A DNA stretch of 64,000 nt, from contig JAHEMF010000007.1 in the NCBI GenBank assembly GCA_024643795.1, forward strand, positions 1-64,000. The letters run 5' to 3'. Source of the stretch: Bacteroidota bacterium. GTDB lineage: Bacteria; Bacteroidota; Bacteroidia; AKYH767-A; OLB10. Under the pieces are notes generated by a model that saw only the letters and a list, made by a program, of their open reading frames with translations, ran no database searches and was not told the DNA's origin. Positions 1 to 64,000 of this stretch are shown piece after piece. The position numbers and the translations under genes were made by a program. Position 1 is the stretch's first letter. Each line of letters begins with the position of its first letter.

Positions 1-1
1 T

Positions 2-166
2 AAATATAATAAACTGGCAATTGTGATAGGGAGCGAATCACAAGGAGTATCCAAAGAGGTTGCAGATAAAGCTGATCATCTGATCTCTATACCCGGGGCA
101 GGAGGAAAGGCAGATTCTTTGAATGCGGCTGTTGCCTGCGGTATAATATTGTCAAGGTTGTGTTAA
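2..166 (+). CDS. SpoU-family RNA 2'-O-ribose methyltransferase, C-terminal fragment
   Basis: Only the last 54 codons are in the window; the gene enters from the left edge. The translated end shows the two C-terminal SAM-binding motifs of the SpoU/TrmH (SPOUT) family: an IGSESQGVS block, and an IPGAGGKADSLNAAVA block matching the knot motif usually written IPM-G---SLN-SVA. These enzymes methylate ribose 2'-OH in tRNA or rRNA, but the substrate cannot be told from this fragment. The stop codon is followed by a hairpin that serves the convergent apaG rather than this gene. Confidence 0.85.
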   Translation, partial: KYNKLAIVIGSESQGVSKEVADKADHLISIPGAGGKADSLNAAVACGIILSRLC

Positions 167-193
167 AAAGAAAGGTCCCGTAAGAGCGGGACC
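166..193 (-). terminator. Intrinsic terminator downstream of apaG
   Basis: GGTCCCG and CGGGACC (174-180 and 187-193) form a 7-bp stem with a 6-base loop. Read on the minus strand the stem is followed by TTTCTTTTT, so it should terminate leftward transcription from apaG. The plus-strand side has no T-run. Confidence 0.7.
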
Positions 194-220
194 ACATATA
201 CTAAGATTATCAAGGTATTT

Positions 221-607
221 TTAATTTAACCGGCACGGAACTACCATTTTAAATTCAGGTATTTTCACATAAAAGAATTTCTGATCGGTCACCTTTTCCA
301 TAAGGTAAGTGCCAAACATTTTTCCCACCTCAGTATTCAGATTGCATCCTGAAACATATCGGTATGTTTCTCCTGGAGCAATGAATGGTTGTTCTCCAAC
401 AACACCTTCGCCTTCAACCTCACGCCTGGAGTTGTCGGAATCAACAATGTACCAATGTCGTTTTTTTAGCCGGATAGTATCAGAGCTTTCATTGCTGATA
501 GAGATACGATAGGCAAAAACAAAATGGCTGTGAGCCGGATTGCTGTGTGCGGGCTGATAAAAGGTCTCCACACTAACTTTGATACCTGCAGTAACTTCAG
601 TGGTCAT
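221..607 (-). CDS. apaG: ApaG domain protein (DUF525)
   Basis: A 128-residue protein made of one ApaG/DUF525 domain, a small Ig-like beta sandwich. The family is linked to Co2+/Mg2+ resistance phenotypes in enterobacteria, but its biochemical role is unknown. The core is visible: a YRISISNES strand, the RLKKRHWYIVDSD block, then VEGEGVVGEQPFIAPGE and the YRYVSGCNL strand. The open frame runs 39 codons further upstream to 724, but family alignment and length favour the internal ATG at 607 (MTTEVTAG). It is 128 bp from the T9SS plug gene, so it may have its own promoter; a TAAATTTG box lies at 643-650 on this strand. Confidence 0.9.
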   Translation of the reverse strand: MTTEVTAGIKVSVETFYQPAHSNPAHSHFVFAYRISISNESSDTIRLKKRHWYIVDSDNSRREVEGEGVVGEQPFIAPGETYRYVSGCNLNTEVGKMFGTYLMEKVTDQKFFYVKIPEFKMVVPCRLN

Positions 608-642
608 AGGGATAACTATTCGATTATATAAATGGGTTACTC

Positions 643-650
643 CAAATTTA
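643..650 (-). promoter_or_regulatory. TAnnTTTG -7 box of apaG
   Basis: TAAATTTG on the minus strand, 35 bases before the apaG ATG at 607. A weak candidate with no well-spaced -33 element; it lies in the 128-bp gap after the T9SS plug gene. Confidence 0.35.
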
Positions 651-735
651 TGAACCAGGAGCCAGTTTAGGAAGATATTTTGACCAACAGGCTGATTTGG
701 TGGGTGAAAAGCCCTTGAATTCAATCTTATACCAT

Positions 736-2043
736 TTAAATACGGCTTTCGAGACGGCTGAAACCTACCAGGCGGTCAAATCGTGCTCCAACCGGACGGA
801 AATAAACTAAAATGTGGTATTCATTGCGGGTCTCATAATGGCTGCCTTCTATGACTGTTTCATCAATCCGGTTCTTGCCATCTTCAACAAAAACATACTC
901 ATAGTCATAATAACCCTGTTTCAGATTCAACAACAGTTCATATGCTTCTTCATCTTCATTGAAAGTCATCTTGTTTGTGTTATCAACTCTCCAGTCAGAC
1001 AAAGCACCAAAAACATATAAATTACCTGTTGGCATCACTCTTTGTTTCAAAGTAAATTTCACATCCACGTATTCACCTTCCAGGTCATCATCCCTGCCTT
1101 CCTGATAGCGTATCAGAAAACGTCCATTAATATCATTTTCGATCGAATATTTTTCAGTAGACCGGTTTCGTGAAGGTGTCAAAACAGCAGTGTATCCACC
1201 TGGTGATCTTATAATCCTGTCAACCCACTGAGTTTGCATTCTTATGGTTCTTATATCAAAAGTCCTGAATTCATTACCGGCATAGAATGTATTCACATCC
1301 TCGTAGTCATATTCAAGCTCTTTGTCTTTCAGGAACAGTGGCTTCAGATCAGTGATTGCATTGTCCCATCTTCCATTCTGCATTATAACAACTTTAATCT
1401 CACTGAATGCATTTGTAACCGGAAGTGCAGGATGTAAAATGCTGAAATCAATTTCATGTTTTGTATCACGGTCGCCAATGAGTGTTGCCCGTTTAACATA
1501 TCCGTCAATTCCTACCAGTTGTTCAAAGACCATGATCCTTCGTGTAATAGTAGGCTGGTCCGCCATTCCATCTTCGTAAACTTTTAGTAAATAATTTCCA
1601 CTGATCTTTGGACGTACATCCCTTCCGGGTATAGTGGTTGTATAGTGAGTGTATGCTTGTATGGTATTGAACGACTGGCGATAGTCGTATATACGTTCTT
1701 CAAAAAAGCCATCCAGGTACTCATTTTCAATTAGGTTTGAAGGCCTCCAGGATGCGTCGCAATGTATGAGTGTGTAACTGTAGTTCTTGAGGTCTCCGGC
1801 GAGGTCGTCAAAACTGAGCACAAGCTGTTGGGGTGTTCCTAGTTCGATCACAGGGTCGGTTAGTTCCAGTCCCGACCTTTCTAGTTTTACGGTTCTGATA
1901 TTTTCTGAATATATATAGTTTTCAAATCTTGTGTAACCTTCTTTGTAATAATCATCCTGGCCTTGTACCTGAATCGCCAAAAGACACAGTACAAATACAA
2001 TGTTGATCATTTTTGGAATGATCAAGTTGTTTCCATTATTCAT
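736..2043 (-). CDS. Type IX secretion system plug protein (DUF5103)
   Basis: About 435 residues. An N-terminal hydrophobic segment (INIVFVLCLLAIQVQGQ) looks like a signal peptide, so the protein is exported. The body matches DUF5103, known as the Plug of the T9SS outer-membrane translocon: in Flavobacterium it closes the periplasmic end of the SprA channel when no PorV is bound. Recognisable segments are NYSYTLIHCDASWRPSNL and the later GALSDWRVDNTNKM, the latter resembling an early-set glycogen-binding Ig fold. The start is ambiguous: ATGs at 2058, 2046, 2043 and 2010 are in frame. ATG 2043 overlaps the ABC-F stop by 8 bp and follows a GGGGA tract; ATG 2010 gives the shortest signal peptide. 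The gene is probably translationally coupled to the ABC-F gene. Confidence 0.85.
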   Translation of the reverse strand: MNNGNNLIIPKMINIVFVLCLLAIQVQGQDDYYKEGYTRFENYIYSENIRTVKLERSGLELTDPVIELGTPQQLVLSFDDLAGDLKNYSYTLIHCDASWRPSNLIENEYLDGFFEERIYDYRQSFNTIQAYTHYTTTIPGRDVRPKISGNYLLKVYEDGMADQPTITRRIMVFEQLVGIDGYVKRATLIGDRDTKHEIDFSILHPALPVTNAFSEIKVVIMQNGRWDNAITDLKPLFLKDKELEYDYEDVNTFYAGNEFRTFDIRTIRMQTQWVDRIIRSPGGYTAVLTPSRNRSTEKYSIENDINGRFLIRYQEGRDDDLEGEYVDVKFTLKQRVMPTGNLYVFGALSDWRVDNTNKMTFNEDEEAYELLLNLKQGYYDYEYVFVEDGKNRIDETVIEGSHYETRNEYHILVYFRPVGARFDRLVGFSRLESRI

Positions 2044-3946
2044 CATTCCCCAATTCAATTAATTGATTAAAATTCAATTCCCATTCTTTCTTGAGTTCAG
2101 TCAGGTTGGAAAGAAGTTTGTCATGCTCGGACTGTACCACTCTTAGTTTTTCATGATCAGAATATACTTCTTCGTTACTCATGATCTCCAGTTTTTCCTT
2201 GATCTGATCTTCGGTACTTCGAATATCGTCTTCGAGACGGCTGATACCGCTTTGCAGCTTTTTGATCACTTTTTGAGAATCCTGAACATTGTTTTTTGGG
2301 CTATCTGAGGTTTTAACTTTTACAGTCTTCACAACCGGTGTTTCATTTGCATCCTGACTTTCCTTCCAGATCTCAAATTCGCTGTAGCTTCCAGGGTATT
2401 CCTTGATGGTCTTATCTTCAATATACCATATTTTATTCGCTACTTCACCAAGAAAGAATCTGTCGTGAGAAATAACCACAAACGAGCCACGATAATCATT
2501 CAATACTTTAATCAGGGTATTAACTGATTGGATGTCTAAATGATTGGTTGGCTCATCCAGCAATAAAAAGTTTGCTTTAGTAAGCATTGTTTTGGCCAGC
2601 GCAACACGTGATTTTTCACCTCCCGACAACACTTTGATTTTCTTAAATACGTCATCTCCCTTAAATAGAAAAGCACCCAAAAGCGTTCTCAGCCTATTGT
2701 CAGTTTCGTCCGGTGCCATCACCTGCAACTCTTCAAGGATACTATTTTTCAGGTTCAAACTTTCCAGCTGATGTTGAGCAAATACTGACTTTACCACATT
2801 GTATCCATCTTCCATTACACCCTCAAAGGGCTCTATTCCGGCGATCATCCTGAGTAATGTTGTTTTACCTGTACCATTGGCTCCTATTAGCGCAATTTTG
2901 TCGCCGCGTTCAATAAGAGAACCTGTATCATTGAAGATAACACTATCTTGATATGCCTTTCGTTTAACATTGAGCTTATTGATCACCTTGCCCGGTTGAA
3001 CGGCAAGGTCTAGTTTCATTTTTATCACCGGAACTGAATCATCCAGGTCACTTATTTTTTCAAGCTTATCCAACATTTTTATTCTGGACTGTACAGCTTT
3101 TGCCTTACTGGCTTTTGCTCTGAACCTATTAATGAACTTTTCTTGCTCACGAATGTATTTTTCCTGATTCTTAACCTGGTTTTTTCGTAGTTCATCTCTG
3201 CTCTGTTTTTCTTCCAGATAATAGCTGTAATTACCTTCATAAAACTGCAATGATTCATCCCTGACCTCAACGATGCGGTCTGCTATACTGTCAAGAAAAT
3301 ACCGATCATGCGACACCACTATCAAAGCACCCTTGAAACTTTCAAGATATTCTTCAAGCCACTTAATAGAAGGAAGGTCGAGGTGGTTGGTAGGCTCATC
3401 CAGTAACAAGAGGTCTGGTTGGGTAAGAAGGATCTTTGCAAGCATCACCCGCATCCGCCAGCCACCCGAAAATTTCTTTAATGATTTGCTTAATTCTTCT
3501 GTTTTGAATCCAAGTCCTTCGAGGACCATTTCCGCCTTGTGCTGACAAGAATAGCCATCGAGAGCAGCATATTCTGATTGTGCATCATGCAATTCATGTA
3601 AAAGTTCATCTGAACTGTCGGTCTCAAGCTTTTTCAAACAATCATCAATGATCTTTGCAAGTTCATTTTGCCTTTCAAAAGCTTCCATTGCTACTTCAAC
3701 AATGGATCTGTCGCTTTCGTATGATAGCAGATCCTGATTTAAAAAGCCTATAATAGCTCCCTTCTGACTTGTAATTTCTCCTGAAGAAGGTGAGTACTCA
3801 CCAGCAATAACTCTGAGCAGGGTAGATTTGCCTGATCCATTCGGACCTATCAACCCTGTTTTAACACCCGGGTCTATATGCCAGGAAACATCCCTGAAAA
3901 GGTAACGGGAGCCAAATTCAAATGTAATATTGTTTAGAACGAACAA
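2036..3946 (-). CDS. ABC-F family ATPase
   Basis: Two tandem ABC ATPase domains without membrane segments, as in the ABC-F translation-factor family (EttA, Uup, YfmR). Each half has Walker A (GPNGSGKST and GANGTGKTT), a signature loop (FSGGWRMR and LSGGEKSR) and a Walker B ending LLLDEPTNHLD. A charged linker separates them, and a C-terminal coiled coil follows (about the last 80 residues), typical of Uup/YfmR-like members. They act on the ribosomal E site; the exact subgroup is not determinable here. No ATG opens the frame. A GTG at 3994 would overlap the upstream gene by 29 bp. I prefer TTG at 3946, which yields MFVLNNITFEFG, matching where family members start, and leaves a 19-bp gap. Confidence 0.88.
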   Translation of the reverse strand: MFVLNNITFEFGSRYLFRDVSWHIDPGVKTGLIGPNGSGKSTLLRVIAGEYSPSSGEITSQKGAIIGFLNQDLLSYESDRSIVEVAMEAFERQNELAKIIDDCLKKLETDSSDELLHELHDAQSEYAALDGYSCQHKAEMVLEGLGFKTEELSKSLKKFSGGWRMRVMLAKILLTQPDLLLLDEPTNHLDLPSIKWLEEYLESFKGALIVVSHDRYFLDSIADRIVEVRDESLQFYEGNYSYYLEEKQSRDELRKNQVKNQEKYIREQEKFINRFRAKASKAKAVQSRIKMLDKLEKISDLDDSVPVIKMKLDLAVQPGKVINKLNVKRKAYQDSVIFNDTGSLIERGDKIALIGANGTGKTTLLRMIAGIEPFEGVMEDGYNVVKSVFAQHQLESLNLKNSILEELQVMAPDETDNRLRTLLGAFLFKGDDVFKKIKVLSGGEKSRVALAKTMLTKANFLLLDEPTNHLDIQSVNTLIKVLNDYRGSFVVISHDRFFLGEVANKIWYIEDKTIKEYPGSYSEFEIWKESQDANETPVVKTVKVKTSDSPKNNVQDSQKVIKKLQSGISRLEDDIRSTEDQIKEKLEIMSNEEVYSDHEKLRVVQSEHDKLLSNLTELKKEWELNFNQLIELGNDE

Positions 3947-3965
3947 ACTGTAATTTCTTAATGTA

Positions 3966-5825
3966 TTAGTAATTGATGAAATCTTCAAAAACACATTGAA
4001 GATATGCTTCCGCAGATCTTTGCAAAGTTACGTCACTTTCTTTTACCTCTGAATCTTTTCTTTGAGCTGCCAATGATATGTCCTTGCTATAGATATTGCC
4101 TTGGGTGATGAAAGTAAATGCGTTATCCTGTGATAAATACGCAAAATCATGTCGTGAGCTGTTTAGTAAGTTATTACTCCAGGTATACTTAGAAGAGTTA
4201 AGATCCATCTGGTCGAGCAACGTGGCGGGAATATCATGCTGTGCACCAATATGATCATTGACTTTGCCTTTGAACTCAGGTTTTAAAGCTCCACCCGTTA
4301 TTAATAGCGGGATTCTTCTGGCCAAAGGGTCATAGTAGTTTCTCTGCTTTGGAAGCATGTGGCCATGATCTGCCACTAAAAGGATAACTGTATTGTCGTA
4401 AAATGGCTGTGTTTTAAGTTGGTCCAGAAATTTCCCTAAGCAAAAGTCGGTGTAGTAAGCTGATTTCCTGAACTTATCAGGGTCGTCGGAGCCATTGAAT
4501 GGGGTGTTCATTGGAACTTCAAATGGTTCGTGTGTGCTGAGCGTGAGAATAACTGAAAAAAATGGTTCTTTAACTGAAGTGAGGTCGCCATGCATTCTTT
4601 CGAAAACTATTCCATCATGTGCTCCCCACTTACTGTTCATATCCTCACTATTAAAATCATCTTTACTTATGATCTTATCAAAACCTTGTGAAAGTAAATA
4701 TGAACGCATATTAGCAAAACCTAGCTCACCACCATAATAAAAGGAGTTTGAATATCCTATTGCCTTGAATGAGTTTGATAACGATGGTAACCTTTGGGTC
4801 TTTTCAGGAAAACGAATGATAGATTTGTTTGGTTGGGCCGGAAACCCACTTAATATGGAGGTCAAACCCTGATCGGTCCTGAACCCGGATGAATAGATGT
4901 TTGAAAAGAGAAGCCCCTGTTTTTGATACTTATCAAAATTTGGTGTAACTCCGGATTCACCGTTTAATGATTCAATTATATCTGCTGTCCAGCTCTCCAG
5001 AATTACAATGATGACATTTGGTTTAGTTGCACTTTCTTTTAAAATGGAATTGGTTTGGAAAGCTTTTCCCTTGTTGAGTAAATTATCAACAATTTCCCTT
5101 GCATCAGCATTATCCATGAAGATGTATGGGTTACTATTTGTTACACTGGATAATTTCAGGCTGCTGCCAAGGCTCCACAGCGGATTGGTAGCAATGTGAT
5201 TTAAAGTCCTGTTTGATGAAAAATATGCGGCACTTTCATTTATGGGTATCTGTTGTAGGCCGCCTCTTAAGCCAATCACGATGAAGGCAAGCGTGGCAAA
5301 AACGCTTACGGATCTTTGAAAATAGCCAGATTCAACCGGTGTTTCAGCCTTGTTGATGTATTGCAGAAATATCCGGATAAAAGCAAAATATATAATGATC
5401 AACAATGATGTGCCTCCTATCAAGAGTCCCCAGGATGCTGAGGCGATCACTTCAGCCGGATCAGTTAAAAATGCAACCGCCCTGTTATTTATCAGTGTGC
5501 CCCAATGTTGGTAAACAATCAGGTTGCCAGCTCCTATCAGTATCACAATAGAAAGCACTATAACATGGTAAATCTTATGTATTTTTTTTAATGCAGTGTT
5601 CTTGATGAAAATATTGAATGCCCAAATGATGAAAGGGATAATTAATAAGTAACAAGTAACAGCGGTGTCAAGTCTTAGTGCATGATATAAGGTAGATAAG
5701 CTTTCAGTTACACTTGCGCCATCGTTCCATGGTAGTTGAAGGAATAGAAAAACGATCCTGAATACCAGGAAGATCGTTATCCAATAGATAAACAGTTTGA
5801 CAATAAAGAAAAGCTGTTTGAACAT
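3966..5825 (-). CDS. LtaS-like membrane phosphoglycerol transferase / sulfatase-fold enzyme
   Basis: 619 residues: five membrane segments in the first 190 (near 5-30, 55-74, 86-106, 130-155, 172-188), then an extracytoplasmic alkaline-phosphatase-superfamily domain. Metal and catalytic positions of the LtaS/OpgB type are visible: Glu277 in LESW, the nucleophile Thr317 in GFRTDQG, His432 in THEPF, and D486-H487-G-H489 late in the domain. In Gram-positives such enzymes polymerise lipoteichoic acid; in Gram-negatives relatives transfer phosphoglycerol or phosphoethanolamine to glycans or lipid A. Substrate here is unknown. The gene lies 5 bp after a DUF2807 lipoprotein gene and in one run with a PagL-like lipid A deacylase, which suggests an envelope-modifying role (inference). 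Confidence 0.82.
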   Translation of the reverse strand: MFKQLFFIVKLFIYWITIFLVFRIVFLFLQLPWNDGASVTESLSTLYHALRLDTAVTCYLLIIPFIIWAFNIFIKNTALKKIHKIYHVIVLSIVILIGAGNLIVYQHWGTLINNRAVAFLTDPAEVIASASWGLLIGGTSLLIIIYFAFIRIFLQYINKAETPVESGYFQRSVSVFATLAFIVIGLRGGLQQIPINESAAYFSSNRTLNHIATNPLWSLGSSLKLSSVTNSNPYIFMDNADAREIVDNLLNKGKAFQTNSILKESATKPNVIIVILESWTADIIESLNGESGVTPNFDKYQKQGLLFSNIYSSGFRTDQGLTSILSGFPAQPNKSIIRFPEKTQRLPSLSNSFKAIGYSNSFYYGGELGFANMRSYLLSQGFDKIISKDDFNSEDMNSKWGAHDGIVFERMHGDLTSVKEPFFSVILTLSTHEPFEVPMNTPFNGSDDPDKFRKSAYYTDFCLGKFLDQLKTQPFYDNTVILLVADHGHMLPKQRNYYDPLARRIPLLITGGALKPEFKGKVNDHIGAQHDIPATLLDQMDLNSSKYTWSNNLLNSSRHDFAYLSQDNAFTFITQGNIYSKDISLAAQRKDSEVKESDVTLQRSAEAYLQCVFEDFINY

Positions 5826-5830
5826 TTGCT

Positions 5831-6568
5831 TTATCCTTTGATAAGTTTACCCTTACCTTCTATTGTAGATTGTATTATCTCGGGATCACCATAATAAATA
5901 ATATTTCCGGTGTAATAGATATATATGCTTATTTGATTGGGGGAATAAATAGTTACATCACCAGTGCCATAGTTAGATACATTACTATAATTGCTGTTCA
6001 ATTCGCGGCCAACTATATATCCGTTACCTGCTGTATAAACAGCGAAGTGATTTGTTCGCCCTTTGAATTCCATATCAATAGGACCGGTATGCATGGCAAC
6101 CTCCAATAATTTATTATTTACAATCATGGAGATAGCACCTGTGCCATCCCAGCTTTCAACTCTGATCTTCTCGGTTGTAAGTGTATCTGAGCACTGAAAG
6201 TTTCCGGCACCATAGGTGTTAATGTGTTCAAGGTTATTTCCATAAACGTCAATTCGAAATTGATTATGCAGATCTCTTAACCAGTTGCAACGATTAATAT
6301 TTTTTACCTGGAGGGTGTTATCGTTCACTTCAGTGGTTATTCCATCTATCAAATTTTTACCACATGTAACCTCAACTCTGAATTCATTTGACACATGATA
6401 ATAAACATCAACATCCTGCGACATGTGTATTGTTGTAAATGGTTCAATGCTTCGACTTTCTGTTGTAGTTGCTCCGGTGCCTTTTAGGCAATTGCAAAAG
6501 TCATCTTTAGTGCATCCGCTGAAAAAAAGTGTTACTGAGGCAATTACAAATAACCTTGTTGGTTTCAT
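5831..6568 (-). CDS. DUF2807 (GIN domain) lipoprotein
   Basis: 245 residues beginning with a lipoprotein signal peptide; Cys19 of FFSGC is the likely lipidated residue. The rest fits the DUF2807 'putative auto-transporter adhesin head GIN' beta-helix: repeated short strands with asparagine and glycine turns (HINTYGAGNFQC, AVYTAGNGYIVG, VSNYGTGDVTIY). This family is abundant in Bacteroidota and has no established function. The ATG overlaps the stop of the PagL-like gene by four bases (ATGA) and the stop is 5 bp before the LtaS-like gene, so the three are almost certainly co-transcribed. Confidence 0.85.
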   Translation of the reverse strand: MKPTRLFVIASVTLFFSGCTKDDFCNCLKGTGATTTESRSIEPFTTIHMSQDVDVYYHVSNEFRVEVTCGKNLIDGITTEVNDNTLQVKNINRCNWLRDLHNQFRIDVYGNNLEHINTYGAGNFQCSDTLTTEKIRVESWDGTGAISMIVNNKLLEVAMHTGPIDMEFKGRTNHFAVYTAGNGYIVGRELNSNYSNVSNYGTGDVTIYSPNQISIYIYYTGNIIYYGDPEIIQSTIEGKGKLIKG

Positions 6569-7680
6569 TTTACTTTTTCTTTTTGTTTAAATCGATAACC
6601 TGCTCCAAATTCAACGAAGTCAGCTTTACCGAAGTGTGTTTTTAAATGTAACAATGCGATCAAGCTTTTACCAACACGGTATCTCATACCAATTCTGTGA
6701 TAAAATGATCCATCGCCCGGAATTTTGTTATAAAAATATCCACCCATGTTTACTATAAACGAAAAGTTATCAAATATCATTTCATATCCACCATGGACAC
6801 CAAATCTGGAGGCTTCAGCTTTGGATGATGTTTCAATGTTTTTTGCCTCAAAGCGGTCATTCAAAGAGCTGTCATAGAAATAATCGGCGCCAAAGCTCCA
6901 GGCACTTTTTTGTGACACTCTGTAGGCCTTTTCAATACTTAAAGTAAAAGCCATGTAATTCTTACCCTCAGGAGGATAGATTTGCTTTGTAGAAGCGGAT
7001 CCAAAAGCCATCCACCATGTTTGTTTGTTGAATGTGGTGCTCCTGCTATGATCTACATATCCCTTTTTTCCTAACCCAACGGATAATGAGCCTCTCCAGG
7101 TAGCTAAGTTTATACCCAGATTGGGGATCACTATGCTGCCGTTGGACTTGTGTGAAAGTGATGGTCCTGTTTTAAATAACACCCGGTCAGAAATTCTGTA
7201 AGTTAGTGAGGGGTGTAGTAAAATAGCGGCATTCATTCGGGTGCCTATGGCAATATCCTTGTAATTATCATCCGGGTCAAATACTTTGGTTAAGTAGCTC
7301 AATCCCCATCCAAATTTAAAACTAAGTTGAAGTGGACCTTTACCTGCCAGATGAAAGTCGATGAATGGTATCAAGGAAAACGCATTTCCTAGAGTTTCTC
7401 TGTTAGCTAGATCCCAATATATGGCAGTTATGCCAATGTTTGGGTATCCATAAGCCTGATGCCAGGGTTTTGCACCACACATTTTTTTTGATACTTCGAG
7501 CTCATAGGCTTCGATGTGCCCGGTTTGCAAATGCAGCATATCAGGGTGATGAGTTATCAGAAACCCCTGATGGTAAGTGAAACCCACATTTAATGTGTAA
7601 CACAGTGAATCTGAATTCGATGCTGCCAGAGTGCAAGAACCCATCACAATAAACCCGAATAATAAGAGGTTCTTCAACAT
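6565..7680 (-). CDS. Acyloxyacyl hydrolase, PagL-like outer-membrane lipid A deacylase
   Basis: 371 residues with an N-terminal signal peptide and amphipathic strands ending in aromatic residues, as expected for an outer-membrane barrel. The PagL hallmark HxSNG is present at 177-181 (LSHKSNGS), with His177 and Ser179 in the catalytic positions, followed by PNLGIN. PagL removes the 3-O acyl chain of lipid A, altering endotoxicity and membrane packing. The protein is about twice the length of Pseudomonas PagL (around 150 residues mature), with extra strands on both sides, as is usual in Bacteroidota homologues. First gene of the leftward envelope run; a TAnnTTTG box sits 4 bases upstream of its ATG. 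Confidence 0.78.
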   Translation of the reverse strand: MLKNLLLFGFIVMGSCTLAASNSDSLCYTLNVGFTYHQGFLITHHPDMLHLQTGHIEAYELEVSKKMCGAKPWHQAYGYPNIGITAIYWDLANRETLGNAFSLIPFIDFHLAGKGPLQLSFKFGWGLSYLTKVFDPDDNYKDIAIGTRMNAAILLHPSLTYRISDRVLFKTGPSLSHKSNGSIVIPNLGINLATWRGSLSVGLGKKGYVDHSRSTTFNKQTWWMAFGSASTKQIYPPEGKNYMAFTLSIEKAYRVSQKSAWSFGADYFYDSSLNDRFEAKNIETSSKAEASRFGVHGGYEMIFDNFSFIVNMGGYFYNKIPGDGSFYHRIGMRYRVGKSLIALLHLKTHFGKADFVEFGAGYRFKQKEKVK

Positions 7681-7684
7681 GGCG

Positions 7685-7692
7685 CAAAGATA
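7685..7692 (-). promoter_or_regulatory. TAnnTTTG -7 box of the PagL-like gene, start-proximal
   Basis: On the minus strand the box TATCTTTG ends 4 bases before the ATG at 7680. With the Bacteroidota geometry (box centred near -7) transcription would begin at or next to the start codon, giving a leaderless message. No TTG is seen at the -33 spacing. Confidence 0.45.
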
Positions 7693-7721
7693 ATATAGTA
7701 GATACTTCCTGCTGAACTTTA

Positions 7722-7729
7722 TAAATTTG
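7722..7729 (+). promoter_or_regulatory. TAnnTTTG -7 box of mazG
   Basis: TAAATTTG ends 14 bases before the mazG ATG in the short divergent region. No clear -33 TTG is present at the usual distance, so this is a partial match. Confidence 0.4.
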
Positions 7730-7743
7730 TCAAAAACTCACCT

Positions 7744-8514
7744 ATGGACCCCAGATTAAAGGCATTTGAGAGGTTGTTGAACATAATGGATGATCTTCGG
7801 GCAGGATGTCCCTGGGACAAGGAGCAAACTATGGATTCATTGAGACATCTCACCATTGAGGAGGTGTATGAATTGAATGATGCAATCCTGGATGGTGACC
7901 ACGGTGAGGTCAAAAAAGAACTTGGCGATATCTTCCTTCACTTAATATTCTACTCCAAAATAGCTTCTGAGCAAGAGCTATTTGACGTCGCTGATGTTTT
8001 GAATCAGCAATGTGAAAAGTTGATCCACAGGCATCCACATATTTATGGTGAGACCAAGGTGACTGATGCGGAAGAAGTTTCGCGTAACTGGGAAAAGTTA
8101 AAATTAAAAGAAGGAAAAAAATCAGTACTTGAAGGTGTTCCCGGTTCACTTCCTTCATTGGTCAAAGCTATCAGGATCCAGGACAAAGTGAAAGCTTCAG
8201 GGTTCGATTGGGAGAATGCCGAACAGGTGCTTGATAAAGTGGAAGAAGAGTTGAATGAATTGAGAAAAGAGATTCGAAATGATGAACAGGAGCAAATAAA
8301 AAGTGAATTAGGCGACCTGCTTTTTTCGATTGTTAATTTTTCCCGCTTTTTAAATATTAATCCGGATGAAGCTTTGGAATTAACAAACAGGAAATTCATT
8401 GCACGTTATAAATTCATGGAGGAAGAAGTTAGAAAAGTTGGAAAGGATCTCCACACAATGGATCTTGCTGAAATGGATTTGTACTGGAATAAGGCTAAGT
8501 CGGTTGGATTGTGA
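7744..8514 (+). CDS. mazG: MazG nucleoside triphosphate pyrophosphohydrolase
   Basis: 256 residues with the two MazG domains of the E. coli type. The N-terminal one carries CPWDKEQT and the metal-binding EEVYELNDAI plus KKELGDIFLH pair; the C-terminal one carries KVEEELNELRKEI and KSELGDLLFSIVNFSRF. The enzyme hydrolyses (d)NTPs to NMP and pyrophosphate, which clears non-canonical or excess nucleotides, and in E. coli it also modulates ppGpp. It stands alone on the plus strand, divergent from the PagL-like gene and convergent with the ZIP transporter gene 25 bp downstream. Confidence 0.95.
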   Translation: MDPRLKAFERLLNIMDDLRAGCPWDKEQTMDSLRHLTIEEVYELNDAILDGDHGEVKKELGDIFLHLIFYSKIASEQELFDVADVLNQQCEKLIHRHPHIYGETKVTDAEEVSRNWEKLKLKEGKKSVLEGVPGSLPSLVKAIRIQDKVKASGFDWENAEQVLDKVEEELNELRKEIRNDEQEQIKSELGDLLFSIVNFSRFLNINPDEALELTNRKFIARYKFMEEEVRKVGKDLHTMDLAEMDLYWNKAKSVGL

Positions 8515-8539
8515 CCCTTACCCATGTCATCTGTTGCAA

Positions 8540-9256
8540 CTAAATGAGCAAAGCTATGGCAGCGCCTATGATAATGAACAGGATCTTGTTTCTATTGTAC
8601 TTGTGATCTGATCCTGTTTCAAACAGAATGGTGGTGCTGATATGAAGGAATATACCTATGACTATACCCATTATCTTACTATAGTGCTCAGAAAGCTCCA
8701 GTGATGCCGAATTACCTATGATGTTACTGAACCAAGCTCCGGCAGGGGTCATGAGTGAAAATAGTATCAACATGGTAATTGTGACCGATCTTTTAACACC
8801 TGACAAATAAAGCATGCTTGTAAGAGCAAATGCAACTGGTATATGATGTAATATGATCCCGAAAAGGAATGAAGTGTGCTGGTGATCATGGGCAAAGTGA
8901 CTTGATAAAGGCATGCCTTCAAGGAATGAATGAATGCAAAGCCCTACCATGACCGAAACAGGCAGCTGAGCATGTCCTCCTTTTTCAATATGCACGTGTC
9001 CATGTTCAATACCTCTAGAAAAATACTCAAGTATCAACTGAAGGAAAAATCCGATCAAGATAAAATAACCTGCATCAGATCCGCCAACTAAATAAAGGTC
9101 AGGAATCAGATGAACAACACTTATGGCAAACAGGTATGAACCCGAAAATGCCAATGTTAGTTTCAGGTATTTATTATTGGTTGCGCCGGTGACAAAAAAA
9201 AGCATCCCGCCAATAAATGATGAAGTGAATAAAATAATGTATTCGTAAGGTGCCAT
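8540..9256 (-). CDS. ZIP family divalent metal transporter
   Basis: 238 residues with about eight hydrophobic segments. The family signature is clear: a histidine-rich loop (GIEHGHVHIEKGGHA), then the conserved HSFLEGMPL of TM4 and LHHIPVAFAL of TM5, whose His/Glu residues form the metal site. ZIP proteins import zinc, iron or manganese into the cytoplasm; the exact metal is not evident. Last gene of a leftward group with the methyltransferase (6 bp upstream) and a sodium:solute symporter. No metalloregulator site could be identified. Confidence 0.9.
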   Translation of the reverse strand: MAPYEYIILFTSSFIGGMLFFVTGATNNKYLKLTLAFSGSYLFAISVVHLIPDLYLVGGSDAGYFILIGFFLQLILEYFSRGIEHGHVHIEKGGHAQLPVSVMVGLCIHSFLEGMPLSSHFAHDHQHTSFLFGIILHHIPVAFALTSMLYLSGVKRSVTITMLILFSLMTPAGAWFSNIIGNSASLELSEHYSKIMGIVIGIFLHISTTILFETGSDHKYNRNKILFIIIGAAIALLI

Positions 9257-9262
9257 AAGTTT

Positions 9263-9988
9263 TTATCTGGTACACAACATGATCATCCGTGGTGAATTTT
9301 GCGGATCAAAACTATCTAATTCGTAATTTCCGTAAACAGATTCTAATTTTAAGTTTGCGCTGTTGAATAACTTTTTGAAGTCTTCTAATTCATATGCATT
9401 CACCATTTCCTTGAATGAGTGGGTTTTGCCTGCATCTTCAATATTTATCATTTTTACGATCATGCCATCTTCAAACTTCCTGTTGATATCAAATTTAACT
9501 CCATTTTTAATCAAAACTTCAGAATTGATCAGATTATTGATAGTATAGTTAGGATTTATATAATCAAGAACAAAAGTTCCTCCTTTTTTAATAGAAAGTG
9601 AAGCGTTTTTAATGATCCGGAGGTTGTCATTTTTATTAGCGAAATAGCCAAATGATGTAAATAACGATAGTGTGATATCAAAATAGTTGGTTCGAAATAA
9701 TTGCCTCATATCATGTACATAAAAAGAGAGGCTATCATTTTCATACGCTTTGCATTCTTCAATGCATGTATCAGATATATCAATTCCGGTTACTTTAAAT
9801 CCTTTTCTGTTGAGATAAACTGAATGTCTGCCTCTTCCACAACCTATATCAAGTATCCTTGAATTCTTGACAGGGTGTATCAATTCAACCAGATTGTCCA
9901 GTAAAAATTCTGCTTCTTTATCATCTCTGTGGGAGTATAGTAACGGATAATAAGCAGAGTTGAACCAACCTTTGAACCATGCACTCAT
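9263..9988 (-). CDS. Class I SAM-dependent methyltransferase
   Basis: 241 residues with a Rossmann-type methyltransferase core. Motif I is ILDIGCGRGRHSVYLN, followed by the acidic strand end VTGIDIS, and a later GTFVLDYINP. The substrate is unknown; the sequence resembles the small-molecule methyltransferase group (Methyltransf_25/11). It is 12 bp after the symporter gene and 6 bp before the ZIP gene, so co-transcription is likely, but the neighbours do not reveal a shared pathway. Confidence 0.85.
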   Translation of the reverse strand: MSAWFKGWFNSAYYPLLYSHRDDKEAEFLLDNLVELIHPVKNSRILDIGCGRGRHSVYLNRKGFKVTGIDISDTCIEECKAYENDSLSFYVHDMRQLFRTNYFDITLSLFTSFGYFANKNDNLRIIKNASLSIKKGGTFVLDYINPNYTINNLINSEVLIKNGVKFDINRKFEDGMIVKMINIEDAGKTHSFKEMVNAYELEDFKKLFNSANLKLESVYGNYELDSFDPQNSPRMIMLCTR

Positions 9989-10000
9989 AAGTATTTATAT

Positions 10001-11773
10001 TTAAAGGTTAGGCTCATTTGTTTGATCGAACAATGAACTTCTTTTCATTGCTATATTTAAAATTACCAATGAAAGGATTCCTGTGATGCCATATAAAATA
10101 GCTTCTGAATAGAATTGAAAGATGATTTTTCCAACAAAGAACAAAACTGAATAAGTTAATGTGACCGCACTTATCCAGCTAATGAACAATGCGGGCAATT
10201 TGCTTTTGGTTCTATTATTGGGATCTCTGAATTTTTTCCAGCTACCATCGGGTCTCACTTTTTTGTAAAATTTATTTAGTGTGTCATCGCTCTCGGGGGG
10301 TGTGATGAAAGTTATTATTATCCATGATGCAGTGGTGGCTCCTACTGTAAAGAAAAAGCTGTTCGGAAATTCAAGATCCAGCAGAAAGTTACCTGTTGCA
10401 TAAGCAATAAATGGAACAGCGGTTGCTGTTATTTCACTCCATGCATTTATTCTCCACCAGTACCACCTTAAAATAAGTACGAGTCCCAACCCGGCACCAC
10501 ATTCAATAATGAAGCTCCATACTCCTGAAATAGAGTTTATCATTGTTGTTACAAGCAAGCTTAATACCATGAGAATGATGGTTGTTAGTCTGGCGATCGG
10601 GACCAAACTATTATCATTGCTTGAGTTAGTTTTTACGAACCTGCCAACGAAATCATTGACAAGATAGCTTGAGCCCCAGTTCAGTTGCGTGCTGATAGTG
10701 CTCATGTATGCAGCAAGAAAGGCAACCAATAATAGTCCTTTAAGTCCGGAGGGTAAAAAATCTTTCATTGCCATTACGTACCCCAGGCGTTTTGACTCAG
10801 GTCCTAAATCTGGATACAGTACTATACAAGATAATCCTACAAGTATCCATGGCCAAGGTCTGATACAATAATGTGCAATTTGAAAATAGAGTGTTGCATA
10901 AATGGAATTCTTTTCATCTTTTGCGCTCATCATACGTTGAGCTACATAACCGCCACCACCGGGTTCAGCGCCTGGGTACCAGCTCGCCCACCACTGAACT
11001 GATGTATATGCCAGAAATGCTCCCAAGGAAATAGATAACGCGGTTCCGGCATTATTTGATCCGGATGAAATTGTAGGGAAGAAATCAAGTGACCAATCGG
11101 GCAGTGATGATTTTAATCCGGTTATACCACCTACTTTATCGGAGTTTACAACAAGTATTGCAAGTATTATACATCCTGCCATGGCAATGAAAAACTGAAT
11201 CACGTCGGTTACAGCTACTCCCAATAATCCTGATAGGGCGCTGTATGCGGCTGTAATGATCATCGCCAATGCCACATATACTAATGCTTCATTGCTGCTC
11301 AATCCAAAAAAAACTTCCAGCAAAGAGGCTAACGCGAGGTTTACCCAACCAATAATTAGGCAATTCATGAACAAACCCAGGTAAATTGCTTTAAACCCAC
11401 GAAGGAAAGCGGCCGGTTTTCCTCCATATCTCAGTTCTATCAATTCAACTTCAGTGAGTACTTCAGCTCTGCGCCAGTATTTTGCAAAGAAAAAGGTGGT
11501 AAGCATTCCGCCGATAAGGAAATTCCACCAAAGCCAGTTGCCTGAAATACCATGATTACTTACCAGCTCGGTAACAGCCAGAGGAGTGTCAGCGGCAAAG
11601 GTTGTTGCAACCATTGAAGTTCCGGCAAGAAACCAGCCAAATGACCTTCCTCCCAGAAAAAAACTCGTGAGGTTGCTACCAGCCTGTTTTCTGAAATACA
11701 GACCAATAGATAAACTGATGATAAAATATATCAGTATTATGGCCCAATCTACTGTTTCCAGATGCATGAGCAA
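10001..11773 (-). CDS. Sodium:solute symporter (SSS family)
   Basis: 590 residues with about 13-14 membrane segments. N-terminal features of the SSS/LeuT-fold family are visible (FFLGGRSFGWFLAGTSMVATTFAADTP is the TM2 region, shown in part here: FLGGRSFGWFLAG, then FAADTP). This Bacteroidota subgroup has an extended C-terminal cytoplasmic stretch (TLNKFYKKVRPDGSWKKF) and a final membrane segment. It couples Na+ entry to uptake of an unidentified organic solute. ATG 11773 or ATG 11767 may be the start. It opens the leftward set with the methyltransferase and ZIP genes. Confidence 0.87.
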   Translation of the reverse strand: MLMHLETVDWAIILIYFIISLSIGLYFRKQAGSNLTSFFLGGRSFGWFLAGTSMVATTFAADTPLAVTELVSNHGISGNWLWWNFLIGGMLTTFFFAKYWRRAEVLTEVELIELRYGGKPAAFLRGFKAIYLGLFMNCLIIGWVNLALASLLEVFFGLSSNEALVYVALAMIITAAYSALSGLLGVAVTDVIQFFIAMAGCIILAILVVNSDKVGGITGLKSSLPDWSLDFFPTISSGSNNAGTALSISLGAFLAYTSVQWWASWYPGAEPGGGGYVAQRMMSAKDEKNSIYATLYFQIAHYCIRPWPWILVGLSCIVLYPDLGPESKRLGYVMAMKDFLPSGLKGLLLVAFLAAYMSTISTQLNWGSSYLVNDFVGRFVKTNSSNDNSLVPIARLTTIILMVLSLLVTTMINSISGVWSFIIECGAGLGLVLILRWYWWRINAWSEITATAVPFIAYATGNFLLDLEFPNSFFFTVGATTASWIIITFITPPESDDTLNKFYKKVRPDGSWKKFRDPNNRTKSKLPALFISWISAVTLTYSVLFFVGKIIFQFYSEAILYGITGILSLVILNIAMKRSSLFDQTNEPNL

Positions 11774-11836
11774 AGATGTTTAAATTGAATAACTTTACCA
11801 ACATCTGCTTCATTCATTCATTATCCCGGTTTTTAA

Positions 11837-12979
11837 ATGAAAAGACATTCTCTCAGGATACCAAGTTTGCGAATTAAAAGACATGCCTCAAAATTGCCCG
11901 GTACCGGTCCGGGACAACTTAATGTACACGAGCATTTGTCGCCTCCCGCAATTAAAGTCACCAGTTATTCCGAAGATGAACTGATATTTACCGATTGCTT
12001 AAGCGGAGAAGATATTTCAAATGTGCTGGCAAGCCATCCTGACAAAATTCATTATATCAGGATAAATGGTTTGGGCGATAAAAAGCTTTTGGAAGACCTG
12101 GCAGGCAATTTTGGTATACACATTCTGGAAATTGAAGATGTACTCAATACTTATCAGCGACCTAAGGTTGAAGAGTATGAATCACATTTGTTTGTTGTAT
12201 CCAGATTTGTAGAAGCCAGCGAAGTGAATTCCGAAGATTTTGTTGATACTCAGTATTCGATTTTTTGTGGAGCCAACTATGTAATGGTGATATCTGATAC
12301 ACCTTTTGAACATTTTAGTAAAATAACTGAAAGACTCGAACAGAACAAGGGTTTTCTTAGAAAAAGCAAAGCAGATTATTTGCTTTATGCAGTGATGGAT
12401 CTTGTTGTCGATTTTTATTTTCCATTTCTGGAATCTATGGGTGTGGCAATTGATGAACTTGAAGATGAATTGCTTAGCACTCCCAATAGGAATTCCATGC
12501 ATCTCATTCAGACATACAAGCGAAGATTGATTCACTTTAGAAGGATAGTCTGGAGCGAACGGGAGAAAATTCATGAGATCATGAGAATAGGTGCCCCTAA
12601 GATAGACGAGAAAACAAAAAGATATTTCAGAGATACCAATGACCATATCATTCAGATAATGGATATGACAGACTCATACCGTGAGGTGCTTTCAAGTCTT
12701 ATGGATATTTACCTTTCGTCGGTTAGCAATAAGTTGAATAACGTAATGAAAGTGCTAACGATTATCTCAACTATATTTATTCCTCTCACTTTTATTGTAG
12801 GATTATACGGGATGAATTTTGCTGCCCGTGAACCCGCTACTGGAGAACTACTTCCTTATAATATGCCTGAGTTGTATAGTCCATATGGTTATGTTGGTGT
12901 TATCATTGTTATGGTAATAGTGGTTTTTTTACAGGCACTATACTTTATTAAAAAAGGCTGGTTGAATTTTAAGGATTGA
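11837..12979 (+). CDS. corA: CorA magnesium/cobalt transporter
   Basis: 380 residues: a large acidic cytoplasmic domain with a long alpha helix, then two C-terminal membrane segments. The signature YGMNF of the CorA pore is present at the end of TM1 (ISTIFIPLTFIVGLYGMNF), followed by an acidic loop and TM2 (YVGVIIVMVIVVFLQALYF). Forms homopentameric Mg2+ channels in the inner membrane. The N-terminus (about 25 residues, basic) is longer than in many homologues. The stop lies 8 bp before the priA ATG, so the two genes may be co-transcribed. Confidence 0.93.
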   Translation: MKRHSLRIPSLRIKRHASKLPGTGPGQLNVHEHLSPPAIKVTSYSEDELIFTDCLSGEDISNVLASHPDKIHYIRINGLGDKKLLEDLAGNFGIHILEIEDVLNTYQRPKVEEYESHLFVVSRFVEASEVNSEDFVDTQYSIFCGANYVMVISDTPFEHFSKITERLEQNKGFLRKSKADYLLYAVMDLVVDFYFPFLESMGVAIDELEDELLSTPNRNSMHLIQTYKRRLIHFRRIVWSEREKIHEIMRIGAPKIDEKTKRYFRDTNDHIIQIMDMTDSYREVLSSLMDIYLSSVSNKLNNVMKVLTIISTIFIPLTFIVGLYGMNFAAREPATGELLPYNMPELYSPYGYVGVIIVMVIVVFLQALYFIKKGWLNFKD

Positions 12980-12987
12980 TTATTCCA

Positions 12988-15462
12988 ATGAGTAAGGCTT
13001 TGTTTGTTGAGGTGATATTACCACTTGCAGTTGATCAATTGTTCACTTACTCTGTGCCTGCTAATTTATCTTCAAAGGTTGAGATAGGTAAACGGGCAGT
13101 TGTTCAGTTTGGAAAGCAAAAGATATATACAGCCATTATTGCTAAAGTTACAGATGTTTCAACTGTTTCATATCCATTAAAAGAAATAATCGAAGTTCTA
13201 GACGATTTTCCCGTGATCACTCAGGATCAATTTAAGTTGTGGGATTGGATCTCACGTTATTATATATGTTCTATGGGAGAAGTGATGACCGCTGCTTTAC
13301 CTTCGGTAATGAAGTTGCAGAGCGAGACAGCAGTTTCACTCAACACCGACCATGACCTGTCGAACATTATCTGCACTCCTGAAGAACAAGCTATTATAGA
13401 TGCGCTTTCCAGTACCAGCAGTTTGCCGGTTCAGGAGCTGAGTATGTTGACAGGAACTCGAAATGGGATCAGTTTGATCAGACGAATGATTGATTCAGGT
13501 ACTTTAATGCCACATGAAGAGATCAAAGACAGGTATAAAGCTCCAATGGTTGAATTGATCACGCTTTGTGATGAATATAAAGATGATAAGGATCTTAAGT
13601 CTGTTATTGATTCAATAGAGAGAAAAGCTCCCAGGCAGTTTGATCTGATGATGGCTTACCTGACTCTTGCTCAGGACAATGGAGAGGCAAGTGTTGAAAA
13701 GAAATTATTATTAAAACGTAGCGGGGTAAGCTCAGGTATACTTACACAGTTGGTAAATAAAAATGTATTCAGTGTTATAAAAGTGCGTGATATTGACATT
13801 AAGCCGGAGAATATAGCTTCCCGGGAAGTACAACTCACTCCTCAACAAAATCAATGTCTGTCTGAAATAAAAAAAGGTTTCGGAGATAATAAAGTAGTAC
13901 TGTTACATGGAGTGACTTCATCCGGTAAAACTGAAATTTACGCACGGTTGATATCAGAGCAGATAGCATCAGGTAAACAGGTGTTGTATTTGTTACCTGA
14001 AATAGCACTTACTACACAGATCATTCAAAGACTTCAGAAGATATTTGGTGATCAGTTAATGGTATATCATTCAAGGCACAATCAAAGAGAGCGCGCCACA
14101 GTATACTTAAATATTTTAAATGATGGAGGTGGTGGATCTTATAAGTATCCTATTATTGTAGGAGCCCGTTCGGCTGTTTACTTGCCATTTAAAGACTTAG
14201 GGTTAGTAATTGTGGATGAAGAACACGAGTCAAGTTACAAGCAATTTGACCCGGCACCCAGATACCATGCCAGAGATACAGCTGTTGTTTTGGGACAGAT
14301 ACATAAATCAAATGTCTTGCTTGGTTCTGCAACCCCGTCGCTTGAGAGTTATCAGAATGCAATGGATGGTAAATATGCATTGGCTAAAATCAATGGCAGG
14401 TTCGGTGGCGTAAGTCACCCTACACTTACACTGGTTGACCTTGCGGAAGCATATAAGAGGAGGCAGGTAAGATCTCATTTTTCTAACTCATTGTTGAATG
14501 AAATAGACTCTACATTGAAGAAGGGTGAGCAAGTGATCCTTTTTCAGAACCGAAGAGGATTTGCACCTGTATTACAATGCTCTGACTGTGGATCAATACC
14601 TCATTGCATCAATTGCGATGTGTCTCTTACTTATCACAAACGGTTGCACAGACTTAGTTGTCATTATTGCGGGTATCACACTGTTGTACCTACACGTTGC
14701 GTAAGCTGTAATTCAAACAACCTGAAGATGAAGGGTATGGGTACCGAGCGTATAGAAGATGAGATAACAGTCTTTTTTCCAGAGACCCGTGTTGAACGCC
14801 TTGATCTTGATACCTCTTCAAGTAAGGCTGCTTTTCAAAAGATAATGAGCTCGTTTGAAGCGGGAGAGATCGAAATATTGGTTGGTACACAAATGATCAC
14901 AAAGGGCCTTGATTTTGGAAATGTTGGTTTGGTGGGAATACTCAATGCAGATAATCTGCTGAATTTTCCAGACTTCCGGGCATCTGAACGCAGTTTTCAG
15001 TTAATGGCACAGGTTGCAGGAAGGGCCGGTAGAAGGTCAAAGCAAGGTAAGGTCATTGTTCAGACATTTAGTGTTGATCATCCGGTGCTGAAATTTTTAC
15101 TTGCCAATGATTATGTTGGGTTTTACAATTATGAAATCCATGAACGCTCACTATACAGATACCCTCCTTTTTACAGAATGATAGAGTTTCGATTAAGGCA
15201 TAGAGACGAAAAAGAACTGGAGGTTCAGAGCAAAATATTTGCTGATATGTTGCGAAAGGTTTTTGGTAAAAGAGTGCTTGGCCCTGTGATACCAATGGTA
15301 TCAAGAATACGTAATTATTACATCAGAACTCTTTTACTCAAAATGGAGAAGGAGATGCCAAATACCCGTATAAAAGAGGAGGTGCATAAGATAATCGATG
15401 TCTTCCATAATGATCCACAAGGAAGGAAGCTGCTTATTCATGTAGATGTGGATCCATATTAA
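12988..15462 (+). CDS. priA: Primosomal protein N' (PriA) replication-restart helicase
   Basis: 824 residues. An N-terminal 3'-DNA-binding domain (SKALFVEVILPLAVDQLFTYSV) precedes a superfamily 2 helicase core: Walker A GVTSSGKTE, DEEH box (IVDEEHESS), and the zinc-binding insert with CSDCG, CINCD, CHYCG and CVSCN pairs. Motif V/VI is GTQMITKGLDF then QVAGRAGR. PriA recognises stalled or D-loop forks and loads the replicative helicase. A TTG at 12976 opens the frame, but the ATG at 12988 (MSKALF) matches family starts and leaves 8 bp after corA. Confidence 0.96.
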   Translation: MSKALFVEVILPLAVDQLFTYSVPANLSSKVEIGKRAVVQFGKQKIYTAIIAKVTDVSTVSYPLKEIIEVLDDFPVITQDQFKLWDWISRYYICSMGEVMTAALPSVMKLQSETAVSLNTDHDLSNIICTPEEQAIIDALSSTSSLPVQELSMLTGTRNGISLIRRMIDSGTLMPHEEIKDRYKAPMVELITLCDEYKDDKDLKSVIDSIERKAPRQFDLMMAYLTLAQDNGEASVEKKLLLKRSGVSSGILTQLVNKNVFSVIKVRDIDIKPENIASREVQLTPQQNQCLSEIKKGFGDNKVVLLHGVTSSGKTEIYARLISEQIASGKQVLYLLPEIALTTQIIQRLQKIFGDQLMVYHSRHNQRERATVYLNILNDGGGGSYKYPIIVGARSAVYLPFKDLGLVIVDEEHESSYKQFDPAPRYHARDTAVVLGQIHKSNVLLGSATPSLESYQNAMDGKYALAKINGRFGGVSHPTLTLVDLAEAYKRRQVRSHFSNSLLNEIDSTLKKGEQVILFQNRRGFAPVLQCSDCGSIPHCINCDVSLTYHKRLHRLSCHYCGYHTVVPTRCVSCNSNNLKMKGMGTERIEDEITVFFPETRVERLDLDTSSSKAAFQKIMSSFEAGEIEILVGTQMITKGLDFGNVGLVGILNADNLLNFPDFRASERSFQLMAQVAGRAGRRSKQGKVIVQTFSVDHPVLKFLLANDYVGFYNYEIHERSLYRYPPFYRMIEFRLRHRDEKELEVQSKIFADMLRKVFGKRVLGPVIPMVSRIRNYYIRTLLLKMEKEMPNTRIKEEVHKIIDVFHNDPQGRKLLIHVDVDPY

Positions 15463-15530
15463 ATCAGTAACCCGGTTGTTAAATTTAGTTAACAATATGT
15501 TAATGATCTCAGACTCATTCTAAAGTAAAC

Positions 15531-15538
15531 TATTTTTG
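15531..15538 (+). promoter_or_regulatory. TAnnTTTG -7 box before the histidine kinase gene
   Basis: TATTTTTG ends 9 bases before the ATG at 15548, so any 5' leader would be only about 5 bases. No consensus -33 element is visible. Confidence 0.4.
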
Positions 15539-15547
15539 TAGTGTAAG

Positions 15548-17218
15548 ATGAAAAAGAGACTGGTTTATTATCTGTCCGTATTGATGGTAATTGCCCTTGC
15601 GGGGATAATATTTTTACAATTCATGTGGTTGAGACATGATTTTGAGCTGAAGGAACTAAGCTTCAGGCAAATGGTAAGGGAGTCGGTTTTAACCGTTCTT
15701 AAAAAGGAGAATTTCAGAACAGATGCCAGGTTGGCTACAAATGTTTTTCATAATGTTTTAAGTGATTCTGCAAGAGTTTTTTTTGAAGATCCATCCAATC
15801 CGGTAGTGATTAAGCTTAGTACTCACAAAACAGAATTCATATCAGATTCTGGTAATAGCTATGTGTTTATTACCTCAGAAGGTGAAAGTGATTCAATACT
15901 TACAATTGATGTTAAAGGAAATGAGCCGGAAGATATTAGCCTGGATGTTGAATTTGATTCATTGCAAATTCAGTTATTGAAAAATGAACAGAAGCTGATC
16001 AGATTACAAACCATACTTGATCAAAATAAAGTTATTGCACAACAGAATCAGGTGCAAAGTAATGAGAAAAGAAAAATTCAAGAAGCAATAGAACATGAAG
16101 AACTGGAACGGGCAAACGTAATTTTGGAAAAAATGGCGTATGAGTTCTCGTTCAAAAGAAAGAGCGCTTTAAAGCGGGTTGATCCGGCCAGGTTGCATGA
16201 AGCTGTGAGGATGTCGTTATCTTCAAATGGTATTGATCTGGATTTCAATTCTGCAATTTATGATGAATCAGCTGATTCACTGCTGTGGAAAAGCAATGGT
16301 GCACAACAAGATATCATCCACAACCCAACATTTAAAACGGAAGTGTTTCCGGAAGATCTGAAGCAAAAAGGAGAATATTTCGTCGTTTCGTTTCCAGATG
16401 AGAGAAAGCATTTGTTTTTTTCCATGTGGATGATGATGCTGTCGTCATTCTTCTTCACAGGGCTTATGCTTGCTGTTGGAATTTATACCATCCTTTTTAT
16501 GCTCAAGCAGAAAAAGCTGGCAGAGATCAAAGCTGATTTCATTAACAACATGACCCATGAATTTAAAACTCCCATAGCAACAATTTCGGTTGCTGCAGAT
16601 GCTATCAGAAATGAGTCAGTCCTGGATGACAAAGAGAAACTCAAATACTATGCTGGAGTAATAGGGGAGGAGAATAAAAAAATGAATGATAATGTGGAGA
16701 GTATATTACAGTTAGCATTGTTTGACAAAGGACAAATGGAGTTGAATTACCAAGCATTCGATCTTAATTTGCTGCTAAACGATATGGTGAATGTTTTTGA
16801 GATAAGAGTGCAACAACGTAATGGGCAGATTAGTTTTACTCCTGACCCTGCACTTCCTGAATTGATTGCAGATAAAGAACTTGTTTCTGTTGTGATAAAG
16901 AATCTTATTGATAATGCAATTAAATACTCACCTGAAAACCCAATGATTGTAATTAAAACATGGTTAGGAAAAGACCGTATTTGTGTGTCTGTTTCTGATA
17001 AGGGTATAGGGATGGACTCGGAAACAAGAAGGAGAATATTTGACCGGTTCTACAGGTGGTCATCGGGAACCTTACATAATATAAAAGGGTTTGGATTAGG
17101 TTTAAGCTATGCAAAAGCCATTGTTGTTGCTCATCATGGGAACATAGAGGTTTCCAGTGAACCTGGAAAAGGAAGTTCCTTTACATTGTGTATTCCCTCA
17201 AAAAAATTAGACAGGTAG
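15548..17218 (+). CDS. Sensor histidine kinase, RprX-like
   Basis: 556 residues. TM1 is near 7-27. A periplasmic sensor region of roughly 265 residues follows, with a coiled-coil stretch (LKNEQKLIRLQTILDQNK). TM2 is near 296-318. The HisKA domain has phospho-acceptor His337 in NNMTHEFKTP, and the HATPase domain has NLIDNAIKYS (N box), DKGIGMD (G1) and GFGLGLSYAK (G2). It resembles the RprX kinase conserved across Bacteroidota. The signal sensed is unknown. The stop TAG shares a base with the GTG start of the next gene, which implies translational coupling with the regulator. Confidence 0.9.
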   Translation: MKKRLVYYLSVLMVIALAGIIFLQFMWLRHDFELKELSFRQMVRESVLTVLKKENFRTDARLATNVFHNVLSDSARVFFEDPSNPVVIKLSTHKTEFISDSGNSYVFITSEGESDSILTIDVKGNEPEDISLDVEFDSLQIQLLKNEQKLIRLQTILDQNKVIAQQNQVQSNEKRKIQEAIEHEELERANVILEKMAYEFSFKRKSALKRVDPARLHEAVRMSLSSNGIDLDFNSAIYDESADSLLWKSNGAQQDIIHNPTFKTEVFPEDLKQKGEYFVVSFPDERKHLFFSMWMMMLSSFFFTGLMLAVGIYTILFMLKQKKLAEIKADFINNMTHEFKTPIATISVAADAIRNESVLDDKEKLKYYAGVIGEENKKMNDNVESILQLALFDKGQMELNYQAFDLNLLLNDMVNVFEIRVQQRNGQISFTPDPALPELIADKELVSVVIKNLIDNAIKYSPENPMIVIKTWLGKDRICVSVSDKGIGMDSETRRRIFDRFYRWSSGTLHNIKGFGLGLSYAKAIVVAHHGNIEVSSEPGKGSSFTLCIPSKKLDR

Positions 17219-17916
17219 TGAACACAAAGAAACACAAAGTCTTATTGGTGGAAGACGACGTTAATTTCGGGTCTGTGTTAAAAGATTATCTCCAGATGAA
17301 TGGATATATTGTTGATCTGGCACCTAATGGAAATTTAGGTTGGAACAGATTCAATAATGATGTTTATGACCTGGCAGTTTTGGATGTTATGATGCCAGAG
17401 AAAGACGGGTTCTCACTTGCAGATGATATTCGAAGATCTGGTTCGGAGATACCTATTGTATTCCTTACGGCCAGAACACTTAAGGAAGATATTATCAAAG
17501 GGTTTAAGTTAGGTGCTGATGATTATATCATTAAACCATTTGACACTGAGGTCTTGTTATTTAAATTGAAGGCCATGCTTAATCGTTCTTCCAATGATGT
17601 TTCAACCGGTGAAGGAGTTGACGAATACACTATCGGAAAATATACATTTAAGTATTCAAGTCGTGAACTTATAGCCGGAGCAGAAAGTAAACGACTTTCA
17701 CCTAAAGAGGCTGACCTTCTCAAGCTTCTGGTAAATCACATAGATAAAGTTTTGCCCAGAGAGAAAGCACTTTTAAAGCTATGGGGTAACAGTAACTATT
17801 TTAATGCACGCAGTATGGATGTTTTCGTTACAAGATTACGCAAACATTTACAAGATGAACCTACAGTAGAGATTGTTAATATCCATGGAAAGGGTTATCG
17901 ATTTACTATATCATAG
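17218..17916 (+). CDS. OmpR/PhoB-family response regulator, RprY-like
   Basis: 232 residues: a receiver domain with the acidic pair at EDD (12-14), phospho-acceptor Asp56 in LAVLDVMMPEKDG and the conserved K in YIIKPFD, then a winged-helix DNA-binding domain (LSPKEADLLKLLVNH through TRLRKHLQDEP and IHGKGYRF). Cognate regulator of the kinase immediately upstream. The frame is open upstream to a GTG at 17188, but the GTG at 17218 inside TAGTG gives MNTKKHKVLLVEDD, the normal length for the family. RprY in Bacteroides controls metabolic and stress genes; target genes here are not known. Confidence 0.92.
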   Translation: MNTKKHKVLLVEDDVNFGSVLKDYLQMNGYIVDLAPNGNLGWNRFNNDVYDLAVLDVMMPEKDGFSLADDIRRSGSEIPIVFLTARTLKEDIIKGFKLGADDYIIKPFDTEVLLFKLKAMLNRSSNDVSTGEGVDEYTIGKYTFKYSSRELIAGAESKRLSPKEADLLKLLVNHIDKVLPREKALLKLWGNSNYFNARSMDVFVTRLRKHLQDEPTVEIVNIHGKGYRFTIS

Positions 17917-17973
17917 GGCCTCTGAAAACACTTTTGCCTTATTTGTGTTACAACTTACAAACCTTCTGAAATC

Positions 17974-18501
17974 ATGAGATTACAGTTATTTTCCATTTTC
18001 TTGATTTTTACCACATTACAGGCGTGTGGTCAAAATCGATCAGATAACAACACGAATCAAAACACAAAAAATCCTTTTGTAAATCAAAACGTCGAAAAAT
18101 GGGATGGAACAGTGATCAGTAAAACAGATGATGAATGGAAAAACAGGCTTTCTCCGGAGCAGTACTATGTGACTCAGGAAGCTGGTACAGAACAGGCCTT
18201 TACTGGTGTTTACTGGAACAATAAGCAAAATGGAACTTATACATGTGTATGTTGCGGACTTCCATTATTTTCATCTCAAACCAAATTTGAATCAGGGACA
18301 GGGTGGCCAAGTTTTTACGCACCAGTTGACGATAGAAATGTGAAAGTCAATACGGATACTTCATTAGGAATGATAAGAGATGAAGTTAACTGTCCGCGTT
18401 GTGGTGCTCATTTGGGTCATGTTTTCAATGATGGTCCTAAGCCAACCGGTATGAGATACTGCATGAATTCTGCGGCAATGGAGTTTATTCCGGAAAAATA
18501 G
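17974..18501 (+). CDS. msrB: Lipoprotein-anchored methionine (R)-sulfoxide reductase B
   Basis: 175 residues. A signal peptide ends in the lipobox LQAC (Cys18), so this MsrB should be tethered in the periplasm or at the outer membrane. A low-complexity Asn-rich linker (about 20-45) leads to the SelR/MsrB domain with zinc ligands CVCCG and CPRCG, the GTGWPSF loop, GAHLGHVFNDGP and the catalytic Cys163 in RYCMNSAAMEF. It reduces Met-R-sulfoxide in proteins. A second, cytosolic MsrB is encoded at 60992-61402. The stop is 8 bp from the convergent pseudouridine synthase gene. Confidence 0.93.
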   Translation: MRLQLFSIFLIFTTLQACGQNRSDNNTNQNTKNPFVNQNVEKWDGTVISKTDDEWKNRLSPEQYYVTQEAGTEQAFTGVYWNNKQNGTYTCVCCGLPLFSSQTKFESGTGWPSFYAPVDDRNVKVNTDTSLGMIRDEVNCPRCGAHLGHVFNDGPKPTGMRYCMNSAAMEFIPEK

Positions 18502-18509
18502 GAGTGCAA

Positions 18510-19199
18510 TTACAAAATACTTTCAAATGCCTGCCAGATATTATTTTTTGGAAGCGGAGCAATGATTTCGATCTCAGATTTATTTACAGGGTGGGTGAAT
18601 TTCACTTTCCAGGCATGAAGACATATTGATGCATCAGGATTAGATCTTCGAGCCCCATATTTCAGATCTCCTTTGATAGGCAGGTTGATTGCTGCAAGTT
18701 GAGCCCGTATCTGGTGATGCCGGCCAGTGACAGGTTCCACTTTTAATAAAGTATAGTTGTCTGAATATCCTGCTACGGAGTAAAAAAGCTCGGCTCGCAA
18801 AGTACCTGCTTTTTCTGATGCATGGGTGTATGATTTATTTTTTTGTTCATTTTTATTCATCCAGTGTATCAATGTTCCTTCCGGCGACTGTGGTACACCT
18901 TTTACTATTGCCAGATATGATTTTTGAACCTCTCGGGTCTTAAATAATTCATTCATCCGCGTAAGCGCTTTACTGGTTCTGGCAAATAAAACAACACCAC
19001 TTACGGGACGGTCTATTCGATGTATGGTTCCGAGAAAAGCATCACCGGGTTTATTGAATTTAGTTTTAACATACATTTTCAAGGCGTCATTCAAAGGCGT
19101 ATCACCTGTTTTATCGCCTTGAACGATCTGACCTGCCTTTTTATTGATGGCTATCAAATGGTTGTCTGAAAAAAGTATATCGCTATCTTCTATTATCAC
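18510..19199 (-). CDS. RluA-family pseudouridine synthase
   Basis: 229 residues without the N-terminal S4 domain, so a short RluA/RluC/RluD-type enzyme. The catalytic aspartate is Asp63 in HRIDRPVSGVVLFARTSKA, followed by the YLAIVKG strand and the GRHHQIRAQLA motif. It converts uridine to pseudouridine in rRNA or tRNA; the target site cannot be inferred. A 66-bp gap separates it from panB upstream, and it could be the last gene of a leftward unit with panB and the coiled-coil protein gene. Confidence 0.92.
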   Translation of the reverse strand: MIIEDSDILFSDNHLIAINKKAGQIVQGDKTGDTPLNDALKMYVKTKFNKPGDAFLGTIHRIDRPVSGVVLFARTSKALTRMNELFKTREVQKSYLAIVKGVPQSPEGTLIHWMNKNEQKNKSYTHASEKAGTLRAELFYSVAGYSDNYTLLKVEPVTGRHHQIRAQLAAINLPIKGDLKYGARRSNPDASICLHAWKVKFTHPVNKSEIEIIAPLPKNNIWQAFESIL

Positions 19200-19265
19200 G
19201 ATAGTAATTAAGGTTATTTGTAGTTCAGAATATAAATAACTGATCCTTTAAACAATAATGGTGTT

Positions 19266-20081
19266 TTAATATTGTTCCTTCTCGTTAGGGAAGTCACCAC
19301 TTTTCACATCTGAAATATATTCAGCTGCAGCACTGTGGATCGAGTTATACAGATCAGCATAACGTCTTAAAAAGCGTGGGTGAAAGTCTTTGTTGATACC
19401 CAACATATCATGTAAAACCAGTACCTGTCCGTCCACTTTGTTACCTGCTCCAATCCCAATGATAGGAATGTCAGCATTTTGTGCCACCTCGCCGGCAAGA
19501 AAAGCCGGAATTTTTTCAAGAACAATTGAAAAACAACCTGCATCCTCAAGAGATTTAGCATCTTCCAATAAACGTTCTGCTTCTTGTTTCTCCTTAGCAC
19601 GAACAACATACGTTCCAAATTTATATATCGATTGTGGAGTAAGCCCAAGGTGTCCCATCACCGGAACTCCTGCAGAAAGTATTCTGTTCACTGATTCAAT
19701 AACTTCTTTACCACCCTCCATCTTTACTGCATGAGCACCTGATTCTTTCATGATCCTGATTGAAGAGTTTAGCGCTTCTTTTGAATTTCCCTGATAAGAA
19801 CCAAATGGCAGATCAACAACTACCAGTGCGCGCTTTACTGCTCTTACAACAGATGACGCATGATAGATCATCTGGTCAAGTGTGATCGGCAATGTGGTTT
19901 CATGCCCCGCCATCACATTTGAGGCTGAATCACCAACCAGTATTACGTCAACTCCAGCATCATCAAGTATTTTAGCCATGCTAAAATCGTATGCTGTGAG
20001 CATTGAGATCTTAACATTGTCGCGCTTCATTTCCTGCAACGTATGAGTGGTGACTTTCTTTATTTCTGAGTATGTCGACAT
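19266..20081 (-). CDS. panB: 3-methyl-2-oxobutanoate hydroxymethyltransferase (PanB)
   Basis: 271 residues, the usual PanB length. Family motifs: [20 protein letters not shown], the metal-binding [41 protein letters not shown] and IGIGAG. The enzyme adds a hydroxymethyl group from 5,10-methylene-THF to alpha-ketoisovalerate, the first committed step to pantothenate and coenzyme A. No panC or panE is in the window. The start at 20081 lies 37 bp downstream of the coiled-coil gene's stop, so it may be co-transcribed with it. Confidence 0.97.
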
Positions 20082-20118
20082 TTGGATTCAGAGATTGAGT
20101 GAGAGCAAAACAAGTTGT

Positions 20119-21276
20119 TTACTTTTCTGGCAGGTCAAAGGAGCTGTTATCAGGTGAAGTGGTTTTAGGTTTGGTTCTGACCTTAGTAGTGGTAGGAGGA
20201 AGGCCAAGTTTTTCTCTCAATTCAGCATTTTCATCTTCTAAAGCTTCTCGTTTTTCTCTTTCAGCTTTCAGGTTTTTGGAAAGTGATATTACGATATCTG
20301 AATTCACGTTATCGCCAACTATGTCTTTATATTTCTTAAGCTCCTGGTTCGCCTTCTTTAAAGAGTCAATACTATGATCCTTAGTTTTTAATTCACTGTT
20401 GAGGTTTACGATCTGCTTTTCGTAATTTTTCATGTTTACCTCCTGTTCCTGATCACCGCTTTTCATAGCAGAAATAGTTTTCTTCAGTGATTCATTTTCA
20501 TCGTTTAACTGATTAACCTGGTTTCTGAGAAGTATTATAGACTCTGCGAGTTCCACAACATTGGGATCGGTTGCTCCACCAATTGCACCTTCCATTTCAG
20601 ATCCCGTAAGAATACTTTTTTCAAACATATACAGGAAGTCAACCTTTCCTCTCGATGATGGACCGATGATGTACCCCATTTTACCTGATGTATAACCGGG
20701 GTCTGCAAAGGAGATCATGAATGATTTATTGATATAAAGGTCATACTTGTGATTTGATGATATGACTTCGATCAAATTAAACCCACCTGGATCGGATGTT
20801 GGAACAATCTTTACCCAACCACCATCTTTGGATGTACCTGTAACATACTGGTATACTCCATCGGCAATCTGTCTCAAGCGAAATTGTTTTTGATCGTTAA
20901 GCTCTAAAACAAATCCACCGTTACCTCCAGGTTGTGCCATAATAAGCAATCCTACCGTTGCATTTTCGGCATAAGCTTTATCAAGTTTAATTGAAGTGAG
21001 GAGCCTGAAGTCGGTAAAACTTTTTTCATATGCTCCTATGATTGCAAAGGGTGAGGAGTCGGATTTACGTTGAAGAATATATTCACCATTCTGAACCAGA
21101 AACAGGTTTTCTCCGGTAGCCATGGTTTGCCATACTGTTCCGGCACTGTCGAAGTTTTCGCTGATCAGGAGCTTTTCAAACTTTTCCCTGACAATTTGTG
21201 CCTCGGAGTTTGATATGAACCCTAATATTAGAACTCCTAATATCAGGGTCAGTCGATTTAACTTATAGATTTTCAA
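20119..21276 (-). CDS. Exported protein with beta-sandwich and long coiled coil, function unknown
   Basis: 385 residues with a signal peptide (through SNSEAQ). Residues about 28-215 look like a concanavalin/DUF1080-like beta sandwich (FDSAGTVWQTMATGENLF, NGGFVLELNDQKQFRLRQ, YDLYINKSFMISF). Residues about 235-355 form a heptad-rich coiled coil (LRNQVNQLNDENESLKKT, then KAEREKREALEDENAELR), and the tail is Thr/Pro/Lys-rich. No membrane anchor or sorting domain is visible, so it is probably periplasmic. I do not recognise a named family. It precedes panB by 37 bp; a TAACTTTG box lies at 21303-21310 upstream. Confidence 0.75.
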   Translation of the reverse strand: MKIYKLNRLTLILGVLILGFISNSEAQIVREKFEKLLISENFDSAGTVWQTMATGENLFLVQNGEYILQRKSDSSPFAIIGAYEKSFTDFRLLTSIKLDKAYAENATVGLLIMAQPGGNGGFVLELNDQKQFRLRQIADGVYQYVTGTSKDGGWVKIVPTSDPGGFNLIEVISSNHKYDLYINKSFMISFADPGYTSGKMGYIIGPSSRGKVDFLYMFEKSILTGSEMEGAIGGATDPNVVELAESIILLRNQVNQLNDENESLKKTISAMKSGDQEQEVNMKNYEKQIVNLNSELKTKDHSIDSLKKANQELKKYKDIVGDNVNSDIVISLSKNLKAEREKREALEDENAELREKLGLPPTTTKVRTKPKTTSPDNSSFDLPEK

Positions 21277-21302
21277 TGAATTCTGAGATAAAAATTAATT
21301 CC

Positions 21303-21310
21303 CAAAGTTA
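21303..21310 (-). promoter_or_regulatory. TAnnTTTG -7 box of the coiled-coil protein gene
   Basis: TAACTTTG on the minus strand ends 26 bases before the ATG at 21276. No -33 TTG at the expected spacing. Confidence 0.35.
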
Positions 21311-21340
21311 ATAAAAATGCAATATGAGCTTTTTATGCCG

Positions 21341-21348
21341 TACATTTG
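21341..21348 (+). promoter_or_regulatory. TAnnTTTG -7 box, 4 bases before the lipoprotein ATG
   Basis: TACATTTG ends 4 bases before the ATG at 21353, the spacing expected if transcription starts at the A of ATG. No -33 TTG is apparent. Confidence 0.45.
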
Positions 21349-21352
21349 AACC

Positions 21353-22360
21353 ATGCTTAAAACCAACAACTTTAAAGGCTTGATCCTGATGCTTTTCATG
21401 GTTTCAGGGTCTTTTATTTCATGTGATAATGAGCTGGATATTGTTGCTCCTTATAAAGAGATAGGGGTTGTATATGGGTTGTTGAATCCTACTGATTCGA
21501 TCCATTATGTGAGGATACATAAGGCGTATTTGGGTGAAGGCAACGCACTGGTTATGGCTCAGAATCCAGATTCTATTTATTATCCTGATATCCTGGATGT
21601 AAGAATGCAAAGGGTTATTAACGGGAATGTGGTTGAGGACTTTCCATTGACCCGGTTCACCGGCGACCCGCTCGATCCGGGAACTTTTCCTTCCACCCCC
21701 AATATTTTATATAAAACCAACGGCGAAAAGATATACAGAGACAGCGATTACAAATTACTGATCACCAATACTGAAACAGGTTACTACATGGAATCAGAAA
21801 CGCCTATCATTGATAGTTTGCTTATTTCCAGACCGCCCATTCAGTCATCGTTTCCTATCCCGTGGGCCGGATCAAATCCAATACTCGTTGAGTATACTAC
21901 TGGTATGGATGCTAAAGTGTCGAATCTGACTGTAAGGTTTAACTATAGGGAGGAAGATATAACAACAGGTTTGATCACTAATGAGTTTGTTGATTGGAAG
22001 TTCTTGCCTAAGGATGTAAAAAATCCCCAGGTTCCTGAAACGGTAACTATGCAGCTTGATGGGCAAGCATTTTTCAGGTTTATCGGAGATGCTGTAAAGG
22101 TAGATCCAAATGTAAAAAGGTATGCCCTTGGTACTGATTTTATAATAACTTCAGGAGCTGAATTCCTTGCTAATTATATCAATATAAATTCTGCTACAAC
22201 CAGTATACTCACCTCTATTCCCGTATATTCAAATATTGACGGGGGAACCGGGATCTTTTCCAGCAGATATGTACAGGTTTCTCCAAATAAACCGCTGGAT
22301 GCTAATTCTTTAAGTTATCTGAGCACCGGGCCGTATACTGACGATCTGGGTTTTCAGTGA
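21353..22360 (+). CDS. Lipoprotein of unknown function, DUF4249-like
   Basis: 335 residues with a lipoprotein signal peptide ending SFISC (Cys24). The mature part begins with a beta strand typical of Bacteroidota DUF4249-type lipoproteins (VVYGLLNPTDSIHYVRIHKAY) and continues as an all-beta protein (DYKLLITNTETGYYMESETPI). DUF4249 proteins are often found with TonB-dependent receptors, but none is next to this gene. The family assignment is tentative. It stands alone, divergent from the coiled-coil gene, and is followed 145 bp later by dnaK. Confidence 0.65.
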   Translation: MLKTNNFKGLILMLFMVSGSFISCDNELDIVAPYKEIGVVYGLLNPTDSIHYVRIHKAYLGEGNALVMAQNPDSIYYPDILDVRMQRVINGNVVEDFPLTRFTGDPLDPGTFPSTPNILYKTNGEKIYRDSDYKLLITNTETGYYMESETPIIDSLLISRPPIQSSFPIPWAGSNPILVEYTTGMDAKVSNLTVRFNYREEDITTGLITNEFVDWKFLPKDVKNPQVPETVTMQLDGQAFFRFIGDAVKVDPNVKRYALGTDFIITSGAEFLANYININSATTSILTSIPVYSNIDGGTGIFSSRYVQVSPNKPLDANSLSYLSTGPYTDDLGFQ

Positions 22361-22413
22361 CATAGACTATAAATTTCAATGCCTTTTTGTCATTTGACAG
22401 TTGAAATGGCCTC

Positions 22414-22450
22414 CAAATGAGGTGATTTCGTGTCATATTTACCTCATTTG
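22414..22450. promoter_or_regulatory. 10-bp inverted repeat upstream of dnaK, candidate operator
   Basis: CAAATGAGGT (22414-22423) and ACCTCATTTG (22441-22450) are perfect inverted copies separated by 17 bases, 55 bases before the dnaK ATG. The pentamer TGTCA or its complement TGACA also occurs at 22358, 22388, 22395, 22431 and 22468. This is not the CIRCE element (TTAGCACTC-N9-GAGTGCTAA). It could be a repressor or activator site for heat-shock control, or an mRNA hairpin in the leader. Confidence 0.5.
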
Positions 22451-22505
22451 CCTGTTGGCACAGTCATTGTCATTCAAGGGGAAATCAAACTTAAATCAAA
22501 TTAAA

Positions 22506-24428
22506 ATGAGAAAAGTAATAGGAATAGACCTCGGGACTACCAACTCTTGTGTAGCAGTAATGGAAGGTAATGAGCCTGTAGTTATCCCGAATTCTGAAGG
22601 TCGCAGAACCACACCATCAATCGTGGCCTTTATTAAGGATGGAGAACGCAAAGTTGGAGATCCTGCTAAACGTCAGGCTATAACCAATCCTACCAATACC
22701 ATTTATTCGATAAAAAGATTCATGGGTGAAACCTATGATAAGGTATCCAAAGAAATATCCAGAGTACCTTATGAAGTGGTGAAGGGTGATAATAATACCG
22801 CCCGTGTGAAAATTGGAGATCGGAACTATACTCCACAGGAAATTTCAGCAATGGTGCTTCAGAAAATGAAGAAAACCGCGGAAGACTATCTGGGAAATGA
22901 AGTTACCGAAGCAGTTGTAACTGTTCCGGCATACTTTAATGATTCACAAAGACAGGCAACCAAAGAGGCCGGTGAGATAGCAGGATTAAAAGTATTGCGT
23001 ATCATCAACGAGCCTACAGCTGCTGCTCTTGCATACGGACTGGATAAAAAACATACTGATACCAAGGTGGCAGTGTTTGATCTGGGTGGAGGTACTTTTG
23101 ATATTTCAATCCTTGAACTTGGCGATGGTGTTTTTGAAGTTAAATCTACCAATGGTGATACTCATTTGGGTGGAGATGACTTCGACCAAGTGATCATTGA
23201 CTGGTTAGCTGAAGAGTTCAAGAATGATGAAGGATTGGATCTTAGGAGAGATCCTATGGCAATGCAGCGTTTGAAAGAAGCTGCTGAAAAAGCTAAGATC
23301 GAACTTTCAAGTTCAACCCAAACAGAGATAAACCTACCGTATATCATGCCTGTTGATGGTATTCCAAAACACCTGGTAAAAACTTTGAGTCGTTCCAAGT
23401 TTGAACAACTTGCTGATTCTCTCATTCAAAGAACTTTGGAACCTTGTAAGAAGGCGTTAAGTGATGCCAAACTTACATCATCGGAAGTTGATGAAGTAAT
23501 TCTGGTAGGTGGTTCAACACGAATTCCAGCCATTCAGGAACTTGTTGAGAAATTTTTTGGTAAAAAGCCTTCAAAAGGAGTAAATCCAGATGAAGTGGTA
23601 GCAGTTGGAGCTGCCATTCAGGGTGCAGTTTTAACCGGAGAAGTTAAAGATGTGCTTTTGCTGGATGTAACTCCACTTTCACTTGGTATAGAAACCATGG
23701 GTGGAGTTTATACAAAACTTATAGAATCAAATTCTACTATTCCAAGCAGGAAATCAGAAGTGTTCTCTACTGCAGCAGATAATCAGCCTTCTGTAGAGAT
23801 ACATGTACTGCAGGGTGAAAGGCCAATGGCAAAAGATAACCGAACTATCGGGCGATTCCATTTGGATGGTATCCCACCTTCGCCTCGTGGTATTCCTCAG
23901 ATCGAAGTAACTTTTGATATTGATGCAAATGGAATTCTTAGTGTTACGGCAAAAGATAAAGCTACAGGAAAATCTCAGAATATCAGAATCGAAGCTTCTT
24001 CAGGATTGTCAGAAGAAGAGATCAATAAAATGAAGCAGGAAGCTGAAGCTAATGCTGAGGCCGATAATAAATTGAAAGCTGAAGTTGAAAAGGTAAACCA
24101 AGCTGATTCTATGATCTTCCAAACTGAAAAGCAACTCAAGGAATATGGTGATAAACTTTCAGCTGGAAATAAAGAGAACATTGAAAAAGCATTAAACACA
24201 CTTAAAGAAGCACATAAGAACCGTGATGTAGCTGGAATGGAAAGTGCCACCAATGAGTTAAATACAGCATGGCAGGCTGCTTCTGAGGAGATGTATAAAG
24301 CAACTCAGGAAGGCGCTCAGGCTGAAGGTAATGCAAATGCAGAGGCGGGCGCAGACCAACAGGGTCAGGGAACATCCGAAAACGATGTAACAGATGTTGA
24401 CTTTGAAGAAGTGAAAGAGGATAAGTAA
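22506..24428 (+). CDS. dnaK: Molecular chaperone DnaK (Hsp70)
   Basis: 640 residues. The ATPase domain shows [47 protein letters not shown] and [11 protein letters not shown]; the substrate-binding domain contains [17 protein letters not shown]; the lid ends with an acidic tail [11 protein letters not shown]. It folds client proteins with DnaJ and GrpE, neither of which is encoded here. The frame is open from 22401, but the ATG at 22506 ([10 protein letters not shown]) is the family start. The 145-bp upstream region carries an unusual inverted repeat, and a symmetrical terminator follows the gene. Confidence 0.98.
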
Positions 24429-24446
24429 TAGTAAATTGCAATCAAT

Positions 24447-24474
24447 AAAAAACCCGGCTTAAGCCGGGTTTTTT
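24447..24474. terminator. Bidirectional terminator between dnaK and the LytTR regulator gene
   Basis: A perfect palindrome of two 14-base arms, AAAAAACCCGGCTT and AAGCCGGGTTTTTT, so the stem is followed by a T-run on either strand. It lies between two convergent genes. Confidence 0.88.
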
Positions 24475-24478
24475 ATTA

Positions 24479-25591
24479 TCACAAAAAATTAAGCCGTTTC
24501 ATAAAGGCTTCTTTGTAAGATTTTCCAACCGGAATGGTTTTATCACCAATCAAAACAGTATTTTCATCTAACACATTAACCTTTTCCAGAGGTATTATAT
24601 ATGATCGGTGCACCCGCAGGAATTTGTTAGACGGTAACCTTTGTTCCAGGTCTTTCATGGTAGAGTGGATGACAAACTGGTCAGAACCGGTTTGAATTAT
24701 TACATAGTTATCCATTGCCTGGATATAATTGATATTCTCCAGAAATACTTTAACAAGCATGGATCCTTTTTTAACGAAAAAAGAATTCTGAACAACAATA
24801 CTTTCCATCGGATTGTCAGAGTTAGCTTCTTTATTTCTTCCGGGATCCCTTAATACTAGCCCGTACCCTATTTGTAATCCTTTTTCATCTTGAACCTCAG
24901 ATAGTGTGATGTCAAAGGTTATTTTTTTACCATCTCTGGTGAACAACACTTCAGCATTGGTGATTTCTGAGTGTTTTTGATTTGACAGTTTACTTTTTAT
25001 GGTTTCTTTGGTCGTTTCATTTTTCGACTCGTCCATGATGTTTATCAAGCCAAATATGTCTTTACCTGTTGCTGTATCAATACCATATCCAACCAGATTC
25101 TCAGCCTTGTTGTTCAGGTAAGTGATGGCGCAGTCTTTATCACACAAAATAATACCTTCATCAACGCTACTTAATGCATTTTCGAATCTTTCCTTATCAT
25201 CTTTGGTTTCCTGATCTCTTTGAAATTTATATAATGCCATTTCAATAGTAGACTGAAGGTCCGATTCATGGAAGGGCTTTACAATGTATCCATAGGGTTC
25301 GGTCACTTTGGCCCTGTCTAAAGTTGGTTTGTCAACATAGGAGGTGAGGAAGATAACCGGGATATTAAAATTCTCCCTGATCTTTTCAGCAATCTGGATT
25401 CCATCAATGTCTCCTTTGAGTTTTATGTCAAGAAAAACAAGATCTGGCGAAGTTGATGCAACTTTTTCCATCGCACTAACTGCGTTTGATGCTGTGGCTG
25501 GAACATCGTATCCCAATTTAATTAGCGTATTTTGAATATCCTTTGCAACAATGGACTCATCTTCCACAACCAATATTTTAACTTTACTCAT
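24479..25591 (-). CDS. Response regulator with REC, PAS and LytTR domains
   Basis: 370 residues. Receiver domain 4-120: acidic residues EDE (10-12), phospho-acceptor Asp55 in LVFLDIKLKG, switch T in LTSYVD, K in YIVKPFH. A PAS domain follows at about 135-255 (FENALSSVDEGIILCDKD, TYLNNKAENLVGY). A LytTR DNA-binding domain is at about 270-370 (NSFFVKKGSMLVKVFLENI, LRVHRSYIIPLEKV). LytTR binds direct repeats with its beta-rich fold. A PAS between REC and LytTR is uncommon and suggests a second input. It is 51 bp after the propeller kinase gene on the same strand and is its likely partner. Confidence 0.9.
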   Translation of the reverse strand: MSKVKILVVEDESIVAKDIQNTLIKLGYDVPATASNAVSAMEKVASTSPDLVFLDIKLKGDIDGIQIAEKIRENFNIPVIFLTSYVDKPTLDRAKVTEPYGYIVKPFHESDLQSTIEMALYKFQRDQETKDDKERFENALSSVDEGIILCDKDCAITYLNNKAENLVGYGIDTATGKDIFGLINIMDESKNETTKETIKSKLSNQKHSEITNAEVLFTRDGKKITFDITLSEVQDEKGLQIGYGLVLRDPGRNKEANSDNPMESIVVQNSFFVKKGSMLVKVFLENINYIQAMDNYVIIQTGSDQFVIHSTMKDLEQRLPSNKFLRVHRSYIIPLEKVNVLDENTVLIGDKTIPVGKSYKEAFMKRLNFL

Positions 25592-25642
25592 ATGATATAT
25601 TATTTAAGGCAAATTTAATAGAATAACTTTCAAATATTTGTA

Positions 25643-28600
25643 TCATGCTTCAGCCTTTGGTTGAGAATGATAAACGTTCTTGAATTCCAGTATGAATACA
25701 GTGCCATTTCCCTGATGAATGGTAAGCGTGCCATCGAGCTGGCTGGTTAAAGCCTGCATTAGCTGCATTCCCAGTGAATCTGAGCTTTCCATATCAAACC
25801 CCGGCTGCATTCCTACACCATTATCACTGACAACAAGGCGGATCATTTGGTCACCAAAGGTTTTAAATGACACCTTTAATTCGCCATTTTCTCTTCCTTT
25901 AAAAGCATGTTTGAGCGCATTTGAGATCAACTCATTGATAATTAATCCACAAGGCACGGCAGAATCAATATCAAGTGAGATCTTATCAGTGTCCAGTACT
26001 AAACGGATCCTTTCTGATGAAATGTTGAATGATAAATAGAGATTCTCGGTAAGCCTCCTGATATAATCGTCAAAATCTATTTTTGATAGTCCATCAGACT
26101 GATAAAATCTTTCATGGATCAAAGCCATTGATTTTATCCTGTCCTGACCTTCTTTTAATGTTTCAAGACTTTTATCATCTTCAATGTAATGGGTTTGTAG
26201 ATTAAAAAGACTAATTATGATCTGCAGGTTATTTTTTACTCTATGATGGATCTCTTTCAAAAGCAAGCCTTTCTCATCCAGTGATTTTCTGATCTGTTCT
26301 TCCATTTCTTTTCTGAAAGTGATATCAGTATTAATGAGCACGATCTTTTTCAACCTCTCAGTTTCACTGAATATTGGAGTTAGTGTACATGAAACCCAAA
26401 TTAATTTACCGTCTTTGCATGGAATTTGTGATTCGAATACTCTGGAGCTCTTTGTTGAGATACACTCATCGGTTATGGAGTCAGCATCATCGTTAAATAT
26501 AAAATCGGATATACCGGAACCGAATCCTGTTATTATTTCCTCTACCGTATAGCCTGTTAGCTTGACATAGCCCGAGTTTGCCCATTCAATATTTTTACTG
26601 TTGTCAAATATTAATACTGCATTGTCTGTTTCTGAGGCAACAATTGAAAGTTTTTCAAGTTCAAGATTTTTTTCATTCAACTCCTGAGTCCGTTGTTCAA
26701 CTTTTTGTCGGAGTATATCCTGATTGCGTTGTAATGTTCTTGTTCTGAGCTTGAAGAATAAGAAAATACTGCCAGTTATAGTTGCAAGATATAGAAAGTA
26801 AAAAAATGGAGTCTTCCAGTATGGTGGTTTAATACTGAAAGAGTAGGTTACCGGGATAGACCAATCTCTGCCATTAACTGTTGCTCTTACTTTGAAGTTG
26901 TAATCTCCTGCCGGAAGATTTGAAAAGTTCGCAAATGTTTGAGTTGAAACAGGAGACCAAGCCTCTTCGAACCCCTCCAGAATAAACTGAAATCTTATTG
27001 CACTTGGCTGAGTGATATAGATTCCCTGAAAAGTAAAACTCAGATTATTGTTGTTGTAAGCAAGAATAAGATCTATCGGAAGTCCTGTACGTTCATCAAA
27101 CTTAATTTTTTCTTTCTTCCAGTCCACGTTATCATTAAAGAGTTGTAGACCTGAAATTCTGAGTATAGGTAAGATGTTTTGGTTGAAAGGAGTGCTTGAG
27201 TTGTAACGAATAGCGCCGTTTACCGTTGCAAACCAAATGTTTCCTTCTAAATCACTACATGCTGCATTAGTTTCTAGTCCTGAATATCCATTTGATTTGT
27301 CGAAATGATTGAGAATTAGTTTTTTTTCTTCAATGAATCTTGACCAGTTTATGCAATCAAGTCCCGATGAAGTTCCTACCCACAGCGAATTATTTTCATC
27401 GATGTAATTGAACAGGACTTTGTCTGAATATAGTCCATGGTTAACATCGAGTATCCTTACCTTTAAACTGTCTTCAACCTCGGGGTTGTAAATAACCACA
27501 CCAGCACCATACGTGCTGTATAAAATATTTTTCCGGGAGTCCTGGATAATGGATGTTACCGGAGCGCGTTGAATATTAAATCTTTTATTAAGATCTGTTG
27601 CCTCTCCATTATTATAATAATAGATATTGCTAGAAGTTCCAATCCATAAAAGTCCTGAGATATCTTCATACAGTACCCTTACTTCGTGATTATCGAGACC
27701 TGAAGTGCTATCTACCAATTCTAATTGTTCAAAATCTTTATCAAAAATATACACCCCGTTGTCGGTGCCAAAAGCCATGTCACCGGATGACCTTTTGGTA
27801 ATTGAATAAATGATCTTTTTCTCAAGCAATGGAATCGGATTTGAGAATGACATGTCATCAAGATTCAACCTTACTGGGCCATTTGTTGTTCCAAACCAGT
27901 GGTAATTGTCATCATCCGGATATATACTCCAAATGGTTGAGCTTTTCAAACCTTCCTCCAGTCCCAGGCTAAATAGTTTCCCATTTTCAAAGTAATTAAT
28001 TCCTCCGGTAAGGGTTCCAAGCCATACCCTACCTTCTTTATCGCCTGCAACAGAGAGTAGGTTTTTATTATTGAGCCCGTCATTTACGGAATAGGTAGTA
28101 AATAATTCACTCTTGAATTTACAAAGTCCACTCCAGGTGCCAAACCATAAATTTCCTTCACGATCTTTTATTATAGCCCTTATTATGTTGCTAGGCAAAC
28201 CTTCATTAACGGTTATGTAACTCAGGCTGTCATCTTTTATAACTCCTACGCCACTGCCGTATGAAGCCAGATAAACTGTACCAGATTCATCTGATAATAT
28301 ATTCTCTATTCGCTCAGTGTTGATGCTTGGATACTCATTATATGGCGCGAAATAATTCCCATTAAAGATACTTATACCAAGGTATGTGCCTATCCATATA
28401 TCACCATTTGGAGCTTCACTTAAATGGTATGTGATATCAGATCCTAATCCATTTGCAACAGTGAAATTTTCAATATCAGGTAGTGCTAATCTGCTTACAC
28501 CTTTATAAGTGGCGGCCCAAATTACTCCTTTTGAATCGCACATTACTGAAAACACATTGTTGCTTAATAGACCCCTGATCTCATTGTAATTGTGAAATTT

Positions 28601-29074
28601 TTTCCCATCATATCTGTATAGGCCATCGGAAGTTGCTATCCAGATATGTCCTCGCTGATCTTCTGTGATAGCGTTTATCTGTTTAGCTACAAAACCGGTA
28701 GAATCATTGAAATAAGCCCATTTGGTTCCATTAAACAAGGCCAGTCCACCATCTATCATTCCCAGCCATATGTTTCCTTTAGAGTCTTCAAAAAGAGATT
28801 TCACTGCGAAGTCTCTGATCGGTTCTCCGGGTTCGAATATGTTGAAACTGACTCCATCAAAAACTGCAGCGCCATTCATTGTACCTATCCAAATTCTCCC
28901 ATACCGATCCTGAATCAGGTCATTAACTTGATTTCCTGGCATTCCTTCAGAAGTACTGTAAATTGTAAAATTATTTTTTTGGGCAACCGAATACCTGGGC
29001 GAAATAGCTGTAAGTATGCTTATAAAGCATACAAGAGCAACAAAAAATCTTATATTATATTTAAAATCAGTCAC
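25643..29074 (-). CDS. Propeller-type sensor kinase (Reg_prop, Y_Y_Y, PAS, HisKA_2)
   Basis: 1143 residues. A signal/anchor segment near 11-32 is followed by about 14 Reg_prop strands (repeats such as IWIGTMNGAAVFDG, LWFGTWSGLCKF, LWVGTSSGLDCI) that should fold as two periplasmic beta propellers, then a Y_Y_Y domain (about 670-755). A TM helix at about 770-790 is followed by a short coiled coil and a PAS domain (about 820-920). The HisKA_2 phospho-acceptor is in EIHHRVKNNLQI (about 937), and the HATPase region carries INELISNALKHAF and SDNGVGM. Unlike hybrid one-protein systems in Bacteroides, there is no receiver or AraC domain. The next gene supplies the regulator. Confidence 0.9.
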   Translation of the reverse strand: MTDFKYNIRFFVALVCFISILTAISPRYSVAQKNNFTIYSTSEGMPGNQVNDLIQDRYGRIWIGTMNGAAVFDGVSFNIFEPGEPIRDFAVKSLFEDSKGNIWLGMIDGGLALFNGTKWAYFNDSTGFVAKQINAITEDQRGHIWIATSDGLYRYDGKKFHNYNEIRGLLSNNVFSVMCDSKGVIWAATYKGVSRLALPDIENFTVANGLGSDITYHLSEAPNGDIWIGTYLGISIFNGNYFAPYNEYPSINTERIENILSDESGTVYLASYGSGVGVIKDDSLSYITVNEGLPSNIIRAIIKDREGNLWFGTWSGLCKFKSELFTTYSVNDGLNNKNLLSVAGDKEGRVWLGTLTGGINYFENGKLFSLGLEEGLKSSTIWSIYPDDDNYHWFGTTNGPVRLNLDDMSFSNPIPLLEKKIIYSITKRSSGDMAFGTDNGVYIFDKDFEQLELVDSTSGLDNHEVRVLYEDISGLLWIGTSSNIYYYNNGEATDLNKRFNIQRAPVTSIIQDSRKNILYSTYGAGVVIYNPEVEDSLKVRILDVNHGLYSDKVLFNYIDENNSLWVGTSSGLDCINWSRFIEEKKLILNHFDKSNGYSGLETNAACSDLEGNIWFATVNGAIRYNSSTPFNQNILPILRISGLQLFNDNVDWKKEKIKFDERTGLPIDLILAYNNNNLSFTFQGIYITQPSAIRFQFILEGFEEAWSPVSTQTFANFSNLPAGDYNFKVRATVNGRDWSIPVTYSFSIKPPYWKTPFFYFLYLATITGSIFLFFKLRTRTLQRNQDILRQKVEQRTQELNEKNLELEKLSIVASETDNAVLIFDNSKNIEWANSGYVKLTGYTVEEIITGFGSGISDFIFNDDADSITDECISTKSSRVFESQIPCKDGKLIWVSCTLTPIFSETERLKKIVLINTDITFRKEMEEQIRKSLDEKGLLLKEIHHRVKNNLQIIISLFNLQTHYIEDDKSLETLKEGQDRIKSMALIHERFYQSDGLSKIDFDDYIRRLTENLYLSFNISSERIRLVLDTDKISLDIDSAVPCGLIINELISNALKHAFKGRENGELKVSFKTFGDQMIRLVVSDNGVGMQPGFDMESSDSLGMQLMQALTSQLDGTLTIHQGNGTVFILEFKNVYHSQPKAEA

Positions 29075-29148
29075 TTATATAAAATGCTCTAAATTTGATT
29101 TTCCTAAGCTAGCAATGATTAAAGTAAAAATATTTCTGATACGGATAT

Positions 29149-30054
29149 TTAAGGTATGGGTTGCCTGTTTTCAGGTGGATTCAGGTGATATCTCCATTTG
29201 ATATATGAATGTACGGCAACAGATGATAAAATGATGGCTGTGCCTATGAAAAACCCTGGATTCAGCATTTCGTGTTCGTTGAACAGGATTATGGCAATTA
29301 TTATACTGTATAGTGGTTCCAGGTTAACGGATAAATTCAAAGTAAATGCATCGAGTTCTTTTAAAGCTTTGAGAGAGATGGTGAATGCAAAGCTTGTGCA
29401 TATAAAACCAAGCAGAATCAGATAAAAGAGGTCGAGGGTTGAAGGGAACTGGAAAGAGGTGTTTGTGATTGATAGATAAAGCGGCATTATTAATGTGAAA
29501 AACAGGAACCCTGAAGCTAGTTCATAGAATGTTATCACTTCAGCCACGTATTTTTCTGTCAGAGATTTGTTGAATATTGTGAACACTGCTCCAAGAAATG
29601 CACTGATTAATGCTAAAACAATGCCTGTAGCATATAAACTCTGAACCGAAAAAATGATATATAAGCCGGCAATAACTGCAAAGCTGAATATGATCTCAAT
29701 AAATTTTGGCCGTTTACCTTTCGAAATAGGATCAAGGAGCGCAGTGAAAAGTGATACGGATGAAAAGCAGCTTAGTGCAATTGAAACATTAGAAGCTTTA
29801 ATTGAAGCGTAAAAAAAGATCCAATGGAAACAAACAATCATTCCAGTGAAAATGATTTTACCGGCTTCTTTGGCAGGAGGTAGTTTTATCTTTTTAGTAA
29901 CAAGAAATGGGATAAGTCCAATAGAACTTATCAGCATTCTATACCAGACTATCATTCCTTCCGACATGTTTATTGCTTTTCCAAAAATCCCTGTAAAGCC
30001 CCATAATAAGATGGCCAGGTGCATCAAAAAATAAGCTTTTCGGGTGCCGGACAT
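29149..30054 (-). CDS. EamA/DMT-family transporter
   Basis: 301 residues with ten hydrophobic segments arranged as two EamA repeats, the drug/metabolite transporter fold (first repeat AILLWGFTGIFGKAI; second beginning ATGIVLALISAFLGAVFTIF, with the LEPLYSIIIAIILFNE motif). Members export amino acids, nucleotides or other metabolites; the substrate is unknown. Last gene of the ten-gene leftward run, 2 bp after maf, so co-transcription is likely. The short C-terminal tail is basic and proline-rich. Confidence 0.87.
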   Translation of the reverse strand: MSGTRKAYFLMHLAILLWGFTGIFGKAINMSEGMIVWYRMLISSIGLIPFLVTKKIKLPPAKEAGKIIFTGMIVCFHWIFFYASIKASNVSIALSCFSSVSLFTALLDPISKGKRPKFIEIIFSFAVIAGLYIIFSVQSLYATGIVLALISAFLGAVFTIFNKSLTEKYVAEVITFYELASGFLFFTLIMPLYLSITNTSFQFPSTLDLFYLILLGFICTSFAFTISLKALKELDAFTLNLSVNLEPLYSIIIAIILFNEHEMLNPGFFIGTAIILSSVAVHSYIKWRYHLNPPENRQPIP

Positions 30055-30056
30055 GA

Positions 30057-30656
30057 TCAGGAATTAAAAGTGCTTTTTAAGAATGCGTAAAGTTCACCAA
30101 CAGGAAGTCCCATGACGTTATGATATGAACCATCAATTCTCTTAATGGCAACTAGTCCTATCCAGTCCTGAATACCATAGGCTCCGGCTTTATCAAAAGG
30201 ACTGTAATTGTTTATATAAAACTTTATCTCTTGTTCTGTTATATCTCTGAAGTATACATCTGTATCTGACTCAATAATATGGCTGTAGTTATCCCACCTT
30301 ATGCAAACACCAGTAGTTACGCGGTGTTTTTTGCCCGAAAGATCTTGAAGGATGGATACTGCTTCATCAAAATCATTGGGCTTTCCAATAATTTTATCAT
30401 CCAGGATTACAACAGTATCAGCGGTGATAACCAGATTCCCGCTTAACACTTCTGTGTTGTAAGCTGCACATTTCTTGCTAGCTAAAAATGTTGCCACTGA
30501 GTTGACTGCAACCTCCTTGGGATAAGATTCATCAATATCTTTGGTGACAACTGTAAAGTCTAAGCCCAGCTCTTTAAGAAGGAACTGTCTTCTGGGAGAT
30601 GCTGACCCCAAGATAACCGGGTGTTTAATATTGAGTGTGGAATAAATCATTTTCAT
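30057..30656 (-). CDS. maf: Maf-family nucleoside triphosphate pyrophosphatase
   Basis: 199 residues with the Maf motifs VILGSASPRRQFLLKELG, the DID-SYP loop (VVTKDIDESYP), VITADTVV and FDKAGAYGIQDW. Maf proteins hydrolyse dTTP/UTP or modified nucleotides to monophosphates and are sometimes tied to septum formation. The ATG overlaps the UbiA-like gene's stop by four bases (ATGA), and the stop is 2 bp before the transporter gene. An internal ATG two codons in is an alternative start. Confidence 0.94.
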   Translation of the reverse strand: MKMIYSTLNIKHPVILGSASPRRQFLLKELGLDFTVVTKDIDESYPKEVAVNSVATFLASKKCAAYNTEVLSGNLVITADTVVILDDKIIGKPNDFDEAVSILQDLSGKKHRVTTGVCIRWDNYSHIIESDTDVYFRDITEQEIKFYINNYSPFDKAGAYGIQDWIGLVAIKRIDGSYHNVMGLPVGELYAFLKSTFNS

Positions 30657-31567
30657 GAAAAGTAATTAAAGATCAACATGGAAGAAATTCCTGCTGCCAT
30701 AATAAGTTTTAAAGATGTGCTGTAATACTTAAGGCGTTTGCTACCTTTTTTAAATATAAATAAAATGATCAATGTCAACAATGGAATTTCAATAAAGGAA
30801 ATAACGTATAGGAATGGAATGATGGAGTTCCATTGTTGGCTTGTGACCTGAATATATATCAGTGATAAGGTAGTAAGTGTGAGTATTCCGATACTTAGTT
30901 TCAGAGCCTTTTCTATTCCATAAATAACAGCGAATGTTTTGATGCCAGTTTGTTCATCACCATGTACATCCTCACAGTCTTTGATAATCTCCCTTGCCAA
31001 AGAGATCAAGAATGCAAATACGCCATAGGCTAGGGTTATAATAATGATATTGCTGGAGGAAAAGGCTTGCTTATCAACAAGTAGTGGAAGGCAAACAACA
31101 AGTGCACTGAGCAGTGCAATAAAAATATTGCCAATTAATATAGTGCTCTTGAAATAAATGGAGTAGTAATATAATATACCTGCACTCAAAATAAATAAAG
31201 TTGGCCCAATGCTACTGCCTGATATAAGCGACACATATGAACCTGTAGCGACGCCAATAGCTGTGGTAAGATAATATAATTCCCACGACAATTTTTCGCC
31301 AACTATTAAAACAGGGATACTCGACTTGCTGTTCTGTTGATCGGTGCTAACATCTTTTATGTCATTGATAATATTTCCACCTGCAGCTACCAGAATAACT
31401 GCAATTATCAAAAGATAAAAATGAGGTTGTACCATTCCTGGGTGTACAGATTCAAATCCAAGGAAAGGTTCTATGATATATGTTCTGACGAAAAGCATGG
31501 TTATTGCCATTATGATCAGATTATAAACCCTGATCATGTTAAAAATCGCTCTCATCTTTAAGATCAT
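30653..31567 (-). CDS. UbiA-family prenyltransferase
   Basis: 304 residues with about nine membrane segments. The two aspartate-rich motifs of the UbiA superfamily are present: NDIKDVSTD in the first half and KDCEDVHGDEQTGIKT in the second; these bind Mg2+ and the prenyl diphosphate. Bacteroidota homologues are commonly labelled geranylgeranylglycerol-phosphate geranylgeranyltransferase, but the acceptor is not proven by sequence. Four-base overlaps with the KdsC-like gene upstream and maf downstream place it in the middle of a tightly coupled operon. Confidence 0.85.
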   Translation of the reverse strand: MILKMRAIFNMIRVYNLIIMAITMLFVRTYIIEPFLGFESVHPGMVQPHFYLLIIAVILVAAGGNIINDIKDVSTDQQNSKSSIPVLIVGEKLSWELYYLTTAIGVATGSYVSLISGSSIGPTLFILSAGILYYYSIYFKSTILIGNIFIALLSALVVCLPLLVDKQAFSSSNIIIITLAYGVFAFLISLAREIIKDCEDVHGDEQTGIKTFAVIYGIEKALKLSIGILTLTTLSLIYIQVTSQQWNSIIPFLYVISFIEIPLLTLIILFIFKKGSKRLKYYSTSLKLIMAAGISSMLIFNYFS

Positions 31568-32067
31568 TCCCAGTTGGATTGCGCCCTGAGAGTTTGTTCA
31601 ATGATATCTCTAACACATCCCTGACCTCCATTTACCTTTGATACATAAATGCAATGTTCGACTACCTCATGGGCTGCGTCTGCCGGACAGCAGGGTATAC
31701 TGCAGGTTTTCATGGCTTCAATGTCAGGAATGTCATCACCCATGTATAATATCTGATCATGTGATAACTTGTACTGTGATATCAAATTCTTGAGTGTGCT
31801 TAATTTATCAACTGTGCCCATATGGACCTCCTTAATTCCCAGTCTGGCAAGCCTTATTGGTACGCCTTTTGAGTGGCCTCCCGATATGATAAAAATATGA
31901 TAACCCTTCTTTATGGCAAGTTGCATTGCGTACCCATCCCTAATGTTCATGGTACGTAAAAAATCACCATCCGGCATAACCAATAATTTTCCATCGGTTA
32001 AAACACCATCCACATCTAGTACAAATACTTTTATATCCTTTAACTTCAATTTGAAATTTTGATTCAT
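31564..32067 (-). CDS. KdsC-like HAD phosphatase
   Basis: 167 residues, a cap-less HAD hydrolase of the KdsC (C0) type. Motif I is VLDVDGVLTDG with Asp18 and Asp20; motif II is FIISGG; motif IV is YMGDDIPDIEAM. KdsC removes phosphate from KDO-8-phosphate in lipopolysaccharide inner-core synthesis. Length and motifs fit, but no other kds gene is nearby, so related sugar phosphatases remain possible. It is 1 bp after the DUF2520 gene and overlaps the UbiA-like gene by four bases. Confidence 0.88.
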   Translation of the reverse strand: MNQNFKLKLKDIKVFVLDVDGVLTDGKLLVMPDGDFLRTMNIRDGYAMQLAIKKGYHIFIISGGHSKGVPIRLARLGIKEVHMGTVDKLSTLKNLISQYKLSHDQILYMGDDIPDIEAMKTCSIPCCPADAAHEVVEHCIYVSKVNGGQGCVRDIIEQTLRAQSNWE

Positions 32068-32068
32068 A

Positions 32069-32848
32069 TTAATCCAGGGTTAAGTGATGGTTGATTGATC
32101 GTGAAAGATCTTGATATAACTTTGTTAAAGTTGGATCATTTTTCAATAGTAACAAGTGGTCTTTGATAGTGCCTATATCATTTCTGACGGCGGGACCGGT
32201 TTGGAAATCAGATGGATTTGTTTTGAGACTATTTAAATAGGTAGTGTGGATGAGTTTGTTCAATATGTCTTCAGGTATCTGATGCTCTTTGAGGATTTGT
32301 TTTGCAGTTGTTTGAAGGTGAATTGTAAAATTGTTGGCAAATACCGCCGCAAGATGAACCATTGACCTTTTTTCAGAACTAATTTCTAGGACTTTATTGG
32401 ATAAGGTCTTTGCAAGTTGGTTCAGAAGTTCACGAGTATTATTATTGTTGTACTCGATCAAAACTGGTGTGTCAGATAAAGATTGTGAATTGCTGCTTGT
32501 AAAAGAATCTAGTAGGTAGAGTACGCCATGATTTTTATGCTTTGCAGAAAGTACACTTAAAGGGGTGTTACCTGAGCAATGCAGAACAATACCTTTTGAG
32601 TCTGGCAAATGATCTGCTACATCAGAGATGGCATCATCGCTTACCAGAACTATATAAAAGTCTGCATCATCCGGTATGGCAGCATATGAAGTTGTGGTGT
32701 TTGCAGGGTTTAATTTTAGAGATAGTTCTTTCAACTTTTCGGAAGATCTGCCATAAATACAAGAAATTGAATGTCCGCAATCATTCAAGGACTGACCCAA
32801 AACATGCGCCAATTTTCCCGTACCAATTATCGCTATCTCAAAATTCAA
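32069..32848 (-). CDS. Rossmann-fold DUF2520 protein
   Basis: 259 residues: an N-terminal NAD(P)-binding Rossmann domain (IAIIGTGKLAHVLGQSL) resembling F420-dependent NADP reductase/ProC, and a C-terminal helical DUF2520 domain (AAVFANNFTIHLQTTA, then GPAVRNDIGTIKDHL). No reaction is established for this architecture, which is widespread in Bacteroidota. The start overlaps the ccmF stop by four bases, and the KdsC-like gene follows after 1 bp. The coupling to ccmF is positional; a functional link is not shown. Confidence 0.88.
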   Translation of the reverse strand: MNFEIAIIGTGKLAHVLGQSLNDCGHSISCIYGRSSEKLKELSLKLNPANTTTSYAAIPDDADFYIVLVSDDAISDVADHLPDSKGIVLHCSGNTPLSVLSAKHKNHGVLYLLDSFTSSNSQSLSDTPVLIEYNNNNTRELLNQLAKTLSNKVLEISSEKRSMVHLAAVFANNFTIHLQTTAKQILKEHQIPEDILNKLIHTTYLNSLKTNPSDFQTGPAVRNDIGTIKDHLLLLKNDPTLTKLYQDLSRSINHHLTLD

Positions 32849-35262
32849 TTTATTGACCTTCTTTTAACAATGGTTATCAGTGTACCTATTATCATAAGAA
32901 TGCATCCTGCCCAAAGGATATTAATCTCCGGGAAAATGATGGCCTTCATTATAATAAAGTCTCTTTTATTTCCCTTTTTCTCACTTATAGCTATTTCCAA
33001 TTTCTTGTTTTCGGTATCGATCCTGCTAAATGAGAATTTCAATCCTAGCTCATCTATATAGGTGTCTTTTGAAAATGCAGTTTTGCCTTTTATGATAAAG
33101 AGTGGTTGGGTCTCATAAAGTTTCTTGTTCACATCCACTACTTTCAGTATTGCGGCTGCAACAATATCATCTTCAGACAAACCGGTCAATTCTTTATTTT
33201 CAGGCTTGCCAATTGCTTCAAGGTACACCAGGGAATTGCTGGTTGAGACTGTATCACCTATGTTCATCTGATGAACTTCGGGTTCATTATAGGTGTCTTC
33301 TTTTGAAGGACCTTCATCTAAATTCTCCAGGTCAGCGTATGTTACATGGGTATATATGTCCTTATTGAAAAAATGTTTAGTGTCAGGTTCGGATACATTG
33401 CCCATTCTGGGATTGATCTGAACTTTTGGAGAGAGTGTAAATGCTTTTGAAAATGTACCGTTAGTGTAATCGGGTAGGAGGTATTCAATGTTGTAATATA
33501 TATAAATACCTTCTCTCTCTTTGCCTTGGTAGGTGACAAAGTACTTGCCCATTTGAAGTGTGTCATTTTTGATGAGCATTATATTCTCATTATTCGGAAA
33601 GTCTTTACCCAGGTCGATATCGAGGATATTTTTGGAAATAACTTCATTCTTGGCATTTGATATCAAAGCACCAAGCATAATCAATCCAATTCCAATGTGA
33701 GCCACAGATCCTCCTGTAAAGGGGAGTCTGCCTTTCAATATGCGCAATGCATAATCCAGATTTGCGAACACTGCAAAAATGGATGCAAACATTAATAGAT
33801 CATAATGGATCCTGTCATACTTTAGAACAACAGATGCAGTTATGGATACTGCTAATGCACTAATGAGTGATAATGCCAGTTTTCTATTTACATCTCGGGG
33901 GGCTGTGTTTTTATATTTGAAGAATTGCCCCACTGCTATTAGTATACATATGATAATTGCTATCGGAATCTGCCATGAATTGTAATGTTCGATCACATTT
34001 TGCGGCGGAGCCATGTTGGTACCAAATATTTTATTCCATACCGGAATGGAGGTTGAAAAAGTTATTTGAATGCTTGATATAACAAGAACCAGCATCCCAA
34101 TGAACATCCAAAATTCTCTGCTGAATAGATTGTCTTCACCAGATAAACCTTTAAGTACATGCCGGTTTCTTATAATCAGATATACAGCCTGTGCAGCAAA
34201 GAATAACATATAAACAAGCAACTGACCTGACATGCCCAGATCTGTGAAAGCATGAACGGAGGTATCTCCAAGTATTCCACTACGGGTTAAAAAGGTTGAA
34301 TACAGTACAAGAATGAATGTGAATGTAACCAACAGTATGCTACTCAGTAAGGCACTACTGTTTTTCTTATTGATCAACATAACATGTGAAGCGCCTACTA
34401 AAGTCAGCCAGGGCACGAGCGATGCATTTTCTACAGGATCCCATGCCCAGAACCCACCAAAACTTAACGCCTCGTATGCCCATGCTGCACCCATGAGAAT
34501 TCCGGTTCCCAAAGTGAGCATACCGAAAAATGCCCATGGAAGAGCAGGGGAAGCCCATTCTCTGATCTTGCCAATGATGAGGCCGGCCATGGCATATGCA
34601 AATGGGATAAGGGTAGCTGCAAATCCAAGAAATAATGTTGGAGGGTGAATTACCATCCAATAATTTTGAAGCAACGGATTCAACCCACGACCATCATCAA
34701 TTTTAGATAAATAATCCGGCATGGATATAAATGGAAGTCCTGCCATGTCGGGGTGGTCTCGTAAAAGAGTAAATGGGTTGCTTCCAATGTTCAGATCACC
34801 GATATGAATACCTAGTACCATTGATGCAAGAAATGCTTGTACTAAGCAAACCGTCATCATCACTGGTGCTTCCCATTCTCCTGATCGTCTTATAAGAAAG
34901 AAAGCAAGTATGATATGCCAGAATGCCCAAAGTAAAAAACTTCCTTCCTGACCCTCCCAGAAACAAGAAAAGATATATTTCAGTGGAAGAATAGTAGAAG
35001 AATGCTGCCATACATAATAGTACTCAAATCTGTGATTGTAAATAAGGTAGAATATCAGCCCTATAACAGTTAAAATTGAAAATGCATGAATATAAAAGGC
35101 ATTTCTGGCAAACCTTTTCATAGAATTGCCAGATTCTGTTTTTTTAAAGGTTATATAATATGATACTGCCGCAATGAGAGCAGTCGCAAATGATAAGGCA
35201 AGAAAAAAGTTACCGGCTTTGCCAAAAAACAACTGTTCTCCTATATACTGGATTTCATGCAT
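32845..35262 (-). CDS. ccmF: CcmF/CcsA-type cytochrome c heme lyase subunit
   Basis: 805 residues with about 14 membrane segments. The heme-handling tryptophan-rich motif GGFWAWDPVENASLVPW is present between hydrophobic segments, together with conserved histidines (NYWMVIHPPTLFLGF; HVMLINKK). A C-terminal periplasmic beta-rich region (about 560-770) ends in a final TM. CcmF takes heme from holo-CcmE and attaches it to apocytochrome c. It follows ccmE by 41 bp and its stop overlaps the DUF2520 start. No CcmH or CcmG partner is in this window. Confidence 0.93.
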   Translation of the reverse strand: MHEIQYIGEQLFFGKAGNFFLALSFATALIAAVSYYITFKKTESGNSMKRFARNAFYIHAFSILTVIGLIFYLIYNHRFEYYYVWQHSSTILPLKYIFSCFWEGQEGSFLLWAFWHIILAFFLIRRSGEWEAPVMMTVCLVQAFLASMVLGIHIGDLNIGSNPFTLLRDHPDMAGLPFISMPDYLSKIDDGRGLNPLLQNYWMVIHPPTLFLGFAATLIPFAYAMAGLIIGKIREWASPALPWAFFGMLTLGTGILMGAAWAYEALSFGGFWAWDPVENASLVPWLTLVGASHVMLINKKNSSALLSSILLVTFTFILVLYSTFLTRSGILGDTSVHAFTDLGMSGQLLVYMLFFAAQAVYLIIRNRHVLKGLSGEDNLFSREFWMFIGMLVLVISSIQITFSTSIPVWNKIFGTNMAPPQNVIEHYNSWQIPIAIIICILIAVGQFFKYKNTAPRDVNRKLALSLISALAVSITASVVLKYDRIHYDLLMFASIFAVFANLDYALRILKGRLPFTGGSVAHIGIGLIMLGALISNAKNEVISKNILDIDLGKDFPNNENIMLIKNDTLQMGKYFVTYQGKEREGIYIYYNIEYLLPDYTNGTFSKAFTLSPKVQINPRMGNVSEPDTKHFFNKDIYTHVTYADLENLDEGPSKEDTYNEPEVHQMNIGDTVSTSNSLVYLEAIGKPENKELTGLSEDDIVAAAILKVVDVNKKLYETQPLFIIKGKTAFSKDTYIDELGLKFSFSRIDTENKKLEIAISEKKGNKRDFIIMKAIIFPEINILWAGCILMIIGTLITIVKRRSIN

Positions 35263-35303
35263 ATTCTAATCAGGTGATCGAGGGTATTGGAAATATAACT
35301 GAA

Positions 35304-35708
35304 CTATGATTGAGGAAGCATGTTATTACGCTGTTGTTCATTTCCATTATACTTGGAAGGACATTTCATTAAAACCTCGCTTGCAATAAATTCGTTGTTT
35401 GAAATTTTACCTACAACCACAACCTGTTCAGATTTTTCAAAATCCTGAGGTTTTGTGCCATTATAAAGCACTTTCATTTCCTTGCCTTCAACGTCTATCA
35501 AATAGAATCCAAAAACATTTGCATTTTTTTCAGGTTCATAAATGAAATCTTTCTCAAGGTTAAGTTGGCCAACAACATGATATGTTTTACCAGAATGTTC
35601 AATGGCTGTTGAGAAAGGTGCATAAGTGCTTGACTCGGATATAGTGGAAAATATTACTCCGATAAGTATAGCAATGACGACTATGCCAATTATATATGAT
35701 GTTTTCAT
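35304..35708 (-). CDS. ccmE: CcmE heme chaperone, cysteine-type (CxxxY)
   Basis: 134 residues: an N-terminal membrane anchor (IIGIVVIAILIGVIFSTI) and a periplasmic OB-fold (HVVGQLNLEKDFIYEP, VFGFYLIDVEGKEMKVLYNGT). In classical CcmE heme is bound covalently through His in HxxxY; here the aligned motif is CPSKY, with Cys116 and Tyr120. Cysteine-type CcmE is known from some archaea and anaerobic bacteria. The gene overlaps ccmD by four bases and lies 41 bp before ccmF. Confidence 0.92.
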   Translation of the reverse strand: MKTSYIIGIVVIAILIGVIFSTISESSTYAPFSTAIEHSGKTYHVVGQLNLEKDFIYEPEKNANVFGFYLIDVEGKEMKVLYNGTKPQDFEKSEQVVVVGKISNNEFIASEVLMKCPSKYNGNEQQRNNMLPQS

Positions 35709-35950
35709 TTGGTCTTTTCGTTGATTTTAGCTTCCAGCTTTTTGATTTTTTTATCCACTGACACCAGGTAAAAGATCATTCCCAGTGTTACAACAAGCAC
35801 AACAGCAACAACCACATAAATTTTACCATTTTCGCGCATTGTATCGGCCATCGATACATCACTGGCTGATACCAGTATGGGCGACATCATTAGCAAAATG
35901 AACATCAGAATTGTACTGATAACTTTTGTATGTGTTAAATAATTATTCAT
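35705..35950 (-). CDS. ccmD: CcmD-like small membrane protein
   Basis: 81 residues with a signal-like hydrophobic N-terminus (ILMFILLMMSPILVSA), a second membrane helix (IYVVVAVVLVVTLGMIFYLV) and a lysine-rich tail. Size, topology and position between ccmC and ccmE match CcmD family proteins, which help release holo-CcmE from the CcmABC complex. Sequence conservation in this family is low, so position is the main evidence. It overlaps both neighbours by four bases. Confidence 0.8.
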   Translation of the reverse strand: MNNYLTHTKVISTILMFILLMMSPILVSASDVSMADTMRENGKIYVVVAVVLVVTLGMIFYLVSVDKKIKKLEAKINEKTK

Positions 35951-36606
35951 GCGTTTAGTTTTTCATTTATTCGGCGAAGCCTTAAGTTTAAAGTCATCAT
36001 CCATACACCCAGGAGTGTCCAACCAAATACAGCAGGATAAAATACCATGCGTAATTTACTATCAAGGTCGTAAGTGCTGAAACCGGGATTTCCACCTTTA
36101 CCTGGGTGGAGTGAATCTGTCATTCTTGGTAAAACGATGATAAAGACTATCATCATGGTGAAAGCGAAAATGCTATACACTGCTGAAATGCGTGCTCTTT
36201 TTTGTTCATCATCTATAGAACCTCTTAATAAGAAATAGGCTGCATATACTAACATGGTTCCAGCTGCACCATTAAGTTGTACATCATTTACCCACCAGGT
36301 GCCCCATGTGTAATTTGCCCATATCATCCCTGTGATCAATCCTAGGATTCCAAATACCATTGCTATTCTGGCACTTTCAACAGCAACATCATCGCTTGGA
36401 ATCTTAAAACTACCGAGATATTTAATACTATATACCAGGTTGATTATCAGTAGAATCATCATACCAAACCACATTGTAACATGGAAAAATAGATTTCTGA
36501 TGGTTTCATTCAGGATAGCCATTTCCGGAACATCTACCAGAAATCCTGCAATAACTGTATAAACAACTAGAATTGACCCCAGCAACTTCCACCACATATT
36601 ATTCAT
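35947..36606 (-). CDS. ccmC: CcmC-type heme exporter subunit
   Basis: 219 residues, six membrane segments, with the family's tryptophan-rich loop as YTWGTWWVND followed by VQLNGAAGTMLVYAAYFLLR. The last Trp of the usual WGxxWxWD is replaced by Asn (WVND). Conserved histidines occur in FFHVTMWFG and TDSLHPGKGG. CcmC delivers heme to CcmE in the periplasm. Located 46 bp after ccmB, overlapping ccmD by four bases. Confidence 0.92.
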   Translation of the reverse strand: MNNMWWKLLGSILVVYTVIAGFLVDVPEMAILNETIRNLFFHVTMWFGMMILLIINLVYSIKYLGSFKIPSDDVAVESARIAMVFGILGLITGMIWANYTWGTWWVNDVQLNGAAGTMLVYAAYFLLRGSIDDEQKRARISAVYSIFAFTMMIVFIIVLPRMTDSLHPGKGGNPGFSTYDLDSKLRMVFYPAVFGWTLLGVWMMTLNLRLRRINEKLNA

Positions 36607-36652
36607 AAAGTGTTTAAATTCAAGTAATTAGTGCAGATTCTTTATTAGAGTT

Positions 36653-37306
36653 TCAATCTTTCCAAAGGTACGGAAATAATAGAATGGCCATGATAACCGT
36701 CATAGCAAACAAAGCTAAAAGGATCAATGCATAATTCAGATTAACGCTCCATGAGATCCCATCAATGGCATTTTTTGAAAACCTAATCACCGTCATTAGT
36801 GTAGGGATAATCACTGGAAAACCAAGGATGGCTACTAGCGAAGGATTGTTGCCTGCTTTTGAAGCGATAGCTGACATTAGTGTGAGAACTGATGACAGGC
36901 AGGCGCATCCCAATATTATTCCTAATAAGAACATTGGAATATCCTCTATTGAATGGCCCAGGAATAGTGAATAGAATAAAGTAGTGATGATCGCCAGCAT
37001 TACCAGGTATGCGGTGTTAAAGGATATTCGGGCCAAAATGAGTTGAACCGGACTTACTAATAGGTAGTGGAAGAGCTGGATGCCACGTGATTCATTTAAA
37101 AAGCTCCTTACAACGGCGTTAACCGCTGCAAAAAGAATAATGATCCATAACAAGGCATTCCAGGTTGGTATATCAATTATTTGTCTGAAGGAGAGATAGC
37201 AAATAAAAACCGAACTCATCACGTAAATGAGCAGACCGGCCAGCGTTGATTTACGACGGAATTCCAGTTTAAGATCTCGTGCTATTAATGATGAAATCGG
37301 GTTCAT
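36653..37306 (-). CDS. ccmB: CcmB-type heme exporter permease
   Basis: 217 residues, six membrane segments, with the CcmB N-terminus (ISSLIARDLKLEFRRKSTL) and the FLNESRGIQLFHYLLVSP loop. It is the permease partner of the ATPase CcmA in the cytochrome c maturation complex. No ccmA is present in the window, so the ATPase must be encoded elsewhere. First gene of the ten-gene leftward run; 75 bp separate it from the divergent bshB1, with no clear TAnnTTTG box for this gene. Confidence 0.92.
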   Translation of the reverse strand: MNPISSLIARDLKLEFRRKSTLAGLLIYVMSSVFICYLSFRQIIDIPTWNALLWIIILFAAVNAVVRSFLNESRGIQLFHYLLVSPVQLILARISFNTAYLVMLAIITTLFYSLFLGHSIEDIPMFLLGIILGCACLSSVLTLMSAIASKAGNNPSLVAILGFPVIIPTLMTVIRFSKNAIDGISWSVNLNYALILLALFAMTVIMAILLFPYLWKD

Positions 37307-37381
37307 TTCATGTATTTGAATGGCTAAATTAGTTTCTTTTGTGAATTAGCCGTTTTTTTGTGAATTCAAAAAGATCTGAAC

Positions 37382-38098
37382 ATGAAACTTGACATTCTTG
37401 CTTTTGCCGCTCATCCTGATGATGTAGAACTGTGTTGTGCAGGCACCTTGATTAAGCATTCTAATGCGGGGTATAAGGTCGGAATAATAGATCTTACGCA
37501 AGGCGAGTTAGGCACAAGAGGCACAGCAGAGATACGAGCATTAGAGTCATCCAAAGCTTCTAAGATCATGAATCTATCTGTACGTGAAAACCTGAATTTG
37601 GGTGATGGATTTTTTTCTTTAAGCAATGAGAATAAGATGAAGATTGTGGAAATGATAAGGAAGTATAAACCTGAAACAGTTATTGCAAATGCGATATATG
37701 ACAGGCATCCTGATCATGGCCGGGCATCTGAACTTGTTTCGGATGGTTGCTTTTTGGCAGGTTTGGTCAAGGTAGTAACCCGGCATAATGGTGAAGTTCA
37801 GGAAGCCTGGCGTCCTAAAGTGGTGTATCATTACATACAGGACAGATTCATACAACCTGATTTCATAGTTGATATTTCAACGGTTTATAGTGAAAGAGTT
37901 GAGGCAATAAAATCATATAGTTCTCAATTTTATGACCCGGAATCAAACGAACCGGAAACTGCCATCTCATCAAAGCAATTCTTTGATTCTCTTCAGGCAA
38001 GAGCTTTGGAGTTAGGTAGGATCATAGGGTGTGAATATGGTGAAGGGTTCACTGTGGAAAGGATCCCGGGAATTAATATGCTATCAGATATAAAATAA
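37382..38098 (+). CDS. bshB1: Bacillithiol biosynthesis deacetylase BshB1
   Basis: 238 residues of the LmbE/PIG-L zinc deacetylase family. The metal-binding AHPDDVELCCAGT opens the protein and the second site DRHPDHGRASELV is central. The BshB1 subgroup is supported by TQGELGTRGTAEIRALE, YSSQFYDP, and the C-terminal EYGEGF. It removes the acetyl group from GlcNAc-malate to give GlcN-malate in bacillithiol synthesis, implying this organism uses bacillithiol as a low-molecular-weight thiol. bshA and bshC are not in the window. Confidence 0.94.
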   Translation: MKLDILAFAAHPDDVELCCAGTLIKHSNAGYKVGIIDLTQGELGTRGTAEIRALESSKASKIMNLSVRENLNLGDGFFSLSNENKMKIVEMIRKYKPETVIANAIYDRHPDHGRASELVSDGCFLAGLVKVVTRHNGEVQEAWRPKVVYHYIQDRFIQPDFIVDISTVYSERVEAIKSYSSQFYDPESNEPETAISSKQFFDSLQARALELGRIIGCEYGEGFTVERIPGINMLSDIK

Positions 38099-38124
38099 AA
38101 AAGGCGGCAAGTGCCGCCTTTTTT
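38097..38124. terminator. Bidirectional terminator between bshB1 and a T9SS cargo gene
   Basis: AAGGCGGCA and TGCCGCCTT form a 9-bp stem with a 2-base spacer (in practice a slightly shorter stem and larger loop), flanked by A4 on the left and T4 on the right. Both convergent transcripts see a T-run. Confidence 0.88.
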
Positions 38125-38142
38125 ATTTGCAAAAGCAAAGAA

Positions 38143-40047
38143 TTATTTTTTGACAAACTTGTTTGAATAGACTTTGTTGCCAATAACTGTGTTTACTGTG
38201 TACATACCTGCAGCATAAGTGCTAAGGTTGATATCCAGATTATATACACCTGTATTTAAGGCCTTTTGTGCATAGCTGTCAACCAGCTGTCCCATGTAAT
38301 TGCGTACTTCAATTGTAAGCTCTACCGCTTCTGTGATATCATACTTCAAGCTTACAAATTCGCTGGCAGGGTTAGGATAAATAGAGATGGTTAATCCTTG
38401 AGTAAGCACTTCATTTACAGATTGAGGTCCAAGGATTGTAGTTACATCAATACAATCATAAACCATATCACTTTGTCCAATCGGGTGCTCACCATTTGGT
38501 GGTACTGAGTGGCCGGGTGATCCATCCTGTTGCCAGAACATACTTACACATCCATCAACATTTTTGGCTGTGGCGTTAAATACTGCTTCGTCAAAATCAC
38601 TGTCTGATACATTGATAGGAGTACTCCATGTTGCACCACCATCTGCAGAACCCTGCACCCAAACATTTCGGTAGCTGAATGCGTTCGGACTTGGGTTTCC
38701 GGAGTCTGTTAATTCCATCAGAGCACAATAAGTAACAAAGAGATTATTGTTTGCATCAACACCTGCAGCAGGCATAGAGCAAATCCCATCATTTCCATAT
38801 CTGCCACCAAGATCAGCAGCAAATGCAGAGGCAACTCCATCACCATCACGATCTGGTGCAGTGGCAATAACTACAGGAGGATTTGATCCCATACCTTCAT
38901 TCCAATACATCAAACCATCTGTTGACAAAAACAGTCCAAGAGGATCGTTAGGAACTTCATCAAGGATCAGCATAGCACCGGCAAATACGTGTGCCATACC
39001 GTTATTATCAAGTACAATGGCGTAAGACCCATCAGTAGTTAATAATGTATCAGCGATTCCGTCAAAGTCAATGTCAGTGATCATGGTTGCATCATCATAC
39101 TTGGTGAATGGGAAATCCATAATTACTGAACGGGTCCAGGTTGAACCATTGTCAGTTGACTTCCAAAGCGCCCAGTCGTCGGTGATATTACCGGAAGTAA
39201 AGACTACGGTGCTACCTGATGCATCTATTGCATAACCATCAGCGCGGAATCCATTATATTCCAGGTCATTTACTCCCGGAGGAATTGCTCTAACAATATC
39301 CCATGTTTGACCACCATCCTGCGAACGGCTGTAATTCAAACATCCATCCAGGCCATTTACCAATGCCCCTCCGTTACCTGTGGGGTAGGAGATATCTATC
39401 ATGTGCACTGAATTGCCGTTGGCACCACCTGCTGCGGTTCTAACCCAAAGGGTTGTTTCGCCATTAGGGAAAGTTGGAATCAAAGTTTGAGTCCAGTTAG
39501 CTCCACCTGCGGTTGCATTTAAGTTAATGGCAGTGGAAACTGTAACACTTTGGTGTGAAACTAATGCTTCACCACCATTGGCCAATTTCACTAGGCTTGG
39601 CCAGCCTCTGCGATCCGTTTCGATACGTGCAGTTGGGAATGAACCCCAGTTTGTACCATCAAAGTAATTGTAACCTGCACCTCTGTCAGGATATGAACCT
39701 CCAAGGTCTGTAGAGAATGTCCAGCATGCTCCAACAGTTCCATTGTTTTTGTAAATACGGTTTTGTACCGAACCATTACTTTGGAGGTCGTAGGTGCTAT
39801 TTCCAATTATCACCTGAGCTGCTGAACTCTTTGAAGTTTGAGATGGCTGAGATGAAACAATTGGATTGAACTTGTTTACGGGTGCTTCTGTTCCACCAAC
39901 AATAGTTTGAGCAGGAGACAATCCGTAATGAGAAGTTACATTTAACCTCTCTTTAACAATGCTGATCGGTTGAGACTGCCTGTTCTGTGCTACTAAGTAG
40001 CAAGTTCCGGCAGATACCATGATCATGGTAAGTAATAATTTTTTCAT
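38143..40047 (-). CDS. T9SS-exported Asp-box protein, paralogue A
   Basis: 634 residues: signal peptide (through CYLVAQ), a beta-rich body and a type A T9SS sorting domain at the C-terminus (ISIYPNPASEFVSLKYD, ending GNKVYSNKFVKK). Three sialidase-type Asp-boxes are visible (SQDGGQTW 242-249, STDNGSTW 297-304, SADGGATW 467-474), indicating a beta propeller. Two DxDxDG loops (DIDFDG 325-330, DRDGDG 399-404) look like Ca2+ sites. Catalytic activity cannot be assigned. It is a paralogue of the next gene upstream (40193-42013). A TATATTTG box lies at 40074-40081. Confidence 0.85.
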   Translation of the reverse strand: MKKLLLTMIMVSAGTCYLVAQNRQSQPISIVKERLNVTSHYGLSPAQTIVGGTEAPVNKFNPIVSSQPSQTSKSSAAQVIIGNSTYDLQSNGSVQNRIYKNNGTVGACWTFSTDLGGSYPDRGAGYNYFDGTNWGSFPTARIETDRRGWPSLVKLANGGEALVSHQSVTVSTAINLNATAGGANWTQTLIPTFPNGETTLWVRTAAGGANGNSVHMIDISYPTGNGGALVNGLDGCLNYSRSQDGGQTWDIVRAIPPGVNDLEYNGFRADGYAIDASGSTVVFTSGNITDDWALWKSTDNGSTWTRSVIMDFPFTKYDDATMITDIDFDGIADTLLTTDGSYAIVLDNNGMAHVFAGAMLILDEVPNDPLGLFLSTDGLMYWNEGMGSNPPVVIATAPDRDGDGVASAFAADLGGRYGNDGICSMPAAGVDANNNLFVTYCALMELTDSGNPSPNAFSYRNVWVQGSADGGATWSTPINVSDSDFDEAVFNATAKNVDGCVSMFWQQDGSPGHSVPPNGEHPIGQSDMVYDCIDVTTILGPQSVNEVLTQGLTISIYPNPASEFVSLKYDITEAVELTIEVRNYMGQLVDSYAQKALNTGVYNLDINLSTYAAGMYTVNTVIGNKVYSNKFVKK

Positions 40048-40073
40048 AGGGTTTAAATATTTAATTCTTTCAT

Positions 40074-40081
40074 CAAATATA
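40074..40081 (-). promoter_or_regulatory. TAnnTTTG -7 box of Asp-box paralogue A
   Basis: TATATTTG on the minus strand, 26 bases before the ATG at 40047. It lies between this gene and the terminator of paralogue B, so the two paralogues are probably transcribed separately. Confidence 0.35.
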
Positions 40082-40145
40082 ATTGAATTGATTTTAATTG
40101 GGCCTCATCTTGACATGAATGTGGGATATTTGACAGTCTTATAAC

Positions 40146-40173
40146 AAAAAACCCCGCATTAGCGGGGTTTTTT
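40146..40173. terminator. Symmetrical terminator after Asp-box paralogue B
   Basis: Twelve-base arms AAAAAACCCCGC and GCGGGGTTTTTT with an ATTA loop. It is downstream of the minus-strand gene ending at 40193 and upstream of the next minus-strand gene, which uncouples the two paralogues. Confidence 0.88.
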
Positions 40174-40192
40174 AGTTCTTAAAGGTGGTAAA

Positions 40193-42013
40193 TTACTTTA
40201 CCAGAACCTTTTCACCATAGATCTTGTCACCAACAATCGTATTTAAAGAATAAACACCTGCTGACAGGTTGTTTACAGAAATACGAATATTATTAACTCC
40301 GGCAACAGCACTTATTTGCTCTGAATAAACAACTTGTCCGAGAACGTTAACAAGTTGAACACTGAATGTAGCAGCATTTTCGAATGTGTAATCTACAAAC
40401 AGAACATCTTTAACTGGATTTGGATAAATAACAGTTTCAACGTTACCGAAAGCAGTTTCATTGATACCAACCGGGTTAGAAATGCCATTGAATATTACTT
40501 CATAAAGTCCTGCTGGATCGCCATCAGGACCTATTTGTGTTCCTGGCTCACCATCTTTGTGGTAAACAATTGGAATAACATCGGCACCAACTCTTTTACC
40601 CATAGCTGTGAATACTTGCTCGTCAAAATCACTTTCTTCAACTGTAGCAGGTGTTGACCAAGTTGTACCTCCATCAGAAGAATACATATAATATGCATTA
40701 CGATAAGATTGCGGATCAACTGGAGCACCATTTGTAGTATTTTCCTGTAATGAAGAATATACCAAGTGTACGTTGTTTTGTCCGTCAATACCTAAGCCAG
40801 GCATTCCAGTAAGTCCACATTGGTACAAGGCAATACTTGGCTCAACTGAGATCATACCGTCACCGTCTCTGTCGTTCATTTCAGCAACCATGTTATTCAA
40901 CAGAGTATTCGCACCCATAGACTCATTCCAGTAGAAAAGTCCATCAGTGCCTGGGAAGTAAGAATAGCTACCACCAGCAGCAGTATCATCATCAAGTACG
41001 AACATTGCACTAGTGGCAACGTGACAAACGTTGTTATTATCAATAACAACAGAAGGGTCCTGACCTGCTACTAAAACAGTGTCGATGATTCCATCGCCAT
41101 CAATGTCAGTTACAGATCCACTTGCAGTGTAATCATAAGGTGCTAATGGGAACTCACTTACTACCGTTGTGGTCCAGGTTGCACCATTGTCAGTTGATTT
41201 CCATAAAGTAAGATTCTCTGTCCAACCACCCATTACGATAGCGATTACATCGCCACGGGCATCTAGGTCATATGCATCTACCTGACCTTCAAAGTATGTA
41301 GCTGCTTCACCAGGAAGAACAACATCTTGATCAACCCAAGTAGCTCCACCATCTAACGAACGGGAGTAGGTCATATAGAAACTTCCACCATTTTCGTTAC
41401 CGATAACGTGCACGCTATTTCCATTTGCACCACCTGTAACCATGCGAGGCCAGGTCATGTTAGTAGTGTCAGGTGTTGATTCAGTCCATGTACCGGTACC
41501 TTTAGAAGATCTTGAAATGAAGTTAGTAGGATTAGTACCATGGTTAACAACATACTCACCACTTTGAGATGTTCCGCTTATATTAGGCCATCCTGTACGT
41601 AAAGTAGCAGACTCAATACGATCTGTTGGAGATGGTCCCCATGTAGTACCATTGAAGTAGTTGTAACCAGTTCCACGGTCAGAGTAGCTAGGGCCCTGGA
41701 TTCCGCGAGTCCATACAACACTTATAGTTCCATCATCCCATCTGTGTACACGGTTACCTGCTGTACCATAGTTAGTTTGCAGGTCATATTCTGTAGTTCC
41801 AATAACTACCTCAGCACCAGAAGTTTTTGATGTAGCTGATGTAGTTACGTTTGCTGATTTCAATGGAGTAATGTCATCGACAGGCTTTACTCTATCTAAT
41901 CTAATGTTTTTGATTGCTGCCGGGAGCTTGTCCTGAGCCTTACGACCCGCATCCTGCCCGAAGGAAGAAAGACAAACAGCCAAAGCAACACCGCTTAGTA
42001 ATAGTTTTTTCAT
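40193..42013 (-). CDS. T9SS-exported Asp-box protein, paralogue B
   Basis: 606 residues from the ATG at 42013 (MKKLLLSG); the frame is open 13 codons further but the signal peptide starts here and ends at SSFGQ. Layout matches paralogue A: Asp-boxes at 219-226 (SLDGGATW), 273-280 (STDNGATW) and 445-452 (SSDGGTTW), DxDxDG loops at 303-308 and 381-386, and a type A T9SS sorting domain (VIYPNPVKDVLFVDY, ending GDKIYGEKVLVK). Shared blocks include DRGTGYNYFNGT and GGANGNSVH. Function is unknown; secretion to the cell surface or medium is inferred from the sorting domain. Confidence 0.86.
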   Translation of the reverse strand: MKKLLLSGVALAVCLSSFGQDAGRKAQDKLPAAIKNIRLDRVKPVDDITPLKSANVTTSATSKTSGAEVVIGTTEYDLQTNYGTAGNRVHRWDDGTISVVWTRGIQGPSYSDRGTGYNYFNGTTWGPSPTDRIESATLRTGWPNISGTSQSGEYVVNHGTNPTNFISRSSKGTGTWTESTPDTTNMTWPRMVTGGANGNSVHVIGNENGGSFYMTYSRSLDGGATWVDQDVVLPGEAATYFEGQVDAYDLDARGDVIAIVMGGWTENLTLWKSTDNGATWTTTVVSEFPLAPYDYTASGSVTDIDGDGIIDTVLVAGQDPSVVIDNNNVCHVATSAMFVLDDDTAAGGSYSYFPGTDGLFYWNESMGANTLLNNMVAEMNDRDGDGMISVEPSIALYQCGLTGMPGLGIDGQNNVHLVYSSLQENTTNGAPVDPQSYRNAYYMYSSDGGTTWSTPATVEESDFDEQVFTAMGKRVGADVIPIVYHKDGEPGTQIGPDGDPAGLYEVIFNGISNPVGINETAFGNVETVIYPNPVKDVLFVDYTFENAATFSVQLVNVLGQVVYSEQISAVAGVNNIRISVNNLSAGVYSLNTIVGDKIYGEKVLVK

Positions 42014-42353
42014 GTTGATTTGATTTTTGGTTAAAAATTGATTGGTTATCAAATAATTATAATTGCATTGCTACTAAAACTGCAAGCAACAGTCAATGCT
42101 TCAAAAGTAAATAAAATCACCAAAAGATGTAGGAATTGTTAACTTTTTGTCATTAAAAAAAGTAACCTCAATATTAAAATAAGATCTATAATAGACTATA
42201 TATGAGTTAGTTAAAATAGGGGTGTGAATTTGATTGATGAACAATTGAAAAACGGGTTGGTGAAAAACTTTTCATATTCGGTGTTGGATGCAAAAATTCC
42301 CACATTTCATAATGAGTTGATTATTAATGATATATAAAACAGTCTGTTTTTGA
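42014..42353. other. Gene-free stretch between the glycosyltransferase gene and Asp-box paralogue B
   Basis: 340 AT-rich bases with no supportable open frame, tRNA or clear terminator. The only promoter-like element is TACTTTTG at 42102-42109 on the minus strand, 88 bases before the paralogue B start, without a well-spaced -33 TTG. The rest, including the part following the glycosyltransferase stop, shows nothing I can interpret. Confidence 0.6.
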
Positions 42354-43547
42354 TCAACTCTTTCTATTATTCAGCAGATATTGCGAGTAAAGTGAGTGGA
42401 ATGATGATCCAATAACTTCATTACTGAATGTGTTAATAGCATATTTACGAATGAAACCCTGATGGAATTGATCAGAGTGGTTTAGCATGGATTCAATTGC
42501 TTTGACCAATTGGTGAATATCACCTCTTTTTATTAAGATTCCCATTTCACTGGTTACAAACTCTCCGATACCACCTACATCAGTAGATATTACAGGCACT
42601 CCACAGCTCATAGATTCAATAATGGTGCATGGAAGGTTTTCATAATTGCTGAACATGATCAGAGCTCTTGAGTTCTGTATATGCGCTGGTATCTTATCTG
42701 CAGACACCTCGCCATAAAATTCAACTATGCCGTTTTTAATATTCAGTTTTTTAAAATGATCCATCACCAGTTTCTTATCCGGACCGTCTCCAATAATATC
42801 CAGCTTAAAATCATTTCGCTTCTCTGATAAGATCTTAACGGCATCGAGTATTCCTCTTATATTTTTAGCTGGTTCATCGAAACAAGAGATGTGAATTAAG
42901 TTTGAAATAGTATTTGAGTTACCTGGGGCTGGTTGAAACAACGATGTGTCTGTTACGTTTGGAATTACTGAGTATTTCCCTTTCAAGCCACATTGTTTCA
43001 TGGCATTTGCGAGATCGTTGGTTACAGTGGTGATATGAGATGATTGTGATGCTGCGTACTTCGTAAACAACCTTCTTAGTATTCCTTTATAAGAACCATT
43101 TGCAATATTTTGAGATTGGTATCTGGACCAGTGTTCTGTTATGATATAAGGTATATGATACCTGAGCTTCATCCACATGGCAGGAATGGCAGTTCGTGTG
43201 AGAACATGTACATGGCACAAATCAGGAAGTCCATTTTCGTTTTTTTCCTGCTTTAAAAGTTTGTATGCTGCAATGAGGTATCGAAGTAAATTCACCAATG
43301 GTCCGAGCAGGAGGAGCTTGCTGGACTTGTAGTATGCAATTTTCTCCTGAATGTTTCCATGCCGGTGATGGGTGATATCAATGGGTTTGTTAAGTTTTGT
43401 TGATGGGCATATATACAAAACCGTAACATTGTCAAAAAGGCTTACTGCTTCGGCATGTCTTCTGATAAAAAGCCCAAGCATGGCATCATTTCTGTTTGGA
43501 TACCACCTGGGGATGAACCAAACTCTAAATCGGTTTTTAGTCGACAT
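42354..43547 (-). CDS. GT4-family glycosyltransferase
   Basis: 397 residues with a GT-B fold. The N-terminal domain opens VWFIPRWYPNRNDAMLGLFIRRHAEAV (shown in part: FIPRWYPN then FIRRHAEAV), typical for GT4 enzymes acting on surface polysaccharide; the C-terminal domain has the nucleotide-sugar motif CTIIESMSCGVPVISTDVGG with its E-x7-E-like acidic pair. Donor and acceptor are unknown. Its start overlaps the end of the copper ATPase gene by 11 bp, so translation is probably coupled, although no functional link is obvious. Confidence 0.88.
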   Translation of the reverse strand: MSTKNRFRVWFIPRWYPNRNDAMLGLFIRRHAEAVSLFDNVTVLYICPSTKLNKPIDITHHRHGNIQEKIAYYKSSKLLLLGPLVNLLRYLIAAYKLLKQEKNENGLPDLCHVHVLTRTAIPAMWMKLRYHIPYIITEHWSRYQSQNIANGSYKGILRRLFTKYAASQSSHITTVTNDLANAMKQCGLKGKYSVIPNVTDTSLFQPAPGNSNTISNLIHISCFDEPAKNIRGILDAVKILSEKRNDFKLDIIGDGPDKKLVMDHFKKLNIKNGIVEFYGEVSADKIPAHIQNSRALIMFSNYENLPCTIIESMSCGVPVISTDVGGIGEFVTSEMGILIKRGDIHQLVKAIESMLNHSDQFHQGFIRKYAINTFSNEVIGSSFHSLYSQYLLNNRKS

Positions 43548-45690
43548 TAAAATTTCGATAGTTTAACCGTATGGAATTACCAATTACAATAACATCAGAA
43601 AAGGCCATAGATAGTGCCGCTACCATAGGACTGAGAAAACCTGCTGCAGCAACAGGGATAGCAATTATATTATAAAAGAAAGCCCAGAAGAAATTTTGTC
43701 TGATTGTTTGAAGGGTATACTTACCGATCTTTAAAGCTCTGATAACTTCAGTAAGATCTTGAGTGTTCAGCAATATCACAGAAGCTGAGTTGATAGCAAC
43801 TTTACTAGCATTTGAGAATGAAATTCCTATGTCAGCTCCGGCGAGTGATGGGGCGTCGTTAACACCATCGCCAACCATTAATAGTCGGCCTTCCTTTTTA
43901 AAACTTTGAATCAATTCTGCTTTCTGATGTGGCAGCTTTGATGCATACACTTTATTAATACCTGTTGCTTGCTGGACAATACTGCAGTTTTTTGCGGTGT
44001 CGCCGCTTAGCAGAATGGTATCAATGCCCATAGAATGTAGCTTGTCTATTAATTTTTTAGCACCCTCTCTAACTGAGTCCCTTATCTCTAACGTAGCTAT
44101 AAGTTCATTATTTCTTGTGAGGTAAACCTGACTGTTTGCTGGAAATCCAGGGTTGTTATGAAATACATATGAACCAATTTTAAATTCAACACCATCTTCA
44201 TCAACTGCTTTCAAACCTAAGCCTTTTACTTCATCAACATTGGAAAAAGAAATGAACCGGGTTGCCTTACCAGCGAAATGCTCAACCACAGATTTTGCTA
44301 TAGGATGAGAACTATGTTGTTCCAGACTTACGAGCAGATTGATCACTTGCTGAAGTTCGGATCCGAACAATTCAATATTTCCAACTTCAAACTTTCCGGT
44401 TGTCAAGGTTCCGGTTTTGTCGAATACAGCTGTTTTGATACCGCTGAACATTTCCAGTGTGTCTCCACCTTTTATCAAAATACCCTGCCGGGCAGCTTTA
44501 CCAAGTCCCACGGCAACAGCAGTAGGCGCTGCGAGACCCATGGCACATGGGCAGCTTATTACCAGTACTGCAATTGATCTCATCAATGATCCTATAAGAT
44601 TAACATCGGCAATAAAATAGTTTATTGCAAAGGCTATTATCGATACAGAAATAACCACTGGAACAAACCATGCACTTATTTTATCTCCAAGTTTTTGGAT
44701 AGGTGGTTTATTAGAACTTGCCGACTTAACAAGTTCAATGATATTTGACAATGCAGTTTGTTTACCTGTTTTTTCGGCAACCATCTTAATAGCGCCATCT
44801 TGTATAATTGTTCCAGCAAATACATGGCTGTTGTTTTGAATGGCAACCGGGAGGTTCTCTCCGGTCATCATAGATTCATCCACTGAAGCATTACCCCAAT
44901 AAACTTTTCCATCTGCAGGAATTTGTTCGCCGGTTCTTACTAGTAGAGCATCGCCTTTTTTGATCTCTTTAACAGGGATCTGTTCCTGTATTTCTTTTTG
45001 ATCAGCACCAATTCTTATTATCACTGCCTGGCTGGGTTGCATTGCTGCCAAGGTGCGTATTGAGTTGGTGGTTTGTTTTACTGATCTTTTTTCAATGTAG
45101 TTTCCTAATAAAACAAGTGTTATGATTGTAGAGCTGGTTTCAAAAAACATATAATTGCTCACGATGCTGCTTCCATAATGTGTGATCCACCCCATACAAC
45201 TGTATAAAAAAGCAGCCGCTGTTCCTACAGTTATCAAAACATCCATATTTGGCACACCTGTTTTCAAGGATGCCAATCCGCTTCTTCCAAAATGCATCAT
45301 GCCGATAATGAATACCGGGAGCGCAAGGCAAAATTGAAACCAGGGGTTATGGAGCCATGCAGCATGAAAAAACATATGCCCCAATAGAGGTAGTGTAAGC
45401 AGGGCTGAAATAAGCAGTTTATGCTCCAGTGTAGGAAAGCGACTATCACCGTGAGAGTGACCAAGTGCTGAATGATCACTTTCGGTCACCAGATGATATC
45501 CAAGTTTTTTAATACCTTCTGCAAGTTGGTTGGTGTCGATTGTGACGCCGCTATCATAACGTACCTCTCCCGTTGAATAGTCGACGGATACATTGCTGAG
45601 TCCTTGCTTTTCAAGGTACCGGGTCACCCCCAGTGCACAATTTGAACAGGTCATCCCCTCTATGTGTAGATCTTCCTTTTCGGGTGTCAT
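43537..45690 (-). CDS. copA: Copper-transporting P1B-type ATPase (CopA-like)
   Basis: 717 residues. One N-terminal heavy-metal-associated domain with GMTCSNC (Cys15, Cys18), eight membrane segments, the CPC metal motif (ISCPCAMGLAAPTA) of Cu+-ATPases, phosphorylation motif DKTGTLTTG, TGE-type loop MMTGENLPV and hinge GDGVNDAPSLAGADIG. A histidine-containing stretch (SDHSALGHSHGDS) links the first domain to TM1. It exports monovalent copper from the cytoplasm. The gene has a TAACTTTG box just 5 bases before its ATG. Metal specificity (Cu+ versus Ag+) is not separable by sequence. Confidence 0.93.
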   Translation of the reverse strand: MTPEKEDLHIEGMTCSNCALGVTRYLEKQGLSNVSVDYSTGEVRYDSGVTIDTNQLAEGIKKLGYHLVTESDHSALGHSHGDSRFPTLEHKLLISALLTLPLLGHMFFHAAWLHNPWFQFCLALPVFIIGMMHFGRSGLASLKTGVPNMDVLITVGTAAAFLYSCMGWITHYGSSIVSNYMFFETSSTIITLVLLGNYIEKRSVKQTTNSIRTLAAMQPSQAVIIRIGADQKEIQEQIPVKEIKKGDALLVRTGEQIPADGKVYWGNASVDESMMTGENLPVAIQNNSHVFAGTIIQDGAIKMVAEKTGKQTALSNIIELVKSASSNKPPIQKLGDKISAWFVPVVISVSIIAFAINYFIADVNLIGSLMRSIAVLVISCPCAMGLAAPTAVAVGLGKAARQGILIKGGDTLEMFSGIKTAVFDKTGTLTTGKFEVGNIELFGSELQQVINLLVSLEQHSSHPIAKSVVEHFAGKATRFISFSNVDEVKGLGLKAVDEDGVEFKIGSYVFHNNPGFPANSQVYLTRNNELIATLEIRDSVREGAKKLIDKLHSMGIDTILLSGDTAKNCSIVQQATGINKVYASKLPHQKAELIQSFKKEGRLLMVGDGVNDAPSLAGADIGISFSNASKVAINSASVILLNTQDLTEVIRALKIGKYTLQTIRQNFFWAFFYNIIAIPVAAAGFLSPMVAALSMAFSDVIVIGNSIRLNYRNFNVD

Positions 45691-45695
45691 AAATA

Positions 45696-45703
45696 CAAAG
45701 TTA
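45696..45703 (-). promoter_or_regulatory. TAnnTTTG -7 box, 5 bases before the copper ATPase ATG
   Basis: TAACTTTG on the minus strand ends 5 bases before the ATG at 45690, consistent with a leaderless or nearly leaderless transcript. No well-spaced -33 TTG. Confidence 0.42.
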
Positions 45704-45744
45704 CCTCCTATTAAGTTAATACCTAAAAAGTGGATAAACTAATA

Positions 45745-45775
45745 TTTGAATCAAACGTGGAATTTGGTACTTTTG
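45745..45775 (+). promoter_or_regulatory. Full Bacteroidota promoter of tRNA-His
   Basis: TTTG at 45745-45748 and TACTTTTG at 45768-45775 with exactly 19 bases between: the complete -33/-7 consensus of the primary sigma factor in this phylum. Transcription should begin about 10-13 bases before the mature tRNA. Confidence 0.82.
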
Positions 45776-45792
45776 CACTCCTTATCTAAATG

Positions 45793-45869
45793 GTGGATGT
45801 AGCTCAGTTGGTTAGAGCACCAGATTGTGGTTCTGGGGGTCGCGGGTTCGAATCCCGTCTTTCACCCCA
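45793..45869 (+). tRNA. tRNA-His (GTG anticodon)
   Basis: Cloverleaf drawn by hand. The D arm starts at 45802, the anticodon stem is CCAGA/TCTGG with loop TTGTGGT (anticodon GTG), the variable loop has 5 bases, and the T arm is GCGGG/CCCGT around TTCGAAT. CCA is encoded (45867-45869). The base at 45792 is G and position 73 is C, which supplies the G-1:C73 pair that identifies tRNA-His. Acceptor pair 6-67 appears to be a T-T mismatch. A strong promoter precedes it and a terminator follows directly. Confidence 0.95.
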
Positions 45870-45870
45870 A

Positions 45871-45898
45871 AAAAAAGCCTCCATACGGAGGCTTTTTT
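45871..45898. terminator. Bidirectional terminator after tRNA-His
   Basis: AAAAAAGCCTCC and GGAGGCTTTTTT with an ATAC loop. It directly follows the tRNA CCA end. The stop codon of the convergent thioredoxin-like gene (45898-45900) lies in the T-run, so on that strand the hairpin is just past the stop. Confidence 0.88.
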
Positions 45899-46488
45899 TA
45901 TTCCTTGGCCTGAGGACCTTTTATTTCAGTTTGGTATTGTTCCCAGCTTTTTTCGAGATATATCTTTTCTCCAAAAAATTGTAAAATGGGCATCAGGTTG
46001 TCTTTGGAAAGATAGCTTTGTACAGGTTGTGTGAGCATTGTAAAACCTTCATCGAGTATTACATATGAAGGGTAACCCATTTTACCGTTCAACAAAGAAA
46101 CAGCCAGCTCGTTGGCTTTGTACTGAGGTGCATATTTAAACTGCATATCTTTGAATGTAATAGTATCGCGTGTTTCGGCATTTAGTTTCACATTGTAATA
46201 ATTGTCATTCATATAAAGGATAACTGAGTCTTCCCTGAATGTGGTCTGATCCATTCTCTTGCACCAGCCGCACCAATCTGTATAGATATCAATGAAAATT
46301 TTCTTAGGGTTCTGGCCGGAACTGGCAATGGCCTGTTCAAACGACATCCATTTAATACCTCCTTCAGTCTCGTGACTTCTGGGATTTGTAGAAACTCCAG
46401 ATTTCAATGGCTGGCCATCGCAGGATGAAAAGCAGACTAATATCCCAAGAAATGGGATCACAACTAAGGCAAACTTCTTCATGTTCAT
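45898..46488 (-). CDS. Thioredoxin-like lipoprotein
   Basis: About 196 residues from ATG 46488 (MNMKKFALVV); ATG 46482 is equally plausible, while the frame open to 46554 would add a non-signal extension. The signal peptide ends CFSSC with a lipidation cysteine. The thioredoxin-like domain has a WCGWC redox centre (DIYTDWCGWCKRMDQ), the YYNVKLNAE strand and a cis-proline region MGYPSYVIL. It resembles periplasmic DUF255/thioredoxin_7 proteins that reduce disulfides. Its client is unknown. A TATATTTG box lies at 46501-46508. Confidence 0.85.
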   Translation of the reverse strand: MNMKKFALVVIPFLGILVCFSSCDGQPLKSGVSTNPRSHETEGGIKWMSFEQAIASSGQNPKKIFIDIYTDWCGWCKRMDQTTFREDSVILYMNDNYYNVKLNAETRDTITFKDMQFKYAPQYKANELAVSLLNGKMGYPSYVILDEGFTMLTQPVQSYLSKDNLMPILQFFGEKIYLEKSWEQYQTEIKGPQAKE

Positions 46489-46500
46489 TTTTAAAATTAC

Positions 46501-46508
46501 CAAATATA
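46501..46508 (-). promoter_or_regulatory. TAnnTTTG -7 box of the thioredoxin-like lipoprotein gene
   Basis: TATATTTG on the minus strand, 12 bases before ATG 46488 (18 before ATG 46482), in the 66-bp gap after the OPT transporter gene. No clear -33. Confidence 0.35.
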
Positions 46509-46554
46509 GATAACGAAAAAACAGTGATTTTGTTAACTTGTTGATTTCCAGCAA

Positions 46555-48618
46555 TTATTTTGGCAAATCTGCCTTCGTAGCTACTCTATACAACATAGAT
46601 GCAAGGATCAGGAAAAAGGCTGCTCCCATCAACATATAAATATCTTCTCCGAGATTCAATGAAAGCCAATGTTCAAGATTGAGACCATTCAATTTGGAGG
46701 CTACATTATCATTGACTGAAATGAGTGCCACCAGCACACCTGCCAAGGCGCCGCCGGCTACCAATCCGGTAGCAAATAAACTTCCTTTTCCAAGCTCGGA
46801 ATCTGCTTCTTGTTTATTCTTTCTTTTTAGGTTCCAGTCTGCTATTCCTTTTACAGCTCCTCCAATAAATATTGGTAAAGTTGTAGCCAGCGGTAAATAG
46901 GCTCCAACTGCAAATGAAAGTGATTTTATTCCGCACAGTTCTACTGTGATAGCCAGAAAAACACCAACCAATACAAATTGCCAGTCCAGATTAAATGAAA
47001 GCAGGCCTTTGATGAGTGTGGCCATTAATGTGCCTTGAGGGGCCGGAAACTTATCACTGCCGATGGCGTGGGTGATTCCCTGGGCAGCCATATCAGCTGT
47101 TGGTGTATCGAGCAATTTAACTGTGAGACCAATGACCAAACTTGATACAATTGCACCAATAAATAAAGCCATTTGCTGATAGCGGGGCGTGGCTCCAACA
47201 ATATATCCTGTTTTCAGATCCTGAGATGTTGCACCTGCATCTGCGGCAGCAATACAAATCATGCTTCCCACAACAAGTGCCATTGGTTCAAAAACTTTTC
47301 CTGTCCAGCCAACTGCCACAAATATCAATGCGGTACCCATTAAAGTAGCTATGGTCATTCCTGAAATGGGATTAGAGGAGGCGCCGATGAGCCCGACGAT
47401 ACGGCTTGATACTGTAACAAAGAAAAATCCAAAAATGACTACCAAAACTCCTATCAGTAATTTATTGAGTATAGACTCACCTGGAATTTGTGGCAGGAGT
47501 GACATCAGAACAACAAGTGCAAGTGAACCGAATATCACTGTTTTAAATGAGAAGTCATTTTCTGTCCTCACTTTTCCAACAGTGCCATTGGTGCTTTTAA
47601 GTGAACCGATACTTTCACGAAAAGACTCAACAATGGTTGGAATAGTTTTTACAAGTGTTATAAAGCCTCCGGCTGCAACCGCTCCGGCTCCAATTTGTCT
47701 AACATAAGCGCGATATATTGCAGAGGATGTGTCACCAAAGGCCATTGCTGAAGGATCCCATCCGCCAGGACCTCCAGGTGTCATTACATCTGTGAGGTAT
47801 CCCAGTTTTACCAATTGCATGGCAATGACTTCAGGAGGTACTACACTAGCCAGAAGAGGTATTATTCCCAGCCATGCCATTACACCACCTGCTACCAAAA
47901 CTCCGGCTATTTTGGGACCAATTATATAACCTACTCCCAGATACTCGGGTGTTACTTCAGCGTTGATGGTTGCAGATGGGAAAAACCTGTTAGCCTGTTT
48001 GGTCGCCCAAACGGGAGTTTCAGCAATAACGTGTAAGATCTTCTGAAAGATGGCATATATCATTGCCACTCCCAAACCCAGATAAGCGGTACGAGCAAAA
48101 TCTCCACCTTTTTCACCTGCTATCAAAACCGAAGCACATGCAGTACCTTCAGGATAAGGAAGAGATTCATGTTCCTTTACAATCAATGACCTTCGTAACG
48201 GTATCATCATAAGTGTACCCATTACACCGCCAAGGGAAGCAAGGAAAAATATGGTCCAGTAACTGAAGTATTCTTCACCTATACCAACTCCGTTATCGCC
48301 TGCAGAAAGAAACAGGAATCCCGGAAGTGTGAACACAACACCAGCTGCGATCGACTCACCGGCAGAGCCTGTAGTTTGAATGATGTTGTTCTCGAGTATA
48401 GTTGTTTTAAAAAACTTTCTTCCCAGTGATATCGCAATAACTGCGATAGGAATAGAGGCGGATATGGTTAGTCCTGCTTTCAGTGCCAGATAAACAGTGG
48501 CCATCCCGAAAATAATCCCAAATGCAACACCAATTAAGATTGACTTAATGGTAAACTCAGCAACATTATCTGTAGCAGAGATATATGGTTTGAAAGCTTT
48601 TGATTCCTTGTCACGCAT
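46555..48618 (-). CDS. OPT-family oligopeptide transporter
   Basis: 687 residues with about 15 membrane segments. OPT family features include the N-terminal FTIKSILIGVAFGIIFGMAT helix (shown here in part as an alternating Gly-rich TM), SLPYPEGTACASVLIAGE, and GTSSAIYRAYVRQIGAGAVAAGG-like loops near the middle. Bacterial OPT proteins import small peptides or metal-chelate compounds; this clade is unspecified. It lies upstream of the thioredoxin-like lipoprotein (66 bp gap) and downstream of a terminator that separates it from the POT transporter gene. Confidence 0.88.
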   Translation of the reverse strand: MRDKESKAFKPYISATDNVAEFTIKSILIGVAFGIIFGMATVYLALKAGLTISASIPIAVIAISLGRKFFKTTILENNIIQTTGSAGESIAAGVVFTLPGFLFLSAGDNGVGIGEEYFSYWTIFFLASLGGVMGTLMMIPLRRSLIVKEHESLPYPEGTACASVLIAGEKGGDFARTAYLGLGVAMIYAIFQKILHVIAETPVWATKQANRFFPSATINAEVTPEYLGVGYIIGPKIAGVLVAGGVMAWLGIIPLLASVVPPEVIAMQLVKLGYLTDVMTPGGPGGWDPSAMAFGDTSSAIYRAYVRQIGAGAVAAGGFITLVKTIPTIVESFRESIGSLKSTNGTVGKVRTENDFSFKTVIFGSLALVVLMSLLPQIPGESILNKLLIGVLVVIFGFFFVTVSSRIVGLIGASSNPISGMTIATLMGTALIFVAVGWTGKVFEPMALVVGSMICIAAADAGATSQDLKTGYIVGATPRYQQMALFIGAIVSSLVIGLTVKLLDTPTADMAAQGITHAIGSDKFPAPQGTLMATLIKGLLSFNLDWQFVLVGVFLAITVELCGIKSLSFAVGAYLPLATTLPIFIGGAVKGIADWNLKRKNKQEADSELGKGSLFATGLVAGGALAGVLVALISVNDNVASKLNGLNLEHWLSLNLGEDIYMLMGAAFFLILASMLYRVATKADLPK

Positions 48619-48649
48619 AACCGAGTTTATTTATATAAAGCAGAAAATT

Positions 48650-48680
48650 AAAAAAGCCTTCTTATCAGGAAGGCTTTTTT
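48650..48680. terminator. Symmetrical terminator between the POT and OPT transporter genes
   Basis: AAAAAAGCCTTC and GAAGGCTTTTTT enclose a 7-base loop. It lies just past the minus-strand POT gene stop (48699) and before the OPT start, with T-runs on both strands. Confidence 0.85.
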
Positions 48681-48698
48681 AAAAAGTTTTATTATTTA

Positions 48699-50222
48699 TT
48701 ACTTAACGCCATGCATCATTTTATTGAGCAGAGGTGAAATGATTATCAGGAATATTCCAATCCCGGCGGTAACAAAACCTATAGAGCTGAAAACATCGGT
48801 ATAAGTTGCAAGGCTTTCTGCTGCGGTTAGAGCAACAGCTTCACCGCCTCCTTCATGACTGGCACCACCTGTTAAGGTAGCCAGAAGCCCGGCCAGGTAA
48901 TTTGATCCGGCAAATGAAAGAAACCAAGCACCCATAACTGTACCTGTCATGCTTTTAGGTGCCAGTTTTGTAACCATTGAAAGTCCGATAGGCGACAAGC
49001 AGAGTTCACCTGTTGTATGAAACAGGTAAAGAAGAGTTAAGGTCCAAAGAGGCAGTAAGTAAGCAATACTGAACCAACCTCCAACGATCACCATTAAATA
49101 TCCAATACCTAATTGCAAAATTCCGAGTCCGAACTTCATCGGAATACTGGGGTTCAGTCCTCTTTTATCCAGTGCTATCCACATCCAGCTGAATATGGAT
49201 CCGAATACCATTATAAAGAATGGGTTGAAAAACTGTGTTGTAGCAGCTCCCATTTCCCAACCGAACACCATACGGTCAACATTTCGTTCAGCAAACAAAG
49301 TGAGTGAAGTGCCTGCCTGTTCAAAGCATGCCCAGAATGTGATATTAAAGAACATGAGGATTATCAGGACAATGATCTTGTCACGTTGCACGCGGTCGCT
49401 CTTAAAGGCAACGCTCAGCAAGTTTCCAATTACAAGTATAGCTATAGCTGCGAGCAGCCAACCAACAACTTCATTATATACTAGCAAATAATAAAGAATA
49501 GGTACAATAAGAAGGCTAAGCACTACGGTTACATGAAATCTTGATAGAGGACCTATCCAGGGGGCGCGCAATTTTTCACGATCCGGAGGAGCAGCGTTCT
49601 CTCTGATCATTTCTTCTCCACCTATCACTTTCCCCATGAAAATAAAAAAGAGCATTCCAATGATCATTCCAAATCCCGCAAGGGCAAAACCATATTCGTA
49701 ACCATAAATGTTTCCAACTTCAGCACAAACAGTTGTTGCAAGTAAAGCGCCAATATTTATTCCAATGTAAAATATAGTAAAGCCTGAATCCTTCTTTGGG
49801 TCGGAGTCATCGTATAAACGTCCTACAATAGACGAAATGTTTGCCTTGAAATATCCATTACCAACTATAATGGTTCCCATTCCGATATATAGCCAGGAAT
49901 CAGCAGAAATAGATGGTACCAGATGATTACCCAGAATAAGAAATTCGCCGATGGCCATTAACACACCACCTAGAATAACAGCATTTCGGTAACCTAAGAG
50001 TTGATCGGCCATTCTTCCACCCAGAACCGGTGCTGCATAAACCAATGCGGTGTAGGCTCCATAAATGGCAAAGGCTACTGTATCGCCCATCATTAAGGTA
50101 TCAATCAGGTAAAGAGTGAGCAAAGCCCTCATGCCATAATAGCAGAATCGTTCCCACATTTCGGCCATAAAGAGCACATACAGTGCTTTTGGATGGCCGG
50201 TGCCAGAGGCGGTAGTGTTCAT
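48699..50222 (-). CDS. POT/PTR-family proton-dependent peptide transporter
   Basis: 507 residues with 12-14 membrane segments of the major facilitator superfamily. POT signatures: the ExxER-like WERFCYYGMRALLTLYL at the end of TM1, GGRMADQLLGYRNAVILGG after TM2, and FYIGINIGALLATTVC in TM5. It imports di- and tripeptides with protons. Together with the neighbouring OPT gene it gives a two-gene peptide-uptake locus, although a terminator separates them. Length and start (MNTTASGTGHPKALYVLF) agree with bacterial homologues. Confidence 0.93.
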   Translation of the reverse strand: MNTTASGTGHPKALYVLFMAEMWERFCYYGMRALLTLYLIDTLMMGDTVAFAIYGAYTALVYAAPVLGGRMADQLLGYRNAVILGGVLMAIGEFLILGNHLVPSISADSWLYIGMGTIIVGNGYFKANISSIVGRLYDDSDPKKDSGFTIFYIGINIGALLATTVCAEVGNIYGYEYGFALAGFGMIIGMLFFIFMGKVIGGEEMIRENAAPPDREKLRAPWIGPLSRFHVTVVLSLLIVPILYYLLVYNEVVGWLLAAIAILVIGNLLSVAFKSDRVQRDKIIVLIILMFFNITFWACFEQAGTSLTLFAERNVDRMVFGWEMGAATTQFFNPFFIMVFGSIFSWMWIALDKRGLNPSIPMKFGLGILQLGIGYLMVIVGGWFSIAYLLPLWTLTLLYLFHTTGELCLSPIGLSMVTKLAPKSMTGTVMGAWFLSFAGSNYLAGLLATLTGGASHEGGGEAVALTAAESLATYTDVFSSIGFVTAGIGIFLIIISPLLNKMMHGVK

Positions 50223-50334
50223 ATAAATTGAGTTTTAGGTTGTTTAGGCGATGCTAATGTACATTTTTTTTAAAAGGAGTAATATCACATGAAATCCCAT
50301 TATCAAAGGGATGTTGTTCAAAACCTGATAGAAG

Positions 50335-50365
50335 TTTGTCAGATTACTGATATCTCTTATTTTTG
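50335..50365 (+). promoter_or_regulatory. Full Bacteroidota promoter of the cold-shock gene
   Basis: TTTG at 50335-50338, 19 bases, then TATTTTTG at 50358-50365: a complete -33/-7 match. The ATG is 25 bases further, which leaves a leader of about 20 bases, much shorter than the long cold-sensing leader of E. coli cspA. Confidence 0.8.
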
Positions 50366-50390
50366 GTAGACTTACTTTAATATTTAAACT

Positions 50391-50591
50391 ATGCCTATTG
50401 GAACCGTTAAATTTTACAATCGCCGCAAAGGCTTTGGATTTATCAAATACGACGACTCAGAAAAGGAAATTTTTGTGCATGCCACAGGGATGGTGGACAA
50501 GCGAACGATCCAGGATAATGACAAAGTTGAATTTGAAGAGCAGGATGGTGAAAAGGGGCTTTCTGCAGTCAATGTCAGAAAAATCTCCTGA
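50391..50591 (+). CDS. Cold-shock domain protein
   Basis: 66 residues forming a single cold-shock domain. RNP1 is KGFGFIKY and RNP2 is IFVHATGM, both needed for single-stranded nucleic acid binding; the N-terminus GTVKFYNRRKGFG is canonical. Likely an RNA chaperone. Transcribed alone from a strong promoter. A 7-bp inverted repeat after the stop lacks a T-run on this strand, so the 3' end of its message is unclear. Confidence 0.95.
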   Translation: MPIGTVKFYNRRKGFGFIKYDDSEKEIFVHATGMVDKRTIQDNDKVEFEEQDGEKGLSAVNVRKIS

Positions 50592-50683
50592 TCTTTTTTT
50601 GCAAACACTAAAGCAACTGAGTGTTTAAAAAAGAATACCGAAATTCGCGCCACTTTAACTGACTGTTATAGCAGAGCCTGATT

Positions 50684-51232
50684 ATGAATAAAATATTTGG
50701 TATTGGTGCAAACAAAACAGGAACTTCATCACTTGCAAAAGCTTTGGAGATACTTGGATATAAGATTTCTCATTGGGATCATCATGAAGAGATTTCAAAA
50801 GGAATATTGAAATATCAGTTCAACTATAAGTTTCTTAAAAAGTACGATGGTGTAGTAGACCTTCCTATTCCTTCAATATACAAGGAACTTGATCAACATT
50901 ATCCGGGAAGCAAATTCATTCTCACCATCCGTGATGCATCAAAGTGGATCAAAAGTGAAGAGGCTCATCATAAACTAATAGGGGAGGACCAGCCCATATT
51001 TGAATGTTTCTTAATGTACGGGAGTTATTTCTTTAACAATGAAATGTATCTAAAGCGCTATGCGGAGCACAATGAGGAAGTCCTGGAATATTTCAAAGAC
51101 CGACCAGAGGATCTTCTTGTTCTTGATATTTCAAATGATAATGCATGGAGCTCATTATGCAAGTTTTTGGGCAAGCCGGTGACTGACCAACCATTTCCGC
51201 ACGAAAACAAAGGTGATTATATGAAAGCCTGA
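50684..51232 (+). CDS. Small sulfotransferase-family P-loop protein
   Basis: 182 residues. The N-terminal GIGANKTGTSSLAKALEILG is a sulfotransferase 5'-phosphosulfate-binding loop, and the later KFILTIRDASKWIKSE corresponds to the 3'-phosphate-binding strand/helix with conserved Arg. Such enzymes transfer sulfate from PAPS to carbohydrates or other acceptors. The protein is shorter than typical (about 200-300 residues) and ends soon after LCKFLGKPV. The acceptor is unknown. No PAPS-synthesis genes are nearby; it stands alone between the cold-shock gene and convergent phoH. Confidence 0.82.
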   Translation: MNKIFGIGANKTGTSSLAKALEILGYKISHWDHHEEISKGILKYQFNYKFLKKYDGVVDLPIPSIYKELDQHYPGSKFILTIRDASKWIKSEEAHHKLIGEDQPIFECFLMYGSYFFNNEMYLKRYAEHNEEVLEYFKDRPEDLLVLDISNDNAWSSLCKFLGKPVTDQPFPHENKGDYMKA

Positions 51233-51264
51233 GACTTGGTACAGGGTGCTATAATTGCAGAAGT

Positions 51265-52227
51265 TTAGTTTTCCGGTGAATCCTTTTGAGATGATGAATA
51301 TGCATTAATGATCTCTTTCACCAATTTGTGCCTTACCACATCACTTCCACTTAAGAATACAAAATCGATACCAGGAATTTCTTTCAGTAATTCAATTCCG
51401 TGTATTAGTCCCGATGGCATTTGTTTAGGCAGATCTATTTGTGTGATATCACCGGTGAGTACAAATTTGGCCGACGGCCCCATACGTGTCAAGAACATTT
51501 TCAACTGATTACGGGTAGTATTCTGAGCTTCATCAAGAATCACAAATGCATTATCGAGGGTACGTCCTCTCATAAAAGCAAGCGGGGCAATTTCAATAAT
51601 GCCGTTTTCTATGAATGATTTAAGCTTGTCGCCTGGGATCATATCATACAGTGCATCATATAAAGGTCGCAGGTATGGGTCGATCTTTTCTTTCAAGTCG
51701 CCGGGAAGAAACCCCAGGCTTTCTCCTGCCTCTACGGCCGGTCGCGTAAGAATGATCCTTCTTACCTCTTTAGATTTGAGCGCCTTAACAGCCAGCGCAA
51801 CGGCGGTATATGTTTTGCCTGTTCCTGCAGGGCCGATGGCAAAGACTACGTCGTTTGACCTGGAGCTTTTCACCATCCTGCGCTGTCCGGGTGTTCTGGC
51901 CTTTACTATAATGCCGTTTTGGCCATGTACTATGGTATCACCTACTGATTGGGTATCTTCTGACTTAATTCCTGAATCCCCCTCCTTTACCAGTCCAGCC
52001 ACGTAATCAGGGTCCAGAAAACCGGCATCTCTGTATCTGGCCAATAGTTCATTGAACAATGTTTCAAACCGGAGAATCTCGTTATCCTCGCCAATTACCT
52101 TAAGTTCGTGACCTCTGGCAACAATCTTAAGCAACGGGAAATTGAGGCGAATTACCTCCAGATTGGCATCATTGATACCGTAAAAATCAACAGCACTAAA
52201 TTCTTCAGGCAGGATTATCTCTTTCAA
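51265..52227 (-). CDS. phoH: PhoH-family ATPase
   Basis: 320 residues. The Walker A motif is VFAIGPAGTGKTYTAVALA and Walker B is AFVILDEAQNTTRNQLKMF, followed by GPSAKFVLTGDITQIDLP. The N-terminal ~100 residues form the KH-like extension of PhoH/YbeZ proteins. It is an RNA-associated ATPase linked to ribosome and RNA metabolism (usually near ybeY, which is not in this window). A near-consensus promoter is present upstream at 52277-52306. The short C-terminal tail is serine-rich. Confidence 0.93.
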   Translation of the reverse strand: MKEIILPEEFSAVDFYGINDANLEVIRLNFPLLKIVARGHELKVIGEDNEILRFETLFNELLARYRDAGFLDPDYVAGLVKEGDSGIKSEDTQSVGDTIVHGQNGIIVKARTPGQRRMVKSSRSNDVVFAIGPAGTGKTYTAVALAVKALKSKEVRRIILTRPAVEAGESLGFLPGDLKEKIDPYLRPLYDALYDMIPGDKLKSFIENGIIEIAPLAFMRGRTLDNAFVILDEAQNTTRNQLKMFLTRMGPSAKFVLTGDITQIDLPKQMPSGLIHGIELLKEIPGIDFVFLSGSDVVRHKLVKEIINAYSSSQKDSPEN

Positions 52228-52276
52228 TCAGGTTACTTCAATAAGGTGTTTGAAAATGAATTAATATGCTAATGTG

Positions 52277-52306
52277 CAAAAGTACTGTCATACATGCTAA
52301 TTCAAA
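52277..52306 (-). promoter_or_regulatory. Promoter of phoH
   Basis: On the minus strand TTTG (52306-52303), 18 bases, then TACTTTTG (52284-52277); 49 bases separate the box from the ATG at 52227. One base short of the ideal spacing but otherwise a good match. Confidence 0.65.
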
Positions 52307-52329
52307 AGCCCTTCAATGACATTTATCTG

Positions 52330-52337
52330 TAATTTTG
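52330..52337 (+). promoter_or_regulatory. TAnnTTTG -7 box before the SAM hydrolase gene
   Basis: TAATTTTG 31 bases before the ATG at 52369. The -33 region overlaps the phoH promoter on the other strand and has no clear TTG. Confidence 0.4.
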
Positions 52338-52368
52338 ACCGCCTGAAGCGGAATCCAGGATTATTTGA

Positions 52369-53142
52369 ATGGCCATAGTAACTTTTACAACTGATTGGGG
52401 AACAGATGATTATTATGCAGCAGCTGCAAAAGGTATCTTGCTGGCAGAAAATGCAGGAATAACCGTTGTAGATATCAGCCACCATATAAGGCCGTTTGAT
52501 CACTGGCATGCCCGGTGGGTGCTGGGAAACTCGTGGTATCTGTTTCCTGAAGGTACCGTGCATGTGATAGGCTTGCAGCGTGAGGATGTGGATGACGGGT
52601 ATACCATTGTAGCCAGATATATGAATCATTATTTTATTGGCAGTAATGATGGCCTCTTACATCTAATGTTCGGAACCAACCCTGATGAGACATATTTTGT
52701 TTTGTCGGCTCAGGGCGAGAGGGTGATGCCCGGTTATGAAGTGTTGGCATCGGCTGCAGCGTTCATTGCCGGAGGAGGAAAATTGTCGGATATGGGAACT
52801 CCTGTAAAAGAACCGGTAAGCAGAACTATGATCAATCCTGTGATGGAAGAAAATGTGATTGCCGGAACAGTGATCTATATAGACAGGTTTGGAAACCTGA
52901 TCACAAATATTACGCGGCAGATGTTTGATAAGGCTGCCAAAGGCAGAAGTTTTGAAATAAGACTAAGAAAACGAGAATATACGGTGGTCGAGATATCCAC
53001 AGGATATCATGATGTGGAAAAAGCAAATATTGTTGTCTTTTTCAATGCATCAGATAATCTGGAAATTGCCTTGCGGGGAACTTCGGCTGACCAGCTTTTG
53101 GGTATAAAGTTACATGATACTGTAAGAGTTGAATTTTTATGA
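52369..53142 (+). CDS. SAM hydrolase (DUF62, adenosine-forming)
   Basis: 257 residues matching the DUF62/S-adenosyl-L-methionine hydroxide adenosyltransferase family: N-terminal VTFTTDWGTDDYYAAAAKG with the adenosyl-binding Asp residues, the central IVARYMNHYFIGSNDGLL and the C-terminal YIDRFGNLITNIT domain. Members split SAM into adenosine and methionine using water; fluorinase and chlorinase are relatives, but the 22-residue fluorinase loop is not obvious here. Physiological role is unclear. The stop overlaps the ABM protein start by four bases, and gldF follows closely. Confidence 0.9.
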   Translation: MAIVTFTTDWGTDDYYAAAAKGILLAENAGITVVDISHHIRPFDHWHARWVLGNSWYLFPEGTVHVIGLQREDVDDGYTIVARYMNHYFIGSNDGLLHLMFGTNPDETYFVLSAQGERVMPGYEVLASAAAFIAGGGKLSDMGTPVKEPVSRTMINPVMEENVIAGTVIYIDRFGNLITNITRQMFDKAAKGRSFEIRLRKREYTVVEISTGYHDVEKANIVVFFNASDNLEIALRGTSADQLLGIKLHDTVRVEFL

Positions 53143-53435
53143 TAACACGTATAGTGAAATTGATTGTTGCACAAGATAAAGTTGGTGATTTTATGAATGC
53201 TTATCGGTCAGCTAATTCAAAGATCAGCGCATTCAGCGGATGTAAGTATCTTGAGCTGCTTGCATCGAAAGATGAGCCTGGAATCATATTTACATACAGT
53301 CATTGGGAAACTGAATCTGATCTTGAAAATTACCTTAACTCAGATTTTTTCAAAAGCACCTGGACAAATGTGAAACCATTCTTTGCAGGCAAACCTGAAG
53401 CTTGGAGCTTGCATCGTAAAGATTCGTTTATTTAA
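53139..53435 (+). CDS. ABM-domain (dimeric alpha/beta barrel) protein
   Basis: 98 residues with one antibiotic biosynthesis monooxygenase-type ferredoxin-like domain (RIVKLIVAQDKVGDF, then IFTYSHWETESDLENYLNSD). The ending FFAGKPEAWSLHR is typical for the small Bacteroidota version. Enzymatic activity cannot be inferred because the ABM fold serves many roles. It is translationally coupled to the SAM hydrolase (ATGA) and lies 19 bp before gldF, so it is probably in the same transcript. Confidence 0.85.
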   Translation: MITRIVKLIVAQDKVGDFMNAYRSANSKISAFSGCKYLELLASKDEPGIIFTYSHWETESDLENYLNSDFFKSTWTNVKPFFAGKPEAWSLHRKDSFI

Positions 53436-53454
53436 AGTCTATTAAACCAGAACA

Positions 53455-54189
53455 ATGTTTTCACTCCTCAAAAAAGAGATAAACAGCTTCCTTAATTCGG
53501 TTATTGGTTATGTAGTAATAATAGTTTTTATTGTTACAATCAGTCTGTTTCTTTGGGTGTTTCCGGATAATGAAATGAATGTATTGGATGCGGGATATGC
53601 AGGGATCGATGGCTTGTTCAGTATAACTCCTTGGGTGTACATGTTTCTGGTGCCGGCTATAACAATGAGGTTGTTTTCTGAGGAAATGAAATCAGGTACA
53701 GTTGAGTTGCTTTTGACAAAGCCACTTACAGAGTTACAGATAGTGTTGGCAAAATATTTCGCCGGACTCATACTTGTGATCATCTCTTTGGTACCCACTC
53801 TTGTTTACTTCTACAGTATCAGCAACCTGGCAGTTCCTGCCGGTAATGTTGATACCGGAGCGATTTGGGGATCATACATAGGTCTTATGTTTTTAGGTGC
53901 CGGATTTGTTTCAATTGGATTGTTTGCATCTTCTTTAACTGATAACCAGGTAGTAGCATTCATTATATCTATGTTTCTATGTTTTGTCTGTTTTATTGGA
54001 TTTGATTCAATTTCTGGTCTCATTCCCCGTGGCGACCTTTCAGAACTGGTATATGACCTGGGTATAAATGCACATTACTTGTCGATGAGCAGAGGAGTTA
54101 TAGATAGCAGAGATGTGATATATTTTTTAAGTCTTATCGCACTTTTTGTGTATTCAACAAAAACTATTCTTGAATCAAGAAAATGGTAG
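53455..54189 (+). CDS. gldF: Gliding motility ABC transporter permease GldF
   Basis: 244 residues with six membrane segments (ABC-2 type). The N-terminus FSLLKKEINSFLNSVIGYVV and the signature loop MRLFSEEMKSGTVELLLTKPLTELQIVLAK are characteristic (quoted in part: FSEEMKSGTVELLLTKP). With GldA (ATPase, not in the window) and GldG it forms an ABC complex needed for gliding in some flavobacteria. The stop overlaps the most upstream gldG start by seven bases. Confidence 0.92.
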   Translation: MFSLLKKEINSFLNSVIGYVVIIVFIVTISLFLWVFPDNEMNVLDAGYAGIDGLFSITPWVYMFLVPAITMRLFSEEMKSGTVELLLTKPLTELQIVLAKYFAGLILVIISLVPTLVYFYSISNLAVPAGNVDTGAIWGSYIGLMFLGAGFVSIGLFASSLTDNQVVAFIISMFLCFVCFIGFDSISGLIPRGDLSELVYDLGINAHYLSMSRGVIDSRDVIYFLSLIALFVYSTKTILESRKW

Positions 54190-55892
54190 AAGGTAGGGAC
54201 CATATGAAATATCGTTCTGCCAGAGGTCAGGGGTTGATCAGACTGTTGCTTGTGTTTGCAATAATGGTGCTGATAAATGTGGTTGCATCATACTTTTTCA
54301 CCCGCCTGGACCTGACCACTGAAAAGAGGTATACATTATCAGAGACAACAAAGGAGCTTGTGTCCAATCTGGAGGATGTTGTTTATGTGAGGGTGTACCT
54401 GGATGGTGAATTTCCACCCGGGTTTAAAAAACTTCAAAAGTCAACACGTGAGATGCTGGATGAACTTAGGATCTATAGCAATGGTAATATTGAATACGAA
54501 TTCATCAACCCATCTGAGAACCCTGATGTGAAGGAGCGTAATAAATTGTATCAGCAACTTGCTTCAAAAGGATTGCTGCCAACTAACCTGAGGGAGCAAG
54601 GGCAGGGAAGTGAGTCGCAACAGATAGTTTTTCCGGGTGCATTGGTGAATTACAGGGCCAATGAGGTTCCGTTAATGTTGCTTGAAGATCAGGCAGGAGC
54701 ATCATCTGAGCAAATGCTCAATAATTCTATTCAGTCACTTGAATATGGATTTGCAAATACTATTCGAAAAATTATCCAGGTTTTACCTCAACGTATAGTT
54801 TTTATTGAAGGGCATGGTGAAGCTGATGAGAACAGGGTGGCAGATATTTCACGCGATCTGAAATCATTTTATATGCTCGACAGAAAACGGATAGAAGGTA
54901 AGCTTAATGCACTAGATGGTTACAATGCTGCTATTATTGCAAGCCCGGATTCGTTGTTCAGCGAAAAAGATAAATATGTTATAGACCAGTTCATCATGAA
55001 AGGTGGTAAAGTGGTTTGGTTTGTAGATGGTGTTACTGCCAGCATGGATAGTTTGCAATCAAGTGAGTTCACAATTGCCTTGGCCAATGATCTTAACCTG
55101 GATGACATGTTATTCCGATATGGGGCAAGAGTAAATCACGATCTTGTCCTTGATCTGCAAGCTGCACCCATCCCTATAGTTACGGGATATGTAGGTAACA
55201 GACCTCAGCAAACACTTATGCCATGGTATTATTTTCCGGTGGTAATACCCGCATCCACACATCCGATAGTGAATAACCTCAATGCAATTAGGTTTGAATT
55301 TGCTAGTAGTATTGATACAGTTGGGTCTGCAACCATTAAGAAAACACCTTTGCTGTTTTCATCCGGATATTCCAGATCACTTATCACACCCGCCCGAATA
55401 GATTTGGAGATCATGAGGGAGGAGCCCGATGAAAAACTTTACAGCCGGTCAGGACTTGTGATGGCGTTACTGCTCGAAGGTGAATTCACATCTAATTTTA
55501 AGAACAGACTGGTTTCTCAAATAGCAGATAATGGTGAGATAGGATTTAAAGACAAGAGTGATCAAAATTCAATGATAGTTGTTTCGGATGGCAGTGTAGT
55601 GATGAATGGTTATATCCGGTCGACCGGAAAAGTTGTTCCTTTGGGCGTAGACCGTTATACCGGACAGGAATTTGGTAATCGTAATTTTATTTTAAATTGT
55701 ATTGACTACCTGTGCGATGACTCCGGACTGATGGCGGTTAGGGCAAAAGAATTCAGATTGCGCTTGCTTGACAAGACAAGGGTGATGGAGGAAAAGCTGT
55801 ATTGGCAAATGTTAAATACGGTACTGCCTATTGTAATGATTCTTATTCTTGCAGTACTTAAATTTTTTGTCAGGAAACGTAAGTATGCCTGA
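54183..55892 (+). CDS. gldG: Gliding motility ABC transporter auxiliary protein GldG
   Basis: 569 residues: TM1 near 19-40 (LIRLLLVFAIMVLINVVASYF), a large periplasmic ABC_transp_aux (GldG) domain (FFTRLDLTTEKRYTLSE, YEFINPSENPDV, VFIEGHGEADENRV, ...) and a C-terminal TM near 545-563 (VLPIVMILILAVLKFFV). Associates with the GldF permease. The start may be ATG 54183 (overlapping gldF) or ATG 54204, which follows an AGGTAGGGA tract. The downstream DUF4340 gene begins 18 bp after the stop. Confidence 0.92.
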   Translation: MVEGRDHMKYRSARGQGLIRLLLVFAIMVLINVVASYFFTRLDLTTEKRYTLSETTKELVSNLEDVVYVRVYLDGEFPPGFKKLQKSTREMLDELRIYSNGNIEYEFINPSENPDVKERNKLYQQLASKGLLPTNLREQGQGSESQQIVFPGALVNYRANEVPLMLLEDQAGASSEQMLNNSIQSLEYGFANTIRKIIQVLPQRIVFIEGHGEADENRVADISRDLKSFYMLDRKRIEGKLNALDGYNAAIIASPDSLFSEKDKYVIDQFIMKGGKVVWFVDGVTASMDSLQSSEFTIALANDLNLDDMLFRYGARVNHDLVLDLQAAPIPIVTGYVGNRPQQTLMPWYYFPVVIPASTHPIVNNLNAIRFEFASSIDTVGSATIKKTPLLFSSGYSRSLITPARIDLEIMREEPDEKLYSRSGLVMALLLEGEFTSNFKNRLVSQIADNGEIGFKDKSDQNSMIVVSDGSVVMNGYIRSTGKVVPLGVDRYTGQEFGNRNFILNCIDYLCDDSGLMAVRAKEFRLRLLDKTRVMEEKLYWQMLNTVLPIVMILILAVLKFFVRKRKYA

Positions 55893-55910
55893 AACAAATT
55901 AAATTAAACT

Positions 55911-56924
55911 ATGAAAAAGAACCTGATATATCTGATCATACTGGCTGTACTTGCAGTGGTAGCTTATTATGCTATTAATAGTAGGTCGGGAAGTACACTA
56001 GATAAGGAATTGAGCGATTTTGCCGTTAAGGATACCGGTGCAGTTGTAAAGATATTCATGGCTGATAAAGGAGGGCAATCTGTTCTTTTGGAGAAGCAGG
56101 AGAACAATGAATGGACAGTAAATACTTCATTTGAGGCCAGGCCGGATGCCATACAAAACCTGCTTACAACAATTGCTATGGTTGATGTAAGAAGTCCGGT
56201 TGCCAAAGCAGCCTTCAATAACGTAATGAAACAGCTTGCAGCGAAAGCAATAAAAGTTGAAGTATATTCGGCTGCCGGCCTTGTTAAAACTTACTATGTT
56301 GGCGGGCCTACCCAGGATCAGTTGGGTACCTTTATGTATCTGGAAGGTTCTGATGTTCCATTTGTAACTCAAATTCCCGGATTCGAAGGATATTTGACCC
56401 CACGATATAATGTAAAAGAAAAGGAGTGGAGAACCAAAAGGGTATTCAGACTTACTCCTGAACAAATTGTAGCTGTAAAAGCTGTTGACTTTTCAATTCC
56501 TGATATGAATGTACAACTTGAGAAAGCTGATGATGGTTCATTCAAAGTATTGAATGGAGACGGTCAGGTGCTTGACGGAGTAAGTCAGGATAAAGTGATC
56601 AATTACCTGGGATTTTATTCTCAGGTAAATTATGAAATGGAGGAAAATACGCTTTCTAAAAGTCAAGAAGATTCTTTGCTTGTTACTGCACCGGTAAGGA
56701 AGCTAACAGTTTCTACCGTTGAGGGTACTACCCAAACCATCACTATGTGGAGGAGACCTATTACTGATGCAACCACCTTTAAACAAAATGCTGGAGGCAA
56801 GGTGTTTCCTTTTGATGTAGACCGGATGGTGGCCCGTGTGAATGAAGATCCGGGACTGTTGGTGGTCCAGTATTATTCATTTGACAGGCTATTCCGCAGG
56901 CCCACTGACTTTCTGGCCCGCTGA
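55911..56924 (+). CDS. DUF4340 protein, probable GldG partner
   Basis: 337 residues: an N-terminal membrane anchor (LIYLIILAVLAVVAYYAI) and a periplasmic beta-rich DUF4340 domain (VVKIFMADKGGQSVLLEKQ, NEWTVNTSFEARPDAIQNL, YYVGGPTQDQLGTFMY). DUF4340 genes are known to accompany ABC permease/ABC_transp_aux pairs in several phyla, so it may be a third component of the GldFG transporter (inference). It lies 18 bp after gldG and 94 bp before dnaN. Confidence 0.85.
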   Translation: MKKNLIYLIILAVLAVVAYYAINSRSGSTLDKELSDFAVKDTGAVVKIFMADKGGQSVLLEKQENNEWTVNTSFEARPDAIQNLLTTIAMVDVRSPVAKAAFNNVMKQLAAKAIKVEVYSAAGLVKTYYVGGPTQDQLGTFMYLEGSDVPFVTQIPGFEGYLTPRYNVKEKEWRTKRVFRLTPEQIVAVKAVDFSIPDMNVQLEKADDGSFKVLNGDGQVLDGVSQDKVINYLGFYSQVNYEMEENTLSKSQEDSLLVTAPVRKLTVSTVEGTTQTITMWRRPITDATTFKQNAGGKVFPFDVDRMVARVNEDPGLLVVQYYSFDRLFRRPTDFLAR

Positions 56925-56947
56925 TAACAATGCTGCTGGAATTAATT

Positions 56948-56955
56948 TATCTTTG
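56948..56955 (+). promoter_or_regulatory. TAnnTTTG -7 box upstream of dnaN
   Basis: TATCTTTG, 63 bases before the dnaN ATG, in the only non-coding gap of the gld-dnaN run. No -33 TTG at the right spacing. Confidence 0.4.
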
Positions 56956-57018
56956 TCCTCCCCGTAAGGGATGTCCAATAAATATTTTTTCAATTAATTG
57001 AAATACAAATAGTTAGAA

Positions 57019-58140
57019 ATGAAATTTATAGTAGGTAGCTCAGATCTTTTAAAACATCTTCAATCTGTAAGCGGAGCACTCAATAACAACAGCCCGCTCC
57101 CGATACTTGAAAACTTCTTATTTGAGATCAATAAGAATAAACTGAAGATCTCTGCCTCTGACCTGGAAACAACCATGACCACCGAAATGGAGATAACTTC
57201 CAAAGATGAAGGAGTAGTTGCTATCCCCGCAAGGATATTATTGGACACACTGAAAACCTTTTCAGATATCCCTTTGAATTTCACAATTAACGATAAGAAT
57301 TTCCAGATAGAAATAAGTTCAGACACCGGTAAATATAAACTCTCTGGTTTAGATGGAAATGAGTTTCCGAGGATACCGGCCATTGAGCAGGCTACTAAAA
57401 TTGAGATTCCTGCTGAGACACTGCTTGAAGCTGTTAACAAAACAATATTTGCCACTGGAAATGATGAATTACGTCCTGTGATGTCAGGAGTATATTTTCA
57501 GATGGGGAAAGATCACACAAATTTTGTAGCCACAGATGCACACCGTTTGGTTCGTTATCGCAGAACCGACATCAGGGCCGCGAAACAAGCATCATTCATT
57601 GTGCCCAGAAAACCGCTGACACTTCTTAAGAATGCTTTAGGAACCATGAATTCAAAAGTTACCATTGAGTTCAATGATGCCAATGCCTTCTTTTCATTTG
57701 GGAACTTTCATCTGATCTGTCGCTTGATCGATGGTAAGTACCCGAATTATGAAGCCGTTATACCGGTTGATAATCCAAACAAGCTTACAATAGACCGCGA
57801 TCTATTCCTCAATGCCATTCGCAGGATATCAATATTTTCAAATAAGACCACTCATCAGGTAAAGCTCAGGATCGCAGGCAGTGAGTTGACTCTTTCTGCA
57901 GAAGATGTTGACTTTAATAACGAAGCAAGTGAGAAGTTGACCTGCGACTACAATGGTTCCGATATGGAGATCGCATTCAATGCCCGTTTCTTAAGTGATA
58001 TGCTGAGTAATCTTGGTACCACTATGGTGAATATGGAGCTCAGTATGCCAAACCGTGCAGGTATCTTAACTCCTGATACTGCTGAATCGGATGCTGATGA
58101 GAATGTACTGATGTTGGTAATGCCTGTAATGCTTAGCTGA
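57019..58140 (+). CDS. dnaN: DNA polymerase III beta subunit (sliding clamp)
   Basis: 373 residues, the usual length, made of three clamp domains. Recognisable segments: MKFIVGSSDLLKHLQSVSGAL, the inter-domain FPRIPAIEQ, FVATDAHRLVRYR, LICRLIDGKYPNYEAVIP, and the C-terminal NVLMLVMPVMLS that closes the protein-binding pocket. The clamp tethers polymerases to DNA. dnaA and recF are not adjacent, as is common in Bacteroidota where dnaN lies away from the origin. Preceded by the gldFG cluster. Confidence 0.97.
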   Translation: MKFIVGSSDLLKHLQSVSGALNNNSPLPILENFLFEINKNKLKISASDLETTMTTEMEITSKDEGVVAIPARILLDTLKTFSDIPLNFTINDKNFQIEISSDTGKYKLSGLDGNEFPRIPAIEQATKIEIPAETLLEAVNKTIFATGNDELRPVMSGVYFQMGKDHTNFVATDAHRLVRYRRTDIRAAKQASFIVPRKPLTLLKNALGTMNSKVTIEFNDANAFFSFGNFHLICRLIDGKYPNYEAVIPVDNPNKLTIDRDLFLNAIRRISIFSNKTTHQVKLRIAGSELTLSAEDVDFNNEASEKLTCDYNGSDMEIAFNARFLSDMLSNLGTTMVNMELSMPNRAGILTPDTAESDADENVLMLVMPVMLS

Positions 58141-58180
58141 TAAAAGCTGATCATTTTTTTTCCAAAACCCGGATCTGAGT

Positions 58181-58612
58181 TCAGGAATTTTTTAGTTGTC
58201 CCGTAAAATGGATGATCGCGAGCTCATAGACCTCAATACCTAACCCCGAGATTACTCCCTCGCAGTTTTTTGACAATAAGGAAGTTTGTCTTTCTTTTTC
58301 ACGGGCATATATGTTGGTAATGTGTACTTCTATAACCGGAGAAGTTATAGCTGCAACTGCATCGGCAATGGCAACCGAAGTGTGAGTATAGCCGCCTGCG
58401 TTTAATATAATATGTGAATCATTGAATCCATGCTCCTGAATATAGTTAATGATCTCACCCTCTACATTGCTCTGGTAATATTGGAAACTGATGTAAGGAT
58501 ATTTGGCTGTTAACTTTTGCAGATACTCTGAAAATGAAGTATTACCATACAGATCCGGCTCACGTTTACCGAGCAGATTAAGATTAGGGCCGTTGATGAT
58601 AATGATATCCAT
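58181..58612 (-). CDS. aroQ: Type II 3-dehydroquinate dehydratase (AroQ)
   Basis: 143 residues from ATG 58612; the frame is open to 58702 but the enzyme begins MDIIIINGPNLNLLGKREP. Motifs: the catalytic-loop Tyr of REPDLYGN, YYQSNVEGEIINYI, IILNAGGYTHTSVAIADAV with the active-site Asn and His, and VEVHITNIYARE-like VIEVHITNI. It dehydrates 3-dehydroquinate to 3-dehydroshikimate in aromatic amino acid synthesis. Divergent from xerD with 67 bp between start codons, and convergent with dnaN. Confidence 0.96.
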   Translation of the reverse strand: MDIIIINGPNLNLLGKREPDLYGNTSFSEYLQKLTAKYPYISFQYYQSNVEGEIINYIQEHGFNDSHIILNAGGYTHTSVAIADAVAAITSPVIEVHITNIYAREKERQTSLLSKNCEGVISGLGIEVYELAIIHFTGQLKNS

Positions 58613-58623
58613 AGTGTATGGTT

Positions 58624-58631
58624 CAAAATTA
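58624..58631 (-). promoter_or_regulatory. TAnnTTTG -7 box of aroQ
   Basis: TAATTTTG on the minus strand ends 11 bases before the aroQ ATG; the same octamer drives xerD in the opposite direction from 58668. Confidence 0.42.
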
Positions 58632-58667
58632 GCAATATGCTTTAAGCTTTTACCGACATTCAATTCA

Positions 58668-58675
58668 TAATTTTG
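58668..58675 (+). promoter_or_regulatory. TAnnTTTG -7 box, 4 bases before the xerD ATG
   Basis: TAATTTTG ends 4 bases before the ATG at 58680, predicting a start of transcription at or beside the start codon. No -33 TTG is seen. Confidence 0.45.
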
Positions 58676-58679
58676 TTTT

Positions 58680-59579
58680 ATGTCATGGGTGCCATATATC
58701 AAGGGGTACAGGTCTTACCTGAAGTTGGAGCGATCGCTTTCAGGTAATTCTGTTGAAGCCTATGAGCATGACGTAGAGAAACTGGTTCAGTTTCTGGATT
58801 ATCACAAACTGAAAGTGAGTCCTGAAGATATTTCTGCTCAGAATTTACGTGATTTCTTGAGGTGGATAACAGAACTGGGCATGAGTGCCCGTTCGCAGGC
58901 AAGGGTCATATCGGGATTAAAATCCTTTTATAAATATCTGTTGATAGAAAATATTGTAAAGAATGATCCGACAGAGTTTATTGAAGCGCCCAGATTGGGA
59001 AGAAAATTGCCGGATTTTTTAACTGTTGATGAGATCAATGCTATTATTGGTGCTATTGATCTCAGTAAACCCGAAGGTCAGCGCAACAAGGCTTTGCTGG
59101 AAACATTATACAGCTCCGGACTCCGGGTATCGGAACTCATCGGATTAAAAAAATCGCAGTACTATCCCGAGTTGGGACTTATCCGGGTAACCGGTAAAGG
59201 AAGTAAAGAGAGGCTGGTGCCAATTGGAAGTGTAGCAGTAAAGCAGATAGCATTGTATGAACAAAGCTATCGAGTGTCTCTCACAATAAATCCCGGCCAT
59301 GAAGACATATTATTTTTAAACCGGAGAGGTAGCAAACTTACTCGGGTTATGATCTTTACAATAATCAAGGATCTGGTTGCCCTTGCGGGGATAAAGAAGA
59401 ATGTAAGTCCCCATACTTTCAGGCATAGCTTTGCAACGCATCTTGTAGAAGGTGGTGCAGATCTCAGAGCTGTACAGGAAATGCTGGGACATGAATCCAT
59501 TACTACAACAGAAGTGTATACGCACCTTGACCGCGATTATCTGCGGTCGGCTATATTACAATATCACCCCCGAGCATAA
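58680..59579 (+). CDS. xerD: Tyrosine recombinase XerD
   Basis: 299 residues: N-terminal SAM-like core-binding domain (YLKLERSLSGNSVEAYEHD) and C-terminal catalytic domain. All catalytic positions are present: Arg149 (SSGLRVSEL), Lys173 (GKGSKERLV), His245 and Arg248 (HTFRHSFATHL), His271 (GHESITTTE) and the nucleophile Tyr280 (EVYTHLD). With length and sequence typical of XerC/XerD, it probably resolves chromosome dimers at dif. The stop abuts the ATG of the cupin gene without a spacer. Confidence 0.92.
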   Translation: MSWVPYIKGYRSYLKLERSLSGNSVEAYEHDVEKLVQFLDYHKLKVSPEDISAQNLRDFLRWITELGMSARSQARVISGLKSFYKYLLIENIVKNDPTEFIEAPRLGRKLPDFLTVDEINAIIGAIDLSKPEGQRNKALLETLYSSGLRVSELIGLKKSQYYPELGLIRVTGKGSKERLVPIGSVAVKQIALYEQSYRVSLTINPGHEDILFLNRRGSKLTRVMIFTIIKDLVALAGIKKNVSPHTFRHSFATHLVEGGADLRAVQEMLGHESITTTEVYTHLDRDYLRSAILQYHPRA

Positions 59580-60086
59580 ATGAAAAATGATGCAGCATAT
59601 TATTTCAAACAACTGGATTTAAAATCTCATCCTGAAGGAGGAGCATTTTCTGAAGTATATCGCAGTGTTGATACAATACCAACTTCAATTTTAGGTCCAG
59701 GTTTTGAAGGAGTAGAAAGAGTTATGTGTACTTCCATTTTTTTCTTACTTCAAAATGATGAGTTCTCCGCTTTTCACAGGATACGTTCTGATGAAACCTG
59801 GCATTTTTATGACGGTGACCCATTAGTTGTTGCAGAGATAGATGAAAATGGGAAATATTCAGAAACCATTCTGGGCCGAGATCTGTTCAATGGTCAGAAA
59901 ATTCAATACACTGTCAAAAAGAACCGATGGTTCGGGAGTTATTTAAAATCAGGAGGACAGTTTTCTTTGACCGGTTGTACTGTTTCTCCCGGTTTTGATT
60001 TCCGTGATTTTGAGATGGCTGATTATGAAAAGTTGTGTCTGAAGTACCCGGAACTGATATCACAGATCAGAAAGTTAACCCGCTAA
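59580..60086 (+). CDS. DUF985 cupin protein
   Basis: 168 residues matching the DUF985/cupin_5 family: YYFKQLDLKSHPEGGAFSEVYRS at the N-terminus (in part: LKSHPEGGAFSEVYR), then the strand SIFFLLQNDEFSAFHRIRSDETWHFY carrying the cupin-like His/Glu residues, and a final SPGFDFRDFEMA. Function is unknown. Its ATG directly follows the xerD stop (TAAATG), so it is likely translated from the xerD message. Confidence 0.88.
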   Translation: MKNDAAYYFKQLDLKSHPEGGAFSEVYRSVDTIPTSILGPGFEGVERVMCTSIFFLLQNDEFSAFHRIRSDETWHFYDGDPLVVAEIDENGKYSETILGRDLFNGQKIQYTVKKNRWFGSYLKSGGQFSLTGCTVSPGFDFRDFEMADYEKLCLKYPELISQIRKLTR

Positions 60087-60178
60087 ACAGTTTCATTTCC
60101 GGAAAAACATTCCCATCGTGGGATTTGACCTGGGATCCCGATTTATGTATATTAGGCAATATCAGTTAGTTGTATCAG

Positions 60179-60194
60179 TGCCAATAGTTTGGCA
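60179..60194. promoter_or_regulatory. Short palindrome upstream of the DUF4382 gene
   Basis: TGCCAA-TAGT-TTGGCA, a perfect 6-bp inverted repeat 33 bases before the ATG at 60228. It could be a regulator-binding site. No TAnnTTTG box is nearby apart from the imperfect TAGTTTGG inside the repeat. Confidence 0.3.
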
Positions 60195-60227
60195 TATTAT
60201 TGTTAACTGATTGTAAAAAAGATAGAT

Positions 60228-60995
60228 ATGAAAAGTAGCATAAGTAAAATGTACATGGTGGCAGCCGCATTGGTATTGGTATTTATGGGTTGCAATAAAG
60301 ATGATGATAATAATGACCCTGCCACTTTAAATTTAAGGTTGACTGATGCTCCTGGTCCATATGATGAAGTTAATATTGATATTCAGGAAGTAGAAGTAAA
60401 GTCTAATTCCGGTACATTAATGATGAGTGTAAATGCCGGGGTTTATAATTTGTTGGATTTTGTAAATGGAGCAGATACCCTTTTGGCAACGGCCGGGATT
60501 CCGGCCGGCAAAGTTTCGCAGATCAGGTTGATTCTTGGAAGCAATAACACTGTGGTAATTGGCGGACAATCATATCCTCTTTCAACTCCCAGTGCACAGC
60601 AGAGCGGACTGAAGTTAAACCTCCACAAAGATCTGTCAGGGGGTGTTACCTATATGTTGTTACTGGATTTTGATGTTGCAAGATCAATTGTGGAAACAGG
60701 AAATGGAAATTATATACTTAAACCGGTAATAAGAGTTATTGAAGAAGCAATAGGAGGGTCAATCCATGGCACAGCAGTTCCAGCAGATGCCCGTCCTTTA
60801 GTGATAGCTGTTACCGGCACCGACTCTTTATCTACTTCCTGCGATACTATTACGGGTGAGTTTCTTTTCACTGGTGTTACTCCGGCCATATATGATGTGC
60901 ACTTTTATCCTGATTCTCCTTATGTACAACAAAGCATAGGTGGAGTAGTGGTTAATAACGGAGCGTTAACAGAAATGGGAAATATTAATTTCTAA
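60228..60995 (+). CDS. DUF4382 lipoprotein
   Basis: 255 residues. The signal peptide ends FMGC (Cys22 region) followed by an Asp/Asn-rich tether (NKDDDNNDP). The first domain is DUF4382 (LNLRLTDAPGPYDEVNIDIQEVEVK, shown in part as LRLTDAPGPYDEVNIDI), a beta sandwich common in Bacteroidota, with YNLLDFVNG and the AGKVSQIRLILGSNN strand. A C-terminal region (SIHGTAVPADARPLVIAV) resembles a carboxypeptidase-regulatory-like Ig fold. Function unknown. The stop overlaps the convergent MsrB stop by four bases. Confidence 0.85.
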   Translation: MKSSISKMYMVAAALVLVFMGCNKDDDNNDPATLNLRLTDAPGPYDEVNIDIQEVEVKSNSGTLMMSVNAGVYNLLDFVNGADTLLATAGIPAGKVSQIRLILGSNNTVVIGGQSYPLSTPSAQQSGLKLNLHKDLSGGVTYMLLLDFDVARSIVETGNGNYILKPVIRVIEEAIGGSIHGTAVPADARPLVIAVTGTDSLSTSCDTITGEFLFTGVTPAIYDVHFYPDSPYVQQSIGGVVVNNGALTEMGNINF

Positions 60996-61402
60996 CCTTG
61001 AGGTTCAAATTTCAATGAAGCAGAATTCATACAGAATCTCATACCTGTAGGTGCCGGGCCGTCGTTGAATATATGTCCGAGATGTGCACCACAGTTTTTA
61101 CAAACAGCTTCAGTTCTTATCATTCCGAACTTTGTATCCATTATGGTGTTGATAGCATCTTTTTTTATTGAGTCATAAAAGCTGGGCCATCCTGTTCCTG
61201 AATCAAACTTGGTTTCTGAGTCAAACAGAGGGTTTCCGCAACAGCGGCAATTGTATATACCTTTATCCTTAAAGTCCCAGTACTTGTTTGAAAAGGGTCT
61301 TTCAGTACCTTTTAATCTGGTGATCTCAAATTCTTCCGCACTTAATTCTTCCTTCCAATCTTCATCACTCTTTTTGATATTGTATTTTTCCTGATCGCTC
61401 AT
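60992..61402 (-). CDS. msrB: Cytosolic methionine (R)-sulfoxide reductase B
   Basis: 136 residues from ATG 61402 (MSDQEKYNIKKS); ATG 61408 is an alternative start. No signal peptide. The domain has zinc ligands CRCCG and CKNCG, GTGWPSFYDSI, GAHLGHIFNDGP and the catalytic Cys in RFCMNSASLKF. It complements the lipoprotein MsrB at 17974-18501, so the cell has one MsrB in the cytoplasm and one outside it. Convergent with the DUF4382 gene, sharing four bases at the stops. Confidence 0.94.
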   Translation of the reverse strand: MSDQEKYNIKKSDEDWKEELSAEEFEITRLKGTERPFSNKYWDFKDKGIYNCRCCGNPLFDSETKFDSGTGWPSFYDSIKKDAINTIMDTKFGMIRTEAVCKNCGAHLGHIFNDGPAPTGMRFCMNSASLKFEPQG

Positions 61403-61440
61403 AAGCATTGCAAATAAAGCTAGTAAACATTTTTGATGTT

Positions 61441-61476
61441 AAAAAGTTAAGCCCACCTGAATCAGGCGGGCTTAAC
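61441..61476 (-). terminator. Terminator of the T9SS alpha/beta-hydrolase gene
   Basis: On the minus strand GTTAAGCCC-G-CCTGA and TCAGG-T-GGGCTTAAC pair along about 15 bp including one G-U pair, followed by TTTTT (61445-61441). It lies 17 bases after the stop of the gene ending at 61494. Confidence 0.82.
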
Positions 61477-61493
61477 ATAATGTGTTAATGAGG

Positions 61494-63029
61494 TTATTCT
61501 AAAACAAGTTTTCGGTTTACTACTCCGGAGGAAACATAAATACTTATCATATAAACTCCGTTTGAGAGATCTTTCCTGTTCAGTATGATCTGTTTTTCTG
61601 ATCGCATCTGTTTTTCGTAAACAATCCTGCCCGACAAATCAGCAATTTCAATCTTTTCTACAAGTATTCCGGCTTGTCCGGGATCAACATAGAAGATGTC
61701 CTTAGCGGGATTTGGATACACTGATATATTTTGTTCAGCGGATTCAAGGTCATTTATACCGGTAGCCAGGTTAAGGCAATAGACAACCCTTGGGTTGATA
61801 TAATTCATGATGGTATCGATATATGTGAGGCCTTTTGTTTTAGACATATCCGGATTTGTGAGCAATGCATTGGCATAAATAACTGCGCCATTTTGACCCA
61901 GCAAAGGAGCTTCAGTAACTACAGTAAGCGAATCGTACCACTCCCAGGGGCCAGCCTGCACCGGTGGGATTGTGGCGAAAGGAAACAAACCTTCAAAACC
62001 TTCATTGAGTTGGTTTGCTGCTAAAGTATAAGGATCAGAGAATCCTGCATTTGCGAAGCAGTTGTTGTTTCCATATTGATTTGCGAACCTTATTATAGAC
62101 CTGGAACCAATTACATCTACTACAGACTGTGGAGGAGTACCTGGAACAAAAACTGTTCCGATATTATATGGAGCGAACGGATCGCCAATTGCATGCATTC
62201 CTATCATAGGTACATCGCCAGCCTCAAGCCATGTTGAATCGCCTAAAGCGCCTCCAAGGTTAAAGGCAAATGAAATATCATTGGAAAATCCAACACTGTT
62301 ATTTGGATTGTTGACTTGGGCTAATCCGCCGTAACCATCATAATCCCCTAATACTGTCTGATTAACATATGGCTGTCCTGCTACAAAACCATAGGTGGCA
62401 TCTGTGATACCACTTACGAATTTTGGTAGTGTTATTTCGGCAGGTTTATCAAGACAAGCGTAGTTAATTGCAATGTATCCTCCTGTGCCTTGTCCGCCCA
62501 GAATAATTACATTAGGGTCAATACCATAATTGTTGCTACCTGCAGCATCGGCTCTGAAGAATCGTACGCAAGCTTTAGCATCCTGAATTGCTCTGTAAAT
62601 GGCCTGTAAAATGGTTCCTCTTCTGATATCCACATTAGTCCCGGCAGGGTTCCATCCTAATCGATAATCCATATTGGCTACTACATAACCTCTTTTGGCA
62701 AATTGTGAGCACATAGCCACAGTTGCGCTGTCATTTCTGCTGCCGGTTGGAGTGCCATTGATATACCGGGGAAGAAAACTTCCGGTATGCATAAAAACGA
62801 TTAATGGACGTTGTGCCAGCGCATCACCTGTTGGTTCATAAACATCCATGTACAAGTCAATGAAGCCTGGTGAAGTAGGTGGGAAAACACTGAAGTTGTT
62901 TCCATAAACAATATTTTTTGTTACCGTAACATTGGAAAATACTTCTGTAAGATAGCGTTGTGCAAATGAGCTGACAGGTAATAAAGACATCAGAGCACAG
63001 GCCAGTAGAGTAAGTAGAGTTCTTTTCAT
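61494..63029 (-). CDS. T9SS-exported alpha/beta-hydrolase-fold protein lacking nucleophile Ser
   Basis: 511 residues: signal peptide (through SSFAQ), an alpha/beta-hydrolase domain and a C-terminal type A T9SS sorting domain (ISVYPNPAKDIFYVD). The fold is recognisable from DLYMDVYEPTGD, the oxyanion region FMHTGSFL, GYVVANMDYRLGW and the nucleophile elbow. In relatives the elbow reads GGESAGGY; here it reads GGQGTGGY at 178-185, placing Gly181 where the Ser should be. It is probably a non-catalytic member, or uses another residue. Gene order gives no clue; the TonB receptor fragment lies upstream. Confidence 0.85.
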   Translation of the reverse strand: MKRTLLTLLACALMSLLPVSSFAQRYLTEVFSNVTVTKNIVYGNNFSVFPPTSPGFIDLYMDVYEPTGDALAQRPLIVFMHTGSFLPRYINGTPTGSRNDSATVAMCSQFAKRGYVVANMDYRLGWNPAGTNVDIRRGTILQAIYRAIQDAKACVRFFRADAAGSNNYGIDPNVIILGGQGTGGYIAINYACLDKPAEITLPKFVSGITDATYGFVAGQPYVNQTVLGDYDGYGGLAQVNNPNNSVGFSNDISFAFNLGGALGDSTWLEAGDVPMIGMHAIGDPFAPYNIGTVFVPGTPPQSVVDVIGSRSIIRFANQYGNNNCFANAGFSDPYTLAANQLNEGFEGLFPFATIPPVQAGPWEWYDSLTVVTEAPLLGQNGAVIYANALLTNPDMSKTKGLTYIDTIMNYINPRVVYCLNLATGINDLESAEQNISVYPNPAKDIFYVDPGQAGILVEKIEIADLSGRIVYEKQMRSEKQIILNRKDLSNGVYMISIYVSSGVVNRKLVLE

Positions 63030-63071
63030 ATTGGTTGATTTTTCCTTAAAGATAAAAATAATGCTAAAACT

Positions 63072-64000
63072 TTAGTTTTTGAGGTTTTCAGAGGGAATTG
63101 TGAGGTTGATACTCAGGTAATAAAGGCTGCCAACCAATGGGCCTCCGTAAACTTCATAGTGTTTGTTATCCAGAATGTTAGAGCCCCCTACTTTGAACAT
63201 CAGATTACCATTCATAAATTTATAATTAACCTGTGCGTCAAGTACCCCAAATGATTCTATATACCCGGTAAATTGTGGAGAGCCTTCATATTGATACCCT
63301 TCAACCCATTTAAAGTTTACAGCAAAGCCAAAGTTATTGATGTCGCGACCGTTGAATCCTACATTAAATTTATGTTCCGGTGTATTAAATGCCGGTATAA
63401 GCGGATCGGTAGAACCATGCCTGTCTAGTTTGTTCCATGAATAGTTGGTTATAAGGGCATAATACTTACCCAAATAGTAGTTCAGCCCAACTGATAAGCC
63501 TGAAGTGGTTACCCTGTCGGGGGAGTTTGTGGCTACACGCACTGCGTTGTTGAATGTTAATGTTTTACCAACACCGGGGTAGGTGAGGGTATCTATATCG
63601 GCTCCAAGTTTGTAACCAATGAAGTTGTCATACCAACTGTAATAAGCACTTATGTCAAAATATAATTTATTGCTAAGTGTAGTGCGATAGCCTAACTCAA
63701 GCGTTTTTACCTCTTCAGGTACTACAGGATCAACATCAAAATATTCAAGTGTGTCGAACTTGCTGTTGTAATCGTAAAAGTTAATCAACGACTCTATGGT
63801 AACAAGGTCTTTGTATCCATCTTTATTACCGATGAGTATGGCACGACCCACAGGATAATAAAGGTATTGGTCGGCGAGAGTTGGGTTTCTGATGGCAGAT
63901 GACATAGATACTCTTATAACCTGTCGTTCATCCGGCAGGTAAACAGCTGATAGTGCAGGTGAGAAGAGGTATTCAAAATTCTCGTTCTTATCTACGCGGC
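63072..64000 (-). CDS. TonB-dependent receptor, C-terminal part (truncated by window edge)
   Basis: The frame stays open to the right edge, giving about 308 residues of a beta-barrel C-terminus. The conserved barrel segment FSPALSAVYLPDERQVIRVS followed by MSSAIRNPTLADQY is typical of TonB-dependent receptors, with later strands such as TLELGYRTTLSNKLYFDISAYYSWYDNF (quoted in part: YRTTLSNKLYFDISAYYS). The final strand is YYLSINLTIPSENLKN. The plug domain, TonB box and any carboxypeptidase-like N-terminal domain lie outside the window. Ligand unknown. It is 42 bp upstream of the T9SS hydrolase gene on the same strand. Confidence 0.9.
   Translation of the reverse strand, partial: RVDKNENFEYLFSPALSAVYLPDERQVIRVSMSSAIRNPTLADQYLYYPVGRAILIGNKDGYKDLVTIESLINFYDYNSKFDTLEYFDVDPVVPEEVKTLELGYRTTLSNKLYFDISAYYSWYDNFIGYKLGADIDTLTYPGVGKTLTFNNAVRVATNSPDRVTTSGLSVGLNYYLGKYYALITNYSWNKLDRHGSTDPLIPAFNTPEHKFNVGFNGRDINNFGFAVNFKWVEGYQYEGSPQFTGYIESFGVLDAQVNYKFMNGNLMFKVGGSNILDNKHYEVYGGPLVGSLYYLSINLTIPSENLKN

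Follow-up and report, generated by a model that had tools for sequence, protein, structure and literature searches.

TonB-dependent receptors are numerous in genomes of the kind considered here, and many of them have no known ligand. In animals, neuroligins and other cholinesterase-like non-catalytic proteins are alpha/beta-hydrolases that have turned into binding proteins, and we know of no neuroligin-type protein that is paired with a receptor in the manner described below. TonB-dependent transporters can bear a lid at the cell surface that captures the ligand, as in the case of BtuG and SusD (PMC10404256). BD-FAE, a feruloyl and acetyl xylan esterase, uses a triad of Ser128, Asp237 and His269 (PMC8165983), and T9SS cargo in Porphyromonas gingivalis is anchored via A-LPS (PMC5445135).

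At the end of the 64,000-nucleotide stretch of DNA that we analyzed (hereafter the window), a gene on the minus strand (61494–63029, read from an ATG that begins at 63029 to a stop codon whose last base is 61494) encodes a 511-amino-acid dead alpha/beta-hydrolase of the BD-FAE kind with a T9SS type A sorting domain. The C-terminal part of a TonB-dependent receptor (63072–64000, minus strand, cut at the window edge) lies 42 bp upstream, and pseudo-hydrolase and receptor form a two-gene module. As in BtuB-BtuG and SusC-SusD, a TonB-dependent receptor has a dedicated partner gene. Unlike in those systems, a dead hydrolase carrying a T9SS tail takes the partner's place, no SusD family appeared among its Pfam or NCBIfam matches at E up to 1, and the receptor scores 135.1 bits against the SusC/RagA profile TIGR04056, below its cut-off of 368.25. 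The lids described in PMC10404256 are lipoproteins; the partner in the window is T9SS-type cargo. In the literature searched, which left most subscription papers beyond its coverage, we found no description of the hydrolase-receptor pair.

The hydrolase begins with a signal peptide (amino acids 1–23, 62961–63029, minus strand), assigned by inspection only and predicted to be cleaved before a conserved Gln24-Arg25 (Q24 in 99% and R25 in 96% of relatives). Amino acids 61–194 match BD-FAE (Pfam PF20434) at 40.6 bits against a cut-off of 26.8, and amino acids 437–509 (61503–61721, minus strand) form the C-terminal sorting domain, which scores 45.1 bits for Pfam Por_Secre_tail (cut-off 27) and 39.7 for a second profile (cut-off 23). 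Sixteen other places in the same genome match the hydrolase, nearly all of them through the tail part. An AlphaFold2 model built with 24 sequences reached a mean pLDDT of 82.7, and its amino acids 34–424 match Thermogutta Est2 (7bft) with a Z score of 24.2 in VIA-align (rmsd 2.6 over 237 residues); 6xyc (Z 22.6) and 6tkx (Z 22.5), which we take to be BD-FAE going by the entry titles, match nearly as well. An earlier sequence-only reading had described the fold and the sorting domain as intact, and both descriptions hold. Just 3' of the gene, an intrinsic-terminator-like hairpin of 14 pairs (8 G-C) precedes a T run (61446–61476, minus strand; L068 1477–1447). It has the longest stem among the six terminator-like sites in the 4.9 kb scanned, a number not above chance (4.0 in shuffles, sd 2.4).

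With BD-FAE esterases the window hydrolase shares the Pfam family, the fold and the acid Asp; it differs from them in that Gly replaces the Ser and the His is gone. Translation confirms that the nucleophile elbow reads GGQGTGGY (amino acids 178–185, 62475–62498, minus strand) and that residue 181 is Gly, encoded by GGC at 62489–62487 on the minus strand, which the sequence-only reading had reported without the strand. The elbow aligns gap-free to Ser-bearing paralogues, and HMMER sets Gly181 on the X in the sequence of 7bfr, an Est2 entry whose title describes phosphorylation by paraoxon. The esterase fold comes from comparing the predicted structure with solved hydrolases, and the placement of the elbow from sequence alignments. 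Along the chain, the window hydrolase carries the motifs HTGSF, GGQGTGGY, HAIGDPFAPY and VQAGPWEWY, compared with HGGSF, GGSSAGAF, HGTxDxxVPY (mostly) and GxHVPY in the tandem Ser-His-Asp paralogues of family f3. Such a paralogue (for example L050:3465–4931) adjoins the dead gene and has the Pfam family and the T9SS tail in common with it, but keeps Ser-type motifs and falls in a separate Ser clade.

The former oxyanion loop (amino acids 81–84, 62778–62789, minus strand) is HTGS here and HGGS in the Ser paralogues, so that it is not intact, contrary to the sequence-only reading. The catalytic-acid motif DPFAP is kept (amino acids 283–287, 62169–62183, minus strand), and the loop expected to hold the catalytic His reads VQAGPWEWY (amino acids 357–365, 61935–61961, minus strand), including the conserved Trp362 and Trp364. 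The protein has only two histidines, His81 and His279, and therefore none within amino acids 280–511. Nucleophile, catalytic His and one oxyanion-loop Gly are changed, and Asp283 and the fold are kept: among the features of a catalytic serine esterase, the acid Asp is present, and the Ser nucleophile and a His after the last core strand are absent.

The same loss extends across the relatives. Starting from the window hydrolase and 145 distinct ORFs, a filter of 110 bits and 250 core residues left 128 rows. A first long family of 101 rows was drawn at ≥420 bits with an elbow not starting SSAGA, a circular rule that drops the Ser paralogues L047, L049, L050 and L051 (427–459 bits); for the final count, also of 101 rows, Ser rows were excluded by name according to a tree. 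This tree, which holds 115 rows after removal of 13 contained or truncated ones, came from a quick search, has long branches and used an alignment that contained the elbow column. A branch with SH-aLRT 98 separates 15 Ser rows from the other 100, where residue 181 is Gly in 91, another non-Ser residue in six and Ser in three (L053, L055 and L056, forming one clade). Across the 101 aligned rows, residue 181 is Gly 92 times, Asn three times (L133, L135 and L154), Ser three times, and Asp (L052), Ala (L152) and Tyr (L128) once each. The GGESAGGY that the sequence-only reading had ascribed to relatives is not what close relatives carry. They have GxG[ST]GGY, and among the rows read a distant one, L085, comes closest to GGESAGGY with GESAGGF. 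The His loop of the three Ser181 members has no His either, so that loss of the His probably preceded or coincided with loss of the Ser.

Other positions are held tightly. Lys203 and Asp264 are invariant in all 101 rows and Asp283 is conserved in 97, and the only four tryptophans of the window hydrolase recur at Trp126 (100 rows, one gap), Trp267 (97), Trp362 (95) and Trp364 (95). Across nine close pairs, which are not independent as L016 and L030 were used twice each, dN/dS is 0.025–0.13. We rejected decay or sequencing error, given the low dN/dS and a Gly181 common to 92 of the 101 rows; the earlier argument against decay is strengthened by this conservation over many families. Because Gly181 and the lost His go together with a kept acid and fold and with purifying selection, the gene product is a conserved pseudo-hydrolase, and the label 'esterase' is misleading for this clade. 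Derivation from an esterase, as first suggested, therefore stands, with maintenance by selection added to it; the binding role suggested alongside is plausible. Tandem dead hydrolases occur as well, with elbows of Gly and Tyr in L128:950–3956 and of Gly and Asn in L133:925–4103, and genome G158 has a pair of dead hydrolases (L107 and L137) with Gly in both.

The receptor in full is a 935-codon frame that runs to about C63:65876 and comprises CarbopepD_reg_2, Plug and barrel domains. Its NCBIfam matches all lie below their cut-offs and yield no family name as a clue to the ligand, and its predicted model (pLDDT 37) is unusable. Upstream of it lies a 1477-codon frame on the minus strand, TamB-like by eye (L068:5971–10401, C63 about 65970–70400), and related frames occur in just two others of the 36 loci read, L039 and L040.

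Across 395 genomes of the class, 163 carry both genes, 8 the hydrolase only, 5 the receptor only and 219 neither (Fisher p 1.8e-93, inflated by shared ancestry). Of the 176 genomes that have at least one of the two genes, 163 have both, as expected of the cognate gene pair of a lidded transporter. The cut-offs behind these counts, 1e-60 for the hydrolase (within a gap from 7e-69 to 1.6e-53) and 1e-160 for the receptor, were picked after inspecting the tables, and receptor orthologues were called by E-value cut with two candidates scored per genome. A weaker receptor match is present in three of the eight hydrolase-only genomes (G335, G344 and G363); 13 further genomes with a weak receptor match alone were scored receptor-negative, and one of these 13, G210 (8.1e-157, family f42), which counts as having neither gene, would move to the receptor-only group if the cut-off were a little looser. 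Within families, for which only genomes among the matches listed were used and labels were assigned by hand, 13 of 18 families were informative, and in 10 of these no genome breaks the pairing (Mantel-Haenszel odds ratio 55, corrected chi-square 60).

The two genes are also mostly adjacent. Among the matches listed, 122 genomes have both, and in 96 of these the two genes share a strand and are no more than 2 kb apart, the receptor preceding the hydrolase in 93 cases and following it in 3; two more share a contig at 2.6–4.4 kb, and 24 have the genes on different contigs. The receptor was found in 21 of the 36 loci read, covering 14 of the 18 families, and no third gene was shared by more than six of these loci; third genes spanning more than one family reached at most 4 of the 36 loci, some of them antisense frames. 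Seven other genomes of the window's family (those of L041, L042, L044, L045, L046, L048 and L057) show no linkage in the loci read and have the receptor on a separate contig, at 58–65% identity and in one case with an internal stop. A Lewinella contig, whose hydrolase has Asp at 181 (L052), carries a receptor match of 45% identity 50 bp upstream on the same strand, and the genomes of the three Ser181 members contain receptor homologues (47–48% identity) outside the loci read. At L049:1367–3076, the receptor lies between a Ser-bearing paralogue upstream and a dead hydrolase downstream.

The conserved loss of catalytic residues and the near-constant pairing with the receptor point to a product that is therefore probably a surface binding partner for import, not an enzyme. 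We favor, with somewhat better than even confidence, the reading that the dead esterase is a T9SS-exported surface ligand-binding subunit of its cognate receptor, in a role like that of SusD or BtuG. The broader claim, to which we give even odds, is that the pair constitutes a new TonB-dependent uptake module in which a T9SS-exported dead esterase captures ligand for one receptor lineage in many families. In this reading, the protein with the esterase fold has lost its Ser nucleophile and catalytic His while the acid Asp and the fold stayed. T9SS would export the pseudo-hydrolase, which would remain on the cell surface, and its old catalytic pocket, possibly lined by the conserved Trp126, Lys203, Asp264, Trp267, Trp362 and Trp364, may capture a ligand, perhaps a glycan. 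The pseudo-hydrolase would then hand the ligand to its receptor, which would import it in a TonB-driven step. If so, the capture subunit of this module is a decommissioned esterase, unlike SusD or a BtuG-type lipoprotein, and a receptor lineage with its own pseudo-enzyme would represent another route to surface capture subunits, through T9SS. The pocket of the dead enzyme would also offer a handle on the ligand that is open to direct screening.

The four conserved tryptophans, the kinship with BD-FAE and the extra modules of some members weakly suggest that this ligand is a carbohydrate. Two f54 members (L147:951–4412 and L148:2–2344) have the dead hydrolase fused to CBM_20, X25 and related starch-binding-type modules, and f15 members carry SusE domains, above cut-off in L142 and L075 and below it in L143. 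The scan covered 16 members, picked mostly by length, and found no extra module in 11 of them. L147 additionally has a dockerin match.

Several other readings would also accommodate a dead elbow. The product might be a non-catalytic surface or adhesion protein outside transport, its linkage to the receptor reflecting co-regulation, and a sorting tail attached to a dead hydrolase domain would suit such a protein, as would the separate contigs in 24 of the 122 genomes among the matches listed. We consider this unlikely, as the genes co-vary in all 13 families that are informative, with no exception at all in 10, and the receptor is present in all seven unlinked genomes checked in the window's family. 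A different role within secretion would make the dead hydrolase a factor of T9SS itself, with a receptor related to PG0534, the TonB-dependent receptor that PMC5445135 reports as essential for T9SS in Porphyromonas gingivalis. The T9SS tail on the hydrolase fits this idea, but 219 of the 395 class genomes yielded neither of the two genes, counted regardless of whether T9SS is present, and we judge it very improbable.

Readings that retain catalysis have to place it elsewhere in the pocket. The protein could still be an enzyme for another reaction, with a rebuilt non-classical site made, for example, of Lys203, Asp264 and Asp283, and the conservation of these three (101, 101 and 97 of the 101 rows) would suit such a site. 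We regard this as distinctly unlikely, since neither the nucleophile position nor the His loop keeps a Ser, Thr, Cys or His in every row, and Glu363, tried as a new catalytic acid and rejected, varies among the rows (E 50, D 29, Q 9, others). We likewise rejected a relocated His at position 385, which is present in 31 of the 101 rows and is Tyr in the window hydrolase. Thr182, which the sequence-only reading had offered as an alternative, lies one residue past the lost nucleophile, is Ser in many relatives and might keep the protein an active esterase. A hydroxyl residue does occupy position 182 in 100 of the 101 rows, but Ser (54 rows) and Thr (46 rows; Ala in one) swap freely there, which would be unusual for a hydrolase nucleophile, no His is near, with only His81 and His279 in the protein, and the three Ser181 members are likewise without a loop His. 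Catalysis by Thr182 is not supported, and we consider it very improbable.

How common the hydrolase appears depends on the genome sample. At E up to 0.001, 48 of 61 genomes match (its own included), some through Ser paralogues only, and a profile search of the class matched 264 of 395 genomes at 1e-10. Of these, 171 have scores like those of the long family. This count takes in family f47, in which the three members fetched have Ser at 181, and the elbow residue was read in part of the 171 genomes. A phylum-wide draw found the hydrolase in only 7 of 198 genomes at 1e-40.

Elsewhere in the window, two neighboring large proteins of 634 and 619 amino acids are encoded at 38143–42052 on the minus strand and are alike over much of their length; the C-terminal part of the second matches the T9SS tail of the window hydrolase. 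A single tRNA gene, for tRNA-His, was detected in the window, at 45793–45869.
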